A stretch of 64,000 nt of DNA, taken from assembly GCF_000447795.1 (NCBI RefSeq), contig NZ_AUNI01000015.1, positions 62,001-126,000 of the forward strand, given 5' to 3'. Both the position numbers and the translations under genes were made by a program. Shown here one piece after another: positions 1 through 64,000 of this stretch. Each line of letters starts with the position of its first letter. Positions within the stretch are counted from its first letter, which is position 1. The stretch is from Bacteriovorax sp. Seq25_V (GTDB lineage: Bacteria > Bdellovibrionota > Bacteriovoracia > Bacteriovoracales > Bacteriovoracaceae). The notes under the pieces were generated by a model. It had not been told where the DNA came from and made no database searches. It saw nothing but the letters and a program-made list of their open reading frames with translations.

Positions 1-35
1 TATGTATGGCTCAATTTTAATATAGGGGGGCTTTC

Positions 36-533
36 ATGAAATTATTTATCGCTGGGTTAGTAGCTGGACTACTTTCTTTATCTATTCTTGCTTCGGGTCT
101 CGACCTTGATGTTGCAAGACAACAAGTTTCTAAAACTTATGCTGAAGCAAGAGCTCTTTCAGAGTTTGGATACTCAGATTACACGCTTTACATGGGATCT
201 CTTGGAGCTTCTACAGAGGATTCAATTTACTCTGCAATTTTAAATGAATATACAGGCTATAATGCTCCACACAAGTACCTTGATGTAAGAGAAGTTTCTA
301 TTGCTGATGCGGCTAGTACAATTGAAACTAGTTTCGCGAATATTTCGAAGAAAAATGGAGCTAGAGAATTACTAAATTCTTTAAAAGCTGATTTAGTTGA
401 TCTGATCAAGAAGAATGATCTATCAATTTACAAAATTGAGCATGAAGGTGGATTTGCTGGCTGTAAAGAGACGGCTCTTGTAGATCATAGCGCTTACAAA
501 ATTCTTATTTTTGGGTCTTGTTGGTCAGAATAA
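36..533 (+). CDS. exported hypothetical protein, 165 aa
   Basis: I do not recognise a family. The first ~19 residues form a signal peptide (Lys at position 2, then a Leu/Ala/Gly-rich core ending near LASG), so the protein is probably exported. The mature part is mixed alpha/beta in character and has only two cysteines, both near the C-terminus (AGCKE and GSCW), which could form a disulfide. The ATG is preceded by the G-rich ribosome binding site AGGGGG at a normal distance, which supports this start. Its 3' end overlaps the 3' end of the convergent next gene by 9 bases. The role is unknown. Confidence 0.75.
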   Translation: MKLFIAGLVAGLLSLSILASGLDLDVARQQVSKTYAEARALSEFGYSDYTLYMGSLGASTEDSIYSAILNEYTGYNAPHKYLDVREVSIADAASTIETSFANISKKNGARELLNSLKADLVDLIKKNDLSIYKIEHEGGFAGCKETALVDHSAYKILIFGSCWSE

Positions 534-1073
534 TTTTTTTAATTCTTCAATTGTTTGCTGGTTATACAGGTTTACTCGTAAGCTTGTATAAGCAGCGTTC
601 TTTACGACATCATTCTCAAATTCTTTTTTAGTCGCACCAGAAATCGCGTCGACCATTTCAGTAGGGTGACCAACCTTTTTAAAAATTTCAGGGTTCAAAG
701 CAAGGATCATATCGAGTTTTTGATAATCTTTATCCGTAAATCTTGCATGATATTTTTTTGTTAAGCCAGGAATAGACTTCAACTTAACTAGTACCTTATC
801 TTGATTATAAAAGAGCGTAAAAATTACGGGAAGACATTCACTATTACAGCCTGTGGTTGTCGTTATTTCTCTGATATAGCCGATAGTTTTATTCTTAGAG
901 TTTTTAGCAACAAGTAGTTCCGTATTGATTGGATTATCACTAATTGGATCAGGAATTTTTTTAGAATCTGTTTTAGCTAAATCAAGGAAAACCCCTTGGT
1001 AAAATTTTAGTTTCTCAGGGCCCGGATTGGCAAAAATAGATAAAGAAATTAGTGCAAAAATAATTGTTCTCAT
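525..1073 (-). CDS. exported protein with an FMN-binding-like SGAT motif
   Basis: A short signal peptide (about 15 residues, ending SIFA) is followed by a ~165-residue domain. Near the C-terminus is VDAISGATKK. This resembles the D-x-[IV]-[ST]-G-A-T motif of FMN-binding domains (NqrC/RnfG type), in which the Thr carries covalent FMN. Two cysteines flank a short loop (GCNSEC, roughly residues 75-80). A flavin-carrying periplasmic electron-transfer role is an inference from this one motif; the rest of the sequence was not recognised. It is transcribed convergently to the preceding gene with overlapping ends. Confidence 0.6.
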   Translation of the reverse strand: MRTIIFALISLSIFANPGPEKLKFYQGVFLDLAKTDSKKIPDPISDNPINTELLVAKNSKNKTIGYIREITTTTGCNSECLPVIFTLFYNQDKVLVKLKSIPGLTKKYHARFTDKDYQKLDMILALNPEIFKKVGHPTEMVDAISGATKKEFENDVVKNAAYTSLRVNLYNQQTIEELKKLF

Positions 1074-1265
1074 TAGCTAATAATAACCTTAACGTCTGTG
1101 ACTAGGCCAATAGGTAAATCTTTTATGAGTGTCTAAGGATTTGACAGTGTCTAAAATTTTCACCTATTTAGTTGATGTGTCATCATGATATCAGTAGCTT
1201 AACTGTTTGATTTGATGAAGTGAGTTGGCCCAGCTCTTGCTTATATATCTGTACTTGGGGGAAGT

Positions 1266-4200
1266 ATGAATATTAGCAAAATCTGCACAGCAATTTTTAT
1301 TTTCATCTGTTCATTTCAGATGGCATTTGCTGCACCAATTAGAGATTTAAGTTCAATCAATACAATGGACGCGGAAGAGGTTATTGGGCGCCTTGTTGAA
1401 TTTAAAAATGCAGTAAGAGGAAACCCAAGTTGTGTTGAAAGTGAAGAGGAAGAGTCTAGTGTAGATGAAGCCTTAACTACAGAAGCACCATCTTACTATA
1501 GTTATTTAGAAACATTTAAGCAAAACTCATGTACTGCAACTTCCAATACAGTAGAAGAGCAGTTTCAATCTACTCCAAAAAAGTGCAAGAGCGAACCAAG
1601 TTTTGTAGAAAGATTAGTTAAAGAAATTTCAGAAGTTAAGATTGAAGATAATGAAGAATTAGATATCGCAAAATTTAGATCAATGATTCAAGTAGTTGTT
1701 GAAAGAGCGAATAAATATAAGAGAATGGTTGAGGATTTCCTAATCTCAAGTGCTGATGAGCAAGAAAAACGTGATGTTGTACTTGCTTATATGGATAGTG
1801 TTGTTGTTGCAATGAGAGATGTTTTCGTTGTTTTAAGGCCACATTCTTCTCTTTCTGGTTATTTTGCAGCTAATTTCTTTGTGAAAATTCCTTCTGGTTT
1901 ATTTGAAGAATATACTGATGACTTCGACTACTTAAAACTAGGTAAGAATCCTTCAACAGATCCATACTTTTTTAATGTTAATGATAATGGTGATTACCTT
2001 GAAGTTTCATTTGATCAACATGCTATGGCGAGAAGAGATATTCAAACTATCGTTCAATATCCAATGGCAAAGAACTATCTTTATGCATTAAGACTTATGA
2101 CGATCCAAATGATGGCATCTCAAATTAAAACTTATGATGTTATCGCTGGAAACCATAATTCACCAATTCAAATGCCGAAATCATGTTCAGTTAATAAGGC
2201 AAATGGTGTTTGGCCAAGCGAGTTGAACCTTGAAGTACGTGAAGATATTAGTGAAGGTTACCTAGATTCTGTTTTAGAAAATCACGGATTAATTTACAAT
2301 GGTAGTAATGACCTTGTAATGAATTACTATATTGAAGACTCGAAAATTAACCCATTAAAAGATGCGATGTATGGAACTGTAGAGTTTAATAACTATACAA
2401 ATGCAAACAAGGCAGAAAAATCGAATACAAATTATACTCCATATTTGAAGCCAAGCTTTGATGATATCACTGTTTACTCAAAGTTTATGGAAATGAAAAA
2501 AGGTATCGCAACTTGGGAATACTCATATCAGTCACAAGCAACAAGAAAATCAAAGTCAGTTACTAAGCAGTATAAAGATGTTCTTCTTCTTAATGAAGTT
2601 ATCTCTGAGGAGAGTCCATATAAGTTTATTGAAGTACAAGCTGGAGATAAAAAAGTACAATTAAGACCATTCACTCTTAATGCTTCACCTTACATCTCAC
2701 ATAAGATGCAAGAGTTAGGTGCTACAAATATCGTTGATATTATTCCTACAGATGTTAAAGCAGAATTAAAATCGCATAAAATGAAACTTAATATTCCATC
2801 TCTATACAGCCCAAGCGCATATAGAAACTGGGGACTAAATAAGATTCACTCTGTAGTGAAAAGTCTTGTGAATGAGAAAGATGCAAAGTCTCCATATGTT
2901 AGAAGCTTTATTAAAGCTTGTCAGATTTCGTATCACCCATTTTGTGGACAAAATAAGAATCAAGATCTTTATAAGCACCTGGATGATTATCTATCAAAGT
3001 TTAATGTTGATGGAAAAGTTCTTCCAATTTCAAAATTAAATGAACTGGGACTGGAAAAAGACTACAGACTACTACATTTTCTTTGGAATGAGTTAAGAGA
3101 TGCTCACGGTCTGATCCCGGAAGCAAATATTAATGAGTACGATTATCTAGTAGACCAAATGAACGTACTTAATCCAATTGCAAGAGCAAGGTTAAGCTAT
3201 CTTCTAGCAAGAAGAGACTTAGTAGCACTACTAAATGGGAAGAAGCCAACATATGCAAAAACAGCTCGTGGATCAAGAATGACGAGAGACTATACTTGTC
3301 ACAGAAATAACGTTTCAGGGCAAATCGCACGTCTTGATAAAGCAGCAGCTACATTACTTTTAGATAAGAAGCTAAGACCAGACTTTTTCACTTCATACTT
3401 AAATTCTGATGACAGCAAAGAGCTTTGGGCAAAAACAATTGAAGATGTTGACAGCAATAGCTCTCAACTATTTACAGCAAAGTTAGATGAGAAAAAAGTT
3501 TATAACTACCTACAAGATATCTCGTTCAAGACAATCCTTGATGGATCAGATGTTAAAAATGCGATAAGCGATATCATGAATGGTGAAATTAAATCTGAAA
3601 ATGAAGATGCAATCGATGAATCACTTGATTCTCAAGAAGTAGACAGAATTGCATTCTTTAGAGATTTAATGAAGGAAGCAAAGCATGAGGATAGAATTGC
3701 AATGTATCTTGATAGAGCAAGTGAATTTGGGATTCAAGATGATCTTTCTCTAAAAGAGCAAATCCTAGCAGTTGATATGACTCTAAAGAGACATCTTTAT
3801 AGAGATGTAATGCAAAGAGCTGCAGTTGAAAGAAAAGAACAAACTTATAAAAAATTAGAAGATATCTGTAATACAGATGAGAATGATCACGAAGGTTTAA
3901 AAGAGCATTTTTATGCAACAATGAAAGTTCAAGATAACTTAAATCAAATGATTGGGTTAAATGGAGCACCAGCGGAAATTCTAGAGAAAATCAACTCAAT
4001 GTCAGATGAAGAGTGGCAAAATACAGGACTAGCAATCGGTGGTTTCCTGGTTGGTATGGCCGGAGTTATGCTTGCTGGTTCATGTGCCGTTTTAACTGGT
4101 GGACTTTGTGGAATCGCGGTAGCTGGACTGGTAACTGCTGGGATGGGTGCTCAAACTTACGTGTTTAAGAGTGAAGTAGGGATGAAGCTTAGAGCTAACC

Positions 4201-5792
4201 AGAGTGTTAGTCACGTTGAGGAGATGTCTGATCTTGGTTACACAGGTTCACTTGCTTCTGATAATGTTTCTAGAAGTTGGGCATGGGCAGTTATTGAGGG
4301 TGTTAGTATTATTCCTCTTGTTGGTCTATTCGCTCGTGGTGTGAATATGGGCGCGAAGATGACAAAAGAAAGTATCAAGGCAATTGTGCTCAATGCTTCA
4401 AAAGACAATCTTTCAAATGTATTCAAGCATGCTGGGAAATCTGCAAGAACAATCGTTGATGAAGCAGATGTAAACTTAGCTCGTGTTGTTCTAGGATTTG
4501 ATTCTTACTCAGATAAGGTAAGACACTTATTCAATGGTAAGACTTTAGAAGATGCATCACTTGCAATTAAAAATGCATCATTAACTGGTGAGCAAGTTGT
4601 AGCACTTCAAAATAAAATTTCTAAGATTCAGAGAATGCACTCTGCTGGAAGACTAAGTGCTGGAAAGATGAAGGAACTTACAAAGAGAATCCTTACAGAA
4701 GTTCAAGAGTTAGCAATTAAAAATAGTGATGGTCTTTATAAGTATACTAGTAATGTTGTAACTGACATGTCTTTCAAGTCAGTAGATAAGCAAATGGCTA
4801 AAACAGTAGCTAAGTATTTTGGCGGAAATCCATCTGAGATGAGAGGGTTTATGGGAAGCTACATGAAAAAGTTTCTTCCTAAAAAATCAGGAATTTCTAA
4901 AGTAGCAAAAGCCAAAGCTGGGTACGAAGCAGCGAAAGAAGGAAAGTTTTTAACAGGTACTAACTGGATCAGACAAGCTTGGTATGAAAATACTTATAAC
5001 ATGGCTAAGAATGAAACTTCTTTTTTAAGAATCTATGATGAATTATCAAAACTTCCAAAAGCTGAATTTGAAAGCTATCTTGTGAAGAATGCTGATGAAT
5101 TGACGGATATTTTTGTTAAGGCTCCTCTAAGAAAAAGAGATCTTCCATACTTATTTATTCAAGGTGGACCACATATGGGGGGAATCCTAAATGGAAGAAG
5201 ACTACCAGGAATTCAGGAAATTGGTGAAGCAGTAGTAGTAAGAAAAATCTTCAATGCAAGAGCAAGACTAATTTCAGAAAGTGCAAAGGCGTCAGCAAGA
5301 GAAGTTCTTGGAGAAAGTAAGGTTCTTGCAGCAGATACACTTTCTCAGATTTTTAAAGCGTTCCATTCAACAACAAGAGAGAATGCTGTAAAGTTAGGTG
5401 GGACTGAAGGTAAAAATTTACTTAAAGAGTTAGCGGGAGTTAGAAAAATCGTTCTTGATTCAATGTATGAAGGATTAAACAAATCGCCGAAGTATATGGA
5501 TCTTTTAAAGAAAAATGGAGTAAATGTATTTATTGATGGAAAGCTCAATAAAAAGCTTCTTAATAATCTTCTTTATGAAAGTAATAACATAAAGTCAGAA
5601 GTTTATGCTGATCTTTTATGGGGACTTGTTGATACAAAGAATATTTTTAAGATGAAAGAATTTGAATTCATTGCATACAAAGTGATGAGAGAGACAGTTA
5701 AAGATACAAGCGTAATCGGAATTCAAAAATATTTAGCGATGGTTAAGGTTCTGTTAATGAAAGATAGCCTAGGTGTTGTTGAATTATTCTAA
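1266..5792 (+). CDS. giant exported protein of unknown function, 1508 aa
   Basis: An N-terminal signal peptide (~22 residues, ending AFA) is followed by ~900 mostly helical polar residues. A Gly/Ala-rich hydrophobic stretch lies at about 921-962 (contains GGFLVGMAGVML) and a second hydrophobic segment at about 1004-1026. Another ~480 helical, Lys-rich residues follow. Cysteines are sparse and mostly in the N-terminal 900 residues. I recognise no catalytic motif. The layout (exported N-terminal part, internal membrane-active hairpin, long C-terminal part) resembles large secreted effectors, but that is an inference. A GGGGGA ribosome binding site lies 5-6 bases upstream of the ATG. No neighbour is obviously co-transcribed. 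Confidence 0.85.
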   Translation: MNISKICTAIFIFICSFQMAFAAPIRDLSSINTMDAEEVIGRLVEFKNAVRGNPSCVESEEEESSVDEALTTEAPSYYSYLETFKQNSCTATSNTVEEQFQSTPKKCKSEPSFVERLVKEISEVKIEDNEELDIAKFRSMIQVVVERANKYKRMVEDFLISSADEQEKRDVVLAYMDSVVVAMRDVFVVLRPHSSLSGYFAANFFVKIPSGLFEEYTDDFDYLKLGKNPSTDPYFFNVNDNGDYLEVSFDQHAMARRDIQTIVQYPMAKNYLYALRLMTIQMMASQIKTYDVIAGNHNSPIQMPKSCSVNKANGVWPSELNLEVREDISEGYLDSVLENHGLIYNGSNDLVMNYYIEDSKINPLKDAMYGTVEFNNYTNANKAEKSNTNYTPYLKPSFDDITVYSKFMEMKKGIATWEYSYQSQATRKSKSVTKQYKDVLLLNEVISEESPYKFIEVQAGDKKVQLRPFTLNASPYISHKMQELGATNIVDIIPTDVKAELKSHKMKLNIPSLYSPSAYRNWGLNKIHSVVKSLVNEKDAKSPYVRSFIKACQISYHPFCGQNKNQDLYKHLDDYLSKFNVDGKVLPISKLNELGLEKDYRLLHFLWNELRDAHGLIPEANINEYDYLVDQMNVLNPIARARLSYLLARRDLVALLNGKKPTYAKTARGSRMTRDYTCHRNNVSGQIARLDKAAATLLLDKKLRPDFFTSYLNSDDSKELWAKTIEDVDSNSSQLFTAKLDEKKVYNYLQDISFKTILDGSDVKNAISDIMNGEIKSENEDAIDESLDSQEVDRIAFFRDLMKEAKHEDRIAMYLDRASEFGIQDDLSLKEQILAVDMTLKRHLYRDVMQRAAVERKEQTYKKLEDICNTDENDHEGLKEHFYATMKVQDNLNQMIGLNGAPAEILEKINSMSDEEWQNTGLAIGGFLVGMAGVMLAGSCAVLTGGLCGIAVAGLVTAGMGAQTYVFKSEVGMKLRANQSVSHVEEMSDLGYTGSLASDNVSRSWAWAVIEGVSIIPLVGLFARGVNMGAKMTKESIKAIVLNASKDNLSNVFKHAGKSARTIVDEADVNLARVVLGFDSYSDKVRHLFNGKTLEDASLAIKNASLTGEQVVALQNKISKIQRMHSAGRLSAGKMKELTKRILTEVQELAIKNSDGLYKYTSNVVTDMSFKSVDKQMAKTVAKYFGGNPSEMRGFMGSYMKKFLPKKSGISKVAKAKAGYEAAKEGKFLTGTNWIRQAWYENTYNMAKNETSFLRIYDELSKLPKAEFESYLVKNADELTDIFVKAPLRKRDLPYLFIQGGPHMGGILNGRRLPGIQEIGEAVVVRKIFNARARLISESAKASAREVLGESKVLAADTLSQIFKAFHSTTRENAVKLGGTEGKNLLKELAGVRKIVLDSMYEGLNKSPKYMDLLKKNGVNVFIDGKLNKKLLNNLLYESNNIKSEVYADLLWGLVDTKNIFKMKEFEFIAYKVMRETVKDTSVIGIQKYLAMVKVLLMKDSLGVVELF

Positions 5793-5800
5793 AAAGATCT

Positions 5801-5823
5801 CGCCACGAATAGATCGTGGCGAA
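5801..5823. other. 9-bp stem-loop after the giant gene
   Basis: TCGCCACGA and TCGTGGCGA form a perfect 9-bp stem around a 5-base loop, 8 bases after the stop codon. On the plus strand it is followed by A residues, not U, so it is not a standard intrinsic terminator for the upstream gene. On the minus strand a short T run follows. It may act as an mRNA 3'-end stabiliser or a Rho-assisted stop; both are inference. Confidence 0.5.
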
Positions 5824-5956
5824 AAAATCCTTAAAACCAATTCGTCACAAATTAGCACTTGGTGTTGTTTGTGACTCTAATTAAAATCTAGTGTTGAACA
5901 ATTAAATCTCGTTTAATAAATAAGTTTCACCGAAACAATTCAAAGGAGATTTAAAA

Positions 5957-6448
5957 ATGAAAACAATTGCTATGATTACTTTTGCACTAATTACATCTGC
6001 AGCTTCGGCTTTAACTTACAAAACAACAAATGTTCCAACAATGCTAATGGAAAATGGATTTGAGTTTGAAAGTGTTAAAGTTACAAATATTTGCCAACAG
6101 GCAGATGGTTCATTCAAAACAATCGATAAAGTAAAAAACAAATGTGTTAAATATTCGAGAAATTTTAGAAGTGCCCAAGATTATAGAAATGCTGATAATG
6201 GTTGTCTAAGAACTGGTGCTATTCACCTATTTGCAGCAGAGACTGTTAAGAAAGGTTACTGCGCAGAATGGGGAAGAGAAGATGGTGAGTATGGATGTAT
6301 TAGAATTGCATATAATACAGTTACGAGACCACTTGATTATGTAATCCAAGAAGTGATTATTGATACAAGAGGTGGAGACGATCGTGAAACTAGAGTTATT
6401 AAGAAAGTTCTTTCTAGTGAAGATTATACAATTCCAGCTTGTAACTAG
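5957..6448 (+). CDS. exported hypothetical protein, 163 aa
   Basis: A signal peptide of about 18 residues (MKTIAMITFALI..., cleavage near ASA-LT) precedes a ~145-residue domain with six cysteines (contexts ICQQ, NKCVK, NGCLR, GYCAE, YGCIR, PACN), suggesting up to three disulfides in a periplasmic or secreted protein. No family recognised. The ribosome binding site AAGGAG sits at good spacing before the ATG. The gene stands alone: a stem-loop lies upstream and a strong terminator downstream. Confidence 0.75.
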   Translation: MKTIAMITFALITSAASALTYKTTNVPTMLMENGFEFESVKVTNICQQADGSFKTIDKVKNKCVKYSRNFRSAQDYRNADNGCLRTGAIHLFAAETVKKGYCAEWGREDGEYGCIRIAYNTVTRPLDYVIQEVIIDTRGGDDRETRVIKKVLSSEDYTIPACN

Positions 6449-6465
6449 TCATTAGTTTTGTGTGT

Positions 6466-6498
6466 GATGAAGCATAGGGACCCTGTGCTTCATCTTTC
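6466..6498 (+). terminator. intrinsic terminator
   Basis: GATGAAGCA and TGCTTCATC form the outer stem, AGGG/CCCT continues it inside with one T-G pair between, and TTTCT follows. It lies 17 bases past the stop of the 163-aa exported protein gene. Confidence 0.75.
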
Positions 6499-6636
6499 TA
6501 AGTGTCTAAAAGTATGTCTTTCTTTTTAAAAAGTGTTTTCAGATTACAAAATAAGCTCCTGAAATAATTACAAATTACTACAACAGAAATCTATTTTGAT
6601 GTACAAAATATCTTATTTATTTAAAAAGGAATTACT

Positions 6637-7392
6637 GTGAAACTCCAGGTTATCATTGTCTTAATATTCTCGCTTTCAATTTTTGCTGTTTCTCCTAAAA
6701 TTGACTTAAATGGAGCCAGCGTGGCCATCGAGAACGTTTGTTTTGATAATGGATTTATTCGTGAAAGAAGTGACCTTGCCGCACAGAATGTTTCTCCTGT
6801 TATAAAAAAAATAAACCTAGACTTGGGGTACGGAGAGTATTTTCAGAAAAATGAGGTGATTCAGTCTCAAATTAGATTTTATAATAGAGATTCCCAAAAA
6901 TACGAAATTGCTCAAATTGATGAATGTAAAAATTCAATCTTATCAAAAATACCAAATGAAATAGTTGAAGATAGGGAAGCATCTATCGCTGAGGCCATTA
7001 TTTATGGAAACCTCAAAAATCATGGAATAAACGACACATTCTATGAGAACTGGAGTCTTTATAAAGACTTTGCTGGTTACTTGAACAGTAATGGTAAAAA
7101 GTCTCATATTACTCTAGAAAAGAATTTATCTGAAAAGATAGAGAGTATCGATCCAAGCTCTTATTCTGAGTGGAATGACTTTTCTAAAAAGTATGTTGGA
7201 GGAGAGCAAAGTGGTGGAGGTTCTGGAAAAATAAGAGTCTCATTGAGTCTGGATTCAGACTTTTTAAAGAGAGCGAAAAAGAATAAGGATTTTTTGAATA
7301 GATTTTTAAAGCTTGATACTACTTATGAAAGTGTAATTTTATCAAAGGATAAATTACCCAAGAGCCAGATGTTTATTAAGGAAAAAAAATAA
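6637..7392 (+). CDS. exported hypothetical protein, GTG start, 251 aa
   Basis: The GTG start is chosen because AAGGA lies at good distance and because it begins a clear signal peptide (KLQVIIVLIFSLSIF, cleavage after roughly 17-18 residues). The mature protein is highly charged and has two cysteines, both in the N-terminal half (VCFD, DECK), plus a Gly/Ser-rich linker (GGEQSGGGSGK) near residues 188-198. No family recognised. The stop codon is directly followed by the GTG start of a helix-turn-helix protein, so the two are almost certainly co-transcribed and translationally coupled. Confidence 0.7.
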   Translation: MKLQVIIVLIFSLSIFAVSPKIDLNGASVAIENVCFDNGFIRERSDLAAQNVSPVIKKINLDLGYGEYFQKNEVIQSQIRFYNRDSQKYEIAQIDECKNSILSKIPNEIVEDREASIAEAIIYGNLKNHGINDTFYENWSLYKDFAGYLNSNGKKSHITLEKNLSEKIESIDPSSYSEWNDFSKKYVGGEQSGGGSGKIRVSLSLDSDFLKRAKKNKDFLNRFLKLDTTYESVILSKDKLPKSQMFIKEKK

Positions 7393-8130
7393 GTGCAAGA
7401 AGTTTCCGAACTTTCTACATTGATAGAGGATTTCTTAGCAACAAATAAGAATATCTCAATAAATGCCTTAGCAATGAGAATGAACATTGCTGAGACGACG
7501 TTGCGCCGAATTCGTGGAGGTAATCTTAAAAGATTACCTAATAATGATAATTTGTTAAAAATTATTTTCTATTTATTTAAATCAACAAATTTAAATGAAA
7601 TAAAGAATAAGCTCCCTTCTGGTTTAAGAAACTTCTTCGAAAAAGAGTATTTACTGGTTGAGAACTGTAATGATAATCCTGTCACTGTTTTAGATTCTAA
7701 TATTGTTGATAGCCAGATTACGTACCTCGTTCTAAAGCTAGCCTCTAATCACAGCGGTGTCCATCGTGATGAGATTTTAAGGCTTTTTGGTGAGTTGGGG
7801 ATTATGTCGGCTAGACATTTATCCAAGGCTGATATTCTTTTTGAAGATGACCAAGTTTTTAAAACAAAAATGTCGGCATTTCGCTTACCTGACGATACTT
7901 TTATTAAAAACTTTAAAACAACAGCAGAATTTATAAAGACAGATCCACAAAAGAGAGATGGCCCAAACCTTTATTACAATCTTTCAGAATCACTCAATTT
8001 AGATGGGTTGACTAAGATTCAATCTATTCAAAGAAAAGCGGTAGAAGAAATATGCTTAATCTTAAATGATAAAAGTTACAAAGGTGAGCTGCCAGTTTTT
8101 GCACTCGTCGCTGTTGATACTCTAAAGTGA
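7393..8130 (+). CDS. helix-turn-helix protein, GTG start, 245 aa
   Basis: Residues ~8-60 resemble a Xre/Cro-type helix-turn-helix: ISINALAMRMNI, then AETTLRRIRGG, which would be the recognition helix. This suggests a DNA-binding regulator. The remaining ~185 residues are not recognised and could be a sensor or dimerisation domain. There is no signal peptide or membrane segment. The GTG begins at the base after the upstream stop codon; AAGGA lies 9 bases upstream, inside the previous gene. The tight pairing with an exported protein suggests that the regulator serves that protein or its target, but this is inference. A bidirectional terminator follows. Confidence 0.7.
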   Translation: MQEVSELSTLIEDFLATNKNISINALAMRMNIAETTLRRIRGGNLKRLPNNDNLLKIIFYLFKSTNLNEIKNKLPSGLRNFFEKEYLLVENCNDNPVTVLDSNIVDSQITYLVLKLASNHSGVHRDEILRLFGELGIMSARHLSKADILFEDDQVFKTKMSAFRLPDDTFIKNFKTTAEFIKTDPQKRDGPNLYYNLSESLNLDGLTKIQSIQRKAVEEICLILNDKSYKGELPVFALVAVDTLK

Positions 8131-8140
8131 ATTTTAAAAC

Positions 8141-8175
8141 AAAAAAAAAGCTCCTTGCGGAGCTCCTTTTATTTT
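8141..8175. terminator. bidirectional intrinsic terminator
   Basis: AGCTCC-TTGC-GGAGCT hairpin between convergent genes. A run of nine A on the left gives a strong U-tract for the minus-strand gene; CCTTTTATTTT on the right gives a weaker one for the plus strand. Confidence 0.85.
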
Positions 8176-9137
8176 CTAGAGAAACAACCTTCTCTTTTAA
8201 TGTAATCAAGCTTTGCTAGAAGATCATTTTTTTCCGCTTGGTCAGAAACACTTTCAGCTCTCTTTTCTAGAGTTCTGTAGAATGCATCCATTGTTCCCAT
8301 ATCCTCTTCTTTCATTGTCTTTGCTGTATCTTCAAGTAAGTCTTCCCATAGGTTTAACTCACTTGGAGTTAGACTGTCTGAGAAAATATTGTAAAGTTTG
8401 TGGCCATTGTCTGCATCAAACATATCAGTTGAGCCTGATTTCGTTTTTGAAACTTTTACGATAGCATCATAAACTCTTTTTTGCTCTTCTGTTCCATGCT
8501 TCGGAATCATCAGAAAGTAGATGAACGCTTCTTCATCAGTAGCACTTAAGCTTGGAGCACTTCCAAGTTTTGCTTTAGAAACTTCTGAGTTAATAAATTT
8601 TGATGCAGTCATTGGATCTTTAGCTTTCTTATTCATTTCTTTAAAGATTCTTTGAGAAGCTGGATCTTTAAGTTCATTTAGAGTGAAATTAAAGCCTGTT
8701 TCAGCAAGCTCTTTGTTTACACAAGGAGCACATGCAAGAATTGACTTGCTTCTAACTCCATATCTCTGAGATAAAAGAACTAGACTATTGATCGTTGTTA
8801 CAAGCTCTTCTCTCGTAATTTCCTTAGAGTCTTTTGACATGACTTTCATCAGCTCTGCATACTTCGCTTTGTCTTCTGGGTTAGTGATTAACTTTCCCAT
8901 ATTCTTAAGTTCTTTCATTGAAGCAATTTTGCTAGAGCTTGAAATATCTTGTAGAGAATAACGAACGTTCTTTCCAACCTGTCCGATTACACCGCGATCA
9001 AAAATTCCTCTTGAAGTTAACAGAGTTTCAAGTTGCGCCTTATCTAGTAGTGCATCGAACACTTTTACTACCGATGCTTGTGTCAGAGGACTCACCATAA
9101 GTAGTGAAACTAGGGCGATTGTTTTAAAACACTTCAT
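8169..9137 (-). CDS. exported hypothetical protein, 322 aa
   Basis: A signal peptide of about 21 residues (KCFKTIALVSLLMV..., cleavage near TQA-SV) precedes a ~300-residue, mostly helical, Lys/Glu-rich domain. One CAPC pair lies near residue 135, which could be redox-active or structural. No family recognised. The ribosome binding site AAGGAG is properly placed on the minus strand. The gene is monocistronic, with the terminator immediately after its stop. The role is unknown. Confidence 0.75.
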   Translation of the reverse strand: MKCFKTIALVSLLMVSPLTQASVVKVFDALLDKAQLETLLTSRGIFDRGVIGQVGKNVRYSLQDISSSSKIASMKELKNMGKLITNPEDKAKYAELMKVMSKDSKEITREELVTTINSLVLLSQRYGVRSKSILACAPCVNKELAETGFNFTLNELKDPASQRIFKEMNKKAKDPMTASKFINSEVSKAKLGSAPSLSATDEEAFIYFLMIPKHGTEEQKRVYDAIVKVSKTKSGSTDMFDADNGHKLYNIFSDSLTPSELNLWEDLLEDTAKTMKEEDMGTMDAFYRTLEKRAESVSDQAEKNDLLAKLDYIKREGCFSRK

Positions 9138-9358
9138 TATATATTCTCCTTACAAATATTTTATGCTACGCATCCTATCGGAGCCTAATTTCAAATTCTT
9201 AAGTAGAAAGGTCAAAATGTAAGGAAAAAACTGACAAAATCCAAATAAATCTAACCTAAAATCAGGCACTTAATGCGTGACGAAGTTTTGATTATCTCTA
9301 TTGAAAAAGGTATGCTCTTTGAGCACAAAATAATTGACCCTTTGGCTTGGAGAAGCTT

Positions 9359-10933
9359 TTGTTTTTAAAAAAATTCTCTAAAATTCTAATTCTCCTTTCT
9401 TTAGTGACGGCTACGTACGCTGAAGACTCTGAACTATCAACTTGTCTTGAGTTGAAGAGTTTTTCTTTAGAGAAGGATTTCGGGGAGATTGAGTGTCTTG
9501 GCCAATATCATCACTATAATAGCGAGGCTACATCTCGTTACTATTCTTATACTGACGCAAGAAGGAAGAAGAATTTAAAAATAGGTTCTTTCAATCTTTA
9601 TCAGTCGGGCTCATCGAGAACAGAATATAAAGACTACTCTGTAATTGCAAAAATCATTAATAAATTTGATGTCGTTGGTGCTGTAGAGCTAGTTTCAATT
9701 ATTGGTGTATATAAAGCTCATAATGAATCACTTGTTGATTACTATAAGCAAGAGCTTTCAAACCTTCAGCATGCTATTGATGCGGGTGATGAACAAAAGA
9801 AGTTTGAATTATCGAATAAGTTAAAATTTATTAAGGAACAGTACGAGCTTCCTGGATATGTTAAAATCTTAAAAGAGCTTCGTGAGCTTGACCCAAGCTG
9901 GGCACTTCTTTTAACTCCAAATGAAGAAGGTTCAGAAAATGCTACCATTAAAGAACTTGGTGGTTTTTTCTACCGAGCAAGATATGTAAAGCCGGTAGTT
10001 AATGAGTACTGTGAAGCCGCATATGCTGGTATAGAGGATTCATTCGCTTGTTATCCAAAATTTGATTCAAGCTTTTATGGGAAGGATGTAGCAGATCTTG
10101 TTTCACGTAGACCATTTATGGCTTCTTTTAGAAGTGGGAGCTTCGACTTTACGGGTCTAGCAGTTCACACAATTTATAATGCTCCAAACGATGAAGACTT
10201 CAGAAAAAGACTTACCCAAGCAGCTTTTGGTGTCGACACCTATACAGAGGTTGAGGGATTAAGATCGGATACATATGCAAGATTTGCAGAGTTAACTCAC
10301 GTGGTAGATTTTAGCGAAAAGCTTAGAAAATCATTCACTGAAAAAGATATTATTATCATGGGTGATTTCAATCTTGAGAGTGGAGAGTCTTATTGGTCAA
10401 AATTATTTGCGTCGAATAAGAAATTAGAACTTAAAATTGAAGAACCAACGTCTCTAGCTTTATCTCGTTATAAATCAGATGGATCTGAATCTGGTGGAAC
10501 TTCTCGTAATTTTGATCACTTCATTATTGATAAAGAATATAGTGTTGAGTGTGACGGAAAAGATAGCGCGAAAGCTTATAACTTTCTCGAGAATGAAATT
10601 AGATCTATTATTGATGATAAATTTTTAATTAGATCTGATGAAACTTATACAGACGAGGAAACAAAGCTTGTTATGTATAAGAAGTCAGATGCTGCGGACA
10701 AAATTATGCAGGATCTTGAAGCGAACTATGTAGAAAAAATCTCTGAAATGTACACAGTTAAAAAAGGTGAGATTGTTAAAAGATTTGATACAGAAGAAAA
10801 GCTTGAAGACTTTAGAAGAAAATTATTTGAACCTCAATTATTTGAGCGTTCGTATTATCGCTATATGCAGGAAACGATCAGTGATCATATTCCTGTTTCA
10901 TTAACTTGTTCTAATACTTTTGATAGAGATTAA
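9359..10933 (+). CDS. exported EEP-family nuclease/phosphatase, TTG start
   Basis: Endonuclease/exonuclease/phosphatase (EEP, DNase I-like) fold. Visible motifs are GSFNLYQ near residue 77, a Glu after VGAVE, MGDFNLE with Asp336/Asn338, NFDHF, and a C-terminal SDHIP with Asp509/His510. These are the expected metal and phosphate ligands. The likely substrate is nucleic acid or a phosphoester outside the cytoplasm. I place the start at TTG 9359, not the in-frame TTG at 9347, because GGAG (9349-9352) lies 6 bases upstream of 9359 and the protein then begins with a clean signal peptide (ends ATYA). Long coiled-coil-like inserts near residues 125-170 and 420-480 make it larger than typical EEP enzymes. 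The 3' end overlaps the next, convergent gene by 4 bases. Confidence 0.8.
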   Translation: MFLKKFSKILILLSLVTATYAEDSELSTCLELKSFSLEKDFGEIECLGQYHHYNSEATSRYYSYTDARRKKNLKIGSFNLYQSGSSRTEYKDYSVIAKIINKFDVVGAVELVSIIGVYKAHNESLVDYYKQELSNLQHAIDAGDEQKKFELSNKLKFIKEQYELPGYVKILKELRELDPSWALLLTPNEEGSENATIKELGGFFYRARYVKPVVNEYCEAAYAGIEDSFACYPKFDSSFYGKDVADLVSRRPFMASFRSGSFDFTGLAVHTIYNAPNDEDFRKRLTQAAFGVDTYTEVEGLRSDTYARFAELTHVVDFSEKLRKSFTEKDIIIMGDFNLESGESYWSKLFASNKKLELKIEEPTSLALSRYKSDGSESGGTSRNFDHFIIDKEYSVECDGKDSAKAYNFLENEIRSIIDDKFLIRSDETYTDEETKLVMYKKSDAADKIMQDLEANYVEKISEMYTVKKGEIVKRFDTEEKLEDFRRKLFEPQLFERSYYRYMQETISDHIPVSLTCSNTFDRD

Positions 10934-11184
10934 GCAGAGTAGTTTTTTAAACTATTCTCAGCATCGATAACTGCCCAACCATATTTGGAACCATTTTGAA
11001 TCGGAGAGATACTTTGTATATCTCCTTTAATTGTCATTGTTAAGATGACTTTACGAAGTGCTGCATGAGCCTGCTTTGTGGCCTCATATCTTTCTTTATC
11101 TCCGGCGACTTGATTTCTCTTGAACTTCTTCATCATCTCTTCAAGTCCAGCGCAAACTTCTTCAAGTACATCTTGTTTAATCAT
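10930..11184 (-). CDS. small cytoplasmic hypothetical protein, 84 aa
   Basis: This acidic/basic mixed helical protein begins KQDVLEEVCAGLEEMMKKF and has no signal peptide or membrane segment. No family recognised. The last ~25 residues (KYGWAVIDAENSLKNY) look like a short beta/alpha unit. It stands alone upstream of a ~180-base gap. It is convergent with, and overlaps by 4 bases, the EEP nuclease gene. Confidence 0.65.
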   Translation of the reverse strand: MIKQDVLEEVCAGLEEMMKKFKRNQVAGDKERYEATKQAHAALRKVILTMTIKGDIQSISPIQNGSKYGWAVIDAENSLKNYSA

Positions 11185-11362
11185 CAGTTCTCCAACTAAG
11201 TAACTGCTCTAAAGTGTAGTGTATATCGGGCGTAATGAGATTTACTTAAGTAAAGTTAAGAAAATTTAATCCAAGCTATTGTTTATAAACATTTATTAAT
11301 TGTGTTTATTTAGATCAGTGTAAACAGTGTTCATAAAAATTGTCGTGTTTTATTGGTACTTT

Positions 11363-11390
11363 AAAAAGGGGCCAAGTGTGACCCCTTTTT
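11363..11390. terminator. terminator after metG
   Basis: AAAAAGGGG and CCCCTTTTT form a 9-bp stem with a 10-base loop, 8 bases past the metG stop. On the minus strand the hairpin ends in a U-run, making it the terminator of the leuS-metG unit. It would also work on the plus strand. Confidence 0.88.
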
Positions 11391-11398
11391 CTATAGAT

Positions 11399-12874
11399 TT
11401 AGGCTTCGATTTTTGGGAATAGGGCTACTGGTTCAGTAAGCTTAAATGAAGCTTTCCCAAACTCTAGTGAGTCAATTGTATTCAGTGAACTTCCAATAAA
11501 TGTTAGAGCACTCGCTGCTGTTGTCGGCATAAATGCTTGAAGCATAAAAGTCACGGCCTGCATTCCATAAAGACAGTTATAAACAATGTGTTTAAACTGC
11601 TTTAAATCCTCTTTATGTTTCCATGGCTCTTTATCGTTAACATATTGATTGAGTGAATAAATGAATTCCCAGATTGTCTCGATTGCTTTGTTATGCTCTC
11701 TTTCATCCATAAATGATTTTGCTTTTTTAAATGTTTCAGAGCAGTCGATTTCTTGAGTCACGTCTGTTGCATCAATATTAACGTCTCCAAGAGTCTTCAT
11801 TGAAAGCTTGATAACTCTCATGAGGAGATTTCCATAATCATTTCCAAGCTCAGTGTTATGCTTAGAAACTAATTCTGCCTCAGAGAACTTCCCGTCACTT
11901 GAAGCTGAAATATTTCTAATTAGGTAATATCTAAAAGTATCACATGGATACTTTGCAAGCATATCCATTGGGTCAACAACGTTACCAAGAGACTTACTCA
12001 TTTTCTTTCCATCTTCAGCAAGCACCATACCGTGTACATAAACTTGCTTTGGAAGAGGGAGATCACAAGCTTTTAGGATACATGGCCAAATCACAGAGTG
12101 AAACCATAGAATGTCTTTTCCAATAACGTGCATATCTGCTGGCCAGAATTCTCTTTGTGATTCATTTAGAGCAGAGTAGTAGTTAATGAGTGCATCAAAC
12201 CAAGTGTACATAACAAACTTATTATTTCCTGGTACTTCAACTCCCCATCCCTGATTCGGTCTTGAGATTGAAAGATCCATTAAGTCATCACCTTCAAGAC
12301 GGCTAAGGATTTCGTTATACTTTGTTTTTGGAGTGATGAATGTTGGATTAGCTTTTAGGTAATCAATAATCCATGACTGGAAGCTTGAAAGCTTGAAGAA
12401 GAAACCTTCCTCTTCTTTGATATCAAGTGGCTTGTGGTGCTCTGGGCAGTTTCCATCTGGAGCTTGAGACTCTGTATAGAAAGACTCGCAAGAAAGACAG
12501 TACTTTCCACTGTAGTGACCGTGGTGAATTAATCCCTTGTCTTCAATTTTCTTCCATAGCTCATGACAAACATCATGATGTCTTTTTTCTGTGGTCCTAA
12601 TGAAGTCGTCATATTTAACGTCTGCTTTCTCGCATAATTCTTTAAAGAACACTACGTTTTCATCAACGTAGTTTTGAGTATCTTTACCAGCAGCTTTTGC
12701 TGATTCTATTAGCTTTTGTCCATTCTCATCTGTTCCTGTTAGGTAATGAGTTTGGTAGCCTAGAAGTTTGTACCAACGATTATAACTATCAGTGATAATT
12801 TTCTCATAAGCATGACCAATATGTGGTCTTCCGTTTGGATAATCAATTGCAGTTGTACAATAAAATTTTGTCAT
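11399..12874 (-). CDS. metG: methionine-tRNA ligase
   Basis: Class I aminoacyl-tRNA synthetase that charges tRNA-Met in the cytoplasm. The HIGH signature is HIGH at residues 18-21, and KMSKS is at 291-295 (GKKMSKSLGN). A zinc knuckle is visible as CLSC...CPEH at about 126-146. At 491 residues it is the short form without the C-terminal EMAP/Trbp111-like tRNA-binding domain; several bacterial lineages have this form, so I do not call it truncated. It lies 17 bases downstream of leuS on the same strand and shares its terminator, so the two synthetases form one unit. Confidence 0.97.
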   Translation of the reverse strand: MTKFYCTTAIDYPNGRPHIGHAYEKIITDSYNRWYKLLGYQTHYLTGTDENGQKLIESAKAAGKDTQNYVDENVVFFKELCEKADVKYDDFIRTTEKRHHDVCHELWKKIEDKGLIHHGHYSGKYCLSCESFYTESQAPDGNCPEHHKPLDIKEEEGFFFKLSSFQSWIIDYLKANPTFITPKTKYNEILSRLEGDDLMDLSISRPNQGWGVEVPGNNKFVMYTWFDALINYYSALNESQREFWPADMHVIGKDILWFHSVIWPCILKACDLPLPKQVYVHGMVLAEDGKKMSKSLGNVVDPMDMLAKYPCDTFRYYLIRNISASSDGKFSEAELVSKHNTELGNDYGNLLMRVIKLSMKTLGDVNIDATDVTQEIDCSETFKKAKSFMDEREHNKAIETIWEFIYSLNQYVNDKEPWKHKEDLKQFKHIVYNCLYGMQAVTFMLQAFMPTTAASALTFIGSSLNTIDSLEFGKASFKLTEPVALFPKIEA

Positions 12875-12891
12875 TTATTTAATCCTTATTC

Positions 12892-15297
12892 TTACTTAAC
12901 GACGATGTTACAAATCTTTCCTGGAACGTAAATTTCTTTCACTATATTTCCAGTTAGGTACTTCGCTACTTTTTCATCTTCTTTGGCCAGTTTTAGGAAG
13001 TCATCTTTTGAGATGTCAGCTGGTACATCAAGAGTTGTTCTTGTCTTACCATTAACCTGAACTGCCATTGTGATAAGATCATCTTTTGCAAGAGCTTCAT
13101 CAAATGATGGCCACTGAGCATAAGTAATTGACTCGTTATTACCGTGAATATTCCATAGCTCTTCCGCTGTGTGAGGAGCATATGGTGCAAGGAGTTTAGC
13201 AAAAGTAGTAGCCGTTTCTTTTGAAACTTTCTTCTTACCGATGATCTCGTTATTCATTACCATCATCGCAGAGATACCAGTGTTAAATCTCATATTCTCG
13301 ATATCTTCAGTTACTTTTTTAATTGTCTTGTGAAGAACTTTTAAAACAGCCTCGTCAGTCTCTTTATCACCAGAGATGTTAGCTACGTCACCATAGAAAG
13401 AGAAAGACTTTCTTAGGAAATTGTGAACACCCTTAACTCCATTTGTTTGCCATGGTTTTACTTTTTCAAGTGGACCCATGAACATTTCATAAAGTCTTAA
13501 AGAGTCGGCACCAAACTCATTGACAATATCATCAGGGTTAATAACGTTTCCACGCGATTTACTCATTTTCTCGCCGTCTTCACCAAGAATCATTCCTTGG
13601 TTAACTAGCTTTTGGAATGGTTCTTTAGAGTTTACAAATCCAAGATCAAATAAAACTTTATGCCAGAATCTTGCATAGAGTAGGTGAAGAACGGCGTGCT
13701 CAACACCACCAACGTAAAGGTCAACTGGTAGCCAGTATTTTTCAAGATCTTTATCCCAAGCTTTTTCTTCATTTCTTGGATCGATGAAACGGAGGTAATA
13801 CCAACAGCTTCCTGCCCAGTTAGGCATTGTGTTTGTTTCTCTCTTTGCTTTCTTTCCTGTTTTTGGATCTGTGATGTATAACCACTCATCAATCGTTGCA
13901 AGTGGAGACTCACCAGTTCCAGATGGCTCATACTTTTCAACTTGAGGAAGTGTTACAGGAAGTTCATCTTCATCAAGACATCTTACTGTTCCATCTTCAT
14001 ATTTAATAATTGGGAATGGTTCTCCCCAGTATCTTTGACGTGAGAATAACCAATCTCTTAATTTATAATTTACTTTCTTTGTTCCAAGGTTTTTTTCCTC
14101 AAGCCAAGCGATCATTTTAGAAATTGCTTCAGCTTTACCAAGACCATTCAGGAAGTCGGAGTTAACGTGTTCTCCGTCTCCAGTGAATGCTGCTTCATTA
14201 ACATCTCCACCTTTTAAAACTTCAATAATTGGAAGTTCAAATTTCTTTGCAAATTCCCAGTCTCTCTCATCATGTCCAGGAACGGCCATGATAGCACCAG
14301 TGCCGTAAGAAATGAGAACATAGTCCGCAATCCAAATCGGAGTTTTCTGTCCATTCGCTGGGTTGATAGCGTAGGCACCAGAGAAAACACCAGACTTGTC
14401 TTTGTTAAGGTCTGTTCTTTCAAGATCTGATTTTTTTGCTGTTGCTTCGATATATTCTTTAACTGCCGCTTTGTGTTCGTCAGTTACAATCTTAGAAACA
14501 AGCTCATGCTCTGGCGCGATTACCATATAAGTTGCACCAAAGAGAGTATCTGGTCTTGTCGTAAATACTTCTAAAGAACCGTGACCACCTTCGATTTCGA
14601 AGTTAACAGTTGCACCTTCACTTTTTCCAATCCAATTTCTTTGAAGTTCTTTAATACTTTCTGGCCAATCAAGATCATCAAGGTCTGTTAAGAGTCTTTC
14701 TGCGTACTCAGTAATTTTTAACATCCACTGCTTCATTGGTTTTCTAATTACTGGGTGACCACCAACTTCAGATTTCCCGTCAACAACTTCTTCGTTTGCA
14801 AGAACTGTTTTTAGGTGAGGACACCAGTTAACAGAAATTTCGTCTTCGTATGCAAGACCTTTGTTGTATAGTTGTACAAAAATCCACTGAGTCCATTTGT
14901 AGTAATCTTTATGTGAAGTCGCTAACTCGCGATTCCAGTCATAACTCATTCCAAGAGACTTAAGCTGAGTCTTAAATGTTCCAATATTTTTCTTCGTTGT
15001 TACTTCTGGGTGTGTACCAGTTTTAACTGCATAGTTTTCAGCTGGAAGACCAAAACTATCCCAACCCATTGGATGAAGAACGTTGAAGCCTTTCATTCTC
15101 TTGTAGCGAGACATGATATCAGTAGCAGTGTAACCTTCTGGGTGTCCTACGTGTAGGCCTTGTCCCGATGGAAAAGGGAACATGTCTAGTGCATAAAATT
15201 TTGGTTTGGAGTGATCGTATACATCTGTTTTAAATGTGTCGTTCTCATCCCAAAATTTCTGCCATTTCTTTTCGATTTCGCTGAAGTTGTACTGCAT
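12892..15297 (-). CDS. leuS: leucine-tRNA ligase
   Basis: Class I synthetase for leucine. HVGH is at residues ~49-52, a CP1 editing domain is present in the middle ([13 protein letters not shown] at its start, VPGHDERD later), and KMSKS is in [11 protein letters not shown] near residue 570, followed by the anticodon-binding helices and C-terminal domain. About 801 aa, normal for bacterial LeuRS. Two ATG codons lie in tandem; I choose 15297 over 15300 because the GAGAGG site then sits ~5 bases upstream. It is the first gene of a leuS-metG unit, divergent from the protease-like gene at 15405. Confidence 0.97.
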
Positions 15298-15404
15298 CAT
15301 ATCCTCTCTAAAAAGTCTTTATTTGATCATTGATTTAATTAGAGAGATACTATCAAAACTTAATCTTTTTAAAAAGTTTTAGCTTCATTAATATAGGGGT
15401 ATTT

Positions 15405-17177
15405 GTGAATCTTTTTTATTGCGCAGTGCTAGCGTTTTTTATCTCATTTCAATCTTTTTCGGCCGAGATAAAAATTACTAAGAATATCGGACCATTAGTT
15501 ATCGTTCGTATCGATGGACTCGACTATTTGCTCGATACGGGATCAAACGCAAATTTTATTGATTCAAGTTCTCTCGAGGCGCTATCGACGAAACTTAAGC
15601 GTAAACCAGAGCTAGATAAATTCGTAAATACTTTTGCAGGAAAATCCAAAAGTGAAGGTTATGAGCTTTCTTTGCAAGTGGAAGATTTTAAGTTTGGCGA
15701 TATGGAAACTTATGTGATGGATACCCAGAAGTTCAATGAAAAATTAGACGGAATCAATTGCTGCGCTGGTATTCTAGGGATGCCATTTTTAAAAAAGTAT
15801 CCACTTGAAGTAAATATAATAGAAAAGAAAGTCACTTTCTCTAAAAAGCTTCCAGTAACTAAGGACCTTCAAAAATTTAAAATTAATATTGTTGGAAAAG
15901 ATACAATTACTTTTAAATGCGATAAATTTCTTTATCGTCTTGATACGGGAAGTGAGGTTCCTGTGATTTTCCATCGCCACATTGTCGATAAATATTATCT
16001 TCGAGAGCAAATGTATGAGCAGGGTTTCTCTGGCAGTGGCCTACCATTTTTTGAAGTGCCGAATTTGAGTTGTTCGGGAATAAAGCTTGAAAACATTATA
16101 GGAACTTACTTTTATGGTTCTAGTGGAGCACTTACTCACACAGAAGTTGCAGGCAATGTTGGTGGATTTATTTTAGGAGAACACTATATTTTAAATTTAT
16201 CTAAGAAAGAACTGTATATCGCTAAGAAGCCCATGGTATTTAAGGTTTCGAGCAAAAAGTTCACAGTGAGATTTGAGGAGAAAAATAAACAACCTGGTCA
16301 TTTATCTCTCAACTCTCAAGCGAAAGCTCTTATTGTAAACGCATGTGCTGAAGCCTCTGATATCGAAAGCTGTATAAAGAAAGTGTGTGAAATAGAAAAA
16401 CAAAAAATTTGCACTTTTAAAAGATCGGGAAGTGCCCTAGATGATTTCACAAACTTTTACTTCCCTTTGAAGACGGCTGATTGTTCGTTATCCCGTGTTG
16501 TTAGTGAACTAAGAGAAAGGCCTATTAGGTATAATTTTTGTTGGTTAAAATTATTTGAAGTAAATCATAAGGAAGCCTACGGCGATGATGTTGAGTTATC
16601 TCTCCCAAAATCTTTTGAGTCATTAAAGGATAAAGTTGTTTTAAGACAGATTGAAAATATTGTTCATGTCGCTTCTGATTATTACTGCCTAGCTAAGCAC
16701 AATCGTCTTTTTAATGAAAAGGATTTAAATGCTGCTCTTTTTCCACTTTCAATTCGTGGTATGTCATTTAGCCGAGAAAGTTTAAAAACCTATGGAGATT
16801 GGCTTAAAACTGCCGATGGAAAAAATTGTAACCAAGAACTTATTGATACATATGGTGTTGGTATAAATAAAAAAATAGATAAAAAGTTCACTAAAAATAA
16901 TCTTATTGTTGTAAATCCTTGGACGATCTTGGGGGATGGGACTGATCATTATGACCTGAACTATAGGAAGACTTTGCAACATGAACTTCTACACGCAGTT
17001 TTTTCGACAGATAAGAAAAAGAGGGAGCAGGCGAAAAGTGAATGGAGCGCCCTGTCAGAAAAAGAGCAGGAATCTTTTAAAAAGGCGCACCCATCGTATA
17101 ATTTTGCAGATGAAGACATTTTGCTGAGGGAGTATTTCTCATATAAGTATGAGAGCTCTGAAGCACTAGCTAAATAA
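15405..17177 (+). CDS. exported protein with two DTGS aspartic-protease motifs and a HExxH motif
   Basis: The GTG start follows ATAGGGG and begins a signal peptide (cleavage ~residue 20, FSA-EI). Two retropepsin-like units follow: LDTGSNANF with Asp44 and RLDTGSEVPVIF with Asp180, each with downstream Gly-rich beta sheet (GILGMPFL, GFILGEHY). In a bilobed aspartic protease each lobe gives one Asp, so the two halves could form a complete active site. The C-terminal ~300 residues have several cysteines and end with QHELLHAVF (HELLH at 526-530), a zinc-peptidase-type motif. A two-chemistry protease, or a protease fused to a metal-dependent domain, is inferred. The target may be prey or envelope protein. 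Length 590 aa. Confidence 0.75.
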   Translation: MNLFYCAVLAFFISFQSFSAEIKITKNIGPLVIVRIDGLDYLLDTGSNANFIDSSSLEALSTKLKRKPELDKFVNTFAGKSKSEGYELSLQVEDFKFGDMETYVMDTQKFNEKLDGINCCAGILGMPFLKKYPLEVNIIEKKVTFSKKLPVTKDLQKFKINIVGKDTITFKCDKFLYRLDTGSEVPVIFHRHIVDKYYLREQMYEQGFSGSGLPFFEVPNLSCSGIKLENIIGTYFYGSSGALTHTEVAGNVGGFILGEHYILNLSKKELYIAKKPMVFKVSSKKFTVRFEEKNKQPGHLSLNSQAKALIVNACAEASDIESCIKKVCEIEKQKICTFKRSGSALDDFTNFYFPLKTADCSLSRVVSELRERPIRYNFCWLKLFEVNHKEAYGDDVELSLPKSFESLKDKVVLRQIENIVHVASDYYCLAKHNRLFNEKDLNAALFPLSIRGMSFSRESLKTYGDWLKTADGKNCNQELIDTYGVGINKKIDKKFTKNNLIVVNPWTILGDGTDHYDLNYRKTLQHELLHAVFSTDKKKREQAKSEWSALSEKEQESFKKAHPSYNFADEDILLREYFSYKYESSEALAK

Positions 17178-17279
17178 TGACGCAGGTGGAGACAAAAGTC
17201 TTACCTCTTTTGTTGCCAATTTTAAGGCAAAAGCTTATACTTGGACTTAAATTTTGGCATAATATATTGTGGAGAAGCG

Positions 17280-17780
17280 ATGACACGTCTTGTGATTTTC
17301 TGTCTATTTTTAAGTGGTTTAGCAATCGTTATGAACTTTTCAAGTTATAACGATATCAAATTAGACAGTGATAGATTTAATATGGAAGCAGCAGAGAAAG
17401 CACATGAGGCCCATGTTGAAGAACTAGCTGAATTAGCAAAAATGCACGCGGAAGCGACAACACCAAAAGTTATCTCTGATGATGTCGTTGTTGAAGAAAA
17501 GCCACTAGTAGAACTTGTTACACCTGCTCTTGTTAGAGCTGATAAGCTTTATAAACAGTGTATTGCTTGTCACGGTAAGGGTGGAGAAGGGAAATCAGCG
17601 AATAAAGCGCCAGGTATTGGTGGACAATTTGACTGGTATATTTCAAAACAACTTACTGATATGAGAGATGGTGTAAGAGTTAACCAGCAGATGCTTTCTA
17701 TCGTAAGAAAACTTTCTGATCAAGATATAGCGGATCTATCGGCATATGTTTCTAAACTCCCATGGGGTTATAAAAAATAA
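17280..17780 (+). CDS. c-type cytochrome, class I
   Basis: Electron-carrier protein with one haem-attachment motif CIACH (about residues 94-98) followed by GKGGEGKSANKAPGI, and a distal Met around residue 138 (NQQMLSIV), as in small class I cytochromes of the c553/c4 type. The N-terminus has an uncleaved-looking hydrophobic segment (residues ~3-19), so the protein is probably anchored with the haem domain in the periplasm, joined by an Ala/Glu-rich helix. I place the start at ATG 17280, not the in-frame TTG at 17241, because GGAGAAG lies directly upstream and the hydrophobic segment then starts the protein. A terminator follows. Confidence 0.9.
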   Translation: MTRLVIFCLFLSGLAIVMNFSSYNDIKLDSDRFNMEAAEKAHEAHVEELAELAKMHAEATTPKVISDDVVVEEKPLVELVTPALVRADKLYKQCIACHGKGGEGKSANKAPGIGGQFDWYISKQLTDMRDGVRVNQQMLSIVRKLSDQDIADLSAYVSKLPWGYKK

Positions 17781-17793
17781 TTCAGATAATTAG

Positions 17794-17815
17794 GCCTCCT
17801 CTTGGAGGCTTTTTT
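17794..17815 (+). terminator. intrinsic terminator
   Basis: GCCTCC-TCTT-GGAGGC followed by six T, 13 bases past the cytochrome stop. Classic rho-independent form. Confidence 0.9.
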
Positions 17816-17858
17816 GTTTCTGTAGTATAATGTCCTTATCTTCAATAAGGATGGCATC

Positions 17859-18251
17859 ATGAAAAAATTATTTTTAATTTTAAGTCTTATTACACTGGCT
17901 TCGTGCTCATCAAAGCCCGTGCTCTATCCAAATCAAAAACTCAAAACAGTTGGTAAAGAAAAATCTCAACAGGATATTGATAACTGTATGGCCGAGGCTG
18001 ATACATTTCTTGAATCTGAAAAAGGTAAGAAAATGGTGAAGTCGGCGGGAGCCGGAGCATTTATGGGAGCAGCAATGGGAGCAGTCTCAGGACTTATTTT
18101 TGGTGATGTGAAAAGAGCCGTGACTTCAGGCGCTGCAATTGGTGGTACAGCAGGTGCTGCGGGAGCTGCGATTTCTCCTGATGAATTGAAACAGAGATAT
18201 GTCAACAGATGTCTAGCAAAACAAGGCTACGATGTCATGGGATGGAATTAA
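17859..18251 (+). CDS. lipoprotein with glycine-zipper region
   Basis: Lipobox LASC with the lipidated Cys at residue 16, so it is a membrane-anchored lipoprotein. Residues ~62-110 are Gly/Ala-rich (AGAFMGAAMGAVSGL, GAAIGGTAGAAGAA), the pattern of glycine-zipper helices in envelope lipoproteins. A conserved-looking C-terminal piece follows (RYVNRCLAKQGYDVMGW), like that of other small glycine-zipper lipoproteins. An envelope structural or stress role is the usual inference. Only 3 bases separate it from the gamma-carbonic anhydrase gene, so it probably heads a three-gene operon. Confidence 0.85.
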   Translation: MKKLFLILSLITLASCSSKPVLYPNQKLKTVGKEKSQQDIDNCMAEADTFLESEKGKKMVKSAGAGAFMGAAMGAVSGLIFGDVKRAVTSGAAIGGTAGAAGAAISPDELKQRYVNRCLAKQGYDVMGWN

Positions 18252-18254
18252 TTA

Positions 18255-18782
18255 ATGACTTTATACACGTATAAGAATATCGCACCAAAAATTGAAGACG
18301 GTTGTTTTGTTGCTGACAGTGCAGATGTAATTGGAAAAGTTTTCATGGGAAAAAACTCAAATCTATGGTTCCAAGTTGTAGCTCGTGGAGATGTGAATGA
18401 AATTCATATTGGTGAGAATACAAATATTCAGGACCTATCGATGCTTCATGTGATTGATGAACTACCATTAATTATTGGAAAGAATGTGAGTGTGGGGCAC
18501 AAAGTAACTTTACATGCCTGTACAATCGGTGATGGCTGCCTAATTGGTATGGGGGCTACTGTTCTTGATGGGGCTGAAATCGGAGAGAACTCTTTGGTTG
18601 CTGCGGGTAGTGTAGTTCCACCAGGGAAGAAATACCCGGCAGGAAGTTTTATTATCGGTGCTCCTGCTATTGTTCGCCGTCCGCTGACAAGTGAAGAAAT
18701 TGATCGCTATTCAAATCACTATAAAAGTTATCTAATTACGAAAGAAGAATATCAAAAGGAAGTTAAATGTTTAAATGGCTAA
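18255..18782 (+). CDS. gamma-carbonic anhydrase family protein
   Basis: Left-handed beta-helix hexapeptide protein of the YrdA/PaaY/CaiE group, 175 aa, cytoplasmic trimer in known members. Features seen: ARGDVNEIHIG, QDLSMLHV, GHKVTLHACTIGDGCLIGMGA, with His residues in the positions that bind zinc between subunits, and repeated [LIV]-G-x4 turns. The activity in YrdA-type proteins is uncertain: carbonic anhydrase or acyl transfer. It overlaps the next gene by 16 bases and follows the lipoprotein by 3. Confidence 0.92.
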   Translation: MTLYTYKNIAPKIEDGCFVADSADVIGKVFMGKNSNLWFQVVARGDVNEIHIGENTNIQDLSMLHVIDELPLIIGKNVSVGHKVTLHACTIGDGCLIGMGATVLDGAEIGENSLVAAGSVVPPGKKYPAGSFIIGAPAIVRRPLTSEEIDRYSNHYKSYLITKEEYQKEVKCLNG

Positions 18783-19852
18783 AGGGGAGAAAAAACTCTA
18801 AACAACAAATCGTTGAAGTTGAAAAAATAATGGATCTGCATACACATGAAGTTGAAAAATTTGAGTCTGGTGAAATGATTCAAGAGGATAAAAATCTTCA
18901 AGAAAAACTACTCTTACTTGAAGAAGAAAATAAGCATTTAAAAGCAGCGATGGCCGATATTCAAGGTTTTCTTGCTGACTCAGTTGGAATGAGTCAAAAT
19001 GCAGTAGATGCGTTCTTAGGAAATGAAGAAAAATTTAAAGTGATTATTTCTGATTCTGGAGTGATTGAAAAAAATGTTGCTCATTTGAGTGAACTTATCT
19101 CTAGTACGAATAAAGTTGTAGATCTCGTTAACGAAAAAACTGATTTTGTTTTAGATATCGTTAAAACAATTGAAGAGATTGCATTACAAAGTAAGTTACT
19201 TTCTTTTAATGCCTCGGTAGAGGCCGCAAGGGCGGGTGAAGCCGGAAAGGGTTTTTCTGTTGTGGCACTTGAAGTCCAAAAAATGTCAAATCAAACGTCT
19301 CAAAGTCTTGAGCAAATTAAGCATGGAGCAACGGAGATTTTAAATTCTGCCAAAGAGCTTGGCCACTCGATGGTTGTCACAAAAAATGAAACAGATGAAA
19401 TTGTAACGAGACTAAATAATTTTATAGATGAATTAGAGCAAGCAATTGTTGTTAACTCAAAATCTTTAAAAAATGTTTATAGTGTTAATGATAGGATTTT
19501 TGTTTCCCTTGCTAAAATTGATCATATTGTTTGGAAAATTAATACGTATTTGACGTTACTAACTGAGCAAAAAGTTTTTGATTTTGTTGATCATCATAAC
19601 TGCCGTTTGGGAAAATGGTATGAAACAGGACTTGGAAAAGATAACTTTTCAAATATTGCTGGATATTCAGATATTATTTCACCACATGCCCATGTTCACC
19701 AAAGTACTAAAGTTATTTTCGATTATATTAATAATGAATCTGACTTTAGTTCCGCAGTAAACGCAATCTCTGAAATGGAGAGAGCGAGTACAGAATTATT
19801 TTCTCACTTAAATCTATTAATAAAAACAAAAGAAAATTTAAACCAAGTATAA
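18767..19852 (+). CDS. soluble chemoreceptor-like protein with CZB domain
   Basis: Cytoplasmic methyl-accepting protein: no membrane segment, an N-terminal coiled coil (~residues 35-65), then a shortened signalling hairpin with the conserved tip ([22 protein letters not shown]), and a C-terminal chemoreceptor zinc-binding (CZB) domain. The CZB signature is HHNCRLGKW near residues 276-284 plus HAHVH later; His and Cys bind zinc in known CZB domains, and these sense zinc or hypochlorous acid. It overlaps the gamma-carbonic anhydrase gene by 16 bases. AAGGAAG lies upstream of the ATG. Output could be chemotaxis or another CheA-linked pathway. Confidence 0.9.
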   Translation: MFKWLKGRKNSKQQIVEVEKIMDLHTHEVEKFESGEMIQEDKNLQEKLLLLEEENKHLKAAMADIQGFLADSVGMSQNAVDAFLGNEEKFKVIISDSGVIEKNVAHLSELISSTNKVVDLVNEKTDFVLDIVKTIEEIALQSKLLSFNASVEAARAGEAGKGFSVVALEVQKMSNQTSQSLEQIKHGATEILNSAKELGHSMVVTKNETDEIVTRLNNFIDELEQAIVVNSKSLKNVYSVNDRIFVSLAKIDHIVWKINTYLTLLTEQKVFDFVDHHNCRLGKWYETGLGKDNFSNIAGYSDIISPHAHVHQSTKVIFDYINNESDFSSAVNAISEMERASTELFSHLNLLIKTKENLNQV

Positions 19853-19854
19853 AA

Positions 19855-19881
19855 AAAAGACCCCTGGAGAAGGGGTCTTTT
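19855..19881. terminator. bidirectional intrinsic terminator
   Basis: AAAAGACCCC and GGGGTCTTTT form a 10-bp stem with a 7-base loop between convergent genes. U-runs on both strands. Confidence 0.93.
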
Positions 19882-19900
19882 GCGTATAAGCTTTCAAACG

Positions 19901-20590
19901 TTATAGTTGTTCGTTTTCAAAAAGCTTATTAATTGCTTTACCGTTTAGGCTTCTGATGTGAAGAAGTACCTTTTCTCTTTCGATATCATTTGGAACTTCT
20001 ACTTCCATTTCGAATGGAACCATTTTCATTGGACAGAAGTCAGAGACTTTTTTCATCTTCGCTGCGAATGAGTAGGCATCTTTTTTATTTGAATCGACAT
20101 CAACTCTTTCTTCTACGAAGCAGTCTGAAGGGTTTTGACCTTGCAGTTTTAGAATTCTACTTCCTTCTATAACTTGAGCATTTTCAACATTGGCAAGAAT
20201 TTCATCTTCCATACCGTCAGATGAGAACTCATCAACGTAAAGGTCAGATCTTTGTTGTCCATTGATCATAACTCTGTACCAGCCTTTGTCGAGTAGTCCA
20301 ATTTGAGCACTTGATAGGAATGGGACTACCATCTCAGCACAGCCAACAGCACTTTCTCTTCGCTCTGCCTGAATGGCAATTTCGATATCTTTACCAACAA
20401 CTTTAACTTCCGAAGAAGGATTGAAGTAGCAAAGGTTTGGAAGGACACCTTCAACAACGACCTCGACGTTATCGTTAGAATTGTATCCTTTAGGAGAGTA
20501 GACATGTAGTGCTGGTACAGCTTCTATATGCATTGCGTTCGCCCCTAGGGCCATAAGTATTATAAATGCAATTTTATTCAGTGATTTCAT
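19901..20590 (-). CDS. exported hypothetical protein, 229 aa
   Basis: Signal peptide of ~19 residues (KSLNKIAFIILMALGANA). The mature protein starts with a beta-rich domain (PALHVYSPKGY, VEVVVEGVLPNLCYF) in which cysteines are spaced as if to form two disulfides (LCYF, VGCAE, DCFV, FCPM). No family recognised. It is monocistronic and closed by the shared terminator. A ~165-base gap separates it from the divergent protease gene. Confidence 0.72.
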   Translation of the reverse strand: MKSLNKIAFIILMALGANAMHIEAVPALHVYSPKGYNSNDNVEVVVEGVLPNLCYFNPSSEVKVVGKDIEIAIQAERRESAVGCAEMVVPFLSSAQIGLLDKGWYRVMINGQQRSDLYVDEFSSDGMEDEILANVENAQVIEGSRILKLQGQNPSDCFVEERVDVDSNKKDAYSFAAKMKKVSDFCPMKMVPFEMEVEVPNDIEREKVLLHIRSLNGKAINKLFENEQL

Positions 20591-20757
20591 AACTTCCTCC
20601 GTGTTATCTTTACATCTAGATATTGCTCCCCAAGTTATGCTCTGTAATGCTCACAAAACATAAATAAATTTGATTATAGACGGCCAAAAAGATGATCTGG
20701 ATCATGCTGCTTTTGTGTAGTTTTTGAGAGATTCTGGATGTGTAATAAAGGAGTAGT

Positions 20758-21606
20758 ATGAAAAAAATCTTCATGTTTTTCTTAATGCTAAGTACTAGTG
20801 CTGAGTCGATGAACTGCTTTCCTGAATCAAATATGATGATCGGTGAAAAAAAGTTAAATCAAAAATCTTTTCTAGCAAAAAACTTTGAAAGTGGTTTGAG
20901 TGAAATAGAATTTCATTTAACTCTCGATAAATTTGAAAAAGTTTGGGCTCCAATTATTCAAGAGAAGTACAACAAAAAATTGATCGTTGAAAGGGATTGG
21001 AAAAATGCTCGTGTGAATGCTCATGCAACTCGGGACGATCAAGATAATCCAATGATTGTTGTGCGTGGAGGTCTCGCAAGACACCCTGATATAACTCCTG
21101 ATGGACTATTGCTTATGTTGTGTCATGAATTAGGACATCACTATGGGGGAGCACCAAAGATTTTTAGAGGAAATACTGATCGTAGATCTTGGTCGTCGGC
21201 AGAGGGACAGGCTGATTACTTTGCAACAAGTAAATGTATGCCAAAAATCATTGAACAAGATGATAGTCAGGTTCCTGAAAGTGTACAAAAAAGTGTTGAG
21301 CAAGTTTGTTTTTCGGTAAATTGTAATCGAATGGTAATGGCCGCAATGAGTGTGGGACGAGTTTTTGCTTCTCTTCGTACAGACTGGAATGTTCCAGAGA
21401 TAGGAAAAACAAGTGAAGAGAAAATTTCAAAAACAATTTATAGTCATCCTAATCCGCAATGTCGCTTTAATACTTTTATCGCAGGAGTAAATTGTGACAA
21501 AGAAATTTATCAAGACTTTGATAATGATGATTACTCAATAGGCGCATGTGTAAATGATGAAAGGGCCTCAAGACCTGCTTGTTGGTTTGTAGAAAATAAT
21601 TATTAG
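20758..21606 (+). CDS. exported zinc metallopeptidase, copy 1
   Basis: Signal peptide (~16 residues), then a gluzincin-like peptidase domain. HELGH at residues 123-127 gives two zinc His and the catalytic Glu; the probable third ligand is Glu149 in AEGQADYFA. The sequence HELGHHYGGAPK and the later cysteines (SKC, EQVCF, NCNRM, PQCRF, NCDK, GACV, PACWF) suggest a disulfide-stabilised exported enzyme. It is a clear paralogue of the protein at 26023-26805: shared HELGHxxGGAP, EGQADYFAT.KCM and C-terminal RPACWF. The substrate is unknown; prey or envelope protein is plausible. Confidence 0.85.
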   Translation: MKKIFMFFLMLSTSAESMNCFPESNMMIGEKKLNQKSFLAKNFESGLSEIEFHLTLDKFEKVWAPIIQEKYNKKLIVERDWKNARVNAHATRDDQDNPMIVVRGGLARHPDITPDGLLLMLCHELGHHYGGAPKIFRGNTDRRSWSSAEGQADYFATSKCMPKIIEQDDSQVPESVQKSVEQVCFSVNCNRMVMAAMSVGRVFASLRTDWNVPEIGKTSEEKISKTIYSHPNPQCRFNTFIAGVNCDKEIYQDFDNDDYSIGACVNDERASRPACWFVENNY

Positions 21607-21631
21607 TGCTTAATTAAAAAAGCACTTTTTT
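21605..21631. terminator. bidirectional intrinsic terminator overlapping gene ends
   Basis: AGTGCTT and AAGCACT form a 7-bp stem around an A-rich 8-base loop, followed by six T. It starts in the stop codon of the protease gene and runs into the last codons of the convergent gene. Confidence 0.75.
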
Positions 21632-22893
21632 AAATCATCGATCACGAGGTGGAGAACTTTCTTATCATGCTTGATATAAAGGTGTTGGAAGATATCCATA
21701 ATCTTTATATCAAGATTCATTTCATTGAGCTTAAGAAGCTCGATTGTGAAATCTTCACAGATACGATAGATAATTGTGAGCTTATTTAAATTTGTTGAAA
21801 TTTGTTCGCTGAAGCCAACTCCATTTTTATTTCCGTGGTGTTCAAGAATAAGGAGATCGGTCTCAAGAGGACGATCGCGATAAGCTTGAATCATGTGAAA
21901 TGCATCTCTTGAGTGTGTCCAGACATTACTCTTATCTGTCTCATCAAGTGATGATTCTTCAAGACTTTTCTTATCTGTAAGAAATAACATCTCTTCTTTA
22001 TCGAGGGTCATGTCGGCCATGAGAGCAACAAATGTCATAAGATTTTGATGCTTGTGAGTTCCCCATGAAGATAGTTCTATTATTTTTCCACATAACATTG
22101 ATACAAGATGTGCTTTTTTGAAGTATCGAGATGTCTTGGAGTTAAGTAAATCCTTAATCGCAAGAAGATCACCATCTTTTGTGTGTGAAAGTTTCTCATT
22201 AATTGCATCAACAACACCTTCAATTAACTGAGTAGAAGTTGAGTTAAAGCCAATATCTTTTAAAAGAATGAGTGCTGTATCAAGAGCTTTACCAACAATA
22301 TTGTCTGTTGGGCTCATTAGCATCTCTGTATAAATTTGATTGGAAATAGAGTTTAAGAACTGAAGCTTATCAGAACTTTTAACAGAGGCATTTCTAACAC
22401 CCTTATCGAGGTATTTTTCAACGGTCATTTGATCGACAGCTTCTGTTGCATGAAAAAGCTTAATTCGATGTGGAAGGCCATTCTTGCTAATTTGAATATA
22501 AATATCACAAACAGGTGTGATAACTTTCTTCAATATATGAAAAGGTACATCTGAAAATTCTTCGGCCTCAAGGTTTTCGCCAAGATTTGCAAAACAGTCT
22601 TCACAAGCTTTTTCCCAGTTTTTTCTATTAAAGCAGCGATAACCATCGATCTCTTTGTCTTCTGTCGTGACACAGATCTTTTGTTCAATGATGTCGAGAT
22701 TTTCTTTGATATCTTGTGAAATAAATTCTTCTTCAATAAAGAGAGCATCCGGAAATCCAATGAAGCTCAAGTCATTCTTAAAGGCAGCGCTATCATGCTG
22801 AACAAATACCTGAATGCCTTTGTACCCATTCAGATAAACCTGTATCATGGGGAGTGCAGAATCATTCTTTAAATAGAGGAATACTTTCTTCAT
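21610..22893 (-). CDS. degenerate HD-GYP-like signalling protein
   Basis: 427 aa, soluble. The C-terminal half (about 255-400) reads like an HD-GYP cyclic-di-GMP phosphodiesterase fold, but key residues are lost. Where the family has LLHDIG there is LMADMT (residues 291-296), so the metal His is Ala. The HHE motif is HHG (352-354), and GYP appears as GVGF (358-361). H327 in THSRD and helix IIYRICEDF (374-382) match the family's later parts. The N-terminal ~180 residues are unrecognised. It probably binds without catalysis, as other degenerate HD-GYP proteins do; this is inference. It is the last gene of a likely four-gene minus-strand operon. Confidence 0.65.
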   Translation of the reverse strand: MKKVFLYLKNDSALPMIQVYLNGYKGIQVFVQHDSAAFKNDLSFIGFPDALFIEEEFISQDIKENLDIIEQKICVTTEDKEIDGYRCFNRKNWEKACEDCFANLGENLEAEEFSDVPFHILKKVITPVCDIYIQISKNGLPHRIKLFHATEAVDQMTVEKYLDKGVRNASVKSSDKLQFLNSISNQIYTEMLMSPTDNIVGKALDTALILLKDIGFNSTSTQLIEGVVDAINEKLSHTKDGDLLAIKDLLNSKTSRYFKKAHLVSMLCGKIIELSSWGTHKHQNLMTFVALMADMTLDKEEMLFLTDKKSLEESSLDETDKSNVWTHSRDAFHMIQAYRDRPLETDLLILEHHGNKNGVGFSEQISTNLNKLTIIYRICEDFTIELLKLNEMNLDIKIMDIFQHLYIKHDKKVLHLVIDDLKKCFFN

Positions 22894-22923
22894 AAGCCTC
22901 TATATCGGCAGAATTATTAGTAA

Positions 22924-23310
22924 TTAAAAGTTTTTTTGGAAAAAATCAAACCTGATCTTTTCAATCAGTTTCTCTGGTGAATCATTTCCAAGAAGCTTCT
23001 TTTGCTCGAGTTGCCCTTTCACAAGTACTTCTTTCGTTTGAGGGTCAGCAAAGAATTCGAGATGAATTTGGTTTTTCTTTAGATGTAGATAGTTTTCATT
23101 CTTTGTGATGATTACAACTTCATACTTTTTTGATGCCTTTTCGATCATGTCGATATTTTCTTCAGTGCTCGGGGCAAGGTATTTGAAAGGCATTCCTGAA
23201 ACACAATTTTCTTTTTCCTGGCAGTCCATATCTGCTAGGCTCGAGCCACCACTAATATTATATGTTTTTACGCAAGAACTTAATAATAGAGCGAGTACAA
23301 GTAATCTCAT
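22924..23310 (-). CDS. small lipoprotein, 128 aa
   Basis: Lipobox LSSC with the lipidated Cys at residue 13. The mature part contains a Gly/Ser stretch, two cysteines (MDCQEKENCV) and an alpha/beta domain ending in amphipathic helices. No family recognised. Start and stop codons overlap with the upstream gene in TAATG, implying translational coupling. 30 bases separate it from the HD-GYP-like gene downstream. Confidence 0.75.
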   Translation of the reverse strand: MRLLVLALLLSSCVKTYNISGGSSLADMDCQEKENCVSGMPFKYLAPSTEENIDMIEKASKKYEVVIITKNENYLHLKKNQIHLEFFADPQTKEVLVKGQLEQKKLLGNDSPEKLIEKIRFDFFQKNF

Positions 23311-23624
23311 TACTCCATCTCCTCGCGTTTAATTTGGATAAGAACATATGGTTGGATAATTAGGTATCTGAAGAAAACATCAGCTTCGTTCCAAGCTTCA
23401 ATCAGCTCTTCGGTTGGTTGAAGAATTTTTCCTTCTCCTAGCCAGCCTCTGATATATTCGACTTGATCTTTTGCCATTGCTACTCCAACTGCTACAAGAT
23501 CAAGGGAGTCATCTACTAAAAAAGCAGCGCCACGAGCATGGTGATCTTTAATCAGTTCCCATTTTGCTTCGTCGATATCATTAGTTAATTTTTCAATAAG
23601 CTCTTTCGATGTTTCTTCTGTCAT
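23310..23624 (-). CDS. DUF2288 family protein
   Basis: 104 aa, cytoplasmic. It matches the DUF2288 pattern: an N-terminal helix ending in W..., then HHARGAAFLV, DSLDLVAVGVAMAKDQ, then a WL segment and P-TEELIEAW. The biochemical role of the family is unknown. It overlaps the upstream small membrane gene by 4 bases (ATGA type) and the downstream lipoprotein by 1 base, so these are clearly one operon. Confidence 0.8.
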   Translation of the reverse strand: MTEETSKELIEKLTNDIDEAKWELIKDHHARGAAFLVDDSLDLVAVGVAMAKDQVEYIRGWLGEGKILQPTEELIEAWNEADVFFRYLIIQPYVLIQIKREEME

Positions 23625-23893
23625 TTTTTAATTCCCAAAATTTTTAAATCTGCTTCTAATTTAGCACGAAGATATTTTTCATCAGATGATTTAAAATATT
23701 TTTCGAGTACATCTGTTAGTTCATGATAGATCTCGTCAAAAGATTTTTTCTCGTTAACTAACTTATTTATTTTTTCAAAATATTCAACTTCTGTCACGCT
23801 CTGAGTTACTTCGCGTCTTCTCCAAGCTCCAACACAGATAAAGAGAATAATCAGAATGATGATCATAGATGAGACAATCGAATAGACTTTCAT
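23621..23893 (-). CDS. small membrane-anchored protein, 90 aa
   Basis: One N-terminal membrane segment (residues ~7-23, Ile-rich: IIILIILFICVGA) followed by RRR and a ~65-residue helical, charged tail. By the positive-inside rule the tail is likely cytoplasmic. No family recognised. It is the first gene of the four-gene run ending with the HD-GYP-like protein, and overlaps the DUF2288 gene by 4 bases. Confidence 0.7.
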   Translation of the reverse strand: MKVYSIVSSMIIILIILFICVGAWRRREVTQSVTEVEYFEKINKLVNEKKSFDEIYHELTDVLEKYFKSSDEKYLRAKLEADLKILGIKK

Positions 23894-23970
23894 TGCACAA
23901 CTCCAATAAAATTTAACATTTCCTCGTTTTTACCATATATTATTGTAAAAATCTTTACGTGGAGAGAAAT

Positions 23971-24696
23971 ATGTTCTTAGTAAGACTGGTTGTGTCATTC
24001 ATACTCGTAGTATCAGTATTAGCTAATCCTGTTTCATTAACTCTATTTGCTGGTTATGCAAATCAGTTGGCATACAAAGGTGCTCCAACATGGCCAGGTC
24101 CTTCACTTATAATCGCTCCATTCTTCGCATTTTTTGATGGCCACCTCAGGCTTACTGGTCCTGGATTAACATGGGCTTTTTATGATCGTGAAGACCAGCA
24201 TCAATTCGAGATTGGCTTTAAGTATTCAGATGGCGCCCAGAAACCAATGATTAGACTAAACGATACGACAGAGTCATTTCGTAACAAAAGAAGAAGCGTT
24301 GTGGATACAAACATTAAGTATACATATCGATTTGGAGAAAAAAATCGCTGGGGTTTCGGAGTTGATATTGAAAGGGAAATCCATCGCTACAATGGTGTTA
24401 GTTCAGAGTTTGCTTTTTATGCGCCTTTGATTCCGTTAGTCTCGTTCAAGTATTCAATAAATATTGCAGAGAAATCTTCTAATCAATATGCTTATGGTCC
24501 AGAGGCAAACGGTGGTGTTGGGTATCAAAGTTATACAATCTCTAATTTCATTCCATTTGTACCGTGGAATGGGAGAATCATAAATACGCTTTCTTATTCA
24601 GTTATCGGCCAAGGAGCCTCGAGGCACGCAGATTATGTAAGAGGTGATTATAAGAATTGGATTTTTATTACTCGTTGGATGTGGTCAATTTTCTAA
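23971..24696 (+). CDS. outer-membrane protein, MipA/OmpV-like
   Basis: 241 aa with a signal peptide (ends VLA-NP) and a beta-barrel character: alternating hydrophobic/polar strands, many aromatic residues, and a final strand ending FITRWMWSIF with a terminal Phe. LTLFAGYANQ, GPSLIIAPFFAFFDG and GPGLTWAFYD resemble the MipA/OmpV family of envelope proteins. Start at ATG 23971 is preferred to the in-frame GTG at 23959, because GGAG 23961-23964 is the ribosome binding site for 23971 and overlaps the GTG. It converges on the pseudouridine synthase gene with a 4-base overlap. Confidence 0.72.
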   Translation: MFLVRLVVSFILVVSVLANPVSLTLFAGYANQLAYKGAPTWPGPSLIIAPFFAFFDGHLRLTGPGLTWAFYDREDQHQFEIGFKYSDGAQKPMIRLNDTTESFRNKRRSVVDTNIKYTYRFGEKNRWGFGVDIEREIHRYNGVSSEFAFYAPLIPLVSFKYSINIAEKSSNQYAYGPEANGGVGYQSYTISNFIPFVPWNGRIINTLSYSVIGQGASRHADYVRGDYKNWIFITRWMWSIF

Positions 24697-25349
24697 TTAA
24701 ACTCAGAGGAAATAATCTCTGTTAGCTCTTCAGGAAGGGGGCAGCTGATTTTTACCCATTTTTCTTCAATAGGGTGATGAAAGCTAAGTTCGTATGAGTG
24801 AAGGAATAAACGATAGAAGTTGAATTTTTGGCGGTAGTAATTATTGTAAATCGCTTTGCCGTACTTTGTATCACCAACAAGATTGAACATACGTCGAGAA
24901 AAGTGGCGTCTTATCTGATGCATTCTGCCTGTCTTGATTGAAACATCCGCAAGTGAGTACTCACCATTTTCTTTGAGCCTTTTATAGATTGTTTTGGCTT
25001 CTTGAACAGCACCATTTTCAGCTTTAAGTGGAAAGTTAAATTCTCCCTCTTCATCGATAACACCTTTGCACATTGTGATATATTTTTTCTCAACGAGATC
25101 AGTGCTCCATTGTTCTTTGATTAGTCTTGTGGCCTCTTTTGAGAGACCGAAAATCACAACACCCGAAACTGGTTTGTCGAGACGATGAATTGGATAGAGA
25201 TATAAGTCAGTTTGTTTTTTTAAAGAGCGCATTAGGTGCCTGCGATCTTTGTCTTGGCTTTTAAAAGGGTGCACGAGAATTCCTGCAGGTTTTGCTACTG
25301 CAATATAGTGCTTGTCCCAATAGAGAATATCTAATTTTTTCTTCGCCAT
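24693..25349 (-). CDS. truC: RluA-family pseudouridine synthase, TruC-like
   Basis: Converts a uridine in RNA to pseudouridine. The catalytic motif is HRLDKPVSGVV with Asp58; TruC and RluA enzymes have HRLDxxTSG. KPAGILVHP at 20-28 and KTGRMHQIRRHF near 140-151 are family motifs. The single domain without an S4 domain, the length of 218 aa and the 'LDKPVSG' form favour TruC, which modifies U65 of tRNA-Asp and tRNA-Ile1 in E. coli, over RluA. A tRNA-Asp gene lies elsewhere in this window, but with no operon link. Confidence 0.85.
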   Translation of the reverse strand: MAKKKLDILYWDKHYIAVAKPAGILVHPFKSQDKDRRHLMRSLKKQTDLYLYPIHRLDKPVSGVVIFGLSKEATRLIKEQWSTDLVEKKYITMCKGVIDEEGEFNFPLKAENGAVQEAKTIYKRLKENGEYSLADVSIKTGRMHQIRRHFSRRMFNLVGDTKYGKAIYNNYYRQKFNFYRLFLHSYELSFHHPIEEKWVKISCPLPEELTEIISSEFN

Positions 25350-25563
25350 AGGGGGTGATATTATATGAATTTACTTTCCTCTGTAAACTGGTCATTTTTA
25401 TGGCAGAATTCGGACTCGACTAAAAATATTGTCACTCTGTGTTCACAGATTTCTAGGAAATTAGTAAGTTACAAAAAAATAATCAATAAAATCTCATCAT
25501 TATGAGTTTTGCTTGTATTGATATTACACTTGATAATGAGAGTAGGTAAGAAGGGGTTTCGAT

Positions 25564-25953
25564 ATGACTTCAGAAGCGTTTCAATTTGTTTTTGTGGATG
25601 ATGAACCAGATATCAAGGATATCTATGAAGTTTTTTTATCTTCTCTATTTGGGGATGAGCTGAAGTTTGAATTCTTCCTAAACGGAGAAGAGTGTCTCAA
25701 ATTTCTCGAGAGCAAAGATATGGAAGGGAAGCATGTGCTGATTATCTCAGATATCAATATGCCGAAAATGGATGGGTTTACTCTTTTAAAAAATATCTCT
25801 AATAAGTTTGAAAATGCAGAGGTCGCACTTTCAAGTGCTTATGATAATACAGATTACAAGGAGAAGGGTTATAGTCTAGGGGCGATTGACTTTATTCCAA
25901 AGCCTGTAGATTTTACAAGAATTGCCCAGCTTATACGCGACAGACTTAACTAA
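25564..25953 (+). CDS. single-domain response regulator (CheY-like)
   Basis: 129 aa, receiver domain only. Acidic pocket Asp12/Asp13 (FVDDEPD), phospho-acceptor Asp63 (ISDINMPKMDG), Ser90/Ser91 in the T/S position, Lys113 (IPKPVD). It therefore works by phosphorylation-dependent binding, as CheY or as a relay. No kinase gene is adjacent; a 213-base gap lies upstream. GAAGGGG precedes the ATG. Confidence 0.93.
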   Translation: MTSEAFQFVFVDDEPDIKDIYEVFLSSLFGDELKFEFFLNGEECLKFLESKDMEGKHVLIISDINMPKMDGFTLLKNISNKFENAEVALSSAYDNTDYKEKGYSLGAIDFIPKPVDFTRIAQLIRDRLN

Positions 25954-26022
25954 AGTCTAAAGATATTACAGGTAAGTATTTAAATTATATTATTCTGAAT
26001 AGACATGGAGTAAGTTTGCTTC

Positions 26023-26805
26023 ATGTTTAAAACCTTAATTTTCTCACTAATCATTTCATTGAATTCATATGCGGCAATGACGGCATTTGAAGTGCGTGAC
26101 ACTTGGAAGAAGGTGGAGAGTGCATTCTTTGAAGAGTTGCAAGAGAAGGGAGAACATATTCTATTTCAGTGGAGCGATGATTCCGTTACAAAAGTTGCGG
26201 CCATGAGTCACGGACTACCTCGTAAACTGCACGTATCATCATCTCTTCTTACAAATATGGAATTGAAAAAAGAGCATTTGATAAATGTCTTTTGTCATGA
26301 GCTGGGTCACATTATTGGTGGAGCACCTTTTATTGAGGAGTTTCCAGGTGATAACAGAAAAATATCAACCGAAGGACAGGCAGATTACTTTGCTACCGCA
26401 AAATGTATGAAGCGTGTTCTGGACCCACAAGAATACGAAGATGTTATTATCGATTTTAAAGTAAAATCTGATCTATATAAGCGTGGATGTACGACTCGTG
26501 AGTGTCAGCTTATATCTTTTTTCTCGCTACAGGCGATACAAATTCTTGGTCCACATGAAGAACTAAGTTTTGAAAATGTTGATAATAAAGTTGTTGATTA
26601 TACATATCCATATAAGAACACTGAGCAATGCCGTCTTGATACATTTGTTGCTGGGGCAATTTGTCCTGTCTCTGAAGATGTCAATTTTAGTGATGAAAGC
26701 CAGTCATTTGCTGCTTGTCACTGGAGAGGTTTTAGTACAGACTTTATTCTAGGAGCAAGGCCTGCGTGTTGGTTTCGCCCATTTACACTTGATAGCTTTT
26801 ACTAG
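26023..26805 (+). CDS. exported zinc metallopeptidase, copy 2
   Basis: Signal peptide (~17 residues, SYA-AM) and a gluzincin-like domain. HELGH is at residues 92-96, with the likely third zinc ligand Glu117 in TEGQADYFATAKC. Cysteines at AKC, GCTTREC, EQCRL, ICPV, AACHW and PACWF recur in the paralogue at 20758-21606, so this is a duplicated exported enzyme with the same disulfide plan. It lies only 8 bases upstream of the BtpA gene; co-transcription is possible but the functions look unrelated. No pro-domain motif is obvious. Confidence 0.85.
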   Translation: MFKTLIFSLIISLNSYAAMTAFEVRDTWKKVESAFFEELQEKGEHILFQWSDDSVTKVAAMSHGLPRKLHVSSSLLTNMELKKEHLINVFCHELGHIIGGAPFIEEFPGDNRKISTEGQADYFATAKCMKRVLDPQEYEDVIIDFKVKSDLYKRGCTTRECQLISFFSLQAIQILGPHEELSFENVDNKVVDYTYPYKNTEQCRLDTFVAGAICPVSEDVNFSDESQSFAACHWRGFSTDFILGARPACWFRPFTLDSFY

Positions 26806-26813
26806 AGTTTCTA

Positions 26814-27596
26814 ATGAATTTAAAAAACAAACCTATTATTGCAGTTATTTATTTAGCGCCTTCACTTGGCTATGAAAAACACCCTGGAATGGATACTGTG
26901 TTTGAACAGGCTAGTGAGGATATGGAAGTGTTGATTAAATGTGGTGTTGATGCAGCATTACTCGAAAATGAAAACGATCGACCTTATTCAGTATTGGCCA
27001 GGCCTGAGGTCATCGCATCGATGTCGGTAACTTCTTACCAGTTAAGAAAAGAATTTGAGAGTAAAATTACAATTGGAACAGAGTTTTTGATTAACGATCC
27101 TGAGGCTTCGCTGGCGATGGCAAAAGCATCTGGAACAAAATTTATTCGAACAGATTACTTTGTTGATCGAATGGCCCGTGAAGAGTATGGCGGAGAGATG
27201 AGAATTGCTCCGCTTGAAGTTATGAACTTTAAAAAGAAAATTGGTGCAGAGGAAATCAAGCTATATAGTGATATCCAAGTGAAATATGCAACGATGCTTG
27301 AAGATAAAGCGATAGAACAAAGTGCTAAACAGGCAATCGAAATGGGCAGTGATGGGGTTATCGTTTCTGCTAATCTTACAGGTGTTGCACCATCAGCTGA
27401 TGATTTAATTGCAATTAAAAAAGCTGATGAATCAATCCCTGTACTAATAGGTTCAGGTCTTTCTTATAACAATATCGAATCTCTTTATCCTCTTTGTGAT
27501 GGGGCAATGGTTGGCACAGCATTAATGACAAATTACAGAATGGATTATGAGAAGGTTGCTCCATTCATGGATCGCATAAGGTCACTTCGTGGCTAG
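26814..27596 (+). CDS. BtpA/SgcQ family TIM-barrel protein
   Basis: 260 aa, cytoplasmic. It matches the BtpA/SgcQ family: the opening strand IIAVIYLAPSLGYEKHP, then a Gly-Val-Asp strand (CGVDAALLENENDRPY), and the C-terminal phosphate-binding type turn VLIGSGL with DGAMVGTAL. The family is a TIM barrel found next to sugar or nucleoside kinases; its reaction is poorly known. The next gene, a PfkB kinase, overlaps it by 8 bases, so the two probably act on the same metabolite. Confidence 0.9.
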   Translation: MNLKNKPIIAVIYLAPSLGYEKHPGMDTVFEQASEDMEVLIKCGVDAALLENENDRPYSVLARPEVIASMSVTSYQLRKEFESKITIGTEFLINDPEASLAMAKASGTKFIRTDYFVDRMAREEYGGEMRIAPLEVMNFKKKIGAEEIKLYSDIQVKYATMLEDKAIEQSAKQAIEMGSDGVIVSANLTGVAPSADDLIAIKKADESIPVLIGSGLSYNNIESLYPLCDGAMVGTALMTNYRMDYEKVAPFMDRIRSLRG

Positions 27597-28395
27597 AGTT
27601 GCTGTCTTTGGAGATCTGTGTGTCGATCAGTATCCAAAACAAGGGTTAAAATTTCTCGGGGGCTGTGCATTTAATGTCACGGCAACATTTCAAAAATTAA
27701 ATTCAAATTACACTTTTATTTCACTCATTGGTGAGGATGAATATACTGAAGCAATTGAAAAGTATCTTAATGACTCATCGATTGATTCATACCTTTTTCG
27801 AGTTCCTCATCCCAATCAAGAGATTGAAATTATTCTTGATGAAAATGGTGAAAGAAGTTTTGAAAATTATCAGAGTGAGATTTTAAACGTTCAGGTAAGT
27901 TTTGAATTTGATGAATTTGATTATGTTATCTCTCCATACTTTGATGAAATTAGATCACTCGTTTCTGGCTCATTAACGAGTTCGAAGCATAAAGTTTTCC
28001 TCGATTTACAAGATGGATTGAATATTTCAGAGAGTGAATTTCAGGGACTAAGTGAAAGAGCCTCTTATATCAATATGGGTAATGAGGTGTTCTCACACGA
28101 CTTTCTGCTAAAAAGATCTGTGGATTGTATTATTACTGTAACTCTCGCAGAGAGAGGAAGCCGAGTTTACTCTCAAGGTAAGTACAAAGATATTGAGACA
28201 GCTAAGGTTGAAAATGTTGTAGACACAACAGGAGCTGGAGATAGTTTCTTTGCGTATGTTGCAAATGGGCTAATTAATTTTAATTTAAGTCTTGAAGACA
28301 GTGAACTTCATCAATTAGTTAAAGAGGCTAACTCATTTGCATCGAATATAATCAAATTTATAGGTCCAAATTCTAATTTATTCATGTTAGCTTAA
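27589..28395 (+). CDS. PfkB/ribokinase family sugar or nucleoside kinase
   Basis: 268 aa. Motifs: FGDLCVDQYP at the start, GGCAFNVTATF (sugar-binding entry), and the ATP/anion-hole motif DTTGAGDSFF with Asp212 and catalytic Asp218. The GTG start at 27589 overlaps the BtpA gene by 8 bases. Shorter than most ribokinases (300+), with a reduced lid. The substrate cannot be read from the sequence; the partner BtpA protein and the TauE-type permease 3 bases downstream suggest uptake or salvage of a sugar, nucleoside or acidic compound. Confidence 0.9.
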   Translation: MARVAVFGDLCVDQYPKQGLKFLGGCAFNVTATFQKLNSNYTFISLIGEDEYTEAIEKYLNDSSIDSYLFRVPHPNQEIEIILDENGERSFENYQSEILNVQVSFEFDEFDYVISPYFDEIRSLVSGSLTSSKHKVFLDLQDGLNISESEFQGLSERASYINMGNEVFSHDFLLKRSVDCIITVTLAERGSRVYSQGKYKDIETAKVENVVDTTGAGDSFFAYVANGLINFNLSLEDSELHQLVKEANSFASNIIKFIGPNSNLFMLA

Positions 28396-28398
28396 AGA

Positions 28399-29196
28399 AT
28401 GACTTTTTTAATTTATATTGGACTAGGTATTTTTGCAGGAACACTGTCAGGTATCTTTGGAATTGGTGGGGGACTTGTAATTGTTCCCACACTTCTTTTT
28501 TGCTTCAAGATTTTAAACTTTCCTGAAGAATATGCAATGCACATGGCGGTTGGAACATCGCTTTCAATCATTCTCGTGACAGTTGCTAACTCTATGTATG
28601 GCCATCATAAAAATAGTAATGTTGATTGGAGTATAGTAAAGAAAATATTTATTTCAATTGTAATTGGTGCGTTTGTTGGAAGTTTTGTTAGTAAGGATCT
28701 TGCTGCAGACACCCTGGAAGTTATCTTTTCAATCTATGTCGTAGTCGTGTCTTTAAAGATGTTCTCTGACATCAAAGTTGAAAGAGAACTCAAACCAACA
28801 AGCATGACCCTTTATAGTGTAGTTGGTTTTATTATAGGATTTAAATCAGCTCTTTTGGGCATCGGTGGTGGAACAATTAGTATTCCTTTTCTTACTTGGC
28901 GTGGACAACCAATGAAAAAAGCGGTCGGAGTCTCAGCTGCTCTTGGCATTCCAATCGCCCTTTCGGGGAGTGCAAGTTATATCCTAAATGGCTATGGTAA
29001 TCCAAACCTTCCTGAATACAGCCTTGGTTATGTCTATCTGCCAGCTCTTGTTGGTGTCGTTCTTACAAGCTCATATTTTGCCAGAGTTGGAGCAAAAATA
29101 TCTCACCGCTTACCACAGGCTCAGATGAAGAAGGGGTTTGCTATCTTTCTGATGATTGTCGCAATAAAGATGATTTATCAAAACCTACATGGTTAA
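28399..29196 (+). CDS. TauE/SafE family membrane permease
   Basis: 265 aa, about eight membrane segments. The family hallmark GIFGIGGGLVIVPTLLF occurs near the N-terminus, and its internal repeat ALLGIGGGTISIPFL in the second half. Family members move organosulfonates, sulfite or other anions across the inner membrane. The start is 3 bases after the kinase stop, so it is the last gene of the 26814-29196 operon (BtpA-PfkB-TauE). Confidence 0.92.
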   Translation: MTFLIYIGLGIFAGTLSGIFGIGGGLVIVPTLLFCFKILNFPEEYAMHMAVGTSLSIILVTVANSMYGHHKNSNVDWSIVKKIFISIVIGAFVGSFVSKDLAADTLEVIFSIYVVVVSLKMFSDIKVERELKPTSMTLYSVVGFIIGFKSALLGIGGGTISIPFLTWRGQPMKKAVGVSAALGIPIALSGSASYILNGYGNPNLPEYSLGYVYLPALVGVVLTSSYFARVGAKISHRLPQAQMKKGFAIFLMIVAIKMIYQNLHG

Positions 29197-29251
29197 TTAA
29201 GTTATCTTAAATTAAGTAGAAAAATCTTTGGGACAGGAGTAAGGTTGGGAA

Positions 29252-30415
29252 ATGAGCATTTACTTACTACTTACACTTGGCGCTCTATCGGCGTTTGGTC
29301 CATTGACAATAGATTTATATTTACCGGGTTTTAGTGCAATAGCAAAAGACCTTGGGGTTTCAGTTTCAGATGTTCAATATACGTTAACATCATTTCTTGC
29401 AGGACTTTCTGTTGGTCAACTTCTATATGGACCAATTTCAGATAAAATAGGAAGAAAGAAGCCGTTAATTTTTGGAATCATTGTTTATATTATTGCATCG
29501 ATCGCAATTAGTTTTGCAACTACGCTTGAAGCACTTGTTGCATTAAGATTTATTCAGGCCCTTGGATCATGTGTTGGGATGGTCATTACACGCGCACTTG
29601 TTCGCGATATGTTCGAACCTAAAGAAGCGGCAAAAGTATTCTCTCTAATCATATTAGTTATGGGAGTTGCCCCAATTGTTGCACCTTTAATTGGTAGTCA
29701 AGTTCTATTATATGCTAGTTGGCGTCTGGTTTTTATTATCTTGGCAATCTTTGGTGCGCTAACGTTTGCTGGAGTACTTAGATTTGTCCCTGAAACAATT
29801 AAAGAAAAATCTCCGTTAAGTGTAGGGTTTAAAAATTATTATTATCTCTTTTTTGATAAGCAATTCATAGTAGCTACAATCATAAGTGGTACTACAATGG
29901 GAGCAATGTTCTCATATATATCGGGATCGCCGTTTGTTTTTATTAATATTTTTCAGGTAACGCCTAAAATGTATCCTCTTATTTTTGGTGGAAATGCGCT
30001 TGGGTTTATCGTTTTCTCTCAGATTAATTCAAGATTATTAAATATCTTCTCTCTTGAAAAAATTTTAGGGACTGCTGTCAGTATTTGTCTTCTTGCAAGT
30101 TCAGTAATGAGTGCAACATTATTCTTCAATCTTCCAGATGTAATTTTCTTTATTGCGCTTTTTATCTCGATAGCCTCAATTGGATTTGTACTTCCAAATA
30201 TTACGGCCAAGGCCTTAGAGTACCAAAGAAAGAGAGCGGCCGTTGCCTCGGCATTGATGGGAAGTTTACAGTTCTTGATATCTTCAATTGGATCAATTCT
30301 TGTAACTGCGTTTGCAAATAATACTGCATGGCCAATGAATATTGTAATGGTCGGTTTTATGCTTTTATCGTTTCTTTTATATTTCCTTGGGATACATAAA
30401 AGCGCTTCTCAATAA
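29252..30415 (+). CDS. Bcr/CflA family multidrug exporter (MFS)
   Basis: 387 aa with 12 predicted membrane segments. Visible signatures: GPLTIDLYLPGF in helix 1 (the acidic DLYLP motif of Bcr/CflA drug antiporters), GQLLYGPISDKIGRKKPL (motif A loop between helices 2 and 3), and VITRALVRDMF in helix 4. Likely exports hydrophobic drugs using the proton gradient. It begins 55 bases after the TauE gene with its own ribosome binding site, so it may or may not join that operon. Confidence 0.93.
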   Translation: MSIYLLLTLGALSAFGPLTIDLYLPGFSAIAKDLGVSVSDVQYTLTSFLAGLSVGQLLYGPISDKIGRKKPLIFGIIVYIIASIAISFATTLEALVALRFIQALGSCVGMVITRALVRDMFEPKEAAKVFSLIILVMGVAPIVAPLIGSQVLLYASWRLVFIILAIFGALTFAGVLRFVPETIKEKSPLSVGFKNYYYLFFDKQFIVATIISGTTMGAMFSYISGSPFVFINIFQVTPKMYPLIFGGNALGFIVFSQINSRLLNIFSLEKILGTAVSICLLASSVMSATLFFNLPDVIFFIALFISIASIGFVLPNITAKALEYQRKRAAVASALMGSLQFLISSIGSILVTAFANNTAWPMNIVMVGFMLLSFLLYFLGIHKSASQ

Positions 30416-30475
30416 ATACTTGTTATCTACTCATGTCTTCTAGTAAGATATTAACAAATAAAGATGTGAGTAGTT

Positions 30476-31297
30476 ATGAGTCCATTAGTAAAAAAATCTA
30501 CAGGTGAATTTGAAGAGTTTGATGAGCAGAAGCTTCGTCGTTCTTTGAAACATGCAGGTGCAATACCTTCTGAAATCGCAAAAATAATTCAGCAGATTCG
30601 TCCACTTATTCATGAGGGGATTTCGACTAAGAGAATTTTTAATCATTCATTTAGATTGTTGAGAAGATACTCTCAGGAGTGTGCAAGAAACTATTCTCTT
30701 AAAAAAGCAATTTTTGAATTAGGTCCTAGTGGCTTTCTGTTTGAGAAATACGTTGCAGAAGTTTTTAAAGCAAAGGGCTTTAAAGTTAAAGTAGGTGTTG
30801 TTAAGAAAGGTTGCTGCGTAAAGCATGAAGTAGATATTATTGCATCAAGACCAGATAAGACCATTTATGTCGAATGTAAATTTCATAATCATCCAAATCG
30901 TAAAAATGATGTTAAGACTGCTTTATATATAAACTCAAGATTTCTCGACTTAAAAAATAATAAGGCAAATGAATTTGATGAGTTTTATCTCGTTTCGAAT
31001 ACATTATTTTCAAAAGATGCTGTTAAGTATGCAGATTGTGTAGGTGTGAAGCTATTGGGAATTAATAGCTCCTATGGTGATGACATCCAGGCAATCGTAA
31101 ATAAATACCACCTTCACCCAATTACATCACTTCAAAGCTTAAAGAAGAAGCATATTCATGCGCTAATGAGTAGAGAAATCGTCTTAGCAAAAAGTCTACT
31201 GAAGCAGAAGAAAACATTGTTTGAACTAGGGCTCGATGAAATGGAAATTAAGCAAGTGTTTAGTGAAATTAAGAATGTGAGAAGATCATATGAATAG
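30476..31297 (+). CDS. ATP-cone domain fused to a PD-(D/E)xK nuclease
   Basis: 273 aa. Residues ~1-85 are an ATP-cone domain (SPLVKKSTGEFEEFDEQKL, the form found as a nucleotide sensor in ribonucleotide reductases and NrdR). Residues ~86-190 form a restriction-endonuclease-like domain with KHEVDIIAS (Asp120) and the YVECK motif (Glu133, Lys135), fitting an Mrr-type active site. A nuclease gated by ATP or dATP is the natural inference. It overlaps the following beta-CASP nuclease gene by 8 bases, so both are made together. Similar ATP-cone/nuclease proteins are known as a family, with unclear function. Confidence 0.88.
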   Translation: MSPLVKKSTGEFEEFDEQKLRRSLKHAGAIPSEIAKIIQQIRPLIHEGISTKRIFNHSFRLLRRYSQECARNYSLKKAIFELGPSGFLFEKYVAEVFKAKGFKVKVGVVKKGCCVKHEVDIIASRPDKTIYVECKFHNHPNRKNDVKTALYINSRFLDLKNNKANEFDEFYLVSNTLFSKDAVKYADCVGVKLLGINSSYGDDIQAIVNKYHLHPITSLQSLKKKHIHALMSREIVLAKSLLKQKKTLFELGLDEMEIKQVFSEIKNVRRSYE

Positions 31298-32621
31298 CAG
31301 TTTGAAATTTTTTGGTGGGGTTGAAACAGTAACTGGAAGCAAGCATCTTTTAAATATTAATGGTGCTAACTTTCTAGTTGATACAGGATTGTTTCAAGGT
31401 GAAAAATATATTGATAAGAAAAATGATGAGCCAATTGATCTAGATATTTTATCAATTGATGCTATTTTTATCACGCATGCTCATCTTGATCATTGCGGTT
31501 ATCTTCCTTATCTCATTCGCAAGGGATATCGCAATAAAATATATGCGACGGCTGAAACACTTGAACTAATGAAAGTCAGCCTGGAAGACAGTGCAAAATT
31601 GATGAAGAATAAAAAAGAATCTAAGCACTACTATGACCAAAATGATGTTCATCGTGCGCTGTTGCAAGTTGAAGTTGTAAAGTGGGAAAAGTCACTAAGA
31701 ATAAAAGGTGTTGAGATTACATATTATAGAGCCTCTCATATACTGGGCTCTTCTTTTGTAAACTTCAAAATAAAAGGGGAGTCAGTCACATTTTCTGGAG
31801 ATCTTGGTCGATATCATTCTATCATGCAGATTGCCCCTCAAGATCTTTGCGACACAGATACATTGATTATTGAGTCAACTTACGGGAATCGAGATCACGC
31901 AGACGCAAATGCTGAAGATAAGTTGGCTGATATTATTACTGATGCGATCAAGTATAAGAGAACTGTTCTCATTCCGGCTTTTGCAATTGATCGTACACAG
32001 ATGATTTTACATCTTCTGACAAAGCTAACAGCTCATTCCAATCTGCAAATACCAATTGTGTTATCTGGCTCGATGGGTATAAAGGTTACAGAGATTTATA
32101 AACGAAGTTCTGAATTCTTAAAAATCTCAGAAGAAGAGTTTGAGAATATTTTTAAAAGAATAAGAATTATCGAACACTCAAATGATTTAGAAAACTTTCT
32201 CGTAAAATCACAAGGACCGCAAATCATTGTTGCGGGAAGTGGGATGATGTCGGGAGGAACAATTCTTGCTCATCTTGAAGCTTTTGGTCAGGATGCGAAT
32301 AATGTTATTGTTTTCACAGGCTTTCAAGCAAATGGAACTCTTGGAAAGCAACTTTTAAATGGTGATATGAATGTAAGAATTGAAAATCAAGAAATAAAAG
32401 TTTTTGAAGTACAGTCAAAAATTGAAAGTATAGAGGGCCTTTCTGCTCATGGCGATCGTAACGATTTACTTCGCTGGATAAAGTCTGGAAGAAAAGTACC
32501 TCAAAGAATTTTCGTTATTCACGGGGAAGATGACGCGAGGGAAGCATTTAAAGAATTTGTGGAAAAAAATACTGAAAGTAGCGCCATATGCCCGAGAGAA
32601 GGACTATTGTACGATATTTAG
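31290..32621 (+). CDS. beta-CASP metallo-beta-lactamase-fold nuclease
   Basis: 443 aa. The MBL motif THAHLDHCGYLPYL (His/Asp zinc ligands at 63-68) is followed by SHILGSSFVNF and FSGDLGR (later zinc Asp), then the beta-CASP part with STYGNRDH, PAFAIDRTQ and GSGMMSGGTILAHLE. Its C-terminal motif SAHGDRNDLLRWI and VIHGEDDA complete the RNA-processing family (YmdB/RNase J-like, CPSF73-like). Likely an RNA endo/exonuclease in the cytoplasm. It overlaps the ATP-cone nuclease gene; a GNAT-nitrilase gene follows after 41 bases. Confidence 0.93.
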   Translation: MNSSLKFFGGVETVTGSKHLLNINGANFLVDTGLFQGEKYIDKKNDEPIDLDILSIDAIFITHAHLDHCGYLPYLIRKGYRNKIYATAETLELMKVSLEDSAKLMKNKKESKHYYDQNDVHRALLQVEVVKWEKSLRIKGVEITYYRASHILGSSFVNFKIKGESVTFSGDLGRYHSIMQIAPQDLCDTDTLIIESTYGNRDHADANAEDKLADIITDAIKYKRTVLIPAFAIDRTQMILHLLTKLTAHSNLQIPIVLSGSMGIKVTEIYKRSSEFLKISEEEFENIFKRIRIIEHSNDLENFLVKSQGPQIIVAGSGMMSGGTILAHLEAFGQDANNVIVFTGFQANGTLGKQLLNGDMNVRIENQEIKVFEVQSKIESIEGLSAHGDRNDLLRWIKSGRKVPQRIFVIHGEDDAREAFKEFVEKNTESSAICPREGLLYDI

Positions 32622-32662
32622 CGTATACTTTATAATTTTCTAATTGATGTTATAATAACTGC

Positions 32663-34228
32663 ATGGAAAAAATTCAAAAAAAACTAATTATCAGAAATGC
32701 GGATGTTACAGATCTAAATCAAATCAATGCTATGGTTTCGAGAAGCTATAAAGACGAAAGTCTTGCTTATAAAGGAACGATGGTTGCATCACAAATTACA
32801 CACTTCAAGCAAGGATGCTTTGTCGCAGAAATAGATGGCAAAATTGTCGGTTACTGTGCAACACTTAGAATTTCGGGAGAAAAATGCTTGAAAGAGCACT
32901 CTTGGAGAGAGATTACAGGTGGTGGCTTTGGCTCTACTCATGATTCTAAAGGTGAGTACTTATATGGTTATGAAGTGTGTGTTGATCCTGAGTATCGTAA
33001 GTTTAAAATAGGACAAAGATTTTATAATGAAAGAAAAAAGCTTTGTCGATTTTTAAGATTGAAAGGAATTGTTTTTGCTGGAAGAATGCCAAATTTGAAA
33101 AAAAGAATAAAGGAAGTTGGTTCAGTAGAAAATTATATTAAGGCAGTTAAAGAGAAAAAGATTAGAGATAATGTACTAAATTTTCAACTTCGTAACGGTT
33201 TTGAAGTAATTGGTTACATGAAAGATTATATTCCAGGAGACCTTGAGTCGATGGGATATGCATGTCACATGATGTGGAAAAATCCTGAATTTGAAGATGA
33301 GAATATAACTAATAGCAGTAAAAAAACTTATAAGCCTTCAATTGATGAGATCGGATCTGTAAGAGTTGCGACAGTTCAATATAAGCAGAGAAAAGTAAAA
33401 TCAATAGAAGAATTTGAAGCGATGGTAACTTACTACGTCGATGTTTGCTCTGAATATAAATGTGACTTTGTTCTATTTCCAGAACTTTTTACATTGCAGC
33501 TTCTTTCTTTGGAACCAGAAGAACTTCCACATCATATTGCAATTGAAAAGATGGCTGAGTATACGCCAAAACTTACTGAGTTTTTTAAATTTTTAGCATT
33601 GAAATTTAATATCAATATTATCGCGGGCTCACACCCAGTGAAAAATTCGATGGGGGAGATGAATAATGTTTCATTTATCTGTTTAAGAGATGGGACAATT
33701 CATGAACAAGCGAAGATTCACCCGACTCCAAATGAGCAGTACTGGTGGAATATAAAAGGTGGTAAAGAGTTAAAAGCTATTCAAACTGACTGTGGTCCAA
33801 TTGGGGTGCTGATATGTTTTGATAGTGAGTTTCCTGAGTTATCGAGATATCTCGTTGATCAAGGGATAAAAATTTTGTTTGTGCCATTTCTGACAGATGA
33901 GAGAAAAGGATATTGTCGTGTAAGGTACTGCTCTCAGGCCCGTGCCGTGGAAAATGAACTCTATGTTGTTATGTCAGGCTCTGTTGGTAATTTACCTAAT
34001 GTACCAAATATTGATATTCATTACAGTCAAAGTTGTATTTTAACACCATGTGATTTTCCTTTTGCAAGAGATGGGATCGCCGCCGAAGCTACTCCAAATG
34101 TAGAAATGGTGTCATTTGCTGATTTGAGAATTGATACACTTGTTGAGTCAAGGAATACTGGTACGGTTCAGCTATTAAAGAATCGTAGGCATGATCTTTA
34201 TAGTGTTGAATGGCATGGAAAATCTTAG
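32663..34228 (+). CDS. GNAT acetyltransferase fused to carbon-nitrogen hydrolase
   Basis: 521 aa, two domains. Residues ~8-215: GNAT N-acetyltransferase (LYGYEVCVDPEYRKFKIGQRFY is the acetyl-CoA loop region). Residues ~230-515: nitrilase-superfamily amidase with the catalytic triad Glu274 (FPELF), Lys351 (AKIHP) and Cys385 (ICFDSEFPE). Such fusions are a known protein type whose substrate is not settled; the amidase half may make the amine or acid that the GNAT half acylates. Third gene of a possible operon with the two nuclease genes. The last codons overlap the convergent small gene. Confidence 0.93.
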   Translation: MEKIQKKLIIRNADVTDLNQINAMVSRSYKDESLAYKGTMVASQITHFKQGCFVAEIDGKIVGYCATLRISGEKCLKEHSWREITGGGFGSTHDSKGEYLYGYEVCVDPEYRKFKIGQRFYNERKKLCRFLRLKGIVFAGRMPNLKKRIKEVGSVENYIKAVKEKKIRDNVLNFQLRNGFEVIGYMKDYIPGDLESMGYACHMMWKNPEFEDENITNSSKKTYKPSIDEIGSVRVATVQYKQRKVKSIEEFEAMVTYYVDVCSEYKCDFVLFPELFTLQLLSLEPEELPHHIAIEKMAEYTPKLTEFFKFLALKFNINIIAGSHPVKNSMGEMNNVSFICLRDGTIHEQAKIHPTPNEQYWWNIKGGKELKAIQTDCGPIGVLICFDSEFPELSRYLVDQGIKILFVPFLTDERKGYCRVRYCSQARAVENELYVVMSGSVGNLPNVPNIDIHYSQSCILTPCDFPFARDGIAAEATPNVEMVSFADLRIDTLVESRNTGTVQLLKNRRHDLYSVEWHGKS

Positions 34229-34521
34229 TTTTTGAAACTATTGATATAAATTTGACCAGAGACTTCTCCATCTATGCGAATTTGTTGAACCTGAATAGAT
34301 AGGCCTATTTCACTGTTTCTATATAGTTCTTGATTTTGTTGTTGAGTCTTATTGGTATAGGATAAAGCTGTAACGATTTTCGATACGCGTTCTTTAATAA
34401 ATTCACATATGCGCTGATTAGGTGGTATTTGAAAATCACTTGAGATTGAAAAATTATCTATCTCAAAGTCGCACGCCATAATCATATCTATATTCAATAA
34501 AAGTATTAAAAGATATTTCAT
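34225..34521 (-). CDS. small exported protein, 98 aa
   Basis: Signal peptide of ~16 residues (KYLLILLLNIDMIMA) before CDFEIDNF; the mature protein has two Cys (CDFE, RICEF). Short beta/alpha content, Gln-rich centre (NKTQQQNQ). No family recognised. It overlaps the end of the GNAT-nitrilase gene by 4 bases on the opposite strand. Confidence 0.65.
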   Translation of the reverse strand: MKYLLILLLNIDMIMACDFEIDNFSISSDFQIPPNQRICEFIKERVSKIVTALSYTNKTQQQNQELYRNSEIGLSIQVQQIRIDGEVSGQIYINSFKN

Positions 34522-34673
34522 ACTTATAATCGTATGACTTCTTTTGCGTAAGATAAAGTTAAGAATCTGTTAATGTTTTATTTAAGTTATAAATGTCGGC
34601 CGGTTTATATGCTAGTATGAATTTTTATTTAGGGATTTAGGGAGGGAACTTAATGATCCTCCCTATATCATTT

Positions 34674-36227
34674 TTATCCAGCGATAGTTTTATTTAAATT
34701 ATCTGTCATTTCTTTAAGTGTAACAACCTGGCGTCTAAGTTGTTCAGATGTATGGGCCGTATCTTGAGACATTGTGCTGTTTTGTTGTGCCACTGAGTCT
34801 AGTTCGGTAACAGCAAGATTAATCTCTCTTACTCCATTAGATTGCTCGCCACTTGCTGTTGAAATTTCTTCAACCATTTCAGTTACCTTATTAACATCAA
34901 ATACAATATGGTCAAAAATAGAAATACATTCATCAGCAATCTTTAGACCTGATTTGACTTTTTGCTCGCCTTGTCCGACTAAGTTTGCAATTCTCTCCTT
35001 CGAGTGTTTAATCGTTGTTTCTACTTGTTGAATACTTTTTTCTAACATTTCTGATATTTCGTTCGCAGAGTTTCCACTCATTGTTGCAAGATTTCCTACT
35101 TCCTCTGCAACAACGGCAAATCCTTTTCCTTGCTCTCCAGCTCTTGCAGCTTCTACTGAAGCATTGAAAGAGAGTAGCTTAGTTTGAAAAACGATATCGT
35201 TAATTACTTTTGTTTTTTCTCCAATTTCATTAATAACACGAACAATATTTTCAAGCTCCTTATTACTTTCATCAATTTGATTAACAATCTCAGTGTTACT
35301 GTTTGCGATATCTTGAATAGATGTCATCATTCTATTAATACTGTCTTTTCCCTCGTTTACCGACTGCTGACTTTTATGAGAAATTTTAATTGATTCTCTG
35401 GCATTTTGAGAATTTCTTTCAATCATGGCACTAGTCTCTTCAACAGATGAAGAGGTCTCTTGTAGTGCAGATGCTTGTTGTGTGGTACTTGAAGAAAGAG
35501 ATTCACTAATTGATGACAACTTCCTTGCAACCTGGTCAATTGAGTCGGATTCTTCTTTAAGACCATTACTGATATTCGTAAGCTGCTTATTAAGTTGAAT
35601 TGAAAAAAGGACACTTATAACTAGAGTAAGCAGTGCAATGATTGCAATTCCTATATAAATTTTTTGTTTGATATTCGACATCTGCTCTTGGATTGCACTT
35701 GTGTAAACCCCTGTTCCAATAATCCATTTCCATGGTTTGAAATATGCAATATAAGAAATTTTATCTTCGGGTGCTTCGCCTTTTCTTCTTTCGAATTGGT
35801 AATCAACATATCCCGTCCCTTCGGCTTTTTCAATTTCTTTGAAATTACTCATGTAGTTCTTCCCATTAGCATCAATAGAATTTGATCTGTCCTGCCCAAC
35901 TATTTCATCTTTTAAGCCATGGGCCATTCCAATACCATTTTGGTACGCAAAGAAATAGTCCTTGTCTCCATATCTCAAAGTTTTGAAGAGCTGTTGTGTT
36001 TCAGCTTGTGCCTGTTTGTAGGTGATTTCTCCACTTTGCACTCTCGCATCGATTTTATGAAGCATTCCAATGACTACTTCAATAGCTGTTTTTATTTCTA
36101 CTTTCTTTTGCTCAACAAAGAAGCTCTCATAACTTGGAATGATGTAAAACAGGAGGCCTAAAATGATAGGAACAAAAGCACCAAATACTAGTATTAATAA
36201 TTTTACTTTTAGACTCTTTAGTTTCAC
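34674..36227 (-). CDS. methyl-accepting chemotaxis protein with Cache sensor
   Basis: 517 aa transmembrane chemoreceptor. TM1 at residues ~8-30, then a periplasmic sCache-type domain (~30-185; YGDKDYFFAYQNG and YIAYFKPWKWIIGTGVY are typical), TM2 at ~189-211, HAMP-like linker, and a signalling domain with the tip LSFNASVEAARAGEQGKGFAVVAEEV. Cache_2 domains bind small organic acids or amino compounds; the ligand here is unknown. It signals to CheA/CheW. The gene is monocistronic. The C-terminus has no CheR-binding pentapeptide. Confidence 0.95.
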   Translation of the reverse strand: MKLKSLKVKLLILVFGAFVPIILGLLFYIIPSYESFFVEQKKVEIKTAIEVVIGMLHKIDARVQSGEITYKQAQAETQQLFKTLRYGDKDYFFAYQNGIGMAHGLKDEIVGQDRSNSIDANGKNYMSNFKEIEKAEGTGYVDYQFERRKGEAPEDKISYIAYFKPWKWIIGTGVYTSAIQEQMSNIKQKIYIGIAIIALLTLVISVLFSIQLNKQLTNISNGLKEESDSIDQVARKLSSISESLSSSTTQQASALQETSSSVEETSAMIERNSQNARESIKISHKSQQSVNEGKDSINRMMTSIQDIANSNTEIVNQIDESNKELENIVRVINEIGEKTKVINDIVFQTKLLSFNASVEAARAGEQGKGFAVVAEEVGNLATMSGNSANEISEMLEKSIQQVETTIKHSKERIANLVGQGEQKVKSGLKIADECISIFDHIVFDVNKVTEMVEEISTASGEQSNGVREINLAVTELDSVAQQNSTMSQDTAHTSEQLRRQVVTLKEMTDNLNKTIAG

Positions 36228-36357
36228 AATTCTCTCCGTTATAGTAGTTTAAGAACTTATCGTTTCTTTTATTTTGAAAATAATACTGATTGATGAATTT
36301 TTATTATTAACTTTTATTAATATTTTGAGCTTTACTTTTATTTGAGGAGAATTAAAT

Positions 36358-36996
36358 ATGAATGAAATTAAATTATATTCTTTAGCAACTCCAAATGGAC
36401 AGAAAATTTCGGTTGCCCTAGAGGAAATGGGACTGACCTACCAAGCGTATACAATTAACATCTTAAATGGCGATCAATTTACTCCAGAATTTGTTGCGAT
36501 TAATCCTAATTCTAAAATACCTGCAATTGTAGATACAAATGGTCACCAAGTATTTGAATCAGGTGCAATACTTTTGTACTTAGCTGAGAAAACAGGATTG
36601 TTCTTATCATCAGATCCAATACTTAGAAGTGAGACACTCCAATGGTTATTTTTTCAAATGGGAGGGGTTGGTCCAATGTTTGGTCAGTTTGGTCACTTTT
36701 ATAAATATGCTGGTGAGAAATGTACTCATCCATATCCAGTAGAAAGATATACAAATGAAACGAAGAGATTACTTGGTGTTGTTGATAAGAGGCTAGAAGG
36801 AAGAACATTCTTAGTTGGTGAAGAATATTCAATTGCGGATATGGCAATTTTTCCTTGGGTTCTATGCCTTGATAAATTCTATAATGCGAGCGAGTACCTA
36901 GGATTAAACGACTTTAAAAATATCAAAGGTTGGTTGGAGCGAATCTTGAGTCGTGATGCAACACAGAGAGGCCTAACGGTTTGTTCGATTAGTTAA
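36358..36996 (+). CDS. glutathione S-transferase family protein, YfcG-like
   Basis: 212 aa. N-terminal thioredoxin-like domain with LYSLATPNGQKI and NPNSKIPAIVD (cis-Pro and gamma-glutamyl binding), FESGAILLYLAEK, then a helical C-terminal domain (~90-205). The TPNG start motif and EF-x-x-I-NPN pattern match the E. coli YfcG/YghU disulfide-bond oxidoreductase group more than classic transferases. Probable function: glutathione-dependent disulfide or hydroperoxide reduction. AGGAG precedes the ATG. It converges with the aldo/keto reductase gene, overlapping by 4 bases. Confidence 0.9.
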   Translation: MNEIKLYSLATPNGQKISVALEEMGLTYQAYTINILNGDQFTPEFVAINPNSKIPAIVDTNGHQVFESGAILLYLAEKTGLFLSSDPILRSETLQWLFFQMGGVGPMFGQFGHFYKYAGEKCTHPYPVERYTNETKRLLGVVDKRLEGRTFLVGEEYSIADMAIFPWVLCLDKFYNASEYLGLNDFKNIKGWLERILSRDATQRGLTVCSIS

Positions 36997-37949
36997 GCCT
37001 CATCCCATAGGTTTTCGTATGTATATGGACCACCTTCAGGAGTGAAGAAGCGTCCATTTACATAACGATAATTTCTATCAAGTTGATCAATAATTTTAAG
37101 ATCTGAAGATACAAGTTCAAAGTCTTGCGACTCTAAATTCTCTTTTGCCCTTGCAGGTGTTACTGTCTTTGGTATGACAATCGTTCCTCTTAATATAGAC
37201 CAGTTTAAAATAATTTGAGCTGGAGTTTTCTGATATTTTTTTGCTAATTCTACAATCGTTGCATCTTCAATTAATAGAGGCTCATCTGAAGCTAGCATTT
37301 CTGCTGGTCTGCCAGCTGATCCAAGTGGACAGTAACAAGTTAAGGCTATCCCATTCTTATTACAGTAATTAACTAATTTATTCTGTGCTAAGTAAGGATG
37401 AAGTTCTACTTGATTCATTACTGGTTTTACTTCAGCTTCATTTATTAACTGATCCAATTTTTTAATCGAGAAGTTTGAAACACCAAGTGATTTTGTGAGT
37501 CCTTTTTTATAAGCATCTTCCATTCCTTTATATGTTTCAAGTATTGGAAGTTCTTCAAGGGAAATATAATCTTCTGTTTTTTGGGGAAAGCCGACTTCTT
37601 TCTTGATGGCAACTGGCCAGTGCATAAGATAAAGATCAAGATAATCAAGTTGAAGGTCTTTTAATGATCTTTCTAACTCTGGTACAACGTCTACACGGGC
37701 ATGACTGTTGTTCCAAAGTTTTGAGGTGATAAAAAGATCTTCACGCTTTACGATTCCTTCATCCATCACTTCTTTCAAAGCACGACCAATTTCATCTTCA
37801 TTTCCATAAACTGTTGCACAGTCAATATGGCGATATCCAATTTTAATTGCCTCTTTTACTATGTTATAAACTTCATTGGGTTTTGAAAGCCATGTTCCAA
37901 GGCCAATCATAGGAATTGTCTTATTATTGTTTAAGTTCTTTGTTTTCAT
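36993..37949 (-). CDS. aldo/keto reductase
   Basis: 318 aa TIM-barrel NADPH oxidoreductase. Features: GLGTWLSKPNEV at the start, AVYG-type catalytic Tyr in DCATVYGNEDEIG, ITSKLWN with catalytic Lys, YLMHWP (His), SLGVSNFS, and the cofactor-binding stretch VIPKTVTPARAKENL. Reduces aldehydes or ketones; the substrate is not evident. Next to GST and KatG, so detoxification of reactive carbonyls is plausible. Confidence 0.93.
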   Translation of the reverse strand: MKTKNLNNNKTIPMIGLGTWLSKPNEVYNIVKEAIKIGYRHIDCATVYGNEDEIGRALKEVMDEGIVKREDLFITSKLWNNSHARVDVVPELERSLKDLQLDYLDLYLMHWPVAIKKEVGFPQKTEDYISLEELPILETYKGMEDAYKKGLTKSLGVSNFSIKKLDQLINEAEVKPVMNQVELHPYLAQNKLVNYCNKNGIALTCYCPLGSAGRPAEMLASDEPLLIEDATIVELAKKYQKTPAQIILNWSILRGTIVIPKTVTPARAKENLESQDFELVSSDLKIIDQLDRNYRYVNGRFFTPEGGPYTYENLWDEA

Positions 37950-38034
37950 GTATTTATTCTAAACACATTCTCTGTTTTTTCACAATAGTTCTTGAGGGAA
38001 AGGGTGCAATAAAATTTGTTTTCTTGGCGTTTAG

Positions 38035-40200
<2,166 letters not shown>

Positions 40201-40208
40201 TTTTTTGC

Positions 40209-40237
40209 CGTCTCGGGTCATTTGGTCCGAGACGATC
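40209..40237 (+). terminator. stem-loop after katG, probable terminator
   Basis: CGTCTCGG and CCGAGACG form an 8-bp perfect stem with a 10-base loop, 8 bases after the katG stop. Only ATCTT follows, so the U-tract is weak. Confidence 0.6.
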
Positions 40238-40291
40238 TTGTAGACATCATAAAATATTCATCTTATCGTAATTTAATAACTTGGAGAGAAG

Positions 40292-40903
40292 ATGACTCAA
40301 AATATCTATTGTATTGGAAGAAATTATCGTGCCCACGCTGAAGAATTAGGAAATGAAGTTCCAAAGTCGCCAGTCGTTTTTTTGGCTACTGTTAGCTCTC
40401 TTCGTAGTTTTGAGCCAGCTCCAATTGCTTTTGAGGATGAAACTTTCAATTTTGAAGCTGAGCTCGTTTTAAAAATCGCGCGTGATCATTTTCTTGGAGA
40501 GAAAATGGGGAAGGATTCAATTGAGGCTATCGCTTGTGGATTAGATCTTACTCGTCGAGAGGAACAAGCCAAATTAAAGAATAAAGGACTTCCATGGACA
40601 ACAAGTAAGTCATTTCTTGGTTCAACAATCGTTGGTGAATTTTTTGAAGTTTCTAAATTTCATAATTTAAATTCAATTAAATTTGATTTTTATGTGAATG
40701 GAAAGCTTAGGCAAAGTGGTGATACTTCTAATATGATTTTTTCTTTTGCAGCGATAATAAATTATCTAAATACATTCTCTCCTCTTAAAAAAGGTGATTT
40801 CATTTTTACCGGAACGCCAAGTGGTGTTGGAGAAATTATTAAAAATGATAAATTCGAATTTCATTTTCTGGAAAATAATGAAGTATGTAAGGGACAATTG
40901 TAA
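40292..40903 (+). CDS. fumarylacetoacetate hydrolase family protein
   Basis: 203 aa. Starts with YCIGRNYRAHAEELG and carries the FAH acid ligand pattern (NFEAELVL with metal-binding Glu residues), GLDLTRREEQ, SKSFLGS and FTGTPSGVG. Members are metal-dependent C-C bond hydrolases, decarboxylases or isomerases (for example fumarylpyruvate hydrolase, oxaloacetate tautomerase). The exact substrate is unknown. GGAGAG precedes the ATG. It is monocistronic between katG and the PAS chemoreceptor. Confidence 0.9.
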   Translation: MTQNIYCIGRNYRAHAEELGNEVPKSPVVFLATVSSLRSFEPAPIAFEDETFNFEAELVLKIARDHFLGEKMGKDSIEAIACGLDLTRREEQAKLKNKGLPWTTSKSFLGSTIVGEFFEVSKFHNLNSIKFDFYVNGKLRQSGDTSNMIFSFAAIINYLNTFSPLKKGDFIFTGTPSGVGEIIKNDKFEFHFLENNEVCKGQL

Positions 40904-40943
40904 CACTTAATTTTTTTCTATTATTTCAAGATTATATTTTAAG

Positions 40944-40979
40944 CCTGAGGGGTATAGTCGGACTTTTAAATCCCTTAGG
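40944..40979 (+). other. stem-loop in the leader of the triple-PAS receptor
   Basis: CCTGAGGG and CCCTTAGG pair over 8 bases (one G-T) around a 20-base loop, about 100 bases upstream of the receptor start. It could be a leader structure or the end of an upstream transcript. No riboswitch class was recognised. Confidence 0.35.
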
Positions 40980-41080
40980 GCAAAGACGAACTCGCTCACT
41001 TACTAAATTAATTTAATCTAAATAATACATCTCTTATGTCGAAAGGTTTCTATATATAGTTTACATATAGGAGTATCGCA

Positions 41081-43027
41081 ATGAGTACAAAATCCAAGGA
41101 AGTTTTTGAGTTAGCTGATGGATACGATTCTGGAAAGCTTTTGGCGATTGATTCGAATTTTGCCGTCATTGAGTTTAATCCAGATGGGACAATCTTGACG
41201 GCAAATGAAAACTTTTTGAATTTTATGGGTTATGACCTCAATGAAATAGAAGCTCGACATCATAAAATGTTTTGTACTGAAGAACTAGTAAATAGTTTCG
41301 AGTACAAACAATTTTGGGGAAAACTTGCTAAGGGGGAATCTCAAATAGGTGAGTTTAAAAGAATTACTAAAAATGGATGTTATGTATGGTTACATGCCTC
41401 TTATACACCTATTAAAGATAAAAGTGGAAAAGTTGTTAAGGTCGTAAAATTTGCGCAAGATATTACTACACAAAAAGATCAAGAGGCAATGAATCGTGGA
41501 ATTCTTGAAGCAGTTTCAAGAGCTCAGGCCGTGATTGAGTTCAATTTAGATGGAACAATTAAAACTGCAAACGACAATTTTTTAGCTACTCTCGGATATC
41601 AGTTAAGTGAAATTGAAGGAAGACATCATCGTATGTTCTGTGAACCAGAATATGCAGACTCTAATGAATATGCAAATTTTTGGAGAAAACTGAATAACGG
41701 AGAAATGTTTTCTGGAGAATATAAGCGAATTGGAAAAACTGGTAGAGAAGTGTGGATTAATGCTTCCTATAATCCGATTTTTGACGCTGATGGAGAGGTT
41801 GTTAAAGTTGTTAAGTTTGCAACAGATGTGACAGCTACTAAAATTCGCAATGCTGATTTTGAAGGACAGTTGAAAGCGATAGATATTTCTCAAGCGGTTA
41901 TTGAATTTGACCTTGATGGAAAAATTTTAAAAGCGAATCAAAATTTCTTAAAAACATTAGGTTATTCTTTAGATGAGATAAAGGGACAACAGCATAAAAT
42001 TTTTTGCGAACCAGAATACGCAAACTCAACGGAGTATAAGCAATTTTGGTTGAAGCTTAAAGGGGGAGACTTTGACGCTGGAGAATATAAACGAGTTGGA
42101 AAAGGTGGACGCGCTGTCTATATCCAAGCTTCTTATAACCCTATTCGAGACGTAAATGGTAATGTGTATAAAGTCGTGAAATATGCAACTGATTTAACAA
42201 AAGAAAAAGAATTATACAATAATCTTGTTAATACATTTGATGAAGCAACAATTGAACTGAGAGCGTCTGCTCAAGGTCTTGCTTCGGCAGCAACTCAGAT
42301 GAATCAAAATGCTACTGTAACTCTAGAGCAATCAACGTTAGCATCTGAATCAACTCGCGAAGCGACTCTGGGCCTTTCAAATGTATCAGCTAGTACGGAA
42401 GAGCTTTCTGCTTCAATTGGCGAAATCACTAAATCATCAAATAAAGCATCTGAATTTTCAACTGAAGCTAAGAAGAAGTCAGAATCAGCAAATAAAACAA
42501 TACAAGAACTTGGTGTCGCGTCAGAGGATATTGGAAATGTTGTAAAAGTAATCAGTTCGATTGCTCAACAGACAAATCTTCTTGCTCTCAACGCTACAAT
42601 TGAAGCCGCTAGAGCAGGGGATGCTGGAAAAGGATTCTCAGTTGTTGCTAACGAAGTTAAAGAACTCGCAAAACAAACGGCTCATGCAACTGAAGACATT
42701 TCAAATAAAATTATAAATGTACAAGCCTCGACTAGTTTGGCGGTCGCTTCAATAGGAGAGGTATCTGAAATTATCGATCAATTGAGCCAGATTGCTTATT
42801 CGACAGCTACTGCCGTTGAGGAACAAAGCGCTACGACCAAAGAAGTTAGTAGAATCTTATCAGAGTCAAACGGAAATATGGAAAACATTACTAATGTTAT
42901 CCATGAAGTGTCGATGGCCGCAAATGAGAGTTCTCAATGTGCTAATAAGACTTTAGAGTCAGCTCAAAAGTTGAGTGAACTATCTGAGATACTAAAAGTT
43001 TTAATTGATAAAGCTAAGGCTGCATAA
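41081..43027 (+). CDS. soluble chemoreceptor with three tandem PAS domains
   Basis: 648 aa, no membrane segment. Three PAS repeats begin with AVIEFN/AVIEFN/AVIEFD at residues 28, 150 and 272, spaced exactly 122 residues. Each has the helix signature RHHKMFC/RHHRMFC/QQHKIFC and a GEF/GEYKR strand. The signalling domain (~395-640) has the tip [23 protein letters not shown]. The plan resembles Aer-type and BdlA-type PAS receptors, which can bind flavin or haem and sense redox or oxygen; no cofactor residue can be assigned here. AGGAG lies upstream of the ATG. A bidirectional terminator follows. Confidence 0.93.
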
Positions 43028-43032
43028 AAAAG

Positions 43033-43055
43033 GGGCAATAATAATTGCCCTTTAA
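43033..43055. terminator. bidirectional intrinsic terminator
   Basis: GGGCAAT-AATA-ATTGCCC with T-rich flank on the right and A-run on the left, between the convergent PAS receptor and lipoprotein genes. Confidence 0.85.
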
Positions 43056-43975
43056 TTTTTATTTCTTTCCCCTCCAAAGAAGGTTGTTCTTTCGAGATCG
43101 ACACCAAGAATATATCTTGAATCAGGACTTAAAATAAAATATCCGGCCTTTGGAATTTTATTAAAAAATATATTGTCATTGTCTGGTTTAAAGTCAATAT
43201 CTTGGTTGTAACCAAATTGATAAAGCTGTGACTTCATATCTGTATAGCCGATAATTCCTTCTGTTTTTCCATACCTGTTACTTATCGATTTAAACGTTGC
43301 AAATTTTTTATTCTTATATTCTTCCACAGACACAGTTGCTTCGCCGAGTCTTTCGATACTTCCATCTGGGGAAACATCGAAGCTATGATTATTCCATAAT
43401 CCCGATATATTAAAGTCTTTAACCTGCGGGAATGACTCACCTTTTTGAGCAATAAAAAAGAATGTTGTATTATCTCCTCCGATAATGGTCGTTTTGTCAT
43501 TTGACAGTATCATTGCAACATTTGTGAGGTCGCGAAGATTAATATCTTCGTTGAAGTCTAAGTTTGCTCGGAAGTAATTAGTCTCAGTATTTTCAAGTAT
43601 GATAGAATTTTTTATTTCATCGTATTCTTTACTTATATTAAATTCTCGGGAATCTGTTTGAATCTCTTCTGTTACAAAGTATTTTTTGATTTTGACAAAG
43701 TGATCAAGGGAAAACTTTTTGAAGTATGCTTTCCCGTCTTCCTTTTTTACTATTTGAAAACTTATTGTTCCACCGAATGTCTCTGATCCAATAGAAGTAA
43801 TAAATCTTCCTTGAAATGGTGTCGGTGTAACTTCTGGTTTTTGTACTTCTGGTTGATCTGTTGCATCTGTAACATCGTTGATGGTAGTAGGACCATTACT
43901 ATTAAAGGCAGAAATTTCAATTTTTGAGTCTGAGCAACTGCAAAGTAGAAGTAAAAATATATAACAAAATTTCAT
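43052..43975 (-). CDS. lipoprotein, 307 aa
   Basis: The start is ATG 43975: GGAG is 6 bases upstream on the minus strand. The longer in-frame ATG at 43987 has no ribosome site. The protein begins with a signal ending LLLLCSCSD, giving a lipobox and a lipidated Cys (residue 12 or 14). A short Thr/Pro-rich linker (about residues 34-53) leads to a beta-rich ~250-residue domain with repeated YGKTEGIIGY / FATFKSISN-like strands. No family recognised. Probably an outer-membrane or periplasmic surface lipoprotein. Confidence 0.75.
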   Translation of the reverse strand: MKFCYIFLLLLCSCSDSKIEISAFNSNGPTTINDVTDATDQPEVQKPEVTPTPFQGRFITSIGSETFGGTISFQIVKKEDGKAYFKKFSLDHFVKIKKYFVTEEIQTDSREFNISKEYDEIKNSIILENTETNYFRANLDFNEDINLRDLTNVAMILSNDKTTIIGGDNTTFFFIAQKGESFPQVKDFNISGLWNNHSFDVSPDGSIERLGEATVSVEEYKNKKFATFKSISNRYGKTEGIIGYTDMKSQLYQFGYNQDIDFKPDNDNIFFNKIPKAGYFILSPDSRYILGVDLERTTFFGGERNKN

Positions 43976-44191
43976 GGGGTACTCCATTTAATTTGGTGAC
44001 AAATATATTCTCGCATAGATAAGAGAATATAGTTTAGAGAATTCGAGAAATCTGTTTAGATTTATCTAAAAAACAATATGTTATATGTTTTTTGCCTGTT
44101 ATATTAGTAGTTTACATCTTTATTGTGAACTTTATGTCAATTCAATGATACAGATCTTATCAGTACATAGTTTTTTGATATAATATGTTTT

Positions 44192-45160
44192 ATGCTAGCA
44201 TTTTACATTCTATTATCAGTTTTTGTGTCATTTATGTGCTCACTCCTCGAAGCCGCTATTTTAAGTGTAACTCCGACTTATCTCGCCACTTTGAAAGTAA
44301 GTAACGAATCATTATATAAGAAGCTATCTTATCTAAAGGAAGATATCGAAAAGCCATTAGCTGCAATCTTAACATTTAATACAATTGCTCATACGATTGG
44401 TGCTGCAGGGGCAGGTGCTGAAGCCCAAAAATTGTGGGGGAATGAATATCTCTCAATCTTTTCAGCTATCCTTACTTTTATTATTTTATTTTTTAGTGAG
44501 ATTATTCCCAAGTCAATTGGTGCTAGGAATTGGAAATCAATTCTTCCTATTAGTTATTATATTTTATTACCAATGACGATTCTTTCTCTACCGATTGTAT
44601 GGATTTCAATAAAAATTTCGAAGATTATTAAAGGAGATGCGGTACTTGATATTGGTCGTGATGAGATACCTGCAATGGCGGAGCTTGGAGTTACTTCTGG
44701 GACAATAAAGGAATCAGAGTTTCGAAGCCTAAAATCAATACTTGATTTTGCTAATTTACGACTTCGAGATGTTTTAAAACCTGCTGATGAGGTTGTCGGA
44801 ATTTCACGAAATTTACACATCAATAAAGCGTTAGATGAAATCAATCAGAATACTTTCTCAAGGCTTATTGTTTTTGGTCTCAACCGTGACGATGTTAAAG
44901 GTTATGTGATGAGAAAAGATATCCTCCAAGCCATCATCGAAAAGAGGGATGTTAAAATTAAGGATATTGCACATAAAATTTTGATTCTTCCAGAAAAGAC
45001 TCGCGCGCAGGTAATGTTTGATCGCCTGCTTGCAATGAAGGCTCATATCGCAGCTGTTATTGACGAGGAAGGAAATTTTCTTGGAATAATTACACTTGAA
45101 GATCTTATTGAAAGACTTGTTGATACTGCGATTTTTGATGAGTTTGATATAGACTCTTAA
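44192..45160 (+). CDS. CNNM/HlyC-CorC family membrane protein with CBS domains
   Basis: 322 aa. An N-terminal CNNM (DUF21) domain with about four membrane segments includes FFSEIIPKSIGAR, the family motif. A linker (DEIPAMAELG) leads to two CBS domains (~200-315; FSRLIVFGLNRDDVKGYVMRKDIL and HIAAVIDEEGNFLGIITLEDLIE). Family members move magnesium or cobalt or regulate divalent-ion flux, with CBS binding adenine nucleotides. It lacks the C-terminal CorC_HlyC domain, so it is the short form. No clear ribosome binding site. Confidence 0.9.
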   Translation: MLAFYILLSVFVSFMCSLLEAAILSVTPTYLATLKVSNESLYKKLSYLKEDIEKPLAAILTFNTIAHTIGAAGAGAEAQKLWGNEYLSIFSAILTFIILFFSEIIPKSIGARNWKSILPISYYILLPMTILSLPIVWISIKISKIIKGDAVLDIGRDEIPAMAELGVTSGTIKESEFRSLKSILDFANLRLRDVLKPADEVVGISRNLHINKALDEINQNTFSRLIVFGLNRDDVKGYVMRKDILQAIIEKRDVKIKDIAHKILILPEKTRAQVMFDRLLAMKAHIAAVIDEEGNFLGIITLEDLIERLVDTAIFDEFDIDS

Positions 45161-45220
45161 ATCTTGTCATGAAATAGCTAAACGGTCATAATCTATTTTA
45201 AGAGACTTGGAGGAAAAAGA

Positions 45221-45805
45221 GTGAACTTAAGATTAGATAATGGCTACATGATCCGCGAGATGGATGAAGCATCATTCTTTGAAATGCAGGCTCCTTTTCG
45301 TTCAGTTCTCTTTGAAGATGATCACTCACTCTTTCCTGCTGAGTATATGTCAGAGAAGGAAAAAGAAAGTGTTGGTAAGCTTCGCCAAAACCTATCAAAA
45401 GACACATATAAGCTCTATCTCGGAGTATTTGACCCTGGTGATAACTTTGTTGGTTGGCATTGTGGATTTCAAGAAAATGCTTTTACGTTTTATATGACTA
45501 ATTCGGCTATCTTCAAGGAACATAGAAGAAAAGGTCTTTATTCCTCACTCTTAGATTTTGCGATTGAAACTTTAAAGGGGAAGGGATTTCAAGTTATATA
45601 CAGTCGTCATAATGCTACAAATAATGCAGTGATTATTCCAAAGCTTAAGGCTGGATTTGTCATTACTAATTTGGAGCTCGACGATGTTTTTGGAGTGCTT
45701 GTTCACTTAAAGTATTACGTTAATAAAATAAGACGTAAAATTCTCGACTATCGTGCTGGACAATTAAGTCCAGATGAAGAATTAAAAAAGCTTTTTAAAA
45801 TGTGA
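45221..45805 (+). CDS. GNAT family N-acetyltransferase
   Basis: 194 aa. The GTG start follows TTGGAGG. The GNAT core is visible around HRRKGLYSSLLDFAI (acetyl-CoA pyrophosphate loop), IYSRHNATNNAVIIPKLKAGF and VHLKYY. A short C-terminal helix follows. Substrate unknown. Neighbours on the same strand (CNNM protein upstream, pirin downstream) are separated by 50-60 bases, so it may be its own unit. Confidence 0.85.
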   Translation: MNLRLDNGYMIREMDEASFFEMQAPFRSVLFEDDHSLFPAEYMSEKEKESVGKLRQNLSKDTYKLYLGVFDPGDNFVGWHCGFQENAFTFYMTNSAIFKEHRRKGLYSSLLDFAIETLKGKGFQVIYSRHNATNNAVIIPKLKAGFVITNLELDDVFGVLVHLKYYVNKIRRKILDYRAGQLSPDEELKKLFKM

Positions 45806-45857
45806 AAAATTCGGAGTTGGGTTGAGTATATATTACTAAATTTCATTTGGAGCTCTA

Positions 45858-46721
45858 ATGAATGGATTGATTAAGAAAATAATATCTCCTCGCGCTAAAG
45901 ATCTTGGTGGCTTTGAGGTAAAAAGAATTCTTCCGATTGTTGGCCAGAGGATGGTTGGCCCCTGGATATTTTTTGATCATATGGGACCTGCAACATTTAA
46001 AAAAGGCGAAGGTGTTAATGTCAGACCTCATCCTCATATTAACCTTGCAACAGTCACATATACATTTGATGGCGAGATTTGGCACCGTGACTCTCTTGGA
46101 AATAGCGAACCGATTAGACCTGGAGAATTGAATCTGATGGTGGCGGGAAAAGGAATTGTGCACTCTGAACGCACAAGAGAAGAGTTGCGTGTTTCTGGTC
46201 AAAAGCTTGATGGTTTACAACTTTGGATGGCCTTGCCAGAAGATTTAGAAGAGATTGACCCTGACTTCCTTCATTATGGTGCTGATGAGATTCCCTCTGT
46301 TGTTGAGAGTGAAGTTCCTGTCAGAGTGATGATTGGTGAGGCCTATAGAGTGAAATCTCCTGTAAAACAATTTGCATCAACTCTCTATCTTGAAGCTCGA
46401 ATGAAAAAAGGACAAACATTAATTCTTCCTGACGCTCAAGAGAGAGGAGTATATATGGTCAAGGGGTCATTAAAAATTGATAACCAGGTCGTTGATCAAT
46501 ATCATATGGCAATATTAAGAGAAGGAGCAAAGGTTATGGTTGAAGCTGTTGAGGACACATTCTTAGCGGTGATTGGCGGTGAGAAATTAACTGAACGCTA
46601 CATGGAATGGAATTTTGTTTCAAGTCGAAAAGAGCGAATTGAGCAAGCTAAAAAGCAATGGCAAGATGGAAAATTTCCAAAAGTAGTTGGAGATGAGGAA
46701 GAGTATATTCCATACCCGTAG
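45858..46721 (+). CDS. pirin family protein
   Basis: 287 aa bicupin. N-terminal cupin with DHMGPATF and HPHIN...VTYTFDGEIWHRDSLG (metal His/Glu in the His-x-His pattern), then IRPGELNLMVAGKGIVHSE; C-terminal cupin lacks the metal set, as in known pirins. Pirins act as quercetinase-like dioxygenases or redox-linked transcription cofactors. The start codon follows TTTGGAG. It is 6 bases upstream of the potassium-channel gene. Confidence 0.93.
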   Translation: MNGLIKKIISPRAKDLGGFEVKRILPIVGQRMVGPWIFFDHMGPATFKKGEGVNVRPHPHINLATVTYTFDGEIWHRDSLGNSEPIRPGELNLMVAGKGIVHSERTREELRVSGQKLDGLQLWMALPEDLEEIDPDFLHYGADEIPSVVESEVPVRVMIGEAYRVKSPVKQFASTLYLEARMKKGQTLILPDAQERGVYMVKGSLKIDNQVVDQYHMAILREGAKVMVEAVEDTFLAVIGGEKLTERYMEWNFVSSRKERIEQAKKQWQDGKFPKVVGDEEEYIPYP

Positions 46722-46727
46722 GTTTAA

Positions 46728-47534
46728 ATGAAAACTAATTTGAAAATTACTAATATAAGAAAAGATACCTATTATCATCTATTGAATATGAGTTGGATAA
46801 ATCTTATCCTCTTTGTTTTTATTCTCTATGTTTTTAGCAACATTATTTTTGGTACTGTTTATACATTAATTCCAAAATCTATCGGAGGGAGAACTCCTGG
46901 ATTTTTGGAAGCCTTCCATTTCAGTGTACAAACAATGTCGACAATTGGTTATGGTGCCCTAAGTCCGACAGGTATTATTGCTAATATTATTGTAATGTTT
47001 GAATCATTCTTTGGTCTTATTGGTGTTGCTGCAATGACTGGGATAATTTTTGCAAAAATTAGTCGTCCTAAGGCAAGAATACGATTCTCTAAAAATCTAT
47101 TGATAACAGATCACGATGGTATAAAAGCCGCTTGTTTGAGAATTGGTAATACTCGAGGAAATGATATTGTTGAAGCCAAAGTTCATCTGTCAGCGCTTTT
47201 TAATGAGGTGACAAAAGAAGGTGAGAAAATGCGACGAATCTATAATTTGGATCTGAGACGCAACTATAGTCCTTTCTTTAAATTAAGTTGGTTAATTGTA
47301 CATAATATTGATGAGAGTAGTCCTCTTTACAATTATGAGAATTCTACACGTAGCCTTGTTGGTCTTATGCTTACTGTAACTGGTCATGATGGAACTTATT
47401 CGACAACTGTTTATGATCAGCATATGTATGGAAATGATGATATCGTGAGAGATAAGTATTTTGCCGATATTATGAGAGAGGTATCTCAAGGCTCTTTCGA
47501 AATTGATTATGATAAATTTGATGAGTTGAAGTAG
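46728..47534 (+). CDS. inward-rectifier-type potassium channel (KirBac-like)
   Basis: 268 aa. Two membrane helices (~23-43 and ~85-108) flank a pore loop with the selectivity filter TIGYG at 72-76; the pore helix has VQTMSTIGYG. The C-terminal ~160 residues form the immunoglobulin-like Kir domain (ARIRFSKNLLITDHDGIKAACLRIGNTRGN, LKLSWLIVHNIDE-type strands). It is therefore a KirBac family potassium channel in the inner membrane. 6 bases after the pirin stop, and 14 bases before the next gene, so an operon is likely. Confidence 0.93.
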   Translation: MKTNLKITNIRKDTYYHLLNMSWINLILFVFILYVFSNIIFGTVYTLIPKSIGGRTPGFLEAFHFSVQTMSTIGYGALSPTGIIANIIVMFESFFGLIGVAAMTGIIFAKISRPKARIRFSKNLLITDHDGIKAACLRIGNTRGNDIVEAKVHLSALFNEVTKEGEKMRRIYNLDLRRNYSPFFKLSWLIVHNIDESSPLYNYENSTRSLVGLMLTVTGHDGTYSTTVYDQHMYGNDDIVRDKYFADIMREVSQGSFEIDYDKFDELK

Positions 47535-47548
47535 CTTGGAGTTATGAT

Positions 47549-48250
47549 TTGATTGATTATTTGATGATACCAAAGAATCGATTTATCTGGTTATTACTTG
47601 CCCTGCAGGGTGGTTTTATTAATATTGGTGGATTACTCACTGTTCATTTATTTGTTTCTCATGTCACCGGATTTGCTGCCCATTTCTCCGTTGCCTTATC
47701 TCTTGGACAAATGCTTAAATCTTTGTATTTTGTACTTGTTCCCATTTTCTTTTTATTAGGAGCTGTTTTTAGCTCTTTATTCACAGAGGTACAAAGAGAG
47801 AAGAATATAAGTCCGAAGTATTACGTGACAATGTTCGTGTTGTTTCTCATCTATATGACTGTATCCATTGGTGGTGAGTTTGGAGTTTTGGGAGTTTTTG
47901 GAGAACCATTTATAAATATCCGAGATTTTATATTACTGATTCTATTGTCATTTTCTTGTGGATGTCAAAACGCCTTGGTTACTCATTATTCTCGTTCGAT
48001 AATAAGAACAACGCATCTGACAGGAATCACTACTGATTTAGGAATAGGTATCGCTAAGTTTTTTGTTTCTAGAAATAGTAACGAAGGAAAACTAAATAGA
48101 ATAAGACTTGAAATAATTATTTCTTTTGTATTAGGAAGCTTACTCGGTAGCTTGATTTTTCCAAAATATAAATTTTTGTCTTTTTTATTTCCAGCTGTGA
48201 TTAGTGGATTTATCGGAATTAAACTATATCTAAATTACGAAAAAGTATAA
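47549..48250 (+). CDS. DUF1275 (YoaK) family membrane protein
   Basis: 233 aa, about six membrane segments. Begins with FIWLLLALQGGFINIGGLLTVHLFVSHVTG, the DUF1275 opening, and has CQNALVTHYSR..IIRTTHLTGITTDLG in the middle, typical of the family. Role unknown in bacteria. TTG 47549 is chosen because GGAG lies 7 bases upstream; an alternative ATG at 47564 has no site. It follows the potassium channel by 14 bases and precedes a sugar dehydrogenase by 29. Confidence 0.85.
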   Translation: MIDYLMIPKNRFIWLLLALQGGFINIGGLLTVHLFVSHVTGFAAHFSVALSLGQMLKSLYFVLVPIFFLLGAVFSSLFTEVQREKNISPKYYVTMFVLFLIYMTVSIGGEFGVLGVFGEPFINIRDFILLILLSFSCGCQNALVTHYSRSIIRTTHLTGITTDLGIGIAKFFVSRNSNEGKLNRIRLEIIISFVLGSLLGSLIFPKYKFLSFLFPAVISGFIGIKLYLNYEKV

Positions 48251-48279
48251 TGCTTGGAGCAAGTTAATTTGAGGGTGAA

Positions 48280-49344
48280 ATGAAAAAGAAATTAATAATA
48301 GTTTTAATGTTTATGAATTCAGCTGTCTTTGGGAGTGTTAAGCTTGAAGAAATCGCTAGTGGCCTAAGAGTAGTATGGGGAATGGACTTTATTGATAACG
48401 AGACGCTGATTTTTACTGAAAAATTGGGGAAATTAAAAATCTTAAATTTGAAAACAAAAGAGATTAAAGAGATCTCAGGCGCGCCTGAAGTTTATAAGCG
48501 TGGACAAGCAGGTCTTTTAGATATAAAGCTTCATCCTAAATTTGCATCAAATAGAAGAGTCTATATTACGTATTCTAAATCGATCAGTGAAGATAATATT
48601 ACCACTGCGATTGGTTACGGAATACTTGAGGGGCTTCAACTGAAAGATTTTAAAGATATCTTCGTTGGGAAAGGAAATTCTAGTACAGGTTATCATTTCG
48701 GATCTCGTATGTCCTTCTCAGGGGATAATACGATTTACTTCACAATCGGAGACAGAGGACAGAGGGATAATGCACAGAATTTACAGAATCATTTTGGAAA
48801 AGTTTTACATATAAATGATGATGGAAGTATTCCGAAGAATAATCCCTTTATTGATCAAAAAAATGCGTTACCTGAAATATGGAGTTATGGACATAGAAAT
48901 CCTCAAGGACTTGTCTATGATATGAATTCAAAAACTTTATATGAAATGGAGCATGGTCCTCGTGGAGGAGATGAAATAAATATTATTCAAAAAGGTAAGA
49001 ACTACGGATGGCCTTTAGCCTCATATGGTAAAGAATATGCACTACCAGTTAGTGTGGGTGATAAAAAAGTTAAGGGAACTGAGCAGCCTTTAAAATTTTA
49101 TGATCCTAGTATTGCACCTAGTGGGCTTATCTATTACCAAGGTAGTCGGTATAGCGAATTTAAAAACTCTTTAATCTCTGGAGCTTTAAAGCTAACTCAT
49201 ATGAATGTGTTTAATCTTGCTAACAAAAAAGAAACTCGATATTTTGAAGATAAGAAGCAGAGAATGAGATCAATTGCAATCTCCCCTGATGATTATATTT
49301 ATATTTCAACAGATGGCGGAAAAATCTATAAAGTTGTTCAGTAA
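48280..49344 (+). CDS. PQQ-dependent sugar dehydrogenase family protein
   Basis: 354 aa with a signal peptide (~18 residues, VFG-SV). Six-bladed beta-propeller of the soluble aldose sugar dehydrogenase (Gdh/YliI) family: GQAGLLDIKLHP, FGSRMSFSGDNTIYFTIGDRG, GHRNPQGLVYD and EMEHGPRGGDEINI are conserved. These enzymes oxidise aldoses in the periplasm using PQQ. No PQQ synthesis genes are in the window. A terminator lies ~30 bases downstream. Confidence 0.92.
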   Translation: MKKKLIIVLMFMNSAVFGSVKLEEIASGLRVVWGMDFIDNETLIFTEKLGKLKILNLKTKEIKEISGAPEVYKRGQAGLLDIKLHPKFASNRRVYITYSKSISEDNITTAIGYGILEGLQLKDFKDIFVGKGNSSTGYHFGSRMSFSGDNTIYFTIGDRGQRDNAQNLQNHFGKVLHINDDGSIPKNNPFIDQKNALPEIWSYGHRNPQGLVYDMNSKTLYEMEHGPRGGDEINIIQKGKNYGWPLASYGKEYALPVSVGDKKVKGTEQPLKFYDPSIAPSGLIYYQGSRYSEFKNSLISGALKLTHMNVFNLANKKETRYFEDKKQRMRSIAISPDDYIYISTDGGKIYKVVQ

Positions 49345-49373
49345 GTATAAAGATACAGGCTTGATAATATAAG

Positions 49374-49396
49374 AGGGAGACAAAGACCTCCCTTTT
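49374..49396. terminator. intrinsic terminator
   Basis: AGGGAG and CTCCCT form a 6-bp stem with an 8-base loop, followed by TTT. It separates the sugar dehydrogenase gene from the convergent decarboxylase gene. Confidence 0.7.
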
Positions 49397-49428
49397 AGAC
49401 TTAGCTCACAAGCAGATGACTATTTTAT

Positions 49429-49926
49429 TCAGCTAAAGCTAAAATCAAATAACTGACAGCTTTTAAATTCTCCAAGTGCTCTTTTAATTGTGGGGTATAT
49501 TCTTGTGGAAGAGATTGCAATAGATAACTCAGCAACTTGTTCAGCGGTATAATTTTTACTTATTTCTTTTTGTAATTCTAAGTGACCATCTTGATTTGCC
49601 GCTACAGCTTTCGCGAATTGATATATTTGTTTATATCTATCCTCTAAATTCTCTGGTGCCTTGATAATATTTTTTACAAGATTCTTATTGACTCCCGCTT
49701 CAAGTGCCATCGTAATATTTAGTTGTACACAAGCACCACAGTCTTCAGTTAACATTGCGGCTATTTTTGCTGTCCAAAGTATATCTGTCGGTAGCGACTT
49801 TCCAACTTGCCCCATTGGTAGAAAGTCTACAAATGCTTTAAAGGCTTCCGGCGCATCTTTTGCTAGTTTTCTCATATAGTTACAGTCGTAATTGTAATGA
49901 GACTCAAATTGATCAATAAATTCCAT
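49429..49926 (-). CDS. carboxymuconolactone decarboxylase family protein (AhpD-like)
   Basis: 165 aa helical protein. The family motif is TEDCGACVQLN with Glu61, Cys63 and Cys66: a CxxC with a preceding acid as in AhpD-type alkylhydroperoxidases. Likely a thiol-based peroxidase or electrophile-handling enzyme. GGAGG is 5 bases upstream of the ATG. It is divergent from the ECF41 sigma-factor gene, and its promoter matches the ECF41 signature exactly, so it is the probable target of that sigma factor. This fits the known ECF41 context, in which such decarboxylase-family genes are neighbours. Confidence 0.88.
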   Translation of the reverse strand: MEFIDQFESHYNYDCNYMRKLAKDAPEAFKAFVDFLPMGQVGKSLPTDILWTAKIAAMLTEDCGACVQLNITMALEAGVNKNLVKNIIKAPENLEDRYKQIYQFAKAVAANQDGHLELQKEISKNYTAEQVAELSIAISSTRIYPTIKRALGEFKSCQLFDFSFS

Positions 49927-49949
49927 ATTTCCTCCTTATTGTATCTTTA

Positions 49950-49976
49950 GACGATAGAGGTCTTTAATTTGTGACA
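49950..49976 (-). promoter_or_regulatory. ECF41-type promoter of the decarboxylase gene
   Basis: On the minus strand TGTCACA (49976-49970) is followed by 16 bases and then CGTC (49953-49950), matching the TGTCACA-N16-CGTC form I know for ECF41 promoters. The start codon at 49926 leaves room for a short leader with GGAGG. Confidence 0.85.
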
Positions 49977-49998
49977 AATAAAATTATATTATTTTTAA

Positions 49999-50025
49999 TG
50001 TCACATTTTATCGCTATAATTCGTC
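49999..50025 (+). promoter_or_regulatory. ECF41-type promoter of the sigma-factor gene
   Basis: TGTCACA (49999-50005), exactly 16 bases, then CGTC (50022-50025), the same signature as on the other strand. The start codon at 50032 begins 7 bases after CGTC, so the transcript should start at or within a base or two of the ATG. Confidence 0.85.
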
Positions 50026-50031
50026 TTAGTT

Positions 50032-50919
50032 ATGATGGAAGAATTTAAAAAATACAGAGCTTTATTAATGGCCATTTCTTATCGAATGATGGGCACCTTT
50101 ACGGAAGCAGAGGATATTGTCCAGGAAGTAAGTATTGAGTGGTTTAATACTAAAAGAGAGGAAATATTAAATCCGAAAAGTTGGCTTGTTCGAGTCACTA
50201 CAAATAAGGCCATCGATGCACTTAAAAAAGCGTATCGAAAAAGAGAAATTTACACGGGAACGTGGTTGCCGGAAATTATGCCTGATTCACTGATTACTTG
50301 GGAAGACGATTTAGATATTAAGGAATCGTTAAATACATCGTTTCTGATTCTCTTAGAAAATCTTTCTCCAAAAGAAAGAGCCGTCTACTTATTAAGCGAA
50401 ATTTTTGAGTATAACTCTCATGAAGTGAGTGAATTATTGAATTCCACTGAAAGTAATTGCCGAAAAATTAAACAAAGAGCAAAGGAAAAGATTAAAAATA
50501 GAAATCTTGCAAAAAGTGAAACAAGTGAAGAGTCCTTAAAGATTGTAAGAGAGTTATTCGATGCTCTACGATTAGGTCACAACGATATTGTTGAAAATCT
50601 ACTTCTACCAGATTCTGAGTTTTGGTCTGATGGAGGCGGAAAGGTCTCTGCTGCACGAAACATTATAATAGATATAAATAAGATATCTCGTTTTCTCACA
50701 ACTATTTTTAAAAATTTAGAAAATGATGAATTTACTTATAAATATGATTTTACAAATGTTAATGGTCTTCCTGGACTTGTGTTCTCAAAACAAAATAGCA
50801 AGAAACTTTGGAATCTCGAAACAGTCTTTTCATTCGAGATTGAATGTGGAAAAGTGTCTCGGATTTATGCTCAAAGAAATCCAGATAAAATTTCCTATGT
50901 TGAGAATATTTTTTTATAA
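50032..50919 (+). CDS. ECF41-group sigma factor with SnoaL-like C-terminal domain
   Basis: 295 aa. Sigma-2 domain (~5-70, TEAEDIVQEV), linker with WLPE at 78-81, sigma-4 (~105-155, LSPKERAVYLL), and a ~130-residue SnoaL-like C-terminal domain. DGGGK is at 200-204 and NPDKI at 283-287. WLPEP-like, DGGGK-like and NPDKL-like motifs are the three ECF41 hallmarks, and the fused domain takes the place of an anti-sigma factor. I see no ribosome binding site before the tandem ATG codons; with the promoter 7 bases away a leaderless mRNA is expected. It probably drives itself and the divergent decarboxylase. Confidence 0.93.
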   Translation: MMEEFKKYRALLMAISYRMMGTFTEAEDIVQEVSIEWFNTKREEILNPKSWLVRVTTNKAIDALKKAYRKREIYTGTWLPEIMPDSLITWEDDLDIKESLNTSFLILLENLSPKERAVYLLSEIFEYNSHEVSELLNSTESNCRKIKQRAKEKIKNRNLAKSETSEESLKIVRELFDALRLGHNDIVENLLLPDSEFWSDGGGKVSAARNIIIDINKISRFLTTIFKNLENDEFTYKYDFTNVNGLPGLVFSKQNSKKLWNLETVFSFEIECGKVSRIYAQRNPDKISYVENIFL

Positions 50920-51115
50920 ATGACATTTCGTTGAGAGAGAGAATGTAAGTTTTATTAAGATGGACAATAAAAATTAAATATTATATTAATTTTAATATGT
51001 GTAGATTAGTTCGTTATTCCATTTCTATTTCAATTCTATGGTGGCCTAGCGCCTCTTAAATCTTTATTTATTCAAATTTTTAATTTTTATCATTCAAAAA
51101 TCTATGGAGATAGAT

Positions 51116-51490
51116 ATGTTTAAATATATTATGGCGGCAATATTTGCGGCTTCGGCAGCCTATGGTAATTCAGCTCTTGTTGGAACTTATGATTTAAAAG
51201 TAAATATTAATAATAATTTCTTTGATGATATTTTTGAGGTCAAAGAAATTTTTCATGGGAAAATTTTGGGAACATTTGAGGTTCCAAATATCTTCAAATC
51301 TCGCTTTGATGGAAAAATCCTTGATGGAAAGATCGTAGGGAGTTTTACTGCAATAGAAAATGGAAGTGAATTTGAAGTTATTTTAAGGGCAGAGCCTGGT
51401 AAAGAGGCATGCGATTTAAGTGGAACTCTACAATCTGAAGACCAAGTCTTTGGTACTTTTATTGGAAAGAAGAGAGGTTGTGATGAATAG
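51116..51490 (+). CDS. small exported protein, 124 aa
   Basis: The start is ATG 51116 because GGAG (51106-51109) is 6 bases upstream; the longer ATG at 51104 overlaps that site. Signal peptide (~20 residues, ending AYG), then a beta-rich domain with repeated Phe-Gly-x-Phe strands (GKILGTFEVP, DGKIVGSFTA, VFGTFIGKK), suggesting a small beta-barrel or meander. No family recognised. The last 8 bases overlap the nitroreductase start, so the two are coupled. Confidence 0.7.
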   Translation: MFKYIMAAIFAASAAYGNSALVGTYDLKVNINNNFFDDIFEVKEIFHGKILGTFEVPNIFKSRFDGKILDGKIVGSFTAIENGSEFEVILRAEPGKEACDLSGTLQSEDQVFGTFIGKKRGCDE

Positions 51491-52256
51491 TGTTCTAGAA
51501 CAAGTTTATGCCCATCGTTCAATTCGTAAATATCAAGATAGAGATATTGAGCAAGATGTTCTTGAGAAAATTCTTGAAGCTTCTACTTTTGCATCGACAT
51601 CTGGAAATATGCAGGCCTATTCAATAATTGTCACAAGATCTAAGGAGCAGAAGAAAAAGATGTTGAAGGCGCATTTTAATCAGCCAATGCTGATGGATGC
51701 ACCTGTATTTCTAACTTTTTGCGCAGATTTTAATCGTATGCGAAAATGGATTAAGCATAAAGAAGCTGCAAATAATTTTGATAATTTTATGAGTTTTATG
51801 ATTGCGACAATTGATGCGACTTTAGCTAGTCAAAATGCAGCTTTGGCCGCTGAGAGTTTGGGGTTAGGGCTATGTTATATGGGGACAACGTTGGCGAGTG
51901 CAGATAAAATAGGTGAAGTGCTTAAGCTTCCAAAGAATGTTGTTCCTATTGTGGGGTTTTCTTTGGGTTATGCTGATGAACGTCCTGAGATGAGAAGTCG
52001 ACTTCCTTTAAATTCGATTGTTCACTATGAGACTTATAGCAATTATACAGATAATGAATTAGACGAGATTTATTCAGATAAAGAGAGAGAAGGTCTTAAG
52101 CGTTACAGGTCTGATACCGAATTAAATAAGAAGCTTAATAAGCTTGGGATTGAAAATTTGGCTCAGATTTATACTCAATTAAAATATACAGAGGAGTCCC
52201 ATATTAAGTATAGTGAAGATTTACTAAGTTATATAAAGGAGCAATGTTTTATTTGA
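51483..52256 (+). CDS. nitroreductase family protein (NfsA-type)
   Basis: 257 aa FMN-dependent NAD(P)H oxidoreductase. Starts with VYAHRSIRKYQDRDI, then ASTSGNMQAYSIIVTRS (FMN contacts), DAPVFLTFCADFNRM, LAAESLGLGLCYMGT and GFSLGYADERPEMRSRLP. The longer C-terminal part after RPEMRSR fits the NfsA/FRase I subgroup. I choose ATG 51483 with AGAGAGG upstream, not the in-frame upstream codon at 51420, which lies deep in the previous gene. Reduces nitroaromatics, quinones or disulfides. It overlaps the preceding small exported gene by 8 bases. Confidence 0.92.
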   Translation: MNSVLEQVYAHRSIRKYQDRDIEQDVLEKILEASTFASTSGNMQAYSIIVTRSKEQKKKMLKAHFNQPMLMDAPVFLTFCADFNRMRKWIKHKEAANNFDNFMSFMIATIDATLASQNAALAAESLGLGLCYMGTTLASADKIGEVLKLPKNVVPIVGFSLGYADERPEMRSRLPLNSIVHYETYSNYTDNELDEIYSDKEREGLKRYRSDTELNKKLNKLGIENLAQIYTQLKYTEESHIKYSEDLLSYIKEQCFI

Positions 52257-52665
52257 TCTATATCAGCGTAAGATAGATTAGAGTTAGATGTATTGAAGTA
52301 ACCTGATAGAGGAGGTAATTAACCACTCCATCTTTTTCGAATTTATATAGTTTCTTGTTGGTGATTCGAGATGAGATTCATAATCATATGTGGATTTATC
52401 TCTAATTAAGTTAGAGTATTTGCAATCTTTCACGTTGAATATCTAGAGTTGGAGCGTTATTTTCTTTGGATATTTATTGTCTGGGGTCAGTATTTTTGAT
52501 GTTGCTGTCCCCATTTTACTGAGTCGCGTTTATATGGATCTAAAGATGTAGTCATTTTTCATGTGCCTTAAGTAAAATAAATGATACTTGACTGAAAAGT
52601 TTTGTTTTGTTCCAAGTCTTAATTAAAATTAATTTTTGTACGATATGAATTGAAAGGACAGGTTC
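52257..52665. other. 408-base intergenic region, AT-rich
   Basis: I see no gene here. Structures: GGAG...CTCC with a T-run at about 52308-52335 as a weak terminator for the nitroreductase, and a GGGGTCAG/CTGTCCCC hairpin further on. The last ~60 bases would hold the histidine-kinase promoter, not identified. Confidence 0.6.
52483..52517 (+). other. GGGGTCAG/CTGTCCCC hairpin
   Basis: Stem of GGGG/CCCC and CAG/CTG with one T-T mismatch, 14-base loop, then ATTTT. Similar GGGG-CAG ends occur around REP/RAYT-type elements in other bacteria, but no transposase gene is present here. It may equally be a simple terminator. Confidence 0.4.
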
Positions 52666-53883
52666 ATGACATCGAATAAGTATGATAAAGATTTAGTAGA
52701 AGATCTGAAGTCTCTGCACCAGGTTCTCACGAAGAACTATCATTGCGAAGATGATTTATTTCAGGAGTACTTAGCAATTGGTAAAAAGTTATTTGCTCTT
52801 GAAACTGGGATAGTAAGTCGTATAGAGAATGAAGAATATAAAATTCTATCCTATTCTTCTCCTCTGGCAGGGTTAGAGAATAACCAGGTTTTTCCTCTAC
52901 AGGATACTTATTGTCGAGAAGTCTTTGAGAAAATGGACACTGTCGCTTTTCCTCATGTCGGTTCAGTTCAGAGAATGTGTAACCATCCTGTTTACGTCAA
53001 CATGAAGCTGGAGTCGTATATCAGTACACCAATATTTGTGAACGACGAAATTTTTGGAACAATAAACTTCACAGATCGAAGCATTCGTTTAGAGGGATTC
53101 ACTTCCCATCAATTAGAGCTTATTGAAATAATGGCTAAAACAATAGGACGCTTTTTAGAAGCCAAAATTTACAAAGAAAAACTAAAAAGTGCAAATGAAA
53201 CAATAAGTAGATTCGTCGGTGTAGTTGCGCACGATTTGAGAAACCCATTAGGGAGTATTTTGTCATTGTCTGAATTAGTTTTAGAAGAGACAAAAGAAAA
53301 TATGACAAGAGAGTACATTACACTTGTTGAAGAAGCCGCAACTTATTCGATTGATATGGTTGATACCATACTAGGTCTGAGTGCAATAGAATCTGGGAAA
53401 ATTCAAATTATTAAGACTGAAAATTCTGTGGATAGTTTAGTGAAGAATTCTTGGAAGACGGTTAATCATCTTGCATTAAAAAAATTAATTAAGCATCAAG
53501 TTATAGGAGAAGATATTACCTTTACATTTGATAAGGAAAGGATGAAGCAAGTATTTTGCAATCTTTATACTAATGCTATTAAGTTTTCCAATAATGAAAG
53601 TAAGATCACTACACGTTGGGAATGTAAAGGGGATATGATTGTCATTATTGTTGAGGATGAAGGAGTTGGGATGACACCGCAACAAATGAGTGAAATTTTT
53701 GATGTGAGTAAATCAACATCCACTGTCGGTACTAATGGTGAAACAGGAACAGGTTATGGGTTACTATTGGTGTCAAAAATTATATCATTACACAATGGTG
53801 AAATCGATGTGGAATCTACAGAAGGATCAGGGACTAAGTTTATAATTTCACTTCCAATATCCAATGATAAGTCTGAAGATTAA
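52666..53883 (+). CDS. GAF-domain sensor histidine kinase
   Basis: 405 aa, no membrane segment. GAF domain (~20-165; ending FGTINFTDRS), HisKA with His189 in VAHDLRNPLGSIL, and HATPase with N-box YTNAIKFSNNES, DEGVGMTP and GTGYGLLLVSKI. So a soluble kinase whose GAF domain may bind a small ligand or respond to redox/light. No response regulator gene is adjacent; the single receiver protein at 25564 is not linked. GAAAGGA precedes the ATG. Confidence 0.93.
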   Translation: MTSNKYDKDLVEDLKSLHQVLTKNYHCEDDLFQEYLAIGKKLFALETGIVSRIENEEYKILSYSSPLAGLENNQVFPLQDTYCREVFEKMDTVAFPHVGSVQRMCNHPVYVNMKLESYISTPIFVNDEIFGTINFTDRSIRLEGFTSHQLELIEIMAKTIGRFLEAKIYKEKLKSANETISRFVGVVAHDLRNPLGSILSLSELVLEETKENMTREYITLVEEAATYSIDMVDTILGLSAIESGKIQIIKTENSVDSLVKNSWKTVNHLALKKLIKHQVIGEDITFTFDKERMKQVFCNLYTNAIKFSNNESKITTRWECKGDMIVIIVEDEGVGMTPQQMSEIFDVSKSTSTVGTNGETGTGYGLLLVSKIISLHNGEIDVESTEGSGTKFIISLPISNDKSED

Positions 53884-53952
53884 GTGTGAATTTTCACTCT
53901 TGTTAAATTTTGATGTCTAATAGGCATTGAGTTTTATATTGTGGCGGGAGTA

Positions 53953-54429
53953 ATGATTAATTTAATAGAAGTGAATGAAGATATTGTAGATGCTTTTAAT
54001 TTTAATGTTGAGGCAAGTGAATATTGGGGCTGTTCTTATTCTGTCAATAATAACAAAATCATTCAAAGACGTTCAAAGATCACTCCAACAAAAATTGGCC
54101 AGTTTGTTACTTTGTGGAAGAGAGACAAAAATGGGGAAACATGCCCTCTCGATCTCACTGATAACTTTGATTATGTAGTAATTCTATGTGAGTCCGAGAG
54201 TAATTCTGGTCATTTTCTTTTTCCTAAAGAAGTCTTGGCCGATAAGGGCTATATATGTTCTAAAAAGCATAAAGGGAAAAGAGGGTTTAGAGTTTATCCA
54301 AGTTGGGATAAGCCTACTGCCAGACAGGCAATCAAAACTCAAAATTGGCAGTTAGAATATTTTAAAGAAACTTCAATTTTGGATAGCACTGCTTTGATTC
54401 AGAAAGAAGTGTTAACCACATCGAATTAA
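53953..54429 (+). CDS. MepB family protein
   Basis: 158 aa. Matches the MepB family known from the S. aureus mepRAB locus: ITPTKIGQFVTLWKRDKNG, SGHFLFPKEVL, GKRGFRVYPSWDKPTARQAIKTQNWQLEYF. The biochemical function of MepB is not established. The start is uncertain: ATG 53953 has GGGAG but only 2 bases away; GTG 53941 has no site. It is divorced from any MATE pump, unlike in S. aureus. Converges with the Cys-rich gene at its 3' end with no gap. Confidence 0.85.
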   Translation: MINLIEVNEDIVDAFNFNVEASEYWGCSYSVNNNKIIQRRSKITPTKIGQFVTLWKRDKNGETCPLDLTDNFDYVVILCESESNSGHFLFPKEVLADKGYICSKKHKGKRGFRVYPSWDKPTARQAIKTQNWQLEYFKETSILDSTALIQKEVLTTSN

Positions 54430-54870
54430 TTATTTGCAAGCTGAAAGGACCTTAAGGCCAGCTTTAATTATGCTCGGTCTCCACAATGAGCCTTTAATAG
54501 TTTTTATTACAAGTCTCTTATCTTTTTTTGAAAGAGAGCAATAGCCTGAACTAATATAACAAGGAACATGCTTTGAAACAGACTTTGTCTTGTACGCAGA
54601 ACACGTAGCCGCCTCACTTATTAATTCCATCTCTTGGATAAGGCAGTGCTTAACGTTAGTGACCCAGTTCTGCCCAGAATGAGAAAACTTATTCAGGTTC
54701 TTTTCAAATTTATTACAATATTTCTTCCCAAAACCAACTGGATATCCAGTTTTTCCACAGCTCTTAATTGATTCGACACATGAATAATACTCACAATCAT
54801 CAAGATAGATTTGGCACTCGCTATAAGCACTCACATAAAATGTGAGTAGTAGAATTAAAGTTGTTTTCAT
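54430..54870 (-). CDS. exported Cys-rich protein, 146 aa
   Basis: Signal peptide (~15-17 residues, VSAYS-EC) and ten cysteines in the mature part (contexts SECQ, DDCE, YSCV, KSCG, KYCN, KHCL, ATCS, PCYI, GYCS, SACK), enough for five disulfides. The segment YYSCVESIKSCGKTGYPVG followed by GKKYCNKF is compact and repeat-like. No family recognised. The end abuts the MepB gene end. Exported small disulfide-rich proteins of this kind can be toxins, inhibitors or surface proteins; none can be chosen from sequence. Confidence 0.75.
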   Translation of the reverse strand: MKTTLILLLTFYVSAYSECQIYLDDCEYYSCVESIKSCGKTGYPVGFGKKYCNKFEKNLNKFSHSGQNWVTNVKHCLIQEMELISEAATCSAYKTKSVSKHVPCYISSGYCSLSKKDKRLVIKTIKGSLWRPSIIKAGLKVLSACK

Positions 54871-54989
54871 AGAGTTTTGAATAGCACAAACAGCACGTCA
54901 TTACTTGATCGTGTAATTATTACGCAGCAATTTTCTTGTAGTGACTTCAAAAACTGGAATTTGCAAGTGGCGACATTTGGGATTTAGAG

Positions 54990-55035
54990 AAAAAAGACCG
55001 CATGTTGCGATCTTTATCCGAATTAAAAAGTGGCG
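54990..55035 (-). repeat. second copy of the tRNA-Asp 3' end and terminator
   Basis: This 46-base stretch matches the tRNA-Asp 3' end plus terminator (about 55239-55284) at 40 of 46 positions by hand count, including the AGACCGC...GCGATCT hairpin with its T-run and the terminal CGCCA. No intact tRNA lies upstream of this copy on the minus strand. It looks like a relic of a duplication. Confidence 0.75.
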
Positions 55036-55154
55036 TGGCAGACAAGCGCTTCTGCTCATGTCTCTATACTTGTCCATCCTGGGCATAAGCGAAGGGACAC
55101 TTGTCCGAACTCATTATTTTCGAAGTAATTCTTTTTAAATTTTCATAAGAGAGT
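55036..55154. other. unexplained structured stretch
   Basis: No gene is convincing. AGACAAG/CTTGTCC/CTTGTCC/GGACAAG heptamers occur at 55040, 55069, 55100 and 55183 in both orientations, giving alternative pairings. CTTGTCCGAA (55100-55109) and TTCGGACAAG (55180-55189) form a perfect 10-bp inverted repeat enclosing a terminator-like hairpin. Confidence 0.5.
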
Positions 55155-55180
55155 AAAAATGATCTTTTGAGATCATTTTT
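55155..55180. terminator. terminator-like 11-bp hairpin
   Basis: AAAAATGATCT-TTTG-AGATCATTTTT is a perfect 11-bp stem with T-runs on both strands. It lies inside the 10-bp inverted repeat. It has no obvious gene on either side, so it may end a small RNA. Confidence 0.7.
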
Positions 55181-55234
55181 TCGGACAAGCCTCGGCCTTT
55201 AGGCCTCGTGTTCTCGTCAAAGTGGATTTTAGGC

Positions 55235-55261
55235 AAAAAAAAAGACCGCTTGTTGCGATCT
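55235..55261 (-). terminator. terminator of tRNA-Asp
   Basis: On the minus strand AGATCGC, a 5-base loop (AACAA), then GCGGTCT forms a 7-bp stem with one U-G pair, followed by nine T. Lies ~18 bases after the tRNA 3' end. Confidence 0.88.
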
Positions 55262-55278
55262 GTATCTGCAGTAAAAAA

Positions 55279-55355
55279 TGGCGGGAGCGAAGGGACTCGA
55301 ACCCTCGGCCTTCTGCGTGACAGGCAGACGTTATAACCAACTTAACTACGCCCCC
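55279..55355 (-). tRNA. tRNA-Asp (anticodon GTC)
   Basis: 77 bases with CCA encoded. Acceptor GGGGGCG pairs with CGCTCCC (one G-T), discriminator G; D-stem GTTA/TAAC with loop AGTTGGTTA; anticodon stem TCTGC/GCAGA with loop CTGTCAC, anticodon GTC; variable AGGCC; T-stem GAGGG/CCCTT with loop TTCGAGT. All invariant features are present, so it should be functional. It has its own promoter and terminator. Confidence 0.97.
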
Positions 55356-55373
55356 GCGATTACTGTAAGAAAG

Positions 55374-55402
55374 AATATAGGGGAGTTGAGTGATATCGTC
55401 AA
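55374..55402 (-). promoter_or_regulatory. sigma70-type promoter of tRNA-Asp
   Basis: On the minus strand TTGACG (55402-55397), spacer exactly 17, TATATT (55379-55374). The tRNA 5' end is 19 bases past the -10, a fitting distance. Next to it, GGGG before the -10 sits in the spacer. Confidence 0.8.
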
Positions 55403-55517
55403 CACTATTTTGTAAAAAAAGTGAAAAAAATATGTATTTCGATGAAATTTAATTAGGCACCAAGCGTAATGAAAACATGAGCTTAACTTCCTATCAAATC
55501 GGGTTTATGATCTAGAA

Positions 55518-56606
55518 ATGACGACAAATACTAGCTTTATAGCAATCCTTACAAATTATATTCTCATCATGTCCCCATATCTAATGCTTGGCCTATTGGT
55601 AGGTGGACTTATTCATGTCTTTATCTCAAGTGAGAAAATTAAAAAGTCTTTCGGTGCTAAAGGTCTCGCGGGAGTCTTTAAAGCTTCTCTTCTTGGAGTG
55701 CCACTTCCTCTTTGTAGCTGTGCCGTAATTCCAAGTGCTGTTACACTGAAAAAAAATGGTGCTACCAACGGGGCAACTTCAGCATTTCTGATTTCAACTC
55801 CAGAGTCTGGTGTAGATTCGGTCATGGTAACCTATGCAATGATGGATCTTCCGATGGCAATTATTAGACCTGTCACTGCATTTGCTTCGGCATTCATTGC
55901 AGGTATTCTACAATTATTTTTTAATGATAAAGAATATGGTGAAACGAATGAAGCCGCACCAACTTCATGTTGTGGGCCAAAGAAAACGTGTTCTTCAAAA
56001 ACTGTGGAGAGAACTTCTCTTGCATCAAAGCTTGCGAAGACGATGAAATTTTCATTCATTGAACTTATTGATGATATGGCCGGTTGGTTATTTCTTGGTA
56101 TCTTTGCTGGTGCCTGTATTGAGTATCTCTTACCTGCAAATATTTTTGAATCACTAAACCCAACAACAGGGAGACTTGTGATTCTTGCTATTGGAATACC
56201 TCTCTATATCTGTGCATCAGCAAGTACTCCGATCGCAGCCTCTCTTATTGCAAAAGGGATGAGCCCTGGTATGGCGCTTCTTTTCTTACTTGTAGGGCCT
56301 GCAACTAATATTTCTAATATCTTTGTTCTTAATAAGTATATTGGAAAGAAAGGTGTTGTAATTAATATTATCGCAATAGCGGTTGTTGCTCTTGCTGCCT
56401 CTTATATTACAGATATACTTTATGCGAAGATGAACTGGAGCTTTTCTTTTTCTGCAGACCATAATCATATCGAAACAGCATCGTGGCTTGATATCTCTCT
56501 AGCTGTTGCATTTTCTCTTTTACTTTTAAGATCACTTATTATGATTGAGATTCCAAAACTGTATAAAAAGTTTATGTCTAAACCAACTTCAGGATGTTGT
56601 GGCTAA
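55518..56606 (+). CDS. metal permease, SO_0444/YraQ-type (DUF318)
   Basis: 362 aa, about eight membrane segments. It follows the copper/zinc-efflux permease pattern of the SO_0444 family: GLLVGGLIHVF, then GVPLPLCSCAVIP with the CSC metal motif, and GATSAFLISTPESGVDS. A cytoplasmic loop contains SCCGPKKTCSS and the C-terminus ends TSGCCG, both cysteine metal clusters. Likely exports soft metal ions or arsenicals. No repressor gene is adjacent, and no clear ribosome binding site precedes the ATG. Confidence 0.9.
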   Translation: MTTNTSFIAILTNYILIMSPYLMLGLLVGGLIHVFISSEKIKKSFGAKGLAGVFKASLLGVPLPLCSCAVIPSAVTLKKNGATNGATSAFLISTPESGVDSVMVTYAMMDLPMAIIRPVTAFASAFIAGILQLFFNDKEYGETNEAAPTSCCGPKKTCSSKTVERTSLASKLAKTMKFSFIELIDDMAGWLFLGIFAGACIEYLLPANIFESLNPTTGRLVILAIGIPLYICASASTPIAASLIAKGMSPGMALLFLLVGPATNISNIFVLNKYIGKKGVVINIIAIAVVALAASYITDILYAKMNWSFSFSADHNHIETASWLDISLAVAFSLLLLRSLIMIEIPKLYKKFMSKPTSGCCG

Positions 56607-56609
56607 TTA

Positions 56610-57503
56610 CTAGAAAGAGTAATTGGCCTCGAGGTTTTTAATAATCTCTTCAATAAAAACGCGAACATTAATCGACTGGTTTTTCTTTGATGGGTAGATT
56701 GCCCAGATTGGAACTTCTTCAAGCATATAATTATCAAGCACAGAAATAAGCTCACCATTTTTGAGATGATCGAGAACATAAACACTCGGTAGGCGCGCAA
56801 GTCCAGCACCGTGAAGAGCCCCTTTTAAAAGGGCCCTTCCATTATTACTCTTATAATTACCTTTTACTTTCACAGAGAATTGTTCTGACCTTTCTCTAAA
56901 CATCCAAAGGTCATTATTTCCAATCACGCACTGATGGAGCTTTAGCTCTTTTGGATGCTTTGGTATTTCATGATTTTCAAAATATTCTTTCGAGCCACAG
57001 ATATATTCTTTTCTTGAGGCAATTTTCCTCGCAATTAGCGTAGAGTCCTCAAGCTTCCCAAAGCGAATTCCCAGATCAAAATTTTCTTTCACAAGATTTA
57101 CAAGTTTTTCGTTGAAAGATAATTCGATGGTGAGGTTTGGGTAGAGTTTAGCAAGCTTGGCCGCGACCGGGGCAATGTACTCTTCCGCAAAAACTCCGGC
57201 CATCGTCACTCGAAGAAGACCTTGAGGTGTGTCTGAAGTATTTAGGATATTTTCTTTTGCTAGGGCTACAGACTTCAAGGCCTCGTGGCATGTTTCGTAG
57301 AATTTTTCGCCTTCAGCAGTGAGCTTTACAATTCTTGTTGAACGCTGAAAGAGTTTTTGACCGAGCTCATTTTCTAGGGAGGCGACTGATTTACTTAAGT
57401 GGGATTTGGAAACACCCATCTCCTTTGCAGCGAGAGAAAAACTCTCGAAACGGGCTACATTAGTGAAGGCAACGATATTTCCAAGATTTTTAATTGTTTC
57501 CAT
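56610..57503 (-). CDS. LysR family transcriptional regulator
   Basis: 297 aa. N-terminal winged HTH (~5-65; FTNVARFESFSLAAKEMGVSKSHLSKSVASLE), followed by a substrate-binding domain (RVTMAGVFAEEYIAPV...). It is divergent from frmA, the classic arrangement for a formaldehyde-responsive LysR regulator; the effector is unknown. On its own strand the -35 TTGACA (57540-57535), 17-base spacer and CATAGT (57517-57512) place the transcript start at about 57505, 2-3 bases from the ATG, and I see no ribosome binding site, so its message should be almost leaderless. Confidence 0.93.
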   Translation of the reverse strand: METIKNLGNIVAFTNVARFESFSLAAKEMGVSKSHLSKSVASLENELGQKLFQRSTRIVKLTAEGEKFYETCHEALKSVALAKENILNTSDTPQGLLRVTMAGVFAEEYIAPVAAKLAKLYPNLTIELSFNEKLVNLVKENFDLGIRFGKLEDSTLIARKIASRKEYICGSKEYFENHEIPKHPKELKLHQCVIGNNDLWMFRERSEQFSVKVKGNYKSNNGRALLKGALHGAGLARLPSVYVLDHLKNGELISVLDNYMLEEVPIWAIYPSKKNQSINVRVFIEEIIKNLEANYSF

Positions 57504-57512
57504 ATGGAAACA
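57495..57512. repeat. 18-bp perfect palindrome over the LysR start codon
   Basis: TGTTTCCATATGGAAACA reads the same on both strands and contains the start codon of the LysR gene in its centre. A dimeric regulator binding here would block its own gene; it is equally possible that it is chance from the codons MET. Confidence 0.55.
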
Positions 57513-57562
57513 CTATGTCGCCAATTTGACTCATTGTCAAGAATTCGGACTACTCATATAAT
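57512..57562. promoter_or_regulatory. overlapping divergent promoters sharing a LysR-type dyad
   Basis: Dyad TTGAC-N5-GTCAA (57526-57540), with the T-N11-A core of LysR boxes. Plus strand, for frmA: -35 TTGTCA (57534-57539), spacer 17, -10 TATAAT (57557-57562). Minus strand, for the LysR gene: -35 TTGACA (57540-57535), spacer 17, -10 CATAGT (57517-57512). Both -35 elements lie in the dyad. Confidence 0.78.
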
Positions 57563-57585
57563 ATGGTGATTTTGATATTTTTTAA

Positions 57586-58721
<1,136 letters not shown>

Positions 58722-58722
<1 letters not shown>

Positions 58723-59546
58723 TGAATATAGTACTAAAAAAACAGAGCAAGACTTTTGGAGGTTACACTCGTTATTACGAGCATGATTCACTGTCGACGA
58801 TGACAAAGATGAATTTCTCAACTTTTGAACCAAAGGAAAAAGGTGAGCTCGATCATTGTATTATCTGGCTTTCGGGTCTGACTTGTACTGAAGATAATTT
58901 TATCACAAAGGCCGGAGCACAAAAGTTTCTGGCCGGTACAAATAGTATGATTATCTGTCCAGATACTTCTCCTCGAGGCCTCAATAATCCGAATGAGCAT
59001 GAAAGCTATGACTTTGGGTCAGGAGCTAGTTTCTACGTCAATGCCACAACTGAAGGTTATGAAAAAAACTATCAGATGTATGACTATATCGTAAAAGATC
59101 TTGTCGATTTAGTGAGAAGTAACTTTGGGATCAACTCATTTTCGATCATGGGACACTCGATGGGTGGTCATGGTGCGCTTGTTATCGGTTTAAGAGAGAG
59201 CCATATCTTTAAGAAGATTTCTGCATTTTCTCCAATTGTTAATCCGAGTAATTGCCCTTGGGGACAAAAAGCTCTTGAAGGATACTTGGGAGCAAATAAG
59301 GAAGAATGGAAGAAGTACGATGCGACAGAGTTGCTTTCTAGTGGAGTTATTCATAGTGAAAAAATTCTTATCGATCAGGGACTTGAAGATGAGTTTTTAG
59401 AAAAAGAATTACTTACAAATAACTTTGTAGAGGTAGCAAAAGCAAAGAGTAGACCAGTTGAAGTAAACTTCCGTGAAGGCTATGACCATAGCTATTTCTT
59501 TATTTCTTCTTTTATAGAAGACCATATTAAATTTCATTTACCATAA
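58722..59546 (+). CDS. fghA: S-formylglutathione hydrolase
   Basis: 274 aa alpha/beta hydrolase of the esterase D type, second step of formaldehyde detoxification: S-formylglutathione to formate and glutathione. Nucleophile Ser in GHSMGGHGAL; catalytic Asp and His in LIDQGLEDEF and GYDHSYFFI. YYEHDS and WLSGLTCTEDNFITKAGAQ near the start are family-specific. It overlaps frmA by one base. A strong terminator closes the operon. Confidence 0.95.
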
Positions 59547-59557
59547 GCGATAAAGAA

Positions 59558-59585
59558 AAGGGCCAGATTTACTGGCCCTTCTTAT
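59558..59585. terminator. terminator of the formaldehyde operon
   Basis: AAGGGCCAG-ATTTA-CTGGCCCTT, 9-bp perfect stem, then CTTATTTT. On the minus strand it also serves the convergent phospholipase gene. Confidence 0.88.
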
Positions 59586-59586
59586 T

Positions 59587-61725
59587 TTAAAATCGTTTTT
59601 CAAGTTCAGCCTTAGCCCTAAAGAACATGGCCGCTACTGAGTTAAGCAGTGCTGAAGTTCGCTTATCAAAGAGTTTGCCTAGAATATTTGCTTCAAAGTT
59701 TTCAATATCTAGTTTTTCCATCTTCTCTGCATCTTTCCAGTCTGCTAAGAATCTCTTATCAAATGATTTAACTTCTTTTATGTCGTAAACCTGTGCTCCA
59801 AACTCTCTGAAGCTTCCTTGAAGAGTATCTGGGTTGATATTTGAGGAGCCTCCAAGAACGATTCGACCATCGACAGAAGTTATTTTTCGATGGTTTTCCT
59901 GATGGTATTCTTTATGTGTCCCATCAGGAAATTCTGCTTTAATACCATAAGTTTTTCTCGCTCTGACATCAATACCTTGGTCAACAAGTTGCTTGATGAA
60001 GATGGTATTAGGTAAACCATTCATTCCAAAGTTACCATTGTGATCGATAACTATTTTCATATCAACTTCAGGATGCTGGGCCTTCTTTTTGATTAGCGCA
60101 TCAATGATGTAAGGATCGTAAAGAAATAGTTGTTCCATGTAGATATTCTTCTTTGCATTTTGAATCATATCGACAAGCATATTTCTAACATTTTTAATTG
60201 TTCCATCGACATCGGCTTCTGCAATTCTAACCGTCGTAGGGTTTTCCAGCTTGTACTCTTTCTTAGTAATCCTAACACTGTCTAAGATTTCTTTAGCTCG
60301 TGGTAGATACTTTCTGTTATCAAGTTCTAGCTCTTTATAGTACATACGAGCTAACTCTTTTGGATCTGTTGTTAATGCTGCTTCGATATCGCGATAGTAT
60401 GAAGCTTGAACAAGCGCTGCCGCAGGGCCTGTGACATAAATAGCGTCATCATAGTAGTAACCACCTGAGTGATCTGTCCAGTTCTTTGATCCAAAGTATG
60501 CCTCTGCATCATCATAATTTCCATCGACAACGATTACTTTTGAGTGATCAATTTTTGATTCATAGTAAGTATTACCAGTTTCAAAATACTTAAAAGTATT
60601 ATCATCTTTTGGAATCAGCTCTGTGATACCAAGAGGGATTCCTGGAGGGTGTCTTTGAATATTTGCCTGTAGTAAGCTTACTGACTTATTAAGTTTTGGA
60701 TCTTCCTTAATTCTTTTTTGAATATATTGGAAGATTGGAACCATCTCTTCAACCATGTTGTAGTTCGTCGCATAGTCGTGAAGAATAGTTACTTTAAAGT
60801 TTGGATCTTTCTTGAGCTTCTTTAGTGTTTCATCAAGAAGATACTCTGAAAGAGTTGCCCCAAGAGTCCCTCCGAATAGAAAAATATCAATAAACACCGA
60901 GTGCTCAGCTCTATCGATCATCTCTCTAATCTTCATATAAATTGGATCTTCTTTAAAGATAATATGTCCTTCAGGATCTTCTTTTGTTGGCATCTTTATA
61001 TAAGGAGCATCAAAATCAAGCTTCCCGCCTGCAAACATAACTCTTTGGTTGAGCCAGTCAATTCTTTCAAGATCAATTTTGTTCTCAGAAACAATTTCTG
61101 TCTGATTACTTGGAAGAAATCCTAGCGCCGAAAGAGAGTATTCTGAAATCTCTGGAACTTGTTCCTTGAGATTTACTTTTACGATTGGATCATTAAGAAG
61201 CATTTTTACAAATTGGATATCATCGTCAACATTTGCCAATTGTTCGGCACTCTTTTTAAGGTCATCGAAGTGTTTTGAAATGCTATTTGTTGTAATATCA
61301 TTATCACCGGTAAGTTCTTTTAAAAGACTAAGCGCTTCGACCTTTTTTTCGTCATCGATAACAGGATTATCTATGAAATCTCTGAGAATAAAGAGCTTGT
61401 ATGCTTTCGTATAGTAGAGAACTGAGGCGAGGTTACTCTTATTCTCTTTTATTGACCTCCAGTATACAAGTGGCCTTAAAAGAGCATCTGGCACCGTTTT
61501 GTCTAATGCCTTAACGATTGCAGTGACCTTCTTTTTATCAGATCGCTTGAGATCTTTAACTAGCTCGAGAAATGAATTCCTGTGAGCAAAGTCACGCTTC
61601 CCAAATACCGAAGAGTAATTATCGAGGAGTACTTTTTGTGACTTTATTCTATCATCGATATTGAACGTGGCACTAAAGGCCTGTGTTGATAATATCATTG
61701 CTAAAATTGGTGCAGTTATTTTCAT
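59587..61725 (-). CDS. exported phospholipase D-like protein
   Basis: 712 aa with a signal peptide (~19 residues, TQAFS-ATF). Two HKD motifs: DHSKVIVVDG with His394 and ENHRKITSVDG with His612, each followed by GS-N (YFGSKNWTD and LGGSSNINPD). The first ~225 residues are helical and not recognised. Two HKD halves in one chain make a complete active site, so it should cleave or transfer phosphodiester bonds in lipids or nucleic acid outside the cytoplasm, e.g. cardiolipin-synthase-like or lipase. It lies 13 bases downstream of the anchored protein gene; the two form an operon. Confidence 0.88.
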   Translation of the reverse strand: MKITAPILAMILSTQAFSATFNIDDRIKSQKVLLDNYSSVFGKRDFAHRNSFLELVKDLKRSDKKKVTAIVKALDKTVPDALLRPLVYWRSIKENKSNLASVLYYTKAYKLFILRDFIDNPVIDDEKKVEALSLLKELTGDNDITTNSISKHFDDLKKSAEQLANVDDDIQFVKMLLNDPIVKVNLKEQVPEISEYSLSALGFLPSNQTEIVSENKIDLERIDWLNQRVMFAGGKLDFDAPYIKMPTKEDPEGHIIFKEDPIYMKIREMIDRAEHSVFIDIFLFGGTLGATLSEYLLDETLKKLKKDPNFKVTILHDYATNYNMVEEMVPIFQYIQKRIKEDPKLNKSVSLLQANIQRHPPGIPLGITELIPKDDNTFKYFETGNTYYESKIDHSKVIVVDGNYDDAEAYFGSKNWTDHSGGYYYDDAIYVTGPAAALVQASYYRDIEAALTTDPKELARMYYKELELDNRKYLPRAKEILDSVRITKKEYKLENPTTVRIAEADVDGTIKNVRNMLVDMIQNAKKNIYMEQLFLYDPYIIDALIKKKAQHPEVDMKIVIDHNGNFGMNGLPNTIFIKQLVDQGIDVRARKTYGIKAEFPDGTHKEYHQENHRKITSVDGRIVLGGSSNINPDTLQGSFREFGAQVYDIKEVKSFDKRFLADWKDAEKMEKLDIENFEANILGKLFDKRTSALLNSVAAMFFRAKAELEKRF

Positions 61726-61738
61726 ATGATACCCGTTG

Positions 61739-63019
61739 TTATTTAATTGAATTAAAAAGTTCTTCTAATTTAAATGACTCAATAATTTTGTCAGCAGGAG
61801 CTTCTAAAAATGCTCTCTTGATCTTGTTATTAATTTTGAAGTCACTTGACGAATTTGTTGATCTCGTCACAATTTTCGAATTACTTGTGAATTTCTTTTC
61901 TTTCATATCATAAACAAGTTTCTCAACTCGTGTCTTAAACTTTTCTGATGGCATATCGAAGTTTGACTCACCTGAGATATAAAGATCAGAAGTTCTGATG
62001 TCGTTGTCTTTTTTAAAGATTGAGAAAATTCTCTTTATTAAATTGTCATGACTCTTATCTAGTGAAACGATCTCTCCCACGTGAATAACCATTTTTTCTG
62101 GTTGTGGAATTAAGTCAGCAAGGTTGAAACTATAAATATTATCAACAGTGATGTATTGATGCTTATAATCGTCCTCGAGCTTAAAGTGCGTCATTGAGAC
62201 GTTAATAGACTTGTTTTTAATTACTGAATTTAAATCAATTACTGAAGGATCATTTACACGATAGTATTTTCTAAGCCTTAAAAATCCTTTTACAGCATTT
62301 TTTGTAGGTTTTGGAATAGGTTGAGTTATTTTCCAGCTTGTATCAAGTAGCTCAGCCGAAACAGTGATTGCACCACCGACATACTGAAAAGCCTCGCCAG
62401 AAAAAGGAATATTTGTCCCTAAGACTGATTCTGGTAATGTTTTAGGATCGTTTGTGATGTCGTTTAAAAGTCTTCCTGTGGTATTAAAGTTTACAAGTTG
62501 GTTTGAATCTAATTCAGGAGAAAAGCTTGCTTCCGTATTTCTTGGTGTGAAAGTAAAATCCAACTCGAAGTTGGCATCAATGAGTTTTACAGCTTTAAAA
62601 GTATAAACGAACTGATTTAAAAATTGCTTAACCAACTGTCCTTTTGCTGATGCCGGTAGAGTTAACTCTTTATTTCCTTTAGCGAGTTCAGCGAAAGTTT
62701 TCTTTAAACCTTCTTCGATAGCTTCTTTTCCATTTTTCTTGAAATAATCAGCGCCCTTATCGCTCCAAAAGTGAACATCCATATCGTATGTGACATGCCC
62801 GCTATGAGTGTCGAATTGAAAGTAGTCTTCAAACTGGCTCGCTGCAGGTAAGGTAGAGAGATCGAGTGAGGCGGGAGCTCGATCAGAGACTGTCTGACTA
62901 CTTTTTGAGCTCCAATGGCCTTGTATCTCTGGTCGAAAGAAATTATCGTAGGCCAAGTAGTTGGTGTAGGCTACTCCTAGGAATAGGATAAACCATTTAA
63001 ATTGTGTTTTTGAATTCAA
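61739..63019 (-). CDS. membrane-anchored protein upstream of the phospholipase D, TTG start
   Basis: 426 aa. I put the start at TTG 63019: GGAGG lies 5 bases upstream on the minus strand. Upstream in-frame codons to 63067 lack a site. The protein then begins NSKTQFKWFILFLGVAYTNYLAY, a single N-terminal anchor, followed by a ~390-residue polar domain with beta-rich strands and few cysteines. No family recognised. It is the first gene of the two-gene unit with the phospholipase D-like protein, so it may chaperone, dock or protect it. Confidence 0.7.
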   Translation of the reverse strand: MNSKTQFKWFILFLGVAYTNYLAYDNFFRPEIQGHWSSKSSQTVSDRAPASLDLSTLPAASQFEDYFQFDTHSGHVTYDMDVHFWSDKGADYFKKNGKEAIEEGLKKTFAELAKGNKELTLPASAKGQLVKQFLNQFVYTFKAVKLIDANFELDFTFTPRNTEASFSPELDSNQLVNFNTTGRLLNDITNDPKTLPESVLGTNIPFSGEAFQYVGGAITVSAELLDTSWKITQPIPKPTKNAVKGFLRLRKYYRVNDPSVIDLNSVIKNKSINVSMTHFKLEDDYKHQYITVDNIYSFNLADLIPQPEKMVIHVGEIVSLDKSHDNLIKRIFSIFKKDNDIRTSDLYISGESNFDMPSEKFKTRVEKLVYDMKEKKFTSNSKIVTRSTNSSSDFKINNKIKRAFLEAPADKIIESFKLEELFNSIK

Positions 63020-63128
63020 AATATCCTCCACTTCACATTTATCTTTACTCTCTTCGGATAAAAGCATTATATAATTGAGTATAAACCTAGGTTTCTCAAT
63101 AGATTTAATTACTTATATTGGAAGATTA

Positions 63129-64000
63129 ATGCTTAATTACTTGTACTTTGCCCTTCTTGCACTTTTTTGGGGAGGCTCATTTGTTGCTATAAAAAATCTT
63201 ATCGGTGAGATTCCTTCTTTTACTTCTGCATTTTATCGCGTTCTTTTTTCCGTACTTTTTTTGAGTATCATTTATATAAAAAAATTAAATATCGATTTTA
63301 AAAACGATCTCGCAAAAAAAGAAATTCTTAATTCTGCTATCGCTGGTTTGTGTTCGATTGGTATACCATTCGCATTTCTTTTTTGGGGAGAACTCCATAC
63401 TTCTCCAAGTCTTGCGGCTATTATCAATGGAACCGTTCCTCTCTGGACAATGATAATAGGGATTTTGTTTTTCAATGGAGCAAAAGAAGTTACTAGGCTA
63501 AAACTTGTTGGTCTCGTTCTTGGAATAACTGGAATTGTGATTATATTTTTTCCGAAGATTAAATTCTCTGGAAGTGACTTAGAAATTTATGGCCTTATTT
63601 CAATTATGTTTATGGCAATTTTCTATGCAATTGGAATTAATTTAAATAAAACCCTACTGAGCGGGCATAAATATATTCTTGGAAGTCGGAATACAATTAT
63701 TCAGCAATTGTCTTCGCTTGTCCTATTGTTCGTTTTAACGCTCGCAATTGATGGAGTGCCAGAGGTTTCAAAGATCATGAATTTATCAGCATCGGGGAGT
63801 ATTATCTATCTTTCTTTATTTTCTACGTGCTTTGCCTTTATCATATTCTACAAACTCATTGAACACTTTGGCGCAGTTAAGGCATCGACAGTTACATTCT
63901 TTGTTCCTGCCGTTGCACTTATTCTTGATGGGATCATTTATAATAGAAGTCTCGAACTATATGAGTCGACTGGTGCTGCAACAATTTTTCTAAGCATGTA
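63129..64000 (+). CDS. EamA/DMT family transporter, cut off by the window end
   Basis: An open frame runs from ATG 63129 to the window end (290 codons, no stop). GGAAG is just upstream. It has about ten membrane segments in two EamA repeats, as in the drug/metabolite transporter superfamily: LFWGGSFVAIKNLIG at the start, LGSRNTIIQQLSS between repeats, SLFSTCFAFIIFYKLIEHFGAVKAST in the second. Likely an exporter of a metabolite; the substrate is unknown. Its 3' end is outside the window. Confidence 0.85.
   Translation, partial: MLNYLYFALLALFWGGSFVAIKNLIGEIPSFTSAFYRVLFSVLFLSIIYIKKLNIDFKNDLAKKEILNSAIAGLCSIGIPFAFLFWGELHTSPSLAAIINGTVPLWTMIIGILFFNGAKEVTRLKLVGLVLGITGIVIIFFPKIKFSGSDLEIYGLISIMFMAIFYAIGINLNKTLLSGHKYILGSRNTIIQQLSSLVLLFVLTLAIDGVPEVSKIMNLSASGSIIYLSLFSTCFAFIIFYKLIEHFGAVKASTVTFFVPAVALILDGIIYNRSLELYESTGAATIFLSM

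Follow-up and report, generated by a model that had tools for sequence, protein, structure and literature searches.

A putative self-contained ECF41 circuit with back-to-back promoters and a predicted leaderless sigma arm in Bacteriovorax sp. Seq25_V

A gap of 105 bp between two divergent genes of Bacteriovorax sp. Seq25_V, a marine bacterium of the predatory type, raises the question of how a sigma factor may serve both its own gene and that of an adjoining protein from two copies of the same promoter. We analysed this locus within a stretch of 64,000 nucleotides (the window). The sigma gene lies on the plus strand and the gene of a CMD-family protein on the minus strand, with the following features in and around the gap.

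49429 to 49926, minus strand: CMD-family (AhpD-like fold family) protein gene, 165 aa, called from the open reading frame
49929 to 49938, minus strand: Shine-Dalgarno sequence AAGGAGG of the CMD gene with its spacing, called from the sequence
49950 to 49976, minus strand: predicted ECF41 promoter of the CMD gene; -35 TGTCACA at 49976-49970, -10 CGTC at 49953-49950
49977 to 49998, no strand: spacer between the two -35 elements, 22 bp, 100% A+T
49999 to 50025, plus strand: predicted ECF41 promoter of the sigma gene; -35 TGTCACA at 49999-50005, -10 CGTC at 50022-50025
50017 to 50019, plus strand: in-frame TAA, just 5' of the -10 of the sigma promoter
50032 to 50037, plus strand: ATGATG, 6 and 9 nt past the sigma -10, predicted leaderless start of the sigma gene
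50032 to 50919, plus strand: ECF41/SigJ-type sigma factor gene, 295 aa

By profile searches, the neighbours of the pair encode a GSDH protein and an unassigned 128-aa protein, and none of the neighbouring genes was an anti-sigma gene. The glucose/sorbosone dehydrogenase-family (GSDH) gene (window positions 48280-49344) lies beside the CMD gene and is read from the other strand, and a terminator-like hairpin (49393-49374, minus strand) lies just 3' of the CMD gene. An NfsA-like nitroreductase gene (window positions 51480-52256) is found ≈ 560 bp 3' of the sigma gene, past the 128-aa protein. The nitroreductase was left out of the regulon because it has no ECF41 site in front of it.

The sigma protein had been assigned to ECF41 on the basis of the motifs WLPE, DGGGK and NPDKI. 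These are present at residues 78-81, 200-204 and 283-287, respectively, and the assignment was supported by all ECF41 features open to testing. The 295-aa protein contains only sigma2 (residues 5-69) and sigma4 (residues 107-154; Pfam r2/r4), followed by a C-terminal extension, a SnoaL/NTF2-like domain; the extension typical of ECF41 factors has ≈ 100 aa. WLPE lies in the sigma2-sigma4 linker, where ECF41 proteins carry WLPEP; its fifth residue here is I, not P, and W78, L79 and P80 are invariant across five Bacteriovoracaceae proteins. DGGGK and NPDK (283-286) are located in the extension. An adjoining COE gene with no anti-sigma gene is also typical of the group; here the COE gene gives a weak match to Pfam CMD and encodes a CxxC motif.

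The structure of the sigma protein was predicted with AlphaFold from an alignment of 22 sequences (pLDDT 84). In this model the extension has a SnoaL-like fold, and a Foldseek search retrieved SigJ and Streptomyces tsukubaensis SigG1 over the full length, followed by SnoaL/NTF2-like proteins. The best match was Mycobacterium tuberculosis SigJ (5xe7; E 2.5e-15, 304 alignment columns), which shares the sigma2-sigma4-SnoaL-like fold over nearly its whole length but is only 27% identical in the structural alignment. With the SigX4/SigJ sequence models the protein scored 255 bits, compared with cut-offs of 271 for NCBIfam SigJ (NF007214) and 323 for SigX4 (TIGR02957). Thirteen genomes of the phylum gave a match at the limit of the search, and one of them passed the NF007214 cut-off. 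On its sequence features we file the protein as ECF41 and not as a member of NF007214 or TIGR02957; by sequence and modelled fold it belongs to the SigJ family.

The initial annotation had placed TGTCACA-N16-CGTC on both strands of the gap, with a spacer of 16 in each case, and had proposed scanning the complete genome with this motif. The two sites were confirmed to the base, the plus site (49999-50025) reading TGTCACATTTTATCGCTATAATTCGTC and the minus site (49976-49950) reading TGTCACAAATTAAAGACCTCTATCGTC. The motif is that of ECF41 promoters and stands before the target gene. Scanning the 3.45-Mb genome (G000) for exact matches yielded two, both in this gap, and the reversed control pattern yielded none in the same genome; ≈ 0.8 chance sites per genome are expected from base composition. 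Shuffled windows, with spacers of 14-18 allowed, contained 0.05 matches on average, and none of 100 shuffles contained two. That one of ≈ 1000 divergent gaps should carry, by chance, one site per strand with both facing outwards has a probability of ≈ 1e-7. By sequence, the gap motifs are two ECF41 promoters, and their use is predicted.

The locus had also been described as a complete, self-contained regulon. This agrees with the exact motif occurring nowhere else in the genome, and the regulon looks limited to the sigma/CMD locus; the sigma factor presumably activates its own gene. Could the sigma factor have a wider regulon, reached through degenerate promoters, with the CMD gene as one target among several? 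PMC8999054 cites a paper in which motility is under the control of an Azospirillum brasilense ECF41 factor. However, single targets are described for Bacillus licheniformis, Rhodobacter sphaeroides and Sinorhizobium meliloti, the genome holds no other exact site, and sites with at most two mismatches elsewhere in the window were at chance level (8 found versus 8.3 expected). We consider a wider regulon unlikely.

The proposed target had been called decarboxylase/peroxidase-like. It is a CxxC protein of the CMD family, the CxxC being CGAC, and is 70% identical in alignment to its orthologue in Bacteriovorax sp. BSW11_IV (G002); its score against Pfam CMD was 20.1 bits, below the cut-off of 23. 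The peroxidase part of the label is weak. AhpD proteins have a catalytic His after the CxxC, and in the sequence CGACVQLN this position is taken by Asn. His is found four residues past the second Cys in 49 of 61 promoter-linked CxxC proteins. A peroxidase function should not be assumed here because Asn replaces His. A PHROGs search with the CMD protein gave no match. An ECF41-linked phenotype was found in neither of two species tested.

ECF41 sigma genes were detected in 5 of 129 Bacteriovoracaceae genomes and in 3 further genomes from another family of the phylum (369 genomes searched), which presumably represent Bdellovibrionales. In a midpoint-rooted tree built from a sample of 79, the eight proteins of the phylum form one clade (support 100/100), placed beside Bacillota (99/94). 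Two of the Bacteriovoracaceae genes (L005:1420-1461 and L006:1420-1461) keep CGTC-N8-ATG and have the -35 TGTCCCT, which sits within an inverted repeat, GGGAC(A/T)TGTCCC. The CMD protein encoded near these two sigma genes is of the canonical RASQxNGCxFCxxxH type.

The bidirectional arrangement had been thought unusual, a view that did not survive comparison. Wecke et al. (2012; PMC3426412, Table 4) give the divergent order <ECF< >COE> for 55 of 373 ECF41 loci (15%). The motif precedes the sigma gene in 36 of these and the partner in 41, and they describe both divergent genes as often preceded by it. Of the eight ECF41 loci found in the phylum, six have paired promoters. The back-to-back pair occurs in this genome, in BSW11_IV, in the three presumed Bdellovibrionales and, with one -35 mismatch, in Halobacteriovorax marinus 36_234_T64 (G044). 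The -35/-35 distance was 16-23 bp in the other phylum loci with exact -35 pairs. Outside the phylum, back-to-back pairs came from an alphaproteobacterial search (L121 and L136) and an actinobacterial search (L182 and L193). Most of the annotated plasmid ECF41 loci that we looked at were operons with all genes on one strand. The tabulated loci of Wecke et al. and those collected here rule out that the bidirectional layout is new, and an ECF41 switch with two identical, opposed promoters, for the sigma gene and for one redox-like enzyme, is an already known kind. The class of Wecke et al. resembles the present locus in sigma architecture, promoter consensus, CxxC CMD partner, divergent order and the motif before both genes. 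Bdellovibrionota is not named in their list of phyla, and the taxonomy current at the time would have counted these bacteria as Proteobacteria. The leaderless sigma arm that we predict below is absent from the description as available.

The sigma -10 ends at 50025, and ATG codons begin at 50032 and 50035, 6 and 9 nt further on. ATG 50032 is not preceded by a Shine-Dalgarno sequence. Since the TAA at 50017-50019 closes the frame, translation of the sigma factor cannot begin 5' of the -10. The mapped ECF41 transcript of S. meliloti SMb20029-rpoE9 starts at about the ninth base after CGTC. Published values for B. licheniformis and R. sphaeroides lead to the same position, a -10-to-ATG distance of 31/32 minus a 5'-RACE leader of 22/23. 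Applied here, this rule would place the sigma transcript start at ≈ 50032-50034, the ninth base being 50034, between the two ATGs. Because the -10 lies 6-8 nt before an ATG, with an in-frame stop just upstream, the sigma mRNA is predicted to be leaderless; most likely, it would begin at the AUG or within 3 nt of it, without a Shine-Dalgarno sequence. The ATG of the CMD gene lies 23 nt past its -10, and the predicted transcript start at ≈ 49941 would leave a leader of ≈ 15 nt. The two predicted starts are ≈ 90 bp apart. At neither mRNA start did we detect RNA structure beyond that of shuffled sequences.

The short spacing recurs in related genes. In BSW11_IV, L005, L006 and the three presumed Bdellovibrionales the -10-to-ATG distance is 8 nt; in H. 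marinus it is 12 nt. Outside the phylum, it is 8 nt in alphaproteobacterial (L125), betaproteobacterial (L238, L239 and L240) and gammaproteobacterial (L139) loci, and 7 nt in Rhodanobacter. We compared 159 distinct ECF41-like sigma genes, 27 of which have a strict promoter of their own. In 9 of these 27, an ATG in frame lies precisely 8 nt past the -10, and 16 have a start codon within 5-13 nt. When all 159 genes were scanned without regard to the -35, CGTC-N8-ATG occurred in 11 and any other spacing in at most 4, and all 11 had TGTC at the right -35 distance. Among promoters near but not of a sigma gene, 4 of 108 had an ATG at 8 nt (Fisher p 6e-5, a guide only because related genes are counted, from about three independent lineages). 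The 8-nt spacing itself must have few independent origins, about three, because the eight phylum genes form one clade. Likely starts of partner genes lie ≈ 20-58 nt from the promoter, mostly with AGGAG-type sites.

Some observations count against a leaderless sigma arm. The ATGs at this locus are 6 and 9 nt from the -10, not 8, and two ECF41 genes with their own promoter (L140 and L235) have leaders with Shine-Dalgarno sequences. Translation might instead start further in, at ATG 50068-50070, on an mRNA whose leader would be ≈ 35 nt long; sigma2 would then lose 12 residues from its beginning, and that ATG has no clear Shine-Dalgarno sequence either. Beyond this locus, the chances seem about even that self-transcribed ECF41 sigma genes are often leaderless, conserved across Bdellovibrionota, alpha-, beta- and gammaproteobacteria, with a leader and Shine-Dalgarno sequence on the enzyme side. 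Our search of the accessible literature retrieved only the paper on the S. meliloti start site and nothing that links ECF41 to leaderless transcripts, which is not proof of absence. Streptomyces coelicolor sigJ is documented as leaderless and, according to the title of the source paper (PMC3160421), is controlled by sigma H. For an ECF41 switch of this kind, a sigma message that would start directly at its own start codon seems to be unreported.

Alternatively, this may be an ordinary divergent ECF41 unit in which the short -10-to-ATG distance reflects compaction, and a weak upstream housekeeping promoter, perhaps in the A+T spacer, mainly transcribes the sigma gene while the ECF41 site adds little. 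The spacer of 22 bp consists entirely of A+T, and an autoregulated sigma gene would presumably need some basal expression. However, no sigma-70-like site scored in the 105-bp gap, the 8-nt spacing is kept across classes of very different base composition, and a transcript from upstream would still lack a Shine-Dalgarno sequence before ATG 50032. This makes such a promoter an improbable main source of sigma mRNA. The inverted repeat TGTGACA-N22-TGTCACA might suggest that a dimeric repressor or activator binds the two motifs as a symmetric operator and that they are not promoters. This is ruled out for all practical purposes: in the paired loci of the phylum the -10 (CGTC/TGTC) stays at 16 nt on both sides while the half-site distance varies from 16 to 23 bp, and most other ECF41 loci have one site before one gene (see also Wecke et al., 2012).

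Among known systems, S. meliloti SMb20029-rpoE9 (ECF41) shares TGTCACA-N16-CGTC, a CxxC CMD target and a single target, but it forms a single operon that opens with the CMD gene, and the mapped promoter precedes that gene. The bidirectional promoters of Escherichia coli (Warman et al., PMC12825309) likewise give divergent transcripts from one short region; those are pseudo-symmetrical, and the binding of one polymerase precludes that of the other, whereas here the promoters are separate and back to back. A second geometry was noticed in another family of the phylum, where four loci (L079:1396, L081:1405, L083:2396 and L084:2385) carry a face-to-face pair upstream of the sigma gene, symmetric TGTCAC(A/G)-N16-CGTC-N8-GACG-N16-TGTGACA. 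Their sigma factors are of a second, SigJ/SigI-like type without WLPE or DGGGK, and the divergent gene at the two loci examined (L081 and L084) encodes a YCII-like protein. By the ninth-base rule each predicted start in the face-to-face pair falls on the -10 of the other, and the two directions should therefore exclude each other.

For the Bacteriovorax locus, we consider it highly probable that sigma and CMD genes form a self-contained, autoregulated ECF41 circuit with back-to-back promoters and a leaderless sigma arm. The sigma factor would be restrained by its own fused SnoaL-like domain, an inhibition shown for other ECF41 members. A signal would release it, and both promoters would then be transcribed, one copy driving the sigma factor's own gene in a presumed positive feedback and the other driving the CxxC CMD-family protein, the sole other evident target. 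The same promoter would thus be coupled to two modes of translation, a leader with a strong Shine-Dalgarno sequence for the enzyme and leaderless initiation for the sigma factor. This difference would keep the yield of sigma factor per transcript low relative to the enzyme and could thereby damp the feedback.

Predatory-type bacteria are thus among the carriers of a complete ECF41 circuit that matches the textbook exactly, and its two matched promoters form a compact natural pair. Should the leaderless sigma arm prove real, a single promoter sequence would drive a different mode of translation on each side. The output stage would then be asymmetric, either limiting positive feedback or sustaining sigma synthesis where conditions favour leaderless translation. 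In the former case, a self-activating sigma factor that lacks an anti-sigma gene would have a simple means of limiting its feedback.
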